From: Verrucomicrobiota bacterium
Lineage (GTDB): Bacteria; Verrucomicrobiota; Verrucomicrobiia; Limisphaerales; AAA164-E04
Length of the DNA: 32,738 bases
NCBI GenBank assembly: GCA_023257935.1
Contig: JALRAZ010000117.1
Coordinates: forward strand, 1-32,738
Direction: 5' to 3'
The notes beneath the pieces were generated by a model. That model was not told the DNA's origin. It did no database searches and saw only the letters and a list, made by a program, of their open reading frames with translations. This document shows, in pieces, positions 1 to 32,738 of the stretch (positions within the stretch are counted from its first letter, which is position 1; every line of letters begins with the position of its first letter). Position numbers and translations under genes: made by a program.

Positions 1-529
1 CGGTTGTAAAACCATCTAAACTCGATCGGAGCGACCAAGCTCCAATACCGGTGAGAGATCGGCGTTCTTCCCATTGCAGCGTGTCAATCCCAAGCCGATA
101 GCCTGGATTCGGCTGAAGGGAAAAGGAGAAAAAATCATTCCCATCAAGGCCCGATCGACTCCAATCGCTCCCACTGAAGGCTCCCTTGGCAGATGTAGGA
201 TTGACCCCATTGCCGCGTAATATGTTCCCTACATCAACTCCTTGAAATGACTGATCAGGAGGCCATTGGCTTTCATTCCCTGATGAACCATCGAAGGAAA
301 AGGAAACCTCCAGGGCCTGCATCAATCCTGGCCATAACATCAGACAAAAGCCAATGCATAGCATGGGGCAGGAAGTTTGGAAAATTGACTGACCGATTTT
401 GAATGATCCTCTTTTCTGAGGCCGACCCGGCTGCGTCTCGCAATACAAATTGACAGAGGGGGGCTGGGTATGGAATCCGGACTGGCTGTGGGTGGAAACT
501 TGCGTAGTCTTCAGGTAGCGCCTGATCAT
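1..529 (-). CDS. Secreted PEP-CTERM-style surface protein, N-terminal part (cut by window edge)
   Basis: An open frame begins with ATG at 529 and runs leftward off the window, giving about 176 residues. A hydrophobic segment (MLCIGFCLMLWPGLMQA) at residues 56-72 looks like a signal peptide, so the true start may be the ATG at 364 or a nearby upstream codon. The mature part starts LEVSFSF and continues with GxDxxxFxFSLxPxPGYRLxIDTLxWEERRSLTGxGxWxLRSSLDGF. That layout is typical of beta-sandwich extracellular proteins from Planctomycetota and Verrucomicrobiota that often end in a PEP-CTERM sorting signal; the C-terminus is outside the window, so the signal itself is not seen. The ATG at 529 overlaps the stop of an upstream 93-codon frame (ATGA), which favours that start or at least cotranscription. 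Function is unknown; a surface or matrix role is inferred. Confidence 0.7.
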   Translation of the reverse strand, partial: MIRRYLKTTQVSTHSQSGFHTQPPSVNLYCETQPGRPQKRGSFKIGQSIFQTSCPMLCIGFCLMLWPGLMQALEVSFSFDGSSGNESQWPPDQSFQGVDVGNILRGNGVNPTSAKGAFSGSDWSRSGLDGNDFFSFSLQPNPGYRLGIDTLQWEERRSLTGIGAWSLRSSLDGFTT

Positions 530-807
530 GGTATTTGCTCTTTGATGATGATGAAGTGATATCGTGTCATTGAAGAAACCTTCAAATGTGTTTGGATGCT
601 TGGTATTCGTAAAAGAACCTTTCTTGATCCCGAATCGATGATGAGGGTGAAGGTGGTTTGAGAATAACCTACCAGCCGTGATGTGAGTGTAGCCTGATAG
701 AAGATAGGACTCTGAGCTGCTCTTTCTTTCCATGGTGAAGCGTCAGGGGAGCCATTAAAGCGACAGATCATTAAAATTTGATCGCCTGTGCCCCACGAAA
801 ACAGCAT
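526..807 (-). CDS. Possible small hypothetical protein upstream of the secreted protein
   Basis: A 93-codon frame (ATG at 807; another in-frame ATG at 771) ends in TGA at 526-528, sharing an ATGA overlap with the next minus-strand gene. The product has alternating hydrophobic/polar stretches (YQATLTSRLVGYSQTTFTLI, then SRKVLLRIP) that could be a small beta domain. I recognise no family. The ATGA junction and the lack of any other explanation for this 250-nt gap argue for a gene. Against it, the 807 start lies inside the divergent lipoprotein gene. The start at 771 would remove that conflict and leave 81 residues. Treat as tentative. Confidence 0.4.
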   Translation of the reverse strand: MLFSWGTGDQILMICRFNGSPDASPWKERAAQSPIFYQATLTSRLVGYSQTTFTLIIDSGSRKVLLRIPSIQTHLKVSSMTRYHFIIIKEQIP

Positions 808-1303
808 GGTCGGAGAGATGACTCATCCAAGGTTTCAGAGGTTCAGGTTTTTGGGAATGGTGCTTGCTCTCTGCGGGCTGTGCTCCTGTGCCAGCGTGTC
901 GCTGGACCAATCCAAACCCCAGCACCTGACAGCCCACTTCACCCATTGGTCACGTGCGTCAGTCGAAAATCTTTTTGCTACGTTTATGGATGCCAAGTCA
1001 TTCCAAGCCTCGGATGACCGCAACGGTTGCATTCGGTATGATCGGGAAGGCAATCACTGGGATCATTTTCGTTATGGATCATTCCTAGAGCCGACCGCTT
1101 GGATCCGAGTCAGCAGCCGAGTTAGCCACGATGCTGAATCAGCCATTTCGACCCTGCACCTGGAAATTTCAGTTGTCACAGATCGACTGAGTAGCCTTGA
1201 AGAGGAACACCCACCTCGACCTCAACACCTCGAGGCGGTGCGGGCCCTGCTCGATGAGTTCGAAGGATTTATGCTACGCCCTGCCTCCGAAGAGGAGGTC
1301 TGA
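806..1303 (+). CDS. Small putative lipoprotein
   Basis: About 165 residues. A positively charged N-terminus (PRFQRFRF) is followed by a hydrophobic run and a lipobox-like LCSC ahead of ASVSLDQS, so the product is probably a lipoprotein acylated at that cysteine and held in the outer membrane. The rest is soluble and mixed alpha/beta, with an acidic end (ASEEEV); no known domain is recognised. GTG 788, ATG 806 and ATG 818 are all possible starts. The signal peptide fits best from 806 or 818, and none has a well-placed ribosome site. The gene converges on the FHA gene with only 2 nt between stops. It is divergent from the possible 93-codon gene. Function unknown. Confidence 0.65.
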   Translation: MVGEMTHPRFQRFRFLGMVLALCGLCSCASVSLDQSKPQHLTAHFTHWSRASVENLFATFMDAKSFQASDDRNGCIRYDREGNHWDHFRYGSFLEPTAWIRVSSRVSHDAESAISTLHLEISVVTDRLSSLEEEHPPRPQHLEAVRALLDEFEGFMLRPASEEEV

Positions 1304-1305
1304 GA

Positions 1306-1713
1306 TCAATCCATCGAAACAAGGCGGTAGATGAGCATGAATTGGCTCAAAAGTGCGAGGAGAAGCAATCCGTAAAACATGCTTTCTGTCACCTTCCCTG
1401 ATCGGGCGGGAGCTGCTTGCAATTCGAGTCTCCAACGGAAAGATCCCATGGTGATGACGTCTCCAGGTTTGAGAGTGGCTTGACCCTGGAAGGTTGTGTC
1501 ATTCAACCACACTTGAGTCTCCTGAGAACAGATAGCTGTCACTTTGCCATCCTCCCGAGGATTCAGAGTCAAATGGTTTTCCCAGACCCCTGGAAGTTCA
1601 AGCGAGAGTTGTGCGGAAAGGTTACGGCCAATCACAAAAGGCCATTGGTTGATCTCAACCACTCCCACGGGTTCCCCAGCCAAAGGGTTTCGTTGGGGAA
1701 CAATGACAAACAC
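1306..1713 (-). CDS. Tail-anchored FHA-domain protein of the EPS operon
   Basis: 135 residues, GTG start. Residues about 20-95 match a forkhead-associated domain: WPFVIGRN at the first conserved strand, a central region with NHLTL and TQVWLND, then LKPGDVITMGSFRWRL. FHA domains bind phosphothreonine peptides. The C-terminus is a single membrane helix (MFYGLLLLALLSQFMLIYRL) with only three residues after it, so this is a tail-anchored protein with the FHA domain facing the cytoplasm. It is the last gene after the BY-kinase and Wza-type genes, starting 3 nt beyond the wza stop, so it is probably translated from the same message. A phospho-reader at the inner membrane beside a tyrosine kinase suggests a role in regulating polysaccharide export. 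The ligand is unknown and no Ser/Thr kinase is visible in the window. Confidence 0.8.
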   Translation of the reverse strand: MFVIVPQRNPLAGEPVGVVEINQWPFVIGRNLSAQLSLELPGVWENHLTLNPREDGKVTAICSQETQVWLNDTTFQGQATLKPGDVITMGSFRWRLELQAAPARSGKVTESMFYGLLLLALLSQFMLIYRLVSMD

Positions 1714-1716
1714 AGA

Positions 1717-2376
1717 TCAATAAAGACGTCTGGGGACATCAATGATGTCTCTTGGGTAGACCTGAGGGTCGAAGCGGCTATCGCGCCGGGCCTTCTCATA
1801 GTCGAAATAGAATTTAGTCCCGTTAGCTCGAGTGATCCCAATCTTTCGCTTTTTGGCAAAATCGGTAAGGCCACCCGCTTGAGAGATGGCTTCCACCGCT
1901 GTGGTTTCGCCCACGTATGGATAGCGACCCGGTTGAATGACTTCTCCGTTGAGCGTAAACAAGCGATCCTCCGTTCCCACCGTGATGGAAATGGTGGTGA
2001 AAATTTTTGGCACATAGGCTTCATGCAGTCGTGACTGAAGCTGAGGTGGGGTCAAACCGGATGCCTGAATCGGCTGACTAAGATAGGGCGGATGCAGGGT
2101 ACCATCCTCGCGGACGCGCTCCTCATGAATGGGAGGGGGGCTTGGAATACCGGCAAAAATAATGGTGACCTTCTCCCCAACCGACAATTCCATGCCCGTT
2201 GCGCTGGCCTCTCCTGCGGGAAAACCGCTGGGATCCACTTCCGTGGGTAGGGTTTCACATCCCGATCCCAACCATCCCATCAATAGGACACCAAGACACC
2301 CAGTCCATCCAATGGGACGCCTTTTCCCAAGAAACAAGCTCATGAAACGATTCACTAAATTACGCATACTGATCAA
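1717..2376 (-). CDS. Polysaccharide export lipoprotein, Wza-like
   Basis: 219 residues from TTG 2376; ATG 2367 is an equally good start. A signal peptide ends in a lipobox (LGSGC), predicting an outer-membrane or periplasmic lipoprotein. Residues about 65-125 match the polysaccharide export domain (ELSVGEKVTIIF, then RVREDGTLHPPYL and LTPPQLQSRL). Residues about 140-190 form one SLBB domain (LFTLNGEVIQPGRYPYVGET, then AISQAGGLTDFA). It is shorter than E. coli Wza (about 380 aa), having one SLBB domain and no C-terminal pore helix, which is usual for the compact class found beside Wzz/kinase fusions. The TTG start overlaps the kinase stop by 4 nt (TTGA), so translation is probably coupled. Role: periplasmic or outer-membrane conduit for exopolysaccharide. 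Confidence 0.88.
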   Translation of the reverse strand: MISMRNLVNRFMSLFLGKRRPIGWTGCLGVLLMGWLGSGCETLPTEVDPSGFPAGEASATGMELSVGEKVTIIFAGIPSPPPIHEERVREDGTLHPPYLSQPIQASGLTPPQLQSRLHEAYVPKIFTTISITVGTEDRLFTLNGEVIQPGRYPYVGETTAVEAISQAGGLTDFAKKRKIGITRANGTKFYFDYEKARRDSRFDPQVYPRDIIDVPRRLY

Positions 2377-4559
2377 AATTTGTTTTTCAACCCCAAATCT
2401 CCCTTGGTTTGGCCCTTAGCCGAGTCTGAACCCGATTTAGATCCCTTTTTCTTAGACTCCTCACCATCCTGCTTGGAGTAGTAGTCGTAGTAATAGCCAC
2501 TGTAATAATAGTAGTAGGAATCTTGAGAGATATTGATGTTGTTAAGGACAACGCCCAACAAATTACCACCGACTTTTTCAACCATTTGCTTGGCTCGTAT
2601 GGTCATAGCCTGTGGATACTTACGATACTGAATAACCAGCACGGCCATATCCACTTCACTCGCCAAGATGGAGGCATCACTCACCCCCATGATAGGAGGC
2701 GAGTCAAAGAACACGTAATCATAGCGCTTCTTGACATCCTGGATAAAGTCCTTCATTTGCTGGGAGTTAAGGATCCCCATCGAACTGCTGGGTAATTTGC
2801 CACTAGGCATGAAGTGCAAGGTATCCAATTTAGTGGTCTGAATCACTTCCTCCGCAGTTTTTTGACCGAGCAGGAAATCAGTCAAGCCCACCGCGTTGGA
2901 AACACCCACCAACTTGTGAAGACTTGGACGTCTTAAGTCAGAATCAATGATCAGCACTCTTGCATCGTTTTGAGCAAAAATGGTTGCCAGGTTAAAAATA
3001 GTGGTCGACTTTCCTTCACCAGCTCCACCGCTGACAACTGTCATCGTGTTGAAAGAAGAATCTTTCCTTGAAAAGAGTATGTTGGTTCGCAAGACACGAT
3101 AGGCCTCCGCATGAGGGCTATCAGGTCCTTCCAACATGAGTGATTGTACATTTTGAGGAATCACACCCAGAACGGGTGCCTCCAGAGCCTGCTCGACATC
3201 ATCAATCGTCTTAACACTTGTATCCAGGTATTCAATAAAGAATGCCAAGCCAACACCTGCAATCAAACCCACCAACACGCCGAGTGCCAAATTGAGCAGT
3301 TTCTTGGGCCTGACAGGCTCGTCATTGGGCTCGGCCCGATCATAAATCTCCACGATAGACTCGGTCGGCAAAGCGGCGTCGACTGTTTCCTGCAAAATGC
3401 GAATCATGATCATGTCACTGATCTTGGAGAGATTTTCCAAATCTCGCTTGGCAGTGAAATAGGGGCGATACTTCGCGGTTTTCTCCGCATCATTGGCTTT
3501 CGCATTCTCCACAGCCTCACTTAACTCGTTCAGCTCGTTCTGGGCAGCATTAACTTGGCTTTGGAGCCCGCGCAGAACACCCGTGATTTCGCTAGTGACC
3601 TGAACTTCAATTTCGCCCAACAACTGGGCGATGGATTTCATCTGAGGATGCTCCTGGCCATGGATGGCCTTAAGCTGAGCGAAAGATTGTCGAGCTTTGT
3701 CGTACTCGTTCAGCAAACTGGTCAGCCTTAGATTGCCTGGCATGGCCGTAAGAATGGTATTCTTCAGCTGCTCTAGAGTCATCGCTTCCAGCTCATTGAA
3801 CAGGGTTTGGAAACGTATCAGTTTGGCCTCGGCAACGGTACGCTCTTGTTCAAGTCGCAGCACAATCTGAGGTTCCGTCGTCATGCCTATCGAGCTGCCC
3901 TCAGCACTGTAGATGTCAGAAATATTCAGTTCCTCACGCAAGGCATCCAACTCTGCCTGCTTCAACTTAACCTTTTCATTTTGGTCGGCATATTGCGCCT
4001 TAAGGGCGTCGATGCCTGCATTGGCCATGCTCTTGAGGTTGGATTCACGAACCGATTTATATTGCTCAGCTATCTCTTGAGCAATGGATGCCGCTTCATC
4101 CTTGTCTTGGCTGTAAGCTGTGATTTCGATGAGACTCGTGTTTCGATACTGATCCACCTCAATGGTTTTTTTCAACACATCAAAGGCTTCTGTCAGGCTC
4201 AGTGGCTGCTTGAGATTGTAGCGCTCCATCCATTTATTGCGCAGTTCCAATGACTCAATCACCGGGTGCAGCACCACCTTGGACTGTATTTTTTCGAATT
4301 CAGTGAGGACCCAATAGGGATCGTGCTGCTGGGACATCTGCATCCCAATGAGTGGGGTGATGTCGGCACTATCCTTCTCAATGGCAATCCTGACAGAACT
4401 GGAGTAGGTGGGTTTGAGGATGTAGGTCACCAGCGCGGTGGTCAGGACGACCAGAAGAAAAACCGCTAGAATGACCGTCTTGCGGATACGTATGATGCGC
4501 CAATAATCAAGGAAATGCAGTTTGGAATCGGACTGCTGCGGATTGGGTTTGTTCTGCAT
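2373..4559 (-). CDS. Polysaccharide co-polymerase / BY-type tyrosine autokinase (Wzz-Wzc fusion)
   Basis: 728 residues from ATG 4559; a TTG 12 codons upstream is less likely. An N-terminal Wzz domain has a membrane helix at about 28-48. A long periplasmic coiled-coil region follows (about 175-370), then a second helix at about 424-443. The cytoplasmic kinase has Walker A GGAGEGKST (about 511-519), Walker A' VLIIDSDLRRPS and Walker B YDYVFFDSPP. A C-terminal tyrosine cluster has ten Tyr within 13 residues, followed by a Lys/Ser-rich tail. These are hallmarks of bacterial BY-kinases that autophosphorylate on the Tyr tail and control polymer length and export. Its own start follows a terminator hairpin. 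It is joined by TTGA to the Wza-like gene and through that to the FHA gene. The untidy, charged tail after the Tyr cluster is longer than in Wzc. Confidence 0.93.
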   Translation of the reverse strand: MQNKPNPQQSDSKLHFLDYWRIIRIRKTVILAVFLLVVLTTALVTYILKPTYSSSVRIAIEKDSADITPLIGMQMSQQHDPYWVLTEFEKIQSKVVLHPVIESLELRNKWMERYNLKQPLSLTEAFDVLKKTIEVDQYRNTSLIEITAYSQDKDEAASIAQEIAEQYKSVRESNLKSMANAGIDALKAQYADQNEKVKLKQAELDALREELNISDIYSAEGSSIGMTTEPQIVLRLEQERTVAEAKLIRFQTLFNELEAMTLEQLKNTILTAMPGNLRLTSLLNEYDKARQSFAQLKAIHGQEHPQMKSIAQLLGEIEVQVTSEITGVLRGLQSQVNAAQNELNELSEAVENAKANDAEKTAKYRPYFTAKRDLENLSKISDMIMIRILQETVDAALPTESIVEIYDRAEPNDEPVRPKKLLNLALGVLVGLIAGVGLAFFIEYLDTSVKTIDDVEQALEAPVLGVIPQNVQSLMLEGPDSPHAEAYRVLRTNILFSRKDSSFNTMTVVSGGAGEGKSTTIFNLATIFAQNDARVLIIDSDLRRPSLHKLVGVSNAVGLTDFLLGQKTAEEVIQTTKLDTLHFMPSGKLPSSSMGILNSQQMKDFIQDVKKRYDYVFFDSPPIMGVSDASILASEVDMAVLVIQYRKYPQAMTIRAKQMVEKVGGNLLGVVLNNINISQDSYYYYYSGYYYDYYSKQDGEESKKKGSKSGSDSAKGQTKGDLGLKNKF

Positions 4560-4605
4560 GGACAGTTGGACAACCGAAAAGGGATTTTTGATCAAAAGAT
4601 GAAAA

Positions 4606-4642
4606 CGGGGAGGCTAGAATGAAATAAGTTCCAGCCTCCCCG
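4606..4642 (-). terminator. Rho-independent terminator after the beta-barrel gene
   Basis: Perfect 10-bp inverted repeat: CGGGGAGGCT at 4606-4615 and its complement at 4633-4642, with a 17-nt loop. On the minus strand the stem is followed by TTTTCATCTTTT. It lies 25 nt past the stop of the outer-membrane protein and 46 nt before the kinase ATG, so it separates the two units or limits read-through into the kinase operon. Confidence 0.8.
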
Positions 4643-4666
4643 ATTCACATGAAGTAAACGCAAGGA

Positions 4667-5920
4667 CTAGTAGCTAGCCTTCAAGCCGATGTAGACCCGA
4701 TTACGATCAAAGCTACGTCCAAGATCAGAACTCAGATCGTCAAAGTTGTAGCCAGTCTCGGCCTGTAGATACTGGTTGATAGTATAGGCCAGGTTGGCGC
4801 CTAAACTCAGGTAATCATCTGAAGGGCTGCCAGGTAGGCTGTCACCGAAGGAACTCATCGCATACATACCGACAAGGTTAGCCGTCAGTTTGGCAGTCAA
4901 CTGATGCGTCAAGCTGGCGTAGATGGATGTGGTTTCCTGATCAAGAATCAGTGTCTGCAGGAAATAGGGGATATCTGTTTGATTCCTTTCGTGCCTCAAG
5001 CCAACGGAAAGATTACTTCCTTTGGCATAGGCATAGGAGAGATTGGCGTCGATGTAAGGACTTACGGTAGAATCGTCAGCCACATTGGCATTGTCGTAGG
5101 TGGTAAACTGAGCACCTGCTCTGAGGGAAGTTGAGAGCTCAGGGCTGAACGCGTGATCGATTCCTGCATAGACGTAGTGCGAATCGCTGTTTCGCACATC
5201 TGAGGGGCTACCTCCGGGCTGCAACAAGTCATCGCTTGTGTAATCGACGATTCGATACTGGTAGCCCACCAGCGCACTAGTAGCAGGCCTTAGTTGTGTG
5301 CGAAGATTGGCAGAGAGTCGGTGTTCAACACGATCGAGCAAGGCAGAGAAACTTCCATCGCCATCGGCGTCGTAATTGATCAAGTCGTTTTTGTAGCCGC
5401 CAACTAGGCTCAAGGTATCACTAAGTTGGGCGGTTAGGCTCAGATTGGCGGAGTTACGAAGGGCGTCGGAGTCAGCTCTAAGGGCCCTAAAACGAGTCGC
5501 GCCAGTAGGATCAATCACCTCCGGCTCTTGAGCGATCACAAACTGATCAGTGAGACTCAACGACAGATTCTGATTGATATCGTGGTTGATACCGAGGTTG
5601 AAACTGTGGTTGTGATCTGAGTTGTCTGGATCACGATCGTCAAACCATCTCAGTGTGTATTGATAACCTGCATTGAGTAGGGTTTGTTCCTTGACCAAGT
5701 TGTAGTTAAGGCTTGGGGAAAGCTCGAAACCAAAGCTGTCAGGAGACGACCCCACGGCGCTGGGCAATGTGAGGATGTTATCATCGTAGAAGCCCCGAAG
5801 ATTAGCTTTGATACTCCACGGTTTGGACGACTCGATGCGGCTGAGACCATCGCCAGCGGCAGCGTGCAGGCCAACAGCTCCTAGAGCGGCCAAACCAGCA
5901 GCAGATACAATCTTTTTCAT
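4667..5920 (-). CDS. Outer-membrane beta-barrel protein of EPS locus
   Basis: 417 residues with a clear signal peptide (MKKIVSAAGLAALGAVGLHAAAG). The remainder is made of amphipathic strands of 8-12 residues separated by polar Asp/Asn/Ser-rich turns, ending in an aromatic residue (YIGLKASY), the usual BAM recognition signal. The strand pattern and position beside Wzz/kinase and Wza genes match the BBP2-type barrels found in exopolysaccharide loci, including those tied to exosortase systems. Likely role: outer-membrane channel or scaffold for polymer secretion. It has its own sigma70-like promoter and a strong terminator, so it can be expressed separately from the kinase operon. Not an enzyme as far as I can see (no catalytic motif noticed). 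Confidence 0.82.
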   Translation of the reverse strand: MKKIVSAAGLAALGAVGLHAAAGDGLSRIESSKPWSIKANLRGFYDDNILTLPSAVGSSPDSFGFELSPSLNYNLVKEQTLLNAGYQYTLRWFDDRDPDNSDHNHSFNLGINHDINQNLSLSLTDQFVIAQEPEVIDPTGATRFRALRADSDALRNSANLSLTAQLSDTLSLVGGYKNDLINYDADGDGSFSALLDRVEHRLSANLRTQLRPATSALVGYQYRIVDYTSDDLLQPGGSPSDVRNSDSHYVYAGIDHAFSPELSTSLRAGAQFTTYDNANVADDSTVSPYIDANLSYAYAKGSNLSVGLRHERNQTDIPYFLQTLILDQETTSIYASLTHQLTAKLTANLVGMYAMSSFGDSLPGSPSDDYLSLGANLAYTINQYLQAETGYNFDDLSSDLGRSFDRNRVYIGLKASY

Positions 5921-5974
5921 ACTTGGATTTACGGTTTATTTACTGGTCAAACCAGGAATTAAGCGATTTGAAAA

Positions 5975-6003
5975 ATAATCGGTGAGGCGTGAGCGCTTGT
6001 CAA
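5975..6003 (-). promoter_or_regulatory. Sigma70-type promoter for the beta-barrel gene
   Basis: On the minus strand a perfect -35 TTGACA (6003-5998) is followed by a 17-nt spacer and GATTAT (5980-5975, four of six matches to TATAAT). The predicted start near 5968 gives a leader of about 48 nt to the ATG at 5920. This sits in the 157-nt gap after the glycosyltransferase gene. I saw no -24/-12 sigma54 element in that gap, although the nearby regulator is NtrC-class. Confidence 0.6.
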
Positions 6004-6077
6004 ACATAAATACGCTCATCTAAACGGGTCGATTAATGAAGAGCCATCATGAATCATGGGAAAACTGTTGTAAATCC

Positions 6078-7949
6078 TCAATTTGACTGAAATGCCGGCA
6101 ACCATCGCTGCTTATCTGAGACATATAATTGGTCCTGGACTAAACCCGGATGCCCGTAAAGAAGCGGGAATCCTTTGGGTAGGTTGCTTCGAACCTGAAC
6201 GTCCATATAAAGCCTGGCCCATTCCTGCTGCCGATCCTGAAGAAACGAGGAAGTAAAGGGCAAATCAGTGGTGCGCTGGGTTAGGTAAAGTGCTTCAACG
6301 GCGTCCCGCTCATCATGGATTTGAAAGAAATCGGGGGACACTTTCCGTGTCAGCCAGTAGCACGGACGGTTGCCATACCAGGCGACAGCCCAGGGTATAT
6401 CACTCATCAAGGACTCTTGCTCGCTATTCCATTGTGAGAGGAGTTGGATTACTTTTGGGTTATAGATTGGGTAGGCAAAAGGTATGGGGCGAGGTGGGAG
6501 CAGACGTGTCCAGAGCGGCAGGCTTACCAGGGCGACAAATATTAAGGAGACCACGGGTCGAAGCCCCTCGTAGGGGAGCTCAAGCTGGTCCACGAGGGTT
6601 TGAAAAAAAGCCACCGCAAAGAGAAAAAGGAAGGGAGCCAACACAACCAAATGATTTTCCCCGTGAACTGTTTCGGCGAGTCCACTGCGGTAGGTTTGCC
6701 CCAATGCCTGCACCAGCACCATGAGCAAGACAACCCCAAGAGCAAACCATCGAAGTCGATTCAAGCTAGGGTTGCCAAAAGGCATGAATAAGCCAGCAAA
6801 GAAGAAAAAAGTAAGGAAACTGCCCCCAAGAGTAGGCATTTCTTCCTTGATGATTGTGGGTAATTTCTCAAATGCCTTGCGGAAGTATTGATCCAAGCCA
6901 GGTGCTGGCACCTCACTCAGGAAGGATCTTTCAAGACGGTCTTCAGGATAATCTGCAGTGTCCATGTAGAGATGATAACTTCTCAACCCAAACAAGGATC
7001 CACTGACTTGCATGTTTCTGATCAGCCATGGGGCCACAACCACCCCGGCTGTGAGGACGATTGTCAGGGTGACCAGCATCTTGCGCGTGTTCAGGCAAAG
7101 CAAGGTGAAGAGTATCACAGGCAGCAGCAGCCAGAGGAAGGCGTATCGGGTCAGTCCGGCAAGCCCAACTAGAAGTCCCGCAACACAGGCAACCCCTAGA
7201 AACCAGCTGGCAGAACGTGGATGGGCGGTTTGGATTGCTGAAGCATCAGACCCCTCTGCATCACCCTCCATGTCCTCATCAATCAAAGCTTCATTTTCTT
7301 GCCCACCTTCGGCCTTCGAAGCGCGCTCCAGCGCTACCAGAGAGCAGACCAGAAGCAGGAACCAGGTGGTGAGCAGCATGGTGTCATGGCCTGAAAAACA
7401 AAATTGCCAGAACCATTCGGCGCAGAAAAAACACGCCATCGACATCCAACCCACAGACTCATCGAAGAGCTTCTTGCCCAAATAAAGGAGCAGCAAGCCG
7501 TTGAGCAGAAAAAGCCCCTGATGAATGAAGCTGATCAACACCTCAGGCTGGTAGCGTCTGAAGGTTTCCGAACTGAAGGATGGGATGTCGTAATTGAAGG
7601 GCAACAGGCGCATCCAAAGACTCAGAAAAAATGGATGAACGGGCGGGGTTCCCATGTCCGGGTGCTCGGTGACGTTTTGGGCCGAACTCATGAAGCCCTC
7701 TCCTTTTTGGGCTTCTTCCAGGCTGAGTGCCAGTGGCCGCAGACTCAAGGTGGTGAAACCCCTGCCCTCGGAGAGCTGCCTTGCTAGATGAGCGCTTTCC
7801 ATGGCTCCTACAGTTGAGAAGCCTTGGTATTCGCGAACGTTGTAAATTGCCATGAGAGCGACCAGCGAAAGGATCATGGCCAGTCTCTGTAGCATTTTAC
7901 TGCCCTCTCCGACTTCGAATTTATGAATGATTTCCTGAATGGATGGCAT
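6078..7949 (-). CDS. GT-C family membrane glycosyltransferase (PMT/ArnT-like)
   Basis: 623 residues with about ten or more predicted membrane helices, among them 24-40, 140-160, 165-205, 245-310, 385-420 and 430-480. The arrangement, with a long first extracytoplasmic loop and the pairs LAGLTRYAFLWLLLP and APWLIRNMQVSGSLFG, is typical of the glycosyltransferase 39 / ArnT superfamily that uses polyprenyl-phosphate sugars. An acidic cytoplasmic loop near 215-245 (EALIDEDMEGDAEGSD) is unusual. The C-terminal 140 residues form a soluble periplasmic domain. It starts 4 nt after the response-regulator stop, so it is in the same transcript as the two-component genes. Substrate unknown; glycosylation of a protein or of the exported polymer is inferred from context. 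Confidence 0.8.
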   Translation of the reverse strand: MPSIQEIIHKFEVGEGSKMLQRLAMILSLVALMAIYNVREYQGFSTVGAMESAHLARQLSEGRGFTTLSLRPLALSLEEAQKGEGFMSSAQNVTEHPDMGTPPVHPFFLSLWMRLLPFNYDIPSFSSETFRRYQPEVLISFIHQGLFLLNGLLLLYLGKKLFDESVGWMSMACFFCAEWFWQFCFSGHDTMLLTTWFLLLVCSLVALERASKAEGGQENEALIDEDMEGDAEGSDASAIQTAHPRSASWFLGVACVAGLLVGLAGLTRYAFLWLLLPVILFTLLCLNTRKMLVTLTIVLTAGVVVAPWLIRNMQVSGSLFGLRSYHLYMDTADYPEDRLERSFLSEVPAPGLDQYFRKAFEKLPTIIKEEMPTLGGSFLTFFFFAGLFMPFGNPSLNRLRWFALGVVLLMVLVQALGQTYRSGLAETVHGENHLVVLAPFLFLFAVAFFQTLVDQLELPYEGLRPVVSLIFVALVSLPLWTRLLPPRPIPFAYPIYNPKVIQLLSQWNSEQESLMSDIPWAVAWYGNRPCYWLTRKVSPDFFQIHDERDAVEALYLTQRTTDLPFTSSFLQDRQQEWARLYMDVQVRSNLPKGFPLLYGHPGLVQDQLYVSDKQRWLPAFQSN

Positions 7950-7953
7950 GGAA

Positions 7954-9363
7954 TCAGTATAGGTTGTATTTGGACATTTTCCGGTGAAGGGTCCGCCGGC
8001 TCATCCCCATGAGCCGGGCCGCCTCCGTTCGGTTTCCGCGGGTCGCCTTGAGCGCTTCAATCATGAGCTGCTTCTCGTTTTCCTGCAGGGAAAAGCCGCT
8101 CAGAGAACCGCCCGCCTCTTTGCTTGAGGAGGCCTGGGCATGGGCTGAAAAAAGCAAATGGCCGCCATCTTCGGGCCTGGCCGCCGAAGGGCTAGCTCTC
8201 AATGGAGATGGCAGGTCAGAAAGATCGACTTTCCTGCCGCGAGCAAAGACCACACCATGTTCGACTGCAGCCCGCAATTCGCGCACGTTGCCTGGCCATG
8301 GATAACGAATCAAGCCCTCAAGTGCCTCCTTGGAAAACTCGCTGACCTGCTTGCGATTTTGTTCTGCAAACTCCGCGAGAAAACCCACTGCAAGAGCCGG
8401 GATATCGGTCGCTCTTTGCCTGAGTGGGGGCAGGTTGATTTCGACCACCCGGAGACGATAATAGAGGTCCTCGCGAAATTTCCCCTCGGCCATTAGTTTT
8501 GGAAGATCCTTGTTGGTTGCCGCCAGCAAACGCACGTCAACATGCATGGTCTTGGTGGAACCCACCCGCTCGAAGGAGCGCTCCCCAAGAATACGAAGGA
8601 GCTTGATTTGAGTGGACGGATCAATTTCTCCGATTTCATCTAGGAAAAGGGTCCCACCATCGGCTTTTTCAAACCGCCCGATACGCCGCTCATGAGCTCC
8701 AGTAAAAGCCCCCTTTTCATGACCGAAAAGTTCGCTCTCAAGCAGGGTGGGCGATAGGCCCGCGCAGTGAACGGTCACCATGGGGTGGTGCGATCGGTGG
8801 CTGGATTGATGGATAGCCTTGGCAATCAGCTCCTTGCCTGTGCCGCTTTCTCCCAATACAAGCACGGTCGCGTTGGTCGGAGCCACTTGCTCAACCATAT
8901 CAAATACCTGCCGCATGGCCGGTGACTCCCCCACAATGCTGGAGGTCTTGAAACGCTTGCCCAGTTGCTGGCGAAGCACGACATTTTCCTCCTCGAGTCG
9001 GCGCAGCTTAAGAGAACGCTGGATTTTCTTTTCCAGGTCTTCGATGAGCATGCTGCCCTTGGGAAGATAATCGTCTGCACCTTCCTTCATGGCCTGCACA
9101 GCGGTCTCTTCCGATCCGAAGGCTGTCATCAGGATGCACACTGGGGGTTGAGCCAGGCTCTTGGCTCGCTTGATGAGTTTGAGCCCATCTTCTCCAGGCA
9201 TGCGAAAATCCGTTAGGAGCACATCAAAGGACTCTGCTTCGAGTAACTCGATTGCCGAGGTAGCACTATCGGCGATATAAACTTCGTAGTGATCCTCGAG
9301 GACAGCCCGCAAGCCTTCCCGTTGCGTTTTCTCATCGTCGACAATCAGCAGAAGAGGTTTCAT
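7954..9363 (-). CDS. NtrC-family sigma54 response regulator
   Basis: 469 residues. The receiver domain (1-120) has acidic pocket D9 D10, phospho-acceptor D52 (LLTDFRMPGEDG), T80 and K102. The AAA+ domain (about 143-375) has Walker A GESGTGKE (171-178) and the sigma54-contact loop GAFTGA (218-223), followed by the Walker B region GGTLFLDEIGE. The C-terminal Fis-type helix-turn-helix is at about 426-469 (NRTEAARLMGMSRRTLHRKM). All signature residues are intact, so it should be a phosphorylation-dependent activator of sigma54 promoters. The cognate kinase gene lies just upstream with a small ORF between. Downstream are the glycosyltransferase and EPS genes, the likely targets, as with PrsK/PrsR-type regulators of exosortase/EPS loci (an analogy, not shown here). 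Confidence 0.95.
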   Translation of the reverse strand: MKPLLLIVDDEKTQREGLRAVLEDHYEVYIADSATSAIELLEAESFDVLLTDFRMPGEDGLKLIKRAKSLAQPPVCILMTAFGSEETAVQAMKEGADDYLPKGSMLIEDLEKKIQRSLKLRRLEEENVVLRQQLGKRFKTSSIVGESPAMRQVFDMVEQVAPTNATVLVLGESGTGKELIAKAIHQSSHRSHHPMVTVHCAGLSPTLLESELFGHEKGAFTGAHERRIGRFEKADGGTLFLDEIGEIDPSTQIKLLRILGERSFERVGSTKTMHVDVRLLAATNKDLPKLMAEGKFREDLYYRLRVVEINLPPLRQRATDIPALAVGFLAEFAEQNRKQVSEFSKEALEGLIRYPWPGNVRELRAAVEHGVVFARGRKVDLSDLPSPLRASPSAARPEDGGHLLFSAHAQASSSKEAGGSLSGFSLQENEKQLMIEALKATRGNRTEAARLMGMSRRTLHRKMSKYNLY

Positions 9364-9377
9364 GAGTGGCCGTATGA

Positions 9378-9650
9378 CTATCGCAGGGATGACAGAGAAT
9401 CTTGGCTGGTCATCGACGAGCCAGGGTTTTGACTGGAGGTCATCTCCCGTTTTCTCATGAGATGAGCTTGATGGGCCATAAAACGCTTGTCGGTGGCAGG
9501 ACTATCCAATGGATGTAGCCATGCCTGCTGAGTGCAATCGGCACCCCTAGCAAGCAATGTGACCGAAACCTTTCTTCTAAGCAAGGCCGGGGAACTGGCT
9601 ACGGACGTGTCAGAGCCCTCTCCCGCTATCCATTTTGTAGCAAAAATCAT
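9378..9650 (-). CDS. Small hypothetical protein between kinase and regulator
   Basis: 90 residues. Its ATG at 9650 overlaps the histidine-kinase TGA (ATGA), and its stop lies 14 nt before the response-regulator ATG, so it exactly fills the gap. The sequence is hydrophilic with basic and Ser-rich stretches, no membrane helix and a serine-rich end (SSQNPGSSMTSQDSLSSLR). I recognise no domain. The coupled start and tight packing support translation. The low-complexity composition leaves open a non-coding spacer that happens to be open. Confidence 0.5.
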   Translation of the reverse strand: MIFATKWIAGEGSDTSVASSPALLRRKVSVTLLARGADCTQQAWLHPLDSPATDKRFMAHQAHLMRKREMTSSQNPGSSMTSQDSLSSLR

Positions 9651-10909
9651 GATGGACCGAGCAGCTTTTCCTGTTGCTCAAAAAGAGGCAACCAGAGCCT
9701 GAATATGGTGCCACTGGGCTGATTGGGCTCGACCATGATGCGCCCCCCGTGATCGCGAATAATGCGGTGAACAATCATCAGCCCAAGCCCAGTCCCCTTG
9801 CGCTTGGTAGTATAGTAGGGTTCAAAAATACGGCTGATTCGATCTTTGGAAATGCCCATGCCGTTGTCTTCTACCGACAACCAAACACCGTCGGCATCTC
9901 GCTTGGTGCGAATCCTCAGCAGGCCATCCTTGTCCATGGCCTGCATGGCATTTTTAATCAAGTTAACCAATACTTGCTTGATCTGTGCACGATCCAAGGG
10001 TGGGTCAGGTAGCTGTTCATCGAGCTCTTCAACCAATTCGATACCGCGATTGGCCAGTTCGGGCCTGAGCAATTCAATGGTTTCGATCACAATGGCATTA
10101 AGGTGGTCGGGCTTGCGGTCAGGAATGGTCGGCCGCATAGCCTGCAAAAACTGTGTGATAATCAATTCCAGGCGGTTGATTTCGCCCCTTGAAACCGACA
10201 CAAATTCCTCAAGCCGCTCTAGCGATTGCTCCATGTTCAGCGCACCCACCTCGGCTTCCAAATTCTTGGGCGGCCTGCCTCGACCTCGCTTGCCGAGCTG
10301 ACGCTGTTGAGTCATCATGTCTCGAATCTTGGCAGTCTCCCTGCCAATCAGTTGAAGGTGAATGTGCAAAGCGTTGAGCGGATTGCCAATCTCGTGAGCC
10401 ACACTGCTGGCCAGAAGGGTCAAAGTGTGTACCCGCTCTGACTCAATGGCTTCTACTGTTTTTTTCCTGGATTCGGTGACGTCATGAAGAACCAGCACAT
10501 AGCCTGTGTTTTCCTGATTCTGTTGCTGTATCGCAGCCCCATAAAGCCTAAGAAAACATGTCTTGGGGTAGGTCAGGGCATACTCCAGCCTCACCATGCT
10601 AGGGGCTGCTTCATGGCTCATTGAGTCGACGAAATGGTCCCAATTGAAGGCGGGAATGAGTTGATGCACCGAACGCTGTTCCATGGGCTCCTTGCCCGAG
10701 CTTAAAAGGTCCCGCGCTGCCTGATTGCAGTATTGGATCCTACCCTTAGGATTGACCACAAGGATGCCATCCTCGATGACATTGAAGACCGTTTCAAAGA
10801 GCTGCCGTTGCTCCTCTAGCCGCTGCACCACATTCTGGATTCCCTCGGTGTCAAGCCGATCAATGCGACCGAGAATCTTATCAAGGAAGCTGGAATTAAA
10901 ACTCGCCAT
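9647..10909 (-). CDS. PAS-domain sensor histidine kinase (NtrB-like, soluble)
   Basis: 420 residues from ATG 10909; an in-frame TTG at 10936 is possible. No membrane segment, so a cytoplasmic sensor. A short coiled coil (about 20-38) leads into a PAS domain at about 38-145 (FNVIEDGILVVNPKGRIQYCNQ). The dimerisation/phospho-acceptor domain has H172 in SSVAHEIGNPLNAL. The ATPase domain has N-box NLIKNAMQAM, G1 VEDNGMGIS, F-box FEPYYTTK and G2 KGTGLGL. Between the two helices of the phospho-acceptor domain there is an insertion with a basic AT-hook-like motif (KRGRGRPPK, about 207-215). The stop overlaps the next small ORF (ATGA). Likely partner: the NtrC-class regulator downstream. The signal is unknown. 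Confidence 0.93.
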   Translation of the reverse strand: MASFNSSFLDKILGRIDRLDTEGIQNVVQRLEEQRQLFETVFNVIEDGILVVNPKGRIQYCNQAARDLLSSGKEPMEQRSVHQLIPAFNWDHFVDSMSHEAAPSMVRLEYALTYPKTCFLRLYGAAIQQQNQENTGYVLVLHDVTESRKKTVEAIESERVHTLTLLASSVAHEIGNPLNALHIHLQLIGRETAKIRDMMTQQRQLGKRGRGRPPKNLEAEVGALNMEQSLERLEEFVSVSRGEINRLELIITQFLQAMRPTIPDRKPDHLNAIVIETIELLRPELANRGIELVEELDEQLPDPPLDRAQIKQVLVNLIKNAMQAMDKDGLLRIRTKRDADGVWLSVEDNGMGISKDRISRIFEPYYTTKRKGTGLGLMIVHRIIRDHGGRIMVEPNQPSGTIFRLWLPLFEQQEKLLGPS

Positions 10910-10942
10910 CTTATGCTCAGCCACCGGCAACACCAAGGCTGC

Positions 10943-11941
10943 TCACAGCCAGCCCTTGCGTTTGAAGTAAAGATAAGTACCCGCAGTGGAAAACACCATC
11001 ACCACCGAAGCCAACATGTATCCATGCGAAGCGCTCAGCTCGGGCATGGTAGCGAAGTTCATCCCATACCAGGTCCCGATCATCATCATGGGTGTGGTGA
11101 TGAGGGTGATCATGGTCAAGAGCTTGACCACCTCGCCAGTCTGGTTAGAGGACATATTCAGATAGAGCTGCAGGACTGCCGTCAGCGAGTCGGTGTAATG
11201 CTGGGCCATCTCATGAATTCGAAACAGGTCATCATACACATCCCGGTAATAAGGAATAAGCTTAGGACGTATCAGTTTAAACTCCCCACGAGCAAAACGC
11301 CAGAGCACCTCTCTCTGAGGCACAATGATGCGCCGCAGATGCTGCACTTCTTTTTTAATGGCCGTGATCTTGTTCAGGACATGAGCGTCGGCATGCTGAA
11401 GCACTTCAGCCTCAAGCTCCCCAATTTCAAATGCCATCTCCTCCATGGCGGGCTTGTAATTGTCCACCAGATTATCCAGCAAGGTATGGGCAAGCCGATC
11501 AGGGGCACGAGCCACCTGTTTCTTCAAGCGCAGGCATTGCTCCTCCGCCACCTGAATACTTCGCAATGGTTTGGCATGGCAGGTCACCAGAAAGTTTTTG
11601 CCCAAGAAAAAATTCAGCTCACTGGTGGCAAAAACCCCATCTTCACGGCTGTAGTCAACGGCATGGATCAGCATGAACAGATAGGGCGCAAAGTGATCTT
11701 CCTCCTTAGGCTCATACTCCTCTACCTTGGGGGCGCCCAAATCCGAGACACAATCCTCAATGGAAAGAGGATGAAAATGGAACACTTCCTCTAGCACCAT
11801 CTTGAGGTCCTGCTCAGTAGGGTTCTCCAAATCAACCCACAAAAACAGGTTGGTGTTGTCAAGCAGGGTCGGCATGAGGAAAGGTTCCATGTCACGCGAA
11901 TGGAGCTTTCCTTGAGTGGTGAATGCAAAGGACCTGATCAT
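10943..11941 (-). CDS. corA: CorA-family divalent metal transporter
   Basis: 332 residues from ATG 11941; an in-frame ATG at 12001 would add 20 residues. A large N-terminal cytoplasmic domain contains the CorA pattern HPLSIEDC and the long stalk helix region. Two C-terminal membrane helices follow, the first ending in YGMNF, the diagnostic GMN motif of the pore entrance, then a basic tail (YFKRKGWL). The expected transport is Mg2+ (or Co2+/Ni2+) influx. The gene is 33 nt upstream of the histidine-kinase ATG and in the same orientation, so the two may share a transcript. Whether metal supply and the kinase signal are linked is not shown by the sequence. Confidence 0.92.
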   Translation of the reverse strand: MIRSFAFTTQGKLHSRDMEPFLMPTLLDNTNLFLWVDLENPTEQDLKMVLEEVFHFHPLSIEDCVSDLGAPKVEEYEPKEEDHFAPYLFMLIHAVDYSREDGVFATSELNFFLGKNFLVTCHAKPLRSIQVAEEQCLRLKKQVARAPDRLAHTLLDNLVDNYKPAMEEMAFEIGELEAEVLQHADAHVLNKITAIKKEVQHLRRIIVPQREVLWRFARGEFKLIRPKLIPYYRDVYDDLFRIHEMAQHYTDSLTAVLQLYLNMSSNQTGEVVKLLTMITLITTPMMMIGTWYGMNFATMPELSASHGYMLASVVMVFSTAGTYLYFKRKGWL

Positions 11942-12036
11942 GCCCAGAAATATTGATGCCGCAAGCAGACCATTTTGGACCCAGCCCCCGGGTGATGGCA
12001 AGTCAGTAAGCCCTCAGCAAGCATCCAACTCGGCCA

Positions 12037-12064
12037 TTGACAAACGGCGCATAAGCACTATTTT
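12037..12064 (+). promoter_or_regulatory. Promoter of rpsT
   Basis: TTGACA at 12037-12042, a 16-nt spacer and TATTTT at 12059-12064 (four of six). The predicted start is about 35 nt before the rpsT ATG. Confidence 0.45.
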
Positions 12065-12104
12065 GACCGGCTATTGATTAAATAAACCCATATTCGTATC
12101 AGAC

Positions 12105-12368
12105 ATGCCCAATACAAAATCCGCCATCAAACGCACCCGAAGTAACGCCAAGAAGCAACAGGTTAATCGCGCTGTGAAGTCACGTATCGGGACACTTGAG
12201 AGGCAGTTCAAGGAACAAGTGGCCAGCGGTGACAAAGAAGCCACGCAGGCTGCCCTAAAAAATGTGGCCTCCGCCTACGACAAGGCAGCCAAGAAGGGTG
12301 TGGTCCACGCGAACAAGGCAGCCAACAAGAAGTCTAGCCTGACCAAACTTGCCAACACCTTGGCCTAA
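12105..12368 (+). CDS. rpsT: 30S ribosomal protein S20
   Basis: 87 residues, very Lys/Arg/Ala-rich and helical. It opens with MPNTKSAIKRTRSNAKK, the conserved S20 N-terminus that binds the 5' domain of 16S rRNA, and contains the typical late segment AAKKGVVHANKAANKKSSL. Length is the family norm. It stands alone with its own promoter-like element upstream and a strong terminator 34 nt after the stop, so it is monocistronic. CorA is divergent upstream. Confidence 0.98.
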   Translation: MPNTKSAIKRTRSNAKKQQVNRAVKSRIGTLERQFKEQVASGDKEATQAALKNVASAYDKAAKKGVVHANKAANKKSSLTKLANTLA

Positions 12369-12401
12369 GAATCAGGCTCAAGCCTGTTCAATTTTCTTCT
12401 C

Positions 12402-12431
12402 GAGGCCTGATCGCATCAGATCAGGCCTTTT
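12402..12431 (+). terminator. Rho-independent terminator of rpsT
   Basis: Nine-bp stem AGGCCTGAT (12403-12411) with ATCAGGCCT (12420-12428), 8-nt loop, followed by TTTAT. Strongly predicted for the plus-strand rpsT message. Confidence 0.85.
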
Positions 12432-12524
12432 ATGCCTAGGTCTCCTCAACGAGTGAATCTCGACGATGTTTCGAATTTCGCGACTTCGGCTCTCGGACAT
12501 TGAGTCCTGTAGGCCTTTCTAAGG

Positions 12525-12560
12525 AGTCGCCTATTGGGATGGCGACTGCTTTTTGCTTTT
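12525..12560 (+). terminator. Second plus-strand terminator without an assigned gene
   Basis: Seven-bp stem AGTCGCC (12525-12531) with GGCGACT (12541-12547), 9-nt loop, followed by GCTTTTTGCTTTT. It is oriented for a plus-strand transcript and lies about 95 nt after the rpsT terminator. Confidence 0.6.
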
Positions 12561-12685
12561 GGACCTTCCTTGGGGCGTTTTGGGCTAGTAGCAGCAACTT
12601 ACAAAAATGCCCAAGGCTGGGCCGTGGCGCCAGATAGCCAAACTGACTCAGCCTTAGGTCGGCAAGGATGCTTCGTAAAACTTGC

Positions 12686-12734
12686 TTCTTGGGGGGAGAA
12701 ATAAATCAACCAAGAACCGCCTTAAGTCCCCCCA
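12686..12734 (+). promoter_or_regulatory. Alternative hairpins, possible RNA switch
   Basis: TGGGGGGA (12690-12697) is perfectly complementary to TCCCCCCA (12727-12734). The overlapping TTCTTGG (12686-12692) is perfectly complementary to CCAAGAA (12710-12716). The two stems share bases and cannot form together. No coding gene on the plus strand follows at once (the next is kdsA at 13470), so a cis role is unclear. A chance arrangement is possible. Confidence 0.25.
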
Positions 12735-12895
12735 GAAATCATGGGCTGACATGGTGGTAGCCTGTAGCTCAAGCAAGCCGCAAAAATCAACGAACAGAAC
12801 CAACAGTGGATGCGGTCCAAACCTCACGTTAGGCTAAGGCAAGCAAAGATCCCCGAGGCAGCATTGGGTCGCCCATGGCTGAACGACCATGGACA

Positions 12896-13360
12896 TCAGC
12901 CCTTGTAAATGATCACCACTCCAAAATCATTCAGCTGCTGTTTGCTCGCCAAATCTACGTAAGAGTAATTGATGGTATTCACACTCACAATGTTGGTTTC
13001 GCCAATCTGATTTAAGATTTCAGTCACCCGCTCATCAAAGGCATCATGCCCTACCTCTCGGCAATCACCGTGCCTAATGGTTTTGATGCGCAAAATTTTG
13101 TCCCCGTCTTTCTGTGATTCGAGCGGGGGTTTGGACTTGGTGATCAGGGGCTCAGAGGGGCCCTGACGATCAGGCACCTTGAACTGCTTTTCCTCACGGG
13201 CGGTAGTCTGTGAAGGAGGGTGAATCTTGACATTGGCGGCGTCAGCCTCAGGGATGGTCAAAGAGGTTTCGCACGAAGGACACCCAATCTCGCTCCCAGC
13301 TCCAGAGGCGTCAACCACTAGTTCCTGATGGCAATCGGGGCAATTAAAAATGATGTCCAT
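12896..13360 (-). CDS. Zinc-ribbon hypothetical protein
   Basis: 154 residues. The N-terminus is a zinc ribbon with two CxxC pairs (CPDC at 8-11 and CPSC near 27-30) around a short beta hairpin. A polar Pro/Lys-rich linker spans about 45-85. A conserved-looking C-terminal domain of about 65 residues follows (ILRIKTIRHGDCREVGHDAFDERVT onward) that ends in a beta strand (FGVVIIYKG). I do not recognise a function for the C-terminal domain; such ribbon-plus-linker proteins are common in Verrucomicrobiota. The gene is divergent from kdsA across 109 nt. No membrane segment, so cytoplasmic. Confidence 0.75.
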   Translation of the reverse strand: MDIIFNCPDCHQELVVDASGAGSEIGCPSCETSLTIPEADAANVKIHPPSQTTAREEKQFKVPDRQGPSEPLITKSKPPLESQKDGDKILRIKTIRHGDCREVGHDAFDERVTEILNQIGETNIVSVNTINYSYVDLASKQQLNDFGVVIIYKG

Positions 13361-13469
13361 GGCTCAATCTATTGTGAAATTCATTTTAAAGCTCCCCACC
13401 AACCTTGACCAGTGTTTTTGCTGAGGCTGATTTGACTGGTATCGGCATGGCAGCTGCCTACGATACCCC

Positions 13470-14288
13470 ATGATGAGGCCACAAACAGCCCGATTATACC
13501 AATCCATGAGGAAACGAAGGTCATTTTTCCTGATGGCTGGTCCATGTGTGATTGAAGATACCCAAGGCTGCATGGTGATAGCGCGTCACCTTTCCAAGTG
13601 CTGCCAGCGCCTCAACATCCCTTTCATCTTCAAGGCTAGCTTTGACAAGGCTAATCGCACCTCAGCCAATTCGTTTCGCGGGCCTGGGCTTGAGGAAGGC
13701 CTGAGAACCTTGATCCATGTACGAGAAAAAGTCGGATGCCATGTGATGACAGATGTCCATACCGAGGATCAGGCCAAGGAAGCCAGCGCCTATCTGGACA
13801 TTCTCCAGATTCCAGCGTTTCTTTGTCGCCAGACCGATTTACTGATAGCTGCTGCCTCGGGAAAAGCCATGGTCAATATCAAGAAAGGGCAATTCCTGAG
13901 TGCAGGAGATATGGAACACGTCGTGGCCAAGTTACGTGCCGTCGGCAAGCAGAGGATTATCTTAACCGAACGCGGCACAACTTTTGGTTATCACAATCTT
14001 GTCGTCGACATGAGATCGATCCCCATCATGCAAGCATTGGAACTACCGGTCGTATTCGATGCCACCCACTCAGTTCAATTACCTGGCGGGAAAGGTGACC
14101 GATCCGATGGGCAGGCTGTTTTTGCCCCGACCCTGGCCAAGGCGGCTCTGGCTTCAGGAGCCAATGGGCTGTTCATCGAAACGCACCCAAACCCTGAGGC
14201 TTCACCCAGCGATGGGCCCAACATGATTGCACTCAATGACATGAATAAATTACTCAAAGAGTGCTTACGGCTCTGCAGGGCCCTTTAA
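13470..14288 (+). CDS. kdsA: 3-deoxy-D-manno-octulosonate-8-phosphate synthase (metal-dependent class)
   Basis: 272 residues. It condenses phosphoenolpyruvate with arabinose-5-phosphate to make KDO-8-phosphate, the committed step to the LPS inner-core sugar KDO, in the cytoplasm. Motifs: AGPCVIED, KASFDKANRTS, the catalytic-loop segment TERGTTFGYHNLVVDMRS and FDATHSVQLPGG. Four metal ligands are present at C26, H200, E237 and D248, each offset by 15 from the Aquifex enzyme (C11, H185, E222, D233), so this is the metal-dependent form rather than the E. coli type with Asn. Tandem ATGs lie at 13470 and 13473, and ATG 13506 would still keep the barrel. It heads a run of envelope genes: LptA-like, lptB. 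Confidence 0.96.
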   Translation: MMRPQTARLYQSMRKRRSFFLMAGPCVIEDTQGCMVIARHLSKCCQRLNIPFIFKASFDKANRTSANSFRGPGLEEGLRTLIHVREKVGCHVMTDVHTEDQAKEASAYLDILQIPAFLCRQTDLLIAAASGKAMVNIKKGQFLSAGDMEHVVAKLRAVGKQRIILTERGTTFGYHNLVVDMRSIPIMQALELPVVFDATHSVQLPGGKGDRSDGQAVFAPTLAKAALASGANGLFIETHPNPEASPSDGPNMIALNDMNKLLKECLRLCRAL

Positions 14289-14325
14289 GGCACGCCACAG
14301 TGACCAGCCAAAAAGGTATTGAATC

Positions 14326-16281
14326 ATGCGGATCACCCGAAAAAAAACCATTCAGCCCACTTACTTCCTGCTCTTCCATCTGGGCTTGAGCCTTTCCTTG
14401 TTAACGCCGCAGGCACAAGGACCTGGTGGGATCCAAGGCAACATACGAGGTGGGTTTGAATGGTCCATGCCCGACAAGGACAATCAGATCAGTACGAGCA
14501 TCCAAGGGGATTCAATGGAAGGCGATTTACTCAAAGGAGTCTCCATCAAGTTTTTTTCCGGCAGCCAGAGACTGACTCCCAGCTTCGTGATTGAGGCACC
14601 CGCCTGCACCCTTGACCAGCAAACACTCGATGCGCATTCCTCCGGACCTATCACACTGAGATCAGGGGATGCAGGCATCGCTATCCAAGGAATGGGTTGG
14701 CGTTGGATTCAGGATGCCGCGGAACTGACCATCAGCAACAAGGTCTCCACCCTCATCAAAAGAGCATTCCTGAGCCGGGCATCAGCTCAGGGGCTCGAGG
14801 AGGATGATCAGTCAATCAGCGTCGAATCTGGACGCTTGATCTTCGACCGTTATCGGGGAGAAGCTCGCTTTGATAAAGGGGTCAAGGTGATTGATCCTGA
14901 CCGACTCCAGCTCAACGGGCAGAATCTGGCGCTCAGCTTGGTATCTGGTTCCACTGATATTCAAGAAATCAACGCCTCAGGCGAAGTCCGCCTCCAATCG
15001 CTGAATCCAAAACTACCCATCAGCGCAACCGGAGGTAGAGCTATTTATTCTCAGCCTGCCTCGGACTCACCCAAATTGGAACTCCTGGACGAGCCCTATT
15101 GGAATCTGAAAGGCAAGGCCCATGGCAGGGGAGACTTGATTCGCATTCGCGGGATGGAAAAGGCCAATCACCATCTTGAAGTCATCGGTCAGGCATTGCT
15201 AACCCTCTCAGAGCCACCTCAGTTAGGTCTCTCATCGGTTGAACCCAATCAACCCAATGTGGCAGAGCAACCCATCCAGATCGAATCCCAGACCTATGCC
15301 TTGAAGGGCAATGAGCTGGTCTTCGAAAATGCGGTGAGTGTCCACCAGGCGGGCAACTGGGTGATGAGCTGCAATCAACTTCGCACTTCGGTGGAGAGTC
15401 AAGTCGCTTCGCCGAAACAGGATTCATCACAGATACCTCAACCCATCGAAGCTATCGGAGAGGTTTCATGGACTACCTTCAAAGCAACCAATTCTCTCAA
15501 AGCCAAGGCCAATCGTGCCCTACTAACCCCCGGCCTGAAGGGTCATTTCAAACTGACCATGGAAGGCTCAGCCCGCATTGAAAGTGCTCAATACCTGGCA
15601 AGCGCCACCAGGCTTGTGCTGGAAAAACAAGGTGACCGGGAGGCTTTGCATGCAAGAGGCCAGGCATCCCTTGAACTTTCTCAGGGAGCGGTCGATGAAA
15701 ATATTCAACTCTTTGCCTCGAGCCGAGCAAGCAGCCAAGGCAGTATGAAAGGATCCAGCAATTTGCAGATCGTTTCCGACCAATATAGCTTCGAGAATGG
15801 AAAAGGCTTGTTTGACGGCCAGGTTCGGTTGAGGTGGAATACGCTCCGAATGACCTGCCAAGAGCTTGAAACCCTTGTGGACCCAGCAACTAAGACCATG
15901 CAAGCGCTGACTGCCAGTGACAATGTGATCCTACAGCAGGACCAGGGCGTGTTATCCTGTGAGACCATCCTCGGGAGCTTTTCAAAAGAAATTGGCAAGC
16001 TAGAAACATTGGTTGCCGAGGGCGGGGTGCGAATCCAACATCCCAACGGGCAGGCTGCAGGGCAGCAAGCTGTTTTCCACACCCGGACACAGCTTATCGA
16101 ATTGAAAGGTGAGCCATGGATCCTTGCCAAACTCGAAGCTGCGCCTGGCCAAAGCAAGCGCCATGTCCTGGCAGAAGGCGGTCGGTTATTCTGGAATCAG
16201 ACTCGCAACCGTCTATCGGGAAGAGGTGATTACCATATCACGACGGTCGACAACCCTGAGGCTATCAGTCATGGAGGCTGA
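14326..16281 (+). CDS. Large multi-domain LptA/OstA-like LPS transport protein
   Basis: 651 residues, far longer than E. coli LptA (185) or LptC (191). A signal peptide (basic MRITRKK, then FLLFHLGLSLSLL and TPQAQG) sends it to the periplasm. The body consists of repeated short beta strands, with phrases such as GVSIKFFSG, LDAHSSGPITL, GEARFDKGVKVI, GEVRLQSL, LVFENAVSV, GLFDGQVRLRW and LVAEGGVRIQHPNGQAAGQQAVF. The last of these reads as a classic OstA unit. I estimate four to six OstA-like units. The position between kdsA and lptB supports a role in LPS transfer from the inner membrane to the outer membrane, perhaps combining LptC and LptA functions. No second membrane helix is seen. lptB starts within its last codons, so the two are coupled. 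Confidence 0.8.
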   Translation: MRITRKKTIQPTYFLLFHLGLSLSLLTPQAQGPGGIQGNIRGGFEWSMPDKDNQISTSIQGDSMEGDLLKGVSIKFFSGSQRLTPSFVIEAPACTLDQQTLDAHSSGPITLRSGDAGIAIQGMGWRWIQDAAELTISNKVSTLIKRAFLSRASAQGLEEDDQSISVESGRLIFDRYRGEARFDKGVKVIDPDRLQLNGQNLALSLVSGSTDIQEINASGEVRLQSLNPKLPISATGGRAIYSQPASDSPKLELLDEPYWNLKGKAHGRGDLIRIRGMEKANHHLEVIGQALLTLSEPPQLGLSSVEPNQPNVAEQPIQIESQTYALKGNELVFENAVSVHQAGNWVMSCNQLRTSVESQVASPKQDSSQIPQPIEAIGEVSWTTFKATNSLKAKANRALLTPGLKGHFKLTMEGSARIESAQYLASATRLVLEKQGDREALHARGQASLELSQGAVDENIQLFASSRASSQGSMKGSSNLQIVSDQYSFENGKGLFDGQVRLRWNTLRMTCQELETLVDPATKTMQALTASDNVILQQDQGVLSCETILGSFSKEIGKLETLVAEGGVRIQHPNGQAAGQQAVFHTRTQLIELKGEPWILAKLEAAPGQSKRHVLAEGGRLFWNQTRNRLSGRGDYHITTVDNPEAISHGG

Positions 16282-17062
16282 TTCAAATCACATGCCATCA
16301 AACTCGAAAGCTGAGCAAGGCTCACCCGCTCCCAGCGAAACATCGCTCCTTGATACCTGCGCTTTGGTCAAAAGCTATCGTGGTAGGAGGGTGGTTGATG
16401 GGGTTTCACTCAATGTGAAAGCGGGCGAAATTGTGGGACTATTAGGCCCAAATGGCGCCGGAAAAACCACTTCCTTCAACATGGTTGTCGGGGTGGTGCG
16501 CCCTGATGAAGGATCGGTCAATTTTCAACAAGCCAACGTGACCTCCCTGGCGATGCATCAGCGAGCCAGATTAGGCATTGGCTACCTGACACAGGAACCC
16601 TCTGTTTTCCGCAAACTCACCGTTGCCGAAAACATCATGGCCATCCTGGAGACATGTCGGCTTTCAAGCAAAGAGCGCCAAGCCAGACTCAAACTCCTGC
16701 TGGAAGAACTCGACCTGACTCGCCTGGCTTCCAGCCGAGCCTTTACCTTGAGTGGGGGTGAGAAAAGGAGGCTTGAAATCACGCGAGCCCTGGTGACGCA
16801 GCCCAAGCTGCTCCTACTTGATGAACCTTTTAGCGGCATCGACCCCATTGCTATTTACGAAGTACAGAAAATCCTGAGGCGGCTCAAGGAACGAGGACTT
16901 GGCATCCTCATCACCGACCACAACGTGAGAGAAACCCTCAAACTTGTGGACCGAGCTTACATCATCCATCAGGGACAGGTCCTTTGCCAAGGCAGTGGCA
17001 CCTTCCTGGCAGAAGACCCCAAGGCAAGGGAAGTTTACCTCGGACCCGAATTCAACCTATGA
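16271..17062 (+). CDS. lptB: LPS export ABC transporter ATP-binding protein
   Basis: 263 residues from ATG 16271 (11-nt overlap with the upstream stop); ATG 16292 is an alternative. A complete ABC nucleotide-binding domain has Walker A GPNGAGKTT, signature LSGGEKRR, Walker B LLLLDEPFSGID and switch H in ITDHNVRE. The segment YLTQEPSVFRKLTVAENIMAILE is the LptB-specific version of the Q-loop region. It powers LptFG to extract LPS from the inner membrane; the permeases are not in the window. A 25-residue polar N-terminal extension precedes the domain. hprK follows with an ATGA overlap. Confidence 0.95.
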   Translation: MEADSNHMPSNSKAEQGSPAPSETSLLDTCALVKSYRGRRVVDGVSLNVKAGEIVGLLGPNGAGKTTSFNMVVGVVRPDEGSVNFQQANVTSLAMHQRARLGIGYLTQEPSVFRKLTVAENIMAILETCRLSSKERQARLKLLLEELDLTRLASSRAFTLSGGEKRRLEITRALVTQPKLLLLDEPFSGIDPIAIYEVQKILRRLKERGLGILITDHNVRETLKLVDRAYIIHQGQVLCQGSGTFLAEDPKAREVYLGPEFNL

Positions 17063-18039
17063 GCCGAACTGGAAACTCCAGCAAGCAGCAGGCATCGACC
17101 GTCACCGTTGAGACCTTCATCAAACAGCACGGTCAGGAGCTCATGCTCCAAACCATAGGCGATTGCTGTGGCCTAAACCGACGTATCGTGGAACCAACGG
17201 TGAATCGGCCTGGTTTAGCTCTGGTGGGCTACAAACGCTACTTTGCCAGCAAGCGCGTTCAAGTATTTGGCAGCGTGGAAACCACCTACCTAAGATCCCT
17301 CTCTCCCAAAGAACGCGAAGATCGATACCAATGGATTTTTGCCACGCGCATTCCTTGCGTCGTTTTCTCACGCAATCTCAAGCCGGATCCTGCCTTACTC
17401 AAAGCAGCAAAGGCTGCTTGCGTCCCCGTTTTCAAGACCCCCCTTATCACCATGCGCTTCATCAATCTGGCTACCCTTGCGCTGGAGATGCTCTTTGCGC
17501 CCAGGCAGAATGAGATGGGATGCATGGTCGACATCCTTGGGGTAGGAGTGCTTATTCGAGGGGAAAGCGGCATTGGCAAGAGCGAGGCTGTATTGGCGCT
17601 GATCGAACGTGGTTACAGCCTTGTGGCTGATGACATCACTCGGGTCACCATGATCGACAATCAGCACATCGTTGGCACCAGCTACGAAACAACCCGGAAC
17701 CTGATGGAAATCCGAGGGATTGGTATCATTGATGTCGCAGCCATGTTCGGCGTCAGGAGTGTCACACGGGAAAAACAGGTCAATTTGGTCGTCACCTTAG
17801 TCCACTGGGACAAAGCTCAGAAAATTGATCGCCTGGGCATTGATCAGGAGGTGACCCGAATTCTGGGAGTGGAGATCCCCCACATTGTGATTCCAGTCAG
17901 GCCAGGTAGGGATATGGGAAGGCTCATTGAAGTGGCCGCCTTTCAAACCAAGCTCAAGATGGCGGGGATCAATACTGCCCAAGCACTGAGTGAGCGTTTG
18001 CTAGAAAAGATGACCCGTGATCGCGAATCGGGCACGTGA
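17059..18039 (+). CDS. hprK: HPr kinase/phosphorylase
   Basis: 326 residues from ATG 17059, which overlaps the lptB stop (ATGA). It phosphorylates HPr on the regulatory serine and removes that phosphate. N-terminal domain to about 145; kinase core with Walker A RGESGIGKSE (167-176), catalytic acidic pair D191 D192 (LVADDITRV), signature MEIRGIGIIDVAAMFG (216-231) and C-terminal RPGRD (281-285). Aligning GVGVLIRG with other HprKs puts M153 where nearly all known enzymes have His (SVHGxLVD becomes NEMGCMVD), an unusual change next to the active site. The HPr target gene follows 138 nt downstream. Context suggests the pair coordinates envelope or carbon metabolism rather than sugar uptake. Confidence 0.93.
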   Translation: MSRTGNSSKQQASTVTVETFIKQHGQELMLQTIGDCCGLNRRIVEPTVNRPGLALVGYKRYFASKRVQVFGSVETTYLRSLSPKEREDRYQWIFATRIPCVVFSRNLKPDPALLKAAKAACVPVFKTPLITMRFINLATLALEMLFAPRQNEMGCMVDILGVGVLIRGESGIGKSEAVLALIERGYSLVADDITRVTMIDNQHIVGTSYETTRNLMEIRGIGIIDVAAMFGVRSVTREKQVNLVVTLVHWDKAQKIDRLGIDQEVTRILGVEIPHIVIPVRPGRDMGRLIEVAAFQTKLKMAGINTAQALSERLLEKMTRDRESGT

Positions 18040-18177
18040 GTTTCTCCCTGATAAAAGCTTATTCTCCTGGCAAAGGTAGGTGAGGCGGCTTCCAAAAAAT
18101 CACTCGCCACACACCCGACCTCGTGCATAATCCCGCTTCGCCTGGTCGCTGACCATCAGCCTCAACAGATCATCATC

Positions 18178-18453
18178 ATGTCAACCTCCATCAAAACCGA
18201 ACTCCTGGTCGAAAACAAGATGGGCATTCATGCTCGTCCAGCGGCCATGTTCGTCAAGATCGCCAGTCGCTACGAGGCCGAGATCTTCGTAGAGAAGGAC
18301 GGTGAAAGGGTCAATGGCAAGAGCATCATGGGATTGATGATGCTGGCTGCAGGCCCGGGAAGCCGCCTGGTCCTCGAGGCAATTGGCGTGGACGCCAGCC
18401 AAGCCGTCGAAGAGTTGACCCAACTACTGGCAAACCGCTTCGACGAGGCTTGA
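18178..18453 (+). CDS. ptsH: HPr phosphocarrier protein
   Basis: 91 residues, family length. It carries the active-site histidine H18 in GIHARPAA (equivalent to H15) and the regulatory serine S49 in NGKSIMGLMML (equivalent to S46), the target of HprK encoded just upstream. The rest fits the HPr fold through the late segment GVDASQAVEEL. No enzyme I or enzyme II gene is visible in the window, so it may act mainly as a regulatory phosphoprotein here. The gene converges on the YmdB gene with 3 nt between the stops. Confidence 0.95.
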   Translation: MSTSIKTELLVENKMGIHARPAAMFVKIASRYEAEIFVEKDGERVNGKSIMGLMMLAAGPGSRLVLEAIGVDASQAVEELTQLLANRFDEA

Positions 18454-18456
18454 TGG

Positions 18457-19236
18457 CTATTGCCTTGCAGCGACTCTGGAAATAGTCAGGGCCCTGCCCG
18501 TGCGAGGATCCACCGAGACAAGCACACCTCGCATCATCACATCAGCTGAAGCCACACCAAAACGCTGGGGCTGAAGGGTGAGGAAGCGCTGAATGACAGG
18601 TTCAATTTCCCGGCCTAACACACTTGCCTGGGGCCCAGTAAAACCCGCATCACACAGGAAAGCTGTGCCCCCTGGAAAAATTTGTTCATCAGCAGTAGGG
18701 ACGTGAGTGTGCGTTCCCACCACCAGGGTGACTCGACCATCGAGAAAACGGCCCATGGCAATTTTCTCAGAGGTGGCCTCGGCGTGAAAATCCACCACAA
18801 TGATCGGACTCTGAGAACGGATTTCCTCAATGATCTGATCAATGACTTCGAAAGGATTATCCAGACTGGCCATGAACGTCCTGCCCTGAAGGTTCACCAC
18901 CGCCACAGGAGGCTGCCCTTCCTGGCGTGCAATCAGCCATCCCTGACCCGGGGTCTGTTTGGGGTAGTTCAGAGGACGCAGAAAACAAGGGTCCTTTTCG
19001 AGCAGTTGGATAACTTCCCGATGATCCCACAAGTGATCACCGGTGGTGATCACATCGACCCCCGCATCGTAGAGCTCACGAGCCGTAGAAGGCGTGATAC
19101 CAGCCCCACCGGCAGCATTTTCACCATTAGCGATGACCAGATCTATGGCGTGCTCCTGCCGAAAGCCAGGAAGCAGGGAAGCCAGAATCCGTCGGCCCGG
19201 ACGACCGACGACATCTCCAATGAATAGTAGATTCAA
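18457..19236 (-). CDS. YmdB-family metallophosphoesterase (2',3'-cyclic-nucleotide phosphodiesterase)
   Basis: 259 residues, typical for the family. Metal and catalytic motifs in order: FIGDVVGRPGR (D8), NGENAAGGAGI, TTGDHLWDHRE, VDFHAEATSEK and VGTHTHVPTADE, which together identify the YmdB/TIGR00282 group of binuclear-metal phosphodiesterases. B. subtilis YmdB hydrolyses cyclic nucleotides and affects biofilm and motility decisions; that function is transferred by family only. It is cytoplasmic. It follows the TatD-like gene in the same direction with 61 nt between them. Confidence 0.93.
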   Translation of the reverse strand: MNLLFIGDVVGRPGRRILASLLPGFRQEHAIDLVIANGENAAGGAGITPSTARELYDAGVDVITTGDHLWDHREVIQLLEKDPCFLRPLNYPKQTPGQGWLIARQEGQPPVAVVNLQGRTFMASLDNPFEVIDQIIEEIRSQSPIIVVDFHAEATSEKIAMGRFLDGRVTLVVGTHTHVPTADEQIFPGGTAFLCDAGFTGPQASVLGREIEPVIQRFLTLQPQRFGVASADVMMRGVLVSVDPRTGRALTISRVAARQ

Positions 19237-19297
19237 GAGCGCAAAATGAGATCAGAGGGTTCTTGTCTGAAGGGATTCAGTGACACGCATGATCCCA

Positions 19298-20101
19298 CTA
19301 CGGAAGCCGAAACCGAGGACTCTGCTGCATGAACGCCACAGGATTCTGATAGACCACCTTGTCGATCCATGGATGTGTGTGGGCGCGCTGCTTCATTTCT
19401 ATGGCAGCATGAGGCACGGCTAGGGGTCGGCTGATCCCCCAATCACAGGCGCTGTTCATCCAGATTCGATCGGTTCCAAAGCGCTCAAGCATGTCAATCG
19501 CACGACTTGAGCTGCATTTGGATTCAGGATAGAGGGTCATCCCTGCCCAAAAACCTTCATCTAAAACCATGCTAATGGTGTGCTCTTCCACGTGATCGAT
19601 CACACACCTGGAAGGCTGAATCCTGGGATCATTTTTCAAGGCATCCAGGATGAGGCGAGTCCCTTTGTATTTATCCTCAAGATGAGGGGTGTGCACGAGG
19701 ATGAGTTGATCATGCTGGGCAGCAATCTCAATGTGTCGTTCAAGGACCTTGAGTTCATTGGCGCTATTCTTGTTGAGTCCAATTTCCCCGATACCCAGGA
19801 CGTTGGGCTTATCCATAAACTGGGGGATTAGATCCATCACCTCCGAGGCCAGCTTCAGGTCTTCCGATTCCTTGGGATTAATGCATAACCAGCAATAATG
19901 CGGCAGGCCAAATTTGGCTGCTCGCCTGGGTTCATGCTCGGTCAGTTGGCAGAAATAGTCGTGAAAACCATCAACCGAGCAACGATCAAATCCTGCCCAG
20001 AAGGCCGGTTCACAGACTGCTTGGCAGCCTGCTGTAACCATGGCCAAGTAGTCATCGGTGGTTCGACTCACCATGTGTCCATGTGGCTCAATATATCTCA
20101 T
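19298..20101 (-). CDS. TatD-like metal-dependent hydrolase
   Basis: 267 residues from ATG 20101, which begins MRYIEPHGHMVSRTTDDY; the frame is open further upstream but without homology-like sequence. Amidohydrolase motifs of the TatD group: the HxH pair (PHGH), GIGEIGL, LVHTPH, CVIDHVEEHT and the late Asp in NSACDWG. It is therefore a TIM-barrel metal hydrolase, substrate unknown. Members of this subgroup occur in eboA-F metabolite-transport clusters and beside the small helical gene found directly upstream here (10 nt away). I do not see the other ebo genes, so no symbol is given. Confidence 0.85.
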   Translation of the reverse strand: MRYIEPHGHMVSRTTDDYLAMVTAGCQAVCEPAFWAGFDRCSVDGFHDYFCQLTEHEPRRAAKFGLPHYCWLCINPKESEDLKLASEVMDLIPQFMDKPNVLGIGEIGLNKNSANELKVLERHIEIAAQHDQLILVHTPHLEDKYKGTRLILDALKNDPRIQPSRCVIDHVEEHTISMVLDEGFWAGMTLYPESKCSSSRAIDMLERFGTDRIWMNSACDWGISRPLAVPHAAIEMKQRAHTHPWIDKVVYQNPVAFMQQSPRFRLP

Positions 20102-20111
20102 GGGAAAGGAA

Positions 20112-20408
20112 TCAGGATGGGATCTTTTCGGATTCAGGCTCCCCTGGCCATGCACCACAAGCAGCCTTGGTCGTCGCCTTGGCAATGGGTTGGGTCGTTG
20201 GGTCACTCAAGGACATCAGAACCCTTGCTGCACGATCCGGAGCTTCGCCAAGAAGATGCTGCATGGCTTGAGCAAAGGCCTCTGCCCGAAAGTCAGCCTC
20301 TCCACCGGCACGATCCATACGATCAAGAAAAGCTGCCAAATCAATCAGTTTGTGTCGGGCATCCATGAAATAAAGATCCAGGACCTGGTTTCGGGACAGA
20401 TGACTCAT
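20112..20408 (-). CDS. Small conserved helical protein paired with TatD-like hydrolase
   Basis: 98 residues from ATG 20408; ATG 20420 is possible. It reads MSHLSRNQVLDLYFMDARHK and continues LIDLAAFLDRMDRAGG, then an Ala-rich helix (FRAEAFAQAMQHLL) and RVLMSLSDPTTQPI. This looks like a conserved helical family that I have seen only as a neighbour of TatD/EboA-type genes; I know no assigned function. The TatD start lies 10 nt after its stop, so the two are likely cotranscribed. No membrane segment or metal-binding motif. It may be a partner or regulator of the hydrolase (inference). Confidence 0.75.
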   Translation of the reverse strand: MSHLSRNQVLDLYFMDARHKLIDLAAFLDRMDRAGGEADFRAEAFAQAMQHLLGEAPDRAARVLMSLSDPTTQPIAKATTKAACGAWPGEPESEKIPS

Positions 20409-20515
20409 GATGGAGCTCATTCTATAGCAGAACGGGTCGAGACAAAGAATCAAAATCATTCCTCCACCGAGCGTTGTGTTGTCAGCAGAACATGGCAACT
20501 TAATGAGCGTAGATC

Positions 20516-21130
20516 ATGATGGGTGGTTCTTTTCAACTCAAACGCGCGACGGTGGAAGAATTACCAGCTTTAAGATGGCTCTGGCAACGGGCCAACCTCT
20601 CCACTGTCGCACTCGAGCGAGACCTGACTGACTTTTATTTACTACTGGATGAGGACTTCACCCTCCTGGCCGCCATGGGCGTCCATGTTGAATCTCAAGA
20701 AGCATGGCTGCATCACCTACATTTCAGCCATGATCCTCACGACCCTGAGCTGTTTGGGCAGTTCTGGGAGCGATTGCGATTGTTGCTCATCAATCGTGGG
20801 ATTCAAAGGGCTTGGACCAGGCAATGGCCGGCAGCATGGCGTCAAGAGGGATTCACCGATCCAAGCAGCAGGGAATCCTTGCATGCACCGCGCCGTGCTC
20901 AACCCGACCAACCTGGCCTTTTGGTCCGATCCATGCGAGATGCCCGAACTGCGCAATTGATTGAAAAAAAAGTCGCCGAACTCAGTGCTTTAAGGGAAGT
21001 CTCAGACCGCCACATGGCTCAGCAGACTCAGCGGATTCGACGCATCGCCTACACCATATCGGCGGTATTTATCTCACTGCTGGTCTATCTCACCCTTAGA
21101 GGTATTCTCACCCTGCCTCGCTGGCGTTGA
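20516..21130 (+). CDS. GNAT-like protein with C-terminal membrane anchor
   Basis: 204 residues. The N-terminal 110 residues begin FQLKRATVEELPALRWLWQR, the pattern of a GNAT acetyltransferase first strand and helix, and continue with a strand-rich segment (FTLLAAMGVHVESQ, then WLHHLHFS). The usual acetyl-CoA loop (RxxGxG/A) is not evident, so the domain may be degenerate or non-enzymatic. Residues about 140-170 form a helical coiled-coil-like stretch. A membrane helix near 178-196 (YTISAVFISLLVYLTLRGIL) ends the protein, placing the domain in the cytoplasm. The 3' end overlaps the convergent lipA gene by 23 nt. Function unknown. Confidence 0.65.
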   Translation: MMGGSFQLKRATVEELPALRWLWQRANLSTVALERDLTDFYLLLDEDFTLLAAMGVHVESQEAWLHHLHFSHDPHDPELFGQFWERLRLLLINRGIQRAWTRQWPAAWRQEGFTDPSSRESLHAPRRAQPDQPGLLVRSMRDARTAQLIEKKVAELSALREVSDRHMAQQTQRIRRIAYTISAVFISLLVYLTLRGILTLPRWR

Positions 21131-22010
21131 AGGCATCAGCATGGTAGGAGCTCCTGACCATAGGACCGCTGGCAACATGAAGAAACCCAAGATCCCGAGC
21201 CATGTCACCGTAACGGTCAAAGCGTTCGGGGGGGACAAACTCCTGCACGGGCAAATGCTTGAGAGTGGGCTGCAGGTATTGGCCTAGGGTGAGGATATCG
21301 CAACCCACTTCTCTGAGATCCTTCATGGTGGTTTCTAGCTCTTCTTCGCTCTCCCCAAGCCCAAGCATCAAACCAGATTTGGTGTAGAGGCGGTAGGCAG
21401 CCCCCTGCCGCACCCGATCCAGCAAAGCCAATGATCGCTCATAAGTAGCTCGCGACCGCACCGTGGGTGTCAGGCGTCTGACGGTCTCCATATTGTGATT
21501 GAATACATGCGGACGCGCATCCAACACGCAATCAATCGCATGCTGACGGAGCAGAAAATCCGGCGTCAGCACCTCGATGATTATCTCTGGGGAAAGCTGA
21601 CGCACCGCGTTGATGGTCTGTGCGAAATGTTCGGCTCCCCCGTCCTGCAGATCATCCCTGGCTACAGCCGTGATCACAACATGACGCAACTTCATCGCGC
21701 GGGCCGCCTCGGCCACTCGCTGGGGCTCCGAAGCATCCAGTGCTTGGGGACGAAGGGTCGAAACAGCGCAGAAGCCACAGGCCCGAGTGCAACGGTCCCC
21801 GCCGATCATGAAGGAAGCCGTTCCCTTGGCCCAACATTCCCAATGGTTAGGGCATTTGGCGCTCTCACAAACCGTATTCAACTGCCAAGTATCCAGCAGA
21901 CTCCTTGTCTTGGCAAAAGAGGGTTCAGTCGGTAGGGCTCGACGCAGCCATGAAGGGAGTCGAGGGCGTGAAGCCCTGGCGCTTGGGTGGGTGGTGGCAG
22001 GATGGGTCAT
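21108..22010 (-). CDS. lipA: Lipoyl synthase
   Basis: 300 residues. A radical-SAM enzyme that inserts two sulfurs into octanoyl groups on carrier domains. The auxiliary cluster motif CESAKCPNHWEC (CX4CX5C) and the radical-SAM motif CTRACGFC (CX3CX2C) are both intact, as are the downstream segments TAVARDDLQDGG, FNHNMETV and TKSGLMLGLGES, and a conserved late Arg-Ser-Ser (VRSSYHAD). Its ATG directly follows the glutaredoxin TAA with no gap. lipB is not adjacent. The grouping with a glutaredoxin is sensible because LipA consumes its auxiliary Fe-S cluster and needs repair (inference). Confidence 0.97.
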   Translation of the reverse strand: MTHPATTHPSARASRPRLPSWLRRALPTEPSFAKTRSLLDTWQLNTVCESAKCPNHWECWAKGTASFMIGGDRCTRACGFCAVSTLRPQALDASEPQRVAEAARAMKLRHVVITAVARDDLQDGGAEHFAQTINAVRQLSPEIIIEVLTPDFLLRQHAIDCVLDARPHVFNHNMETVRRLTPTVRSRATYERSLALLDRVRQGAAYRLYTKSGLMLGLGESEEELETTMKDLREVGCDILTLGQYLQPTLKHLPVQEFVPPERFDRYGDMARDLGFLHVASGPMVRSSYHADAFNASEAG

Positions 22011-22271
22011 TTATCCATCGAAGCCATGGCTGGCCCACCAAGGTTCCAATTCATCGATACCAAAATCAGCCAACACTTGGCCATTGACCTCAATGGTGGG
22101 AGTCATGCTCTTTCCGGTGAGTTGCTGGAGTTCCTCCATCGCGGCAGGGTTGGAGAGAACCTCCAGTTCCTCGAATGCCAGTCCGCGATGCCTGAGCCAA
22201 TCCAATGCCTCATGGCACCAGCCACAGTAAGATTTGGTAAAAAGGCGTATGTTCAGCCTGTTTGAGTTCAT
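22011..22271 (-). CDS. Glutaredoxin-like protein
   Basis: 86 residues, a thioredoxin fold with the active site CGWC after RLFTKSY, and the cis-proline segment SMTPTIEVNGQVLADFG. The dithiol motif suggests a disulfide-reducing glutaredoxin, close to the NrdH/GrxC size class. The ATG overlaps the cupin stop (ATGA) and the stop abuts the lipA ATG, making a tight three-gene unit. It probably keeps a thiol partner, possibly LipA or an Fe-S assembly step, reduced; this is inferred from position. Confidence 0.88.
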   Translation of the reverse strand: MNSNRLNIRLFTKSYCGWCHEALDWLRHRGLAFEELEVLSNPAAMEELQQLTGKSMTPTIEVNGQVLADFGIDELEPWWASHGFDG

Positions 22272-22687
22272 GCTTGATTGGGGTGTTCGGTGATCACCGT
22301 ATCATCATGCTCATAGCATGGAGCACAGCAACATAGCAACCTCATTGACCCCGGTCCGTGGTTCCAGAGCTTATGGCGCTTTCCTGGAGGAATACCGATC
22401 GCATCGCCAGCCCTGATCTCCCGGGTGACCTCTCCCACCTTCATGCGCCCCTGCCCCTCTAGGATGAAATAGATCTCCTCTGCCTGAGGATGATAATGCT
22501 CGTCGGTACTACCCCCTGATGGCAGCGTCGCCTCTGCCAAACTCTGATTCCTTATCTCAGCATTGCGGTAGGCAAGCAGTTCGCGGATTTGAGAGCCATC
22601 CTTGGTCGTGAAAGGGGACACCTGATCAACATTGACAACGTCCATGGGCTGAGCATGCACACCCTTTCGGAAAATGAACATCCCCAT
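22268..22687 (-). CDS. Cupin-domain protein
   Basis: 139 residues from ATG 22687; ATG 22681 and ATG 22645 are in frame. A single cupin barrel has the metal motif STDEHYHPQAEEIYFILEGQG and, about 20 residues on, a second motif GDAIGIPPGKRHKLWNHG. It could bind a divalent metal through two His, a Glu and a later His. The C-terminus carries a Cys-rich stretch (LLCCCAPCYEHDD) seen in this cupin group. Substrate unknown. It is the first gene of a coupled cupin-glutaredoxin-lipA unit, transcribed away from the HTH operon. Confidence 0.85.
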   Translation of the reverse strand: MGMFIFRKGVHAQPMDVVNVDQVSPFTTKDGSQIRELLAYRNAEIRNQSLAEATLPSGGSTDEHYHPQAEEIYFILEGQGRMKVGEVTREIRAGDAIGIPPGKRHKLWNHGPGSMRLLCCCAPCYEHDDTVITEHPNQA

Positions 22688-22710
22688 TCGACTTGATCAG
22701 AAGCATGATG

Positions 22711-22728
22711 ATTTACTTTTTGGTAAAT
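22711..22728. promoter_or_regulatory. Inverted repeat, possible operator
   Basis: ATTTAC (22711-22716) and GTAAAT (22723-22728) with a 6-nt centre. It lies downstream of the predicted minus-strand (cupin) start and upstream of the plus-strand -10. The left arm GATTTAC recurs at 22761-22767. Confidence 0.35.
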
Positions 22729-22732
22729 TTTA

Positions 22733-22817
22733 TTAGGATTAACCATTTTATAATGGATTGGATTTACATTTAGGTTAATTTTGCATTGAAAAATCAGCCC
22801 TCCTAATTTAGGTTGAC
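22733..22817. promoter_or_regulatory. Divergent promoter region with three TTAGG repeats and overlapping -10 boxes
   Basis: TTAGGATTA (22733), TTAGGTTAA (22770) and TTAGGTTGA (22808) are direct repeats spaced 37 and 38 nt. A perfect TATAAT at 22749-22754 (plus) sits in the palindrome CCATT-TTAT-AATGG (22743-22756), whose other strand reads TATAAA, so both divergent genes may share one -10 region. ATTAACC (22738-22744) and GGTTAAT (22773-22779) form a further inverted repeat, and CCTAATTTAGG (22802-22812) is a near-palindrome. The interval is markedly AT-rich compared with its neighbours. Confidence 0.5.
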
Positions 22818-22823
22818 GTTGTT

Positions 22824-24125
22824 TTGAGTGAGACTTTTGCAACTTTATTGGCCGAAATGACAGGTGAGGTCTCCGGCATCGCCCTTGCCGAACTCTTGGG
22901 CAAGTCCAGGCCTTACGTGGCGCAGTTGCGCAAGGGCAAGCGCTTACCAACCGACGAGGATCTGGTGTTGCTGGCCCGACGCTTTGGCCCAGATAGGCTC
23001 CAGGAAATGATGTTGCTGGCTTATCACGACCGCCTGGAAAAAAAACTGTTCCAAGACGATGGCTGCCGTCAAAGCGCACAGAGAGCAGTGAGGGCATTGC
23101 TGGGGCGAGCCGGCGCTACCTCGGTAGCTCCAGCGGGTAAGCGAACCTTCGAAACATTCCCCGGACATTTTGAACCTTTGGTCATCATCACCGGAGACAA
23201 GCGAGAAACCCGTGGAAGGCATATCGGGGTCGGCGATTTTGGGGTTCACGCCACAACCACCGCAGACAGTCGATGGATAATGAGCCTCGGGCTTGGGACT
23301 GAGGTCGAACACGTCATCGACAAGGATTTCGTGCTACTGGAAGAAGAAGAGCTCATCCATCGTTACGCTCAAAAGAATTTGCTCGTCATTGGTAGCCCGG
23401 CTGTGAACCACCTAGCCAGACGTATCAACCGCTCATCCATCTTTCGCTTCAACATCAATCACGAAGTGGACGAGGGCCTGGAGGCCATCATCAATCAGGC
23501 CCGCATCAAGTCTCGGTCCAAAGACGAATTGGCTCTATTCTTTCAAGATTCACAGGAAGATCTGACCAAACTGATGCGCTATTTGTTTGTGGGAGGCATC
23601 ATCGATCCAACCTACCCGACGGGTGATTACATCACCTCAACCTATCACAGCATGCCAGGCAATGTGGACCTCGATTTCGGAGTCCTTTCCTTTGCCGCCA
23701 ATCCATTTTATGAAGCCCAATGCCGTGCCGAAGGGAGAGTCAACGACCATGCTTTCGTTTCTATTTTCGCTGCTGGCATCCACCACCCCGCCACCGCTCA
23801 TGCCATCCGTCAGCTTGGTAGCCATGGTCGTAGTAAGCATGTGTTCAGCAATCATCCTTATGGCGGGGTCTTCCGGGTTGAACTGGACCTGAATCAGGCC
23901 TTCTTTTCGGACAGGGTCAGAGAGGGCCTTTTTCAATGGGAAGATGATGCTGACGATCAGAGAGGCTCAATTGAAGACCAAGGAGGCCTGCTGGCTAGCG
24001 AACTGGAATACATGGAAAACGAGCGTCGCTTGGAGAACCTCAATACCCTGCAAATTAGACCAGATCAGGCGGCTGCAGCCAAAGATCTGCTGCACCACCT
24101 TAACCTTGGAGTTTTGGGATCATGA
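22824..24125 (+). CDS. XRE-type HTH protein with uncharacterised sensor-like region
   Basis: 433 residues from TTG 22824 (ATG 22857 would cut the first HTH helix). Residues about 3-60 form a helix-turn-helix (GIALAELLGKSRPYVAQLRKGKRLP). After a linker, about 115-215 looks like a Rossmann-type lobe (LVIITGD, then NLLVIGSPAVNHLARRIN at 185-202). Residues about 265-355 form a second lobe with DLDFGVLSFAANPF, VSIFAAGIHHPATAHAI and HPYGGVFRVELD. From memory the pattern of a GxPxxN segment followed by DxG, NPF and AGxHxxxT recurs in uncharacterised bacterial proteins, but I cannot name the family. A ligand-sensing role is inferred. The TGA overlaps the kinase ATG (ATGA), so it is coupled to sugar-nucleotide genes. 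An acidic tail (about 370-405) precedes the end. Confidence 0.75.
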   Translation: MSETFATLLAEMTGEVSGIALAELLGKSRPYVAQLRKGKRLPTDEDLVLLARRFGPDRLQEMMLLAYHDRLEKKLFQDDGCRQSAQRAVRALLGRAGATSVAPAGKRTFETFPGHFEPLVIITGDKRETRGRHIGVGDFGVHATTTADSRWIMSLGLGTEVEHVIDKDFVLLEEEELIHRYAQKNLLVIGSPAVNHLARRINRSSIFRFNINHEVDEGLEAIINQARIKSRSKDELALFFQDSQEDLTKLMRYLFVGGIIDPTYPTGDYITSTYHSMPGNVDLDFGVLSFAANPFYEAQCRAEGRVNDHAFVSIFAAGIHHPATAHAIRQLGSHGRSKHVFSNHPYGGVFRVELDLNQAFFSDRVREGLFQWEDDADDQRGSIEDQGGLLASELEYMENERRLENLNTLQIRPDQAAAAKDLLHHLNLGVLGS

Positions 24126-25156
24126 GGAAGCGGCACATCAAGACCCATGCTTATCCCCGGGTGGGCCTGGTAGGCAATCCAAGCGACGGCTATCATGGTC
24201 GCACCATTGCTTTCACATTCAGGAATTTCAAGGCAGAGATCCTTCTGGGAGAGGACAGCAGTCGCATCAGTTTTGTCAACCGCGAGTCCAATTTCGATTC
24301 GGTCAGTGATCTCTGTTCCCATATCAGGCTTCACGGCTACTATGGGGGCATCCGACTCCTCAAAGCCGCTATCAAGCGCTTTCACGATTACTGCCTGGAA
24401 GCATCCATTCCGGCGGACTTCGAAAAAAAATTCAAGGTCACCTATAGCTCCAACATCCCTCAGCAAGTCGGGCTGGCTGGATCCAGCGCCATCATCACAG
24501 CCACCTTTCGCGCCTTGATGGCCTTTTATGAAGTCTCCATTGCTCCAGAGGTTTTGCCCAACCTGATCAGAGAAGTAGAAACCCAGGAGCTTGCCATCCC
24601 AGCGGGCCTTCAGGACCGAGTCGTGCAAGTCTACGATTGCCTGGTCTACATGGATTTTAATCAGGAGTACATGGCAACCCATGGACATGGCCTTTATGAA
24701 CCCATCAACCTGGCAGGAGAATGGCCTCCCTTCTACATTGCGTGGCGGGCGGACAGCTCCGAGGGCACCGAAGTGTCCCACAATCGTCTGCGCTACAAAT
24801 ATGATGAGGGCGATCAGGCCGCTCACGATGCCATGCGATTCTGGGCAGATCTGACAGTCAAGGCCAAGGAGGCACTTCTGGAAGGGGATCACGATACACT
24901 CTTTGACTGCATCAACCAAAATTTTGACCGCCGACGAAGCCTGTATGAGACCCTGCGTATCCGGATGAAACCCGAGCACCTCGAGATGGTCACGCTGGCA
25001 CGCGAGTGCGGAGCAAGCGCCAAGTTCGCTGGATCCGGCGGTGCCATTGTGGGAACCTATCGCCATCAAAAAGATTTCAAGCGACTTCGCGATCATCTGC
25101 TTCAAAAGGGCATTCACGTGATTCAGCCTCTTTTCAAGGAGGAACCTCAACTTTGA
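24122..25156 (+). CDS. GHMP kinase, glucuronokinase-like
   Basis: 344 residues. GHMP motifs: substrate-binding VGLVGNPSDGYHGRT (14-28), ATP-binding PQQVGLAGSSAI (113-124) and the late GASAKFAGSGGAIVG (297-311). D165 in AGLQDRVVQVY is the probable catalytic base. The NPSDGYHGR start is characteristic of the plant-type glucuronokinase branch, which makes glucuronate-1-phosphate from glucuronate. Other sugars (such as galacturonate or L-arabinose) cannot be excluded. The product would feed the nucleotidyltransferase encoded next, to give a UDP-sugar. The start overlaps the HTH gene by ATGA and the stop overlaps the next gene by TTGA. A long antisense open frame covers the gene and is a shadow. 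Confidence 0.85.
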   Translation: MRKRHIKTHAYPRVGLVGNPSDGYHGRTIAFTFRNFKAEILLGEDSSRISFVNRESNFDSVSDLCSHIRLHGYYGGIRLLKAAIKRFHDYCLEASIPADFEKKFKVTYSSNIPQQVGLAGSSAIITATFRALMAFYEVSIAPEVLPNLIREVETQELAIPAGLQDRVVQVYDCLVYMDFNQEYMATHGHGLYEPINLAGEWPPFYIAWRADSSEGTEVSHNRLRYKYDEGDQAAHDAMRFWADLTVKAKEALLEGDHDTLFDCINQNFDRRRSLYETLRIRMKPEHLEMVTLARECGASAKFAGSGGAIVGTYRHQKDFKRLRDHLLQKGIHVIQPLFKEEPQL

Positions 25157-26055
25157 TACGCAAGGCCATCATCCCAGCTGCAGGCTACGGCACCCGATTC
25201 CTGCCCGCTTCCAAGGCAATCCCCAAGGAGCTGATCCCGGTGGTAGACAAACCCACCATTCAGTATGTCGTTGAGGAAGCCGTGGCTGCGGGAATCAACG
25301 AAATCCTGATCATTATCAGTCGGGGCAAAGAAGCCATCTGCTCTCACTTCAATCCCGATCCCGTCTTGGAGGATTTGCTCCGCCAAAAAGGCAGAGAAAG
25401 CTCGCTAGAGACCCTGAAGAGCCTGCAGGAAAAGGCCCAGATTCACTTTATCTACCAGGAGGAAATGAAAGGCCTTGGAGATGCTGTCCTATGCGCTCGG
25501 GACTTTGCCGGACAGGAAACAGTAGCGATCTTACTAGGAGATACCATCCTTCACCATGCCTCGCCCCCTTCTCCTCTGGAGGGTATGATGGAGGTCCATC
25601 GCAACCGAGGAGGCTCAGTCATCGCGGTTCGCCGAGTCCCCAGGCAGCGAGTCAGTCAATATGGTGTGATCTCAGGCCAGCCCATCGACCCACGGCTGAC
25701 ACGCATTCAAGGTATGGTTGAAAAACCCAAACCAGAGGAAGCACCCAGCCTACTGGCGGTGTCAGCTCGTTACCTGGTCACACCCCAGCTTTTCGAATGC
25801 TTGGCCGATACCTTGCCCGGAGTGGGTGGCGAAATCCAGATCACCGATGCCCTGGATCAACTCTGCCGTCGCGAAGTGGTCTATGGCTACGAATTTGATG
25901 GCATCAGGCTGGATATAGGCAACCAGCTAGAATACATCAAAAGCAACTTAATGCTTGGGCTGCACGAGCCCGCGATGCGTGAGGCACTCCTGCAATTCAT
26001 GGCCGAACAGGTATCCATTCATGGATCGGCAAACCCTGCCGCCTCAGAAGGCTAG
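25153..26055 (+). CDS. galU: UTP-sugar-1-phosphate uridylyltransferase, GalU-type
   Basis: 300 residues from TTG 25153, whose TTGA overlaps the kinase stop; homology begins at that codon (LIRKAIIPAAGYGTRFLPAS). Nucleotidyltransferase motifs: PAAGYGTRFLPASKAIPKELIPVVDKP, VAILLGDTIL (metal-binding Asp), a MVEKPKPEEAPS segment and GGEIQITDAL. The family transfers UMP from UTP to glucose-1-phosphate. Here the coupled glucuronokinase-like gene suggests it may use glucuronate-1-phosphate or have broad specificity. The tail ends with a Ser/Ala-rich extension. Its 3' end overlaps convergent hrpB by 4 nt. The symbol is assigned by family, not by demonstrated substrate. Confidence 0.9.
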   Translation: MIRKAIIPAAGYGTRFLPASKAIPKELIPVVDKPTIQYVVEEAVAAGINEILIIISRGKEAICSHFNPDPVLEDLLRQKGRESSLETLKSLQEKAQIHFIYQEEMKGLGDAVLCARDFAGQETVAILLGDTILHHASPPSPLEGMMEVHRNRGGSVIAVRRVPRQRVSQYGVISGQPIDPRLTRIQGMVEKPKPEEAPSLLAVSARYLVTPQLFECLADTLPGVGGEIQITDALDQLCRREVVYGYEFDGIRLDIGNQLEYIKSNLMLGLHEPAMREALLQFMAEQVSIHGSANPAASEG

Positions 26056-28595
26056 CGCCAGGTGTGCTTGGGGTATCGGCGTTGCAATTCGCGCTTGATA
26101 GCAGGATAGTGTTCTTTCCAGAAACCGGCTAAATCCTGGGTGATTTGAACGGGTCGCATGTTGGGAGCCAGAATATGCACGGTCAACCCCACTTTCTGCA
26201 TGGCAAGCCTCGGGAGTGTATCCACCTCGTATAATTCTTGAATACGCATGGAAATATAGGGCGAAGCTTCGGCACTGTAGGTCAGTTTGGGGGCCTTGCC
26301 ACTGGGCAGAGTTATTTTCTCTGGGGCATGCTTGTCGAGTAACAACTGCTGCGCTGGATTGAGCCACTGTTTGAGCCAGGGCATGACCGGGCGCTCTTTG
26401 ATATCTTTGTAGCCAAAGCCCCCCAGACAGATTGATTCCAAAATCGAGCGACGCCCTGCATCATCCAAAATGGGAAGTTCCAACTCAGGGCAGGTCTGCG
26501 ACAACCAATTAAGGCGCAGAACCCATTGTTCCACGCGGTGATCCCAGCATTTGAGCGTCAACTCGCCTTCGTCAACCTTGCTGGCCAAAAGCGCGGCCGC
26601 TTCCGCTTCGGGAGGGGGTTCAAGACGTTTGGCTGATAACATCAAGCCACGGAAAGTCTCCTGCTGGGCGGCCACCACCCGCCGTATGGAAGGTTCCCAA
26701 AGCACCACCGCGGAGGTTTGAAAGTCATCAGGAAAAAACTCATGCAACCAATTGATATCAACTTGGGTTGCTAAAGAAAGCAGTGTCTGCACTTCACCAT
26801 CATGACGACCAATTTCTCTGATCTCCGCTGCCACAAACAGCTCAGCTCCATGCACCACGCTTTCGCGAGCCAAATCCCCACGGCGGCCGTGGACCAGTTC
26901 GCATCGCAGGGTGCCTCGGTCTAGGCGTATCGCCAGTCGATCGGAAAAACCCAAAAGCAGACACTTTTGAATGAGTGCGTCATCGACAACGCGCGGCTCC
27001 ACATCAAGCCCCTCCTTGCTTGCGATCCGAAGGAAGTGCTGCAGCAAGGGCTTGACGGCTCGAGCAGCCTGAGCATGGATTCCAAGGGCCTTGCAGGCAG
27101 AAAGGTTGAATTGATTCTGACTGGCATAGCTCCACGCGCGCATCAGAAGGAAAAAGTCTGATACCGTCTGTTCGCCAAGCAGATCCTCCCGGCGCTCGCG
27201 CGTTGATCGGTCCAGTTTTCTGATCAAAAGGTCCCTGCCTTGGGTAAGCGCAGCAATGAGAGCGGCCTGATAAACACAGCCCAGCTGTTGGGCAGCCAGT
27301 AACATGCGGCCATAACGAGGATGGAGCGGGAAAGCCAACATCTGTCGGCCGAGCTCGGTGATGGTTTCCTCCGGATCCAATGCACCCAGATCTTTGAGCA
27401 AGTTGAGCGCATCGCGGAGTCGCTGTTCATCGGGTGGTTCAAGCCAGCGAAAAGCATCAAGCGACTCCACACCTGCTGCTTTTAAGCTGAGGAGCACTTC
27501 CGCCAAGTCCAGTCGCCTGACTTCAGGTAATTCCGCTGCAGGGCGATGATCATGTTCTCTTTCTGTCCAGAGACGCACACATGTCCCAGGGCGCGTCCGG
27601 CCAGCACGCCCTGCCCGCTGATCTGCCGAGGCCTGACTGATTTTTTCAATCAACAGGGTATTCATGCCACGGTAGGGGTCGTAACGAGCGATGCGGGCTA
27701 AACCGCTATCAATAACCAATTCGATTCCCTGAATGGTCAGGGATGTTTCAGCCACGTTGGTAGCCACCACCACCTTGGGTTGTGGGTGCACTGAAACTGC
27801 CAGATCCTGCTGCGAGTTGGGCAATTCACCGTGCAGCGGCAAGAGGATATGGCCTTTGACTGCGGACTCATGCCGAAGAGCCTGAAGTGTCTTATCAATC
27901 TCATAAGCTCCTGGCATGAAGATAAGCACATCTCCCTTGCCCCCTGCTTGGATGTAACGACTGAAGGCATTGGCAGCCTGATCCCAGATGGGCATTCGTT
28001 CATCGACTTCTGAGGCAGTCAGGTGCTTCACATCGACAGGAAAAGTACGCCCCTTTGAAACAAGGTCGGCACAGGGGTTGAGGTATTCCTTCAGACGCTC
28101 AGCCTCAAGGGTGGCGGACATGACCACCAGTTTCAAATCAGGTCTGCAACCAGCTTGCAAATCCAGCGCCCTGCCCAAGGTAATATCTCCATAGAGATGT
28201 CGTTCATGGAACTCATCGAAGATGATCGCACTGATCCCTTTAAGAGAAGGATCCTGTATCAGCTGGCGCAACAGGATCCCCTCGGTCACGAAACGGATTC
28301 GGGTTTGGTCGGAGATTTGTTTCTCAAACCGAATCTGGTAGCCGACTTCTCCTCCAAGGCTTACCCCACGCTCTTGAGCCACGCGCTGGGCCAGCATCCT
28401 GGCAGCCAGCCTACGTGGCTGAAGCACCACCACTTCGCCATCACCAAGGGCCCCATCATCCAGCATCATCTGGGGTATTTGGGTACTCTTGCCCGATCCG
28501 GTGGGAGCAGAGATGATGAGTCGGGAATGAACACTCAGTGCTTCCTTGAGCAAAGGTCTCAGCTCTTCGATGGGCAGTGATTGATCCGAAGTCAC
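26052..28595 (-). CDS. hrpB: ATP-dependent helicase HrpB
   Basis: 847 residues, GTG start. A DExH-box helicase with Walker A SAPTGSGKSTQ (29-39), motif II DEFH (IIFDEFHERH), motif III MSATLEAERL, and motif VI in QRAGRAGRTRPGTCVRLW, plus the C-terminal HrpB domain ending in RPVQITQDLAGFWKEHYPAIKRELQRRYPKHTWR-like sequence. Length matches the family (about 820). In bacteria HrpB is an RNA/DNA helicase of unsettled role. The gene lies 93 nt after rpsU with a terminator between, and its leader contains a 3-copy 8-bp tandem repeat. The 3' end overlaps convergent galU by 4 nt. Confidence 0.95.
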   Translation of the reverse strand: MTSDQSLPIEELRPLLKEALSVHSRLIISAPTGSGKSTQIPQMMLDDGALGDGEVVVLQPRRLAARMLAQRVAQERGVSLGGEVGYQIRFEKQISDQTRIRFVTEGILLRQLIQDPSLKGISAIIFDEFHERHLYGDITLGRALDLQAGCRPDLKLVVMSATLEAERLKEYLNPCADLVSKGRTFPVDVKHLTASEVDERMPIWDQAANAFSRYIQAGGKGDVLIFMPGAYEIDKTLQALRHESAVKGHILLPLHGELPNSQQDLAVSVHPQPKVVVATNVAETSLTIQGIELVIDSGLARIARYDPYRGMNTLLIEKISQASADQRAGRAGRTRPGTCVRLWTEREHDHRPAAELPEVRRLDLAEVLLSLKAAGVESLDAFRWLEPPDEQRLRDALNLLKDLGALDPEETITELGRQMLAFPLHPRYGRMLLAAQQLGCVYQAALIAALTQGRDLLIRKLDRSTRERREDLLGEQTVSDFFLLMRAWSYASQNQFNLSACKALGIHAQAARAVKPLLQHFLRIASKEGLDVEPRVVDDALIQKCLLLGFSDRLAIRLDRGTLRCELVHGRRGDLARESVVHGAELFVAAEIREIGRHDGEVQTLLSLATQVDINWLHEFFPDDFQTSAVVLWEPSIRRVVAAQQETFRGLMLSAKRLEPPPEAEAAALLASKVDEGELTLKCWDHRVEQWVLRLNWLSQTCPELELPILDDAGRRSILESICLGGFGYKDIKERPVMPWLKQWLNPAQQLLLDKHAPEKITLPSGKAPKLTYSAEASPYISMRIQELYEVDTLPRLAMQKVGLTVHILAPNMRPVQITQDLAGFWKEHYPAIKRELQRRYPKHTWR

Positions 28596-28597
28596 AG

Positions 28598-28625
28598 GGT
28601 CAGAAGGTCAAGGGGTCAAAGGGCA
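28598..28625. repeat. 8-bp tandem repeat in hrpB leader
   Basis: GGTCAGAA, GGTCAAGG and GGTCAAAG in exact 8-nt register, plus a partial fourth copy (GGCA). It starts 2 nt upstream of the hrpB GTG, so on the transcript it is a run of TGACC/TTGACC units in the ribosome-binding zone. Copy number could vary by slippage. Confidence 0.6.
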
Positions 28626-28655
28626 AAAAAAACCGAGGCCCGTGTTGGACCTCGG
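28625..28655 (-). terminator. Terminator after rpsU
   Basis: On the minus strand CCGAGG (28655-28650) pairs with CCTCGG (28638-28633), with further C-G pairs inside, followed by eight T. It lies 34 nt beyond the rpsU stop and upstream of hrpB, so the two are separate units or partly coupled by read-through. Confidence 0.8.
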
Positions 28656-28688
28656 CTGAAAGTAAGACACAGTCTGTAGACACACAGA

Positions 28689-28886
28689 TCAATAATCTGC
28701 GTATCGAGTAGCCAGCATCTGAGAGAACTTTGAGACTTTCATCTTGCGGCGCTTGCGCTCGCATGGTTTCTCGAAGTGGCGGTTGTTGCGTACCTGCTTG
28801 AGGGTACCCTCGCGGTCGAGTTTTTTCTTCAAACGACGCAGGGCTTTATCAACGGATTCACCTTTTTTGATTTTAACTTCGCTCAA
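28689..28886 (-). CDS. rpsU: 30S ribosomal protein S21
   Basis: 65 residues from TTG 28886. Contains the S21 core VKIKKGESVDKALRRLKKKLDREG and RRHFEKP-type segment (NRHFEKPCERKRRKMK), highly basic as expected for this late-assembling small-subunit protein. TTG is the first in-frame start that preserves the conserved MxEVKIKKGE opening. A purine-rich stretch (GAGAGGA) lies about 11-12 nt upstream and may serve as the ribosome site. The C-terminus ends in an aromatic RYADY. It is divergent from the sugar-oxidoreductase gene and has a terminator. Confidence 0.96.
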   Translation of the reverse strand: MSEVKIKKGESVDKALRRLKKKLDREGTLKQVRNNRHFEKPCERKRRKMKVSKFSQMLATRYADY

Positions 28887-29135
28887 TGATATTCACATCC
28901 TCTCTAGACTGACTTTCGTCACGATTAAAACGTCGTGTTACGATAAGAGCGAAAAAACATGATTAATAGGCATGCTCCTGTCAATGCTGAAATCTGAAAA
29001 TAGGCATATCGTGGGTATGGCTCATTGGGGGATCATCAAGTTAGGGTCCCATGTTGAGTCCTTGAGAATGATAAAGAACTTGCCCCCAAACTGAACCACG
29101 CCAAAAATGTCTACTCAACCGACAAGTAGGATATA

Positions 29136-29141
29136 AAGGAG
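29136..29141 (+). promoter_or_regulatory. Strong Shine-Dalgarno site of the oxidoreductase gene
   Basis: AAGGAG ends 7 nt before the ATG at 29149. It is the clearest ribosome site in the window, where most genes show none, so this gene is probably well translated. Confidence 0.7.
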
Positions 29142-29148
29142 ATAAACA

Positions 29149-30306
29149 ATGGACAAAGTGCGCATAGGCATAGCCGGCATGGGCAACATGGGCCAATACC
29201 ATGCCAATTACCTAATGAAGGGGGAAGTCGCTAGGGCGGAACTGACGGCCGTCTGCAGCACCTCACCTCACAAGCTGACATCCTATGAGGACAAGGTTCA
29301 GATTTTCAGCGACGCCGAAGCCATGATCCGTAGCGGCTCCATTGATGCCATCCTGATCGCTACACCCCATTACCAGCATACCTCACTGGGCATAGCAGCG
29401 ATCGAGCAGGGCATCCACTTGATGGTGGAAAAGCCCATTTCCGCCCACAAGGCGGATGCCGAACGATTGATAGCTGTTGCCGAAAAACATCCGGAAATCA
29501 TTTTTGGAGGCATGTTTCAACTCCGTACCGAGCCTCGATACCTCAAGCTCAAGCAATTGATTGCATCGGGTGAACTGGGTGAGATTGTTCGCATGAACTG
29601 GATCATCACTGACTGGTATCGCACTGAAGCTTACTATGCCTCGGGTGGCTGGCGTGCCACCTGGAAAGGCGAGGGCGGCGGGGTCCTGCTCAACCAGTGC
29701 CTCCATCAACTCGATGCCCTGCAATGGATGATTGGTATGCCAAAACGAGTCCGAGGCTTTGCCCAGCTAGGAAGATTTCACGACATTGAAGTGGAGGACA
29801 ATGTCACCGCCTATTTGGAATACCCCAACGGCGCTACTGGAGTATTCATCTCCTCCACGGGTGAGGCACCAGGAAGCAATCGCCTGGAGTTAGCGGGCAC
29901 TCGGGGTAAAGTGGTGCTTGAGAATGACAGGATTGCCTTTACCCGAAACGAATCCTGCATGCTGGAGCACAGCAGAACCTCTTCCATCGGCTTTTCAAAA
30001 CCTGAGGTCTGGGATGTCACCATTCCTTTTGGCAACGCCACCCTCCCCCATGCCATCCTGATGCGGAATTTTGTTGAGGCCATCCTTGATGGTAGCCCGC
30101 TCATTGCCCCCGGTAAGGAGGGCATCCACTCGGTGGAACTGGCGAATGTCCTGCTTTATTCCTCTCTGGTTGATCAATCCATCGACATGCCCATGGATAG
30201 CAAGGCCTTCGAGGACAAACTCCAGCAGCTCATCGCCAATTCAACTCATGAAAAGAAAGTGGTTGAAATCTCGGGTGAGGACTTTGCTAGCTCCTTCAAC
30301 CGCTGA
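29149..30306 (+). CDS. Gfo/Idh/MocA-family NAD(P)-dependent oxidoreductase
   Basis: 385 residues. The N-terminal Rossmann fold has the nucleotide loop GIAGMGNMGQYHA (8-20), and ATPHYQHTSLGIAAIEQG is followed by the conserved catalytic EKP (VEKPISAHK). The C-terminal alpha/beta domain carries GGGVLLNQCLHQLDALQWM, matching the family GG.h..xxHxxD region where the His/Asp bind sugar. Enzymes of this family oxidise or reduce sugars, inositols and similar compounds; the exact substrate is not predictable. It is cytoplasmic, with no signal peptide. Downstream are a Uma2-like gene (121-nt gap) and a sugar isomerase, suggesting a small catabolic unit. Confidence 0.93.
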   Translation: MDKVRIGIAGMGNMGQYHANYLMKGEVARAELTAVCSTSPHKLTSYEDKVQIFSDAEAMIRSGSIDAILIATPHYQHTSLGIAAIEQGIHLMVEKPISAHKADAERLIAVAEKHPEIIFGGMFQLRTEPRYLKLKQLIASGELGEIVRMNWIITDWYRTEAYYASGGWRATWKGEGGGVLLNQCLHQLDALQWMIGMPKRVRGFAQLGRFHDIEVEDNVTAYLEYPNGATGVFISSTGEAPGSNRLELAGTRGKVVLENDRIAFTRNESCMLEHSRTSSIGFSKPEVWDVTIPFGNATLPHAILMRNFVEAILDGSPLIAPGKEGIHSVELANVLLYSSLVDQSIDMPMDSKAFEDKLQQLIANSTHEKKVVEISGEDFASSFNR

Positions 30307-30427
30307 AAACAGGTTGGTTGGCACAGGCAACCACATCACTGCCGCACAAAAGATACTGAATTTGACTCGATTATGCCCGCGGCACGCTGCCATGATGAGA
30401 TCTATCGATTAGACAGCTAGAATCCCT

Positions 30428-31051
30428 ATGACTCCTGACCTAAAAACCAAAATGTCTGCCGAGGAATTTGTCGCTATGGAACGACACACCGGTCTTCGAG
30501 CTGAATGGCTCGATGGAGGTGTCTACGCGATTGCTGGCGGCTCCCATCTGCATTGGCTTCTGGCAACCAATATCGCCGGCGAATTGCGGCATCGACTCAA
30601 AAACAGCGAGAGTCATGTACTCAATAGCGGTATGCGTTTGAAAGTGGCTACCACAAGTCTTTATGCCCACCCTGATGTCACCATCGTGCAGGGGGCAGCG
30701 GCATTTGAAGATGGGAATCAGGATACACTACTGAATCCAAAAGTCCTCATCGAAGTGCTTTCCGATCAGACAGCGGCTTGGGATCGAGGCGGCAAGTTTT
30801 GGCACTACCGCCAACTGGAATCACTTTCAGACTACATCCTTGTCTCACAGGAGACGAGATTGGCCGATCATTACACCCGGCAACCCAATGGTTCCTGGAT
30901 GCTCAAGACTGTCGAAGGAGAGGACGGCATCATTCAGCTCACATCCATCAAGACTCAACTACCTCTGGTTGAGGTTTACGCCAATACCAAGGTGCCTCAC
31001 AACCAGGCACCTGCCGCCAACAAACCCCATCATCCTCAGGTTAAGGCCTGA
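30428..31051 (+). CDS. Uma2-family (DUF820) restriction-endonuclease-fold protein
   Basis: 207 residues. The Uma2 pattern is clear: MSAEEFVAMERHTGLRAEWLDG at the N-terminus, AGGSHLHWLLATNIAGELRHRL, a PD-(D/E)xK core of HPDVTIV (Asp), VLIEVLSDQT (Glu) and WDRGGKFWHYRQLESLSDYILV (Lys). This family is nuclease-like, common in Cyanobacteria and abundant as paralogues in some Planctomycetes and Verrucomicrobia; its role is unknown and often thought to involve mobile elements. Here it sits between two sugar-metabolism genes, 16 nt before the isomerase. The C-terminal 20 residues are a low-complexity Pro/His/Lys tail. Confidence 0.88.
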   Translation: MTPDLKTKMSAEEFVAMERHTGLRAEWLDGGVYAIAGGSHLHWLLATNIAGELRHRLKNSESHVLNSGMRLKVATTSLYAHPDVTIVQGAAAFEDGNQDTLLNPKVLIEVLSDQTAAWDRGGKFWHYRQLESLSDYILVSQETRLADHYTRQPNGSWMLKTVEGEDGIIQLTSIKTQLPLVEVYANTKVPHNQAPAANKPHHPQVKA

Positions 31052-31067
31052 AAACCCACAAATATCC

Positions 31068-31943
31068 ATGATTTTTACCGGCATTACCGACGAAGCAGGT
31101 GCCCATATCGACACCCAAATCAAAGCAGTCAAGGAATTGGGCTGGGAAACAATCGAAGCCAGATCAGTTGAAGTAACCGGCTTTCCCAAAGCCAACCTAC
31201 ACGATATCCCTGATGCAGCCTTTGATGTGGTTGAAGAAAAGCTCAAGGATGCAGGAGTCGGTGTTTACTGCTTTGGCTCCACCATTGCCAACTGGGGTAA
31301 GCGTATCGATGATCCCTTCGATCTCTCAGAAGTCGAGCGTGCCATTCCCAGAATGCAGCGTCTTGGCACCCAATATGTGCGTATCATGAGCTATGCGGTC
31401 AGAGAGGGTGCCGATCAAATGGAAGCTGAACGCTTTCATCGGCTACGAGAGATCACCCGCCGATTTTTGGATGCCGGCCTGACACCGGTTCACGAAAACT
31501 GCATGAACTATGGCGGCATGAGCTGGCAGCATGCGCTCAAACTGCTGGAAAACGTACCAGGCTTGAAATGGGTTTTTGACACAGCCAATCCAGTCTTCAA
31601 CGACGATCGCAGCAAACCCGCCCCTCAACCAAAACAAGATCCTTGGGAATTCTGGACTCACTTGAAGGAGCATACGGTTCACATCCATGTCAAAGACGCC
31701 ATCTGGGATCCTGCCAAGAATGATGCGGACTACACCCTTCCTGGCAAGGGTGATGGAGCCGTTCGGCGCATCCTCACCGACGCCATCACATCAGGTTACG
31801 ATCAGGGGATTTCAATCGAACCCCATCTGGCCGTGGTTTTCCATGATGATTCAGTCAAAGCCAGCGATGAGGAGATCTACGAAAGTTTCGTGGATTACGG
31901 CAAGGCCCTGATGGCACTGGTTGAGTCCATCAAAGAAGGCTGA
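31068..31943 (+). CDS. Sugar phosphate isomerase/epimerase (xylose-isomerase-like TIM barrel)
   Basis: 291 residues from ATG 31068. The frame is open upstream, but homology starts at MIFTGITDEAGAHIDTQIKAVKELGW. An AP-endonuclease-2 type TIM barrel: LGWETIEARSVE, YVRIMSYAV, TPVHENCMNYGG (metal-binding Glu of HEN), KWVFDTANPV (Asp), TVHIHVKDAIW and a late SIEPHL (Glu). These are the metal ligands of sugar isomerases/epimerases such as the IolE/IolI and D-tagatose epimerase groups. The substrate is not determinable. The operon with the Gfo/Idh/MocA dehydrogenase suggests paired oxidation and epimerisation or dehydration of a sugar or inositol. Confidence 0.9.
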   Translation: MIFTGITDEAGAHIDTQIKAVKELGWETIEARSVEVTGFPKANLHDIPDAAFDVVEEKLKDAGVGVYCFGSTIANWGKRIDDPFDLSEVERAIPRMQRLGTQYVRIMSYAVREGADQMEAERFHRLREITRRFLDAGLTPVHENCMNYGGMSWQHALKLLENVPGLKWVFDTANPVFNDDRSKPAPQPKQDPWEFWTHLKEHTVHIHVKDAIWDPAKNDADYTLPGKGDGAVRRILTDAITSGYDQGISIEPHLAVVFHDDSVKASDEEIYESFVDYGKALMALVESIKEG

Positions 31944-32062
31944 TCGGAGACAGGATTGGCGAAACGATGCAGCTGGGAATGCATCGAAAGAGCTCCGCGA
32001 CAAGGGCTAGGAGCCATCCAATGATTCCTGTTCAGTGACCGGGCACCGGCAAACCGGTTTGG

Positions 32063-32485
32063 CTATTGCCCAGCAATCGATTCAATCTGGATGTGTTTGG
32101 TCGAAGCGCCCGATGCCGAAGGGACTTCAATCATGAGGAAGCCGTTTTCATAAAGGGCGCGAGCCTCATCTAGGTCATAGCCGGATGGTAATTCGATGGA
32201 AGTTTCGAAATAACCGAAATGCACCTCCATCAACAAAAACTTACTGCGTGAGGGGCGAGATTGATCGGGTCTCATCCCACTGATCCTGAGCAGGTTTCCT
32301 TCCGCTTTGAGCTGCAGGTCTTCCCGCCGCATCCCAGCGATTTCAACTCGGATGACCAAACCACCCTCCTGCTCATAGACATCCGTATTAGGAGACCAAT
32401 TACTCTCAGACATAAACAAGTTCGATGCGTTCAGTGACGACAATTCCTCGCGGCACTGCCCTTGATTCCAATGCGTAAACCCCAT
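32063..32485 (-). CDS. Small heat-shock protein (Hsp20/alpha-crystallin)
   Basis: 140 residues from ATG 32485, or 116 from ATG 32413 (MSESNWSPNTDVYEQEGG), which is a common style of start in this family. The alpha-crystallin domain runs from TDVYEQEGGLVIRVEIAGMRREDLQL to YENGFLMIEVPS, including the conserved ENGxL motif. The tail has a short IxI-type motif (HIQIES) that would pack into a groove of a neighbour subunit. It is a holdase chaperone, forming oligomers in the cytoplasm. Its 3' end converges on the isomerase gene with 119 nt between, which shows only a weak hairpin (32045-32058). No CIRCE-type element is visible upstream. Confidence 0.88.
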   Translation of the reverse strand: MGFTHWNQGQCREELSSLNASNLFMSESNWSPNTDVYEQEGGLVIRVEIAGMRREDLQLKAEGNLLRISGMRPDQSRPSRSKFLLMEVHFGYFETSIELPSGYDLDEARALYENGFLMIEVPSASGASTKHIQIESIAGQ

Positions 32486-32541
32486 GACATAAACAGCTAA
32501 TGTTACAACTTACCCATGACGACTCCCTACACGGATCCACA

Positions 32542-32582
32542 CCATGCGGACTAATCAACCCCCTCATTACCGGCCCGCATGG
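32542..32582. promoter_or_regulatory. Perfect 8-bp inverted repeat upstream of the Hsp20 gene
   Basis: CCATGCGG (32542-32549) and CCGCATGG (32575-32582) flank a 25-nt spacer. It lies 57-97 nt upstream of the Hsp20 ATG and could be a regulator site or part of a leader structure. The remaining sequence to the window end (32583-32738) is AT-rich and shows no gene I can support. Confidence 0.3.
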
Positions 32583-32738
32583 GGTCGATCATGGGCTGAG
32601 AGGGCATAACGACAATCGTATAACATATTCGATTTCTCGATTTTCGCAACCGGTTCTTTCAGCTCAAAAGGTTTGATGGTTTCTTTGATTTTAACGATGA
32701 AGTGTCAAAATTTGATGTTTTGATGGCTTTTTAGTTGT

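Follow-up and report, generated by a model that had tools for sequence, protein, structure and literature searches.

Organization of the locus

The window, a stretch of 32,738 nucleotides, is a contig of a marine Verrucomicrobium assembly (G000; 4.06 Mb, 94.6% complete). Relatives that bear a name, Pedosphaera sp. ARS72 and SCGC AAA164-E04 among them, are represented by MAGs and single-cell genomes. The window carries three tightly packed genes preceded by a short intergenic region that is common to a divergent cupin gene, with the following features.

22268..22687, minus strand: cupin gene, divergent, with the operator-bearing intergenic region in common; possible second target
22712..22727: O1, operator-like, perfect palindrome with 5-bp arms (TTTAC-N6-GTAAA), 16 bp, TTTACTTTTTGGTAAA
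22749..22754, plus strand: TATAAT, -10-like, between O1 and O2 (sequence)
22763..22778: O2, operator-like palindrome, 16 bp, 51 bp from O1, TTTACATTTAGGTTAA
22824..24125, plus strand: HTH433, 433-aa HTH protein, TTG start (ORF list, Pfam); HTH_3 at residues 20-55, variable linker at about 61-106, undescribed core at 107-410
24122..25156, plus strand: GHMP sugar kinase, 344 aa, glucuronokinase candidate, ATG start (Pfam, motifs)
25153..26055, plus strand: GalU-type UTP:sugar-1-phosphate uridylyltransferase, 300 aa, TTG start at 25153 (Pfam, NCBIfam)

The original prediction of three genes joined by ATGA and TTGA overlaps is borne out, coordinates included, by the open reading frames and the sequence: the 4-nt overlaps lie at the HTH433/kinase junction (ATGA, 24122-24125) and the kinase/GalU junction (TTGA, 25153-25156). 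The mechanical ORF of the GalU gene begins at 25006, upstream of the TTG start, and an AGGAGG is positioned ~10 nt 5' of that start. All five HTH433 copies are followed by the kinase and then GalU, with overlaps of 1 to 4 nt, and the three-gene architecture is thus not due to chance. The further suggestion that the products are needed in a fixed ratio or as a complex is not supported, as short overlaps are ordinary translational coupling and the kinase occurs without HTH433 outside the GTDB family.

The surrounding genes include a surface polysaccharide cluster (1717-5920; consecutive genes of the SLBB/Poly_export, Wzz-type AAA_31, and beta-barrel BBP2_2 kinds), beside which a sigma-54 response regulator and a PAS histidine kinase are encoded (7954-10936). 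A 204-aa protein (20516-21130) matches no family over cut-off and is fast evolving (35-51% identity) with conserved synteny. At the end of the operon, the 3' ends of GalU and a convergent HrpB-type helicase gene share 4 nt (26052-26055), an overlap that is absent from locus L002. Gfo/Idh/MocA dehydrogenase and AP_endonuc_2 TIM-barrel genes, whose position ahead of the kinase in two other genomes of the order hints at a larger sugar pathway, lie 3 kb downstream of the operon (29149-31943), and between them is a gene for a Uma2-family putative nuclease (30428-31051).

Distribution and domains of HTH433

Of the 11 genomes examined from its GTDB family, five, belonging to two genera, contain HTH433; outside that family it was found in no other genome among 146 searched in the order or 289 in the phylum, and a profile search of 388 phylum genomes gave no additional true homologue. 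Phylum-wide profile matches L010 and L011 cover the HTH region alone, judged by profile range, and L012 and L013 are unrelated proteins. Among 84,980 species genomes, a scan able to detect only close relatives returned three HTH433 loci, all in organisms already in the set, and none was found in viral contigs, phages, or plasmids. Within the family, HTH433 and the kinase are both present in five genomes and both missing from the other six, several of which are incomplete. The proposed linkage of HTH433 with both enzymes across genomes is full, and no homologue was found in another context. We note that the flanks are kept too, with LipA, glutaredoxin, and cupin genes on one side and the HrpB-type helicase gene on the other, so that this linkage is in part due to common descent of the whole region.

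The anticipated N-terminal HTH is a genuine HTH_3 domain (PF01381; 27.9 bits versus a cut-off of 23, E=2.4e-6 in Pfam), and structure prediction agrees: the first ~90 residues model well, with a pLDDT of 79-89 for the HTH domain (AF2), and its closest folds are the P22 c2 and DdrO repressors (Foldseek). The core at residues 107-410 has no credible match in Pfam, NCBIfam, PHROGs, PADLOC, or PDB sequences, and its pLDDT is mostly <50 in two AlphaFold predictions made from five close sequences. The two sensor-like lobes read into this part of the protein were an impression, as the searches recognize no domain there and the core lacks a usable model. An S_layer_C (PF05124)-like alpha/beta domain was considered and rejected, with a sub-cut-off E of 0.18 in one of five homologues and an hhalign probability of 1.6%; the corresponding motif order (IG..N / NPF / AG..T..A) is suggestive by eye and not significant. 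Natribaculum plasmid matches to the core (E=0.9) proved to be antisense of a 5-oxoprolinase-subunit-like gene.

The core is nonetheless the most conserved part of the operon, with 78-84% identity between the window and the other copies, versus 55-74% for the HTH, 68-81% for the kinase, and 57-67% for GalU. The motifs singled out earlier (GSPAVN, DFG..NPF, and AAGIHH) vary little or not at all across copies, and many H, D, R, E, and N residues are invariant as well and group into motif-like clusters. HTH433 is predicted to be a regulator of an undescribed family, with an undescribed core of ~300 residues.

This conservation raises the question of whether the core is itself a catalyst of the same pathway, making or consuming the free sugar, for example, with the HTH reporting pathway status. 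Such trigger enzymes are known in NadR and PutA, in which an HTH is joined to a large conserved domain within the operon of its own pathway. The identity of the core, above that of the HTH, the kinase, and GalU, its invariant residue clusters, and the cotranslation of HTH433 with two enzymes are consistent with this explanation, but it is unlikely, perhaps one chance in four, given that Pfam, NCBIfam, PHROGs, PADLOC, and PDB sequence searches recognize no catalytic domain and that multi-protein contacts can also give high core identity.

Operator-like sites and probable regulation of the operon

The gap 5' of HTH433 is 136 bp, and twin palindromic sites like those in it are present upstream of all four HTH433 copies, the window's included, for which upstream DNA is available, spaced by 51 bp in the window and by 51, 50, and 49 bp in three relatives. 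The palindrome arms covary, TTTAC/GTAAA being replaced by TTTGC/GCAAA or TTAAC/GTTAA. A consensus-free test for two palindromes 49-51 bp apart gave p=0.017, <0.0005, 0.0005, and 0.147 in the four regions, the last of these (L043) being weak by itself. Nine sequences totaling 130 kb contain the consensus twin pair nowhere but at the four HTH433 genes, the consensus having been derived from the same sequences as those tested. The exact palindrome is present once in G000, at the HTH433 operon, and three times in the sister genome G438, twice at the HTH433 operon and once within a coding frame; a reversed control pattern has 10 matches in G000 and two in G438. A promoter scan of the upstream region gave no full sigma-70 match and no good -35.

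In the window, as at L002 and L043, the intergenic region also lies 5' of the cupin gene, and the twin sites could thus belong to another regulator and serve the cupin gene, with HTH433 acting elsewhere or not binding there. We regard this as improbable, and more so than a catalytic core, as the twin sites accompany HTH433 and a scan of five kinase loci that lack it found none, the exact palindrome is not repeated elsewhere in the genome, as expected for a local regulator, and the TATAAT between the sites is on the operon strand.

Control of its operon by HTH433 is, as a prediction, well founded, because HTH433 is never seen without both enzymes, co-occurs with the kinase, and has conserved operator-like twin palindromes upstream; it is probably a dedicated autoregulator of its own operon. 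We favor, at roughly 60%, a self-regulated sugar-activation operon in which HTH433 dimers at the twin sites repress transcription, the core binds a pathway metabolite, and the kinase and GalU activate the sugar. HTH433 dimers would probably bind the two palindromes, which are about five DNA turns apart, through the N-terminal HTH, and the bound sites, bracketing the promoter, would repress the operon. The conserved core would bind a pathway metabolite, most likely the uronic acid, either free or as the 1-phosphate, or else the UDP-sugar, and DNA binding would change in response. With the operon on, the GHMP kinase would phosphorylate the sugar at C1, as is predicted at the family level, the leading candidate being glucuronic acid, and the kinase product would then be joined to UTP by the GalU-type enzyme. 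Several observations count against this reading: conservation is higher in the core than in the enzymes, which is unusual for a plain ligand sensor, the twin sites also precede the divergent cupin gene, the closest solved relative of GalU is a UDP-glucose enzyme, and PF03721 dehydrogenase genes occur in two HTH433-bearing g3 genomes.

Kinase, GalU-type enzyme, and a putative uronate salvage route

The kinase matches GHMP_kinases_N (E=5.6e-11) and GHMP_kinases_C (E=1.9e-5) over the Pfam cut-offs and has intact GNPSDGYHGRT, GLAGSSAI (P-loop-like GLxGSSA), and KFAGSGGA (C-terminal GSGG) motifs, which place it among the GHMP kinases. NCBIfam assigns it to no named bacterial family, with sub-cut-off matches to other kinases only, and the literature searched yielded nothing on a bacterial glucuronokinase. 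The kinase also occurs, without HTH433 nearby, in seven more genomes of the order (~47-58% identity). It adjoins a GalU-type gene in L038-L041, and directly or closely follows Gfo/Idh/MocA dehydrogenase and AP_endonuc_2 TIM-barrel genes in L036 (8362-11514) and L037 (1568-6287). We note that the GalU-type genes of L039-L041 are from a second, more distant subfamily (~36% identity) and overlap or abut the kinase start in the order opposite to that in the window.

The kinase could act on a sugar other than a uronate, with the sole GalU-type enzyme mainly making UDP-glucose. No named family fixes the kinase substrate, and the Gfo/Idh and AP_endonuc_2 genes preceding it in two other genomes suggest a wider sugar route. 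Against this, the kinase opening NPSDGY..T matches that of plant glucuronokinase, as a lead only, and no UDP-glucose dehydrogenase-type gene exceeds the cut-off in the genus. UDP-glucuronate is normally made by UDP-glucose dehydrogenase, and no PF03721 UDP-glucose/GDP-mannose dehydrogenase gene was found in G000, compared with 13 of 14 control genomes that have one; G438 has a sub-cut-off PF03721 match only. Three of four genomes of the operon-less genus g2 have two or three PF03721 genes. Since G000 is without a UDP-glucose dehydrogenase-type gene, it may obtain UDP-glucuronate solely through the kinase and GalU, although two HTH433-bearing g3 genomes also have PF03721 genes, and salvage is thus not always the only route.

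The GalU-type protein matches NTP_transferase (Pfam, E=1.5e-29) and scores 322.8 bits over the full TIGR01099 GalU model, whose equivalog cut-off is 326.8; it is the product of the sole full-length GalU-type gene in G000. Its closest solved relative is YngB, a proven UDP-glucose enzyme (PMC7961091), which argues for the other-sugar explanation; we consider that explanation possible, at somewhat longer odds than even. Using the UTP, Mg, and diphosphate residue list from the same paper, the YngB uridine contacts (A13, G14, K28, E29, Q105, and G110), Mg ligand Asp133, and diphosphate contact Lys192 all have matching residues in the GalU-type protein, as in a member of the family. The window has Thr in place of the proposed glucose contact Asp134 of YngB, and every kinase-linked copy has either Thr or Ser there, but the change is not diagnostic of glucuronate, because E. 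coli GalU has Val at the same position.

Uronate-to-UDP-sugar salvage is a plausible and the leading reading of the operon's function. The original prediction of an HTH protein controlling such a pathway is thus supported as to control, with the tie to the two enzymes and the upstream twin palindromes in its favor, and in part only as to uronate salvage, for which the GHMP kinase, its GalU-type neighbor, and the lack of the dehydrogenase in G000 speak. The ligand and the surface polysaccharide named there as destination are putative, though genes for polysaccharide export are present in the window. A bolder proposal, which we think doubtful, is that the core is a new type of domain that senses, or even acts as an enzyme on, a uronic acid or the activated form of one, and that HTH433 would be a single-target autoregulator, akin to a trigger enzyme, of a bacterial operon for glucuronate salvage that replaces UDP-glucose dehydrogenase. 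HTH433 offers an undescribed 300-residue domain with a ready assay, in the form of the twin operators and a small set of probable ligands, and a bacterium with the kinase and GalU and without UDP-glucose dehydrogenase would be a clean test of the salvage route.

HTH433 shares with the Xre/HTH_3 local autorepressors P22 c2 and DdrO an N-terminal HTH fold and palindromic sites around its own promoter, but has a 300-residue undescribed core in place of their usual short dimerization domain. The joining of an HTH to a large conserved domain is as in NadR and PutA, although the HTH433 core is without a recognized catalytic domain. For the enzymes, the closest parallel is zebrafish DrGKUP, a fusion of glucuronokinase and a putative UDP-glucuronate pyrophosphorylase that forms a glucuronate salvage pair, and whose pyrophosphorylase activity is very low (PMC3938481), so that the zebrafish work could not complete the test of the salvage route. 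Both systems combine a GHMP-type sugar-1-kinase with a short bacterial-type nucleotidyltransferase in the same proposed two-step salvage, and bacteria and archaea are described as having stand-alone pyrophosphorylases only (PMC3938481). In contrast to the DrGKUP fusion, the operon in the window has separate cotranslated genes, with the kinase, whose uronate substrate is putative, before the pyrophosphorylase, and a regulator in addition.
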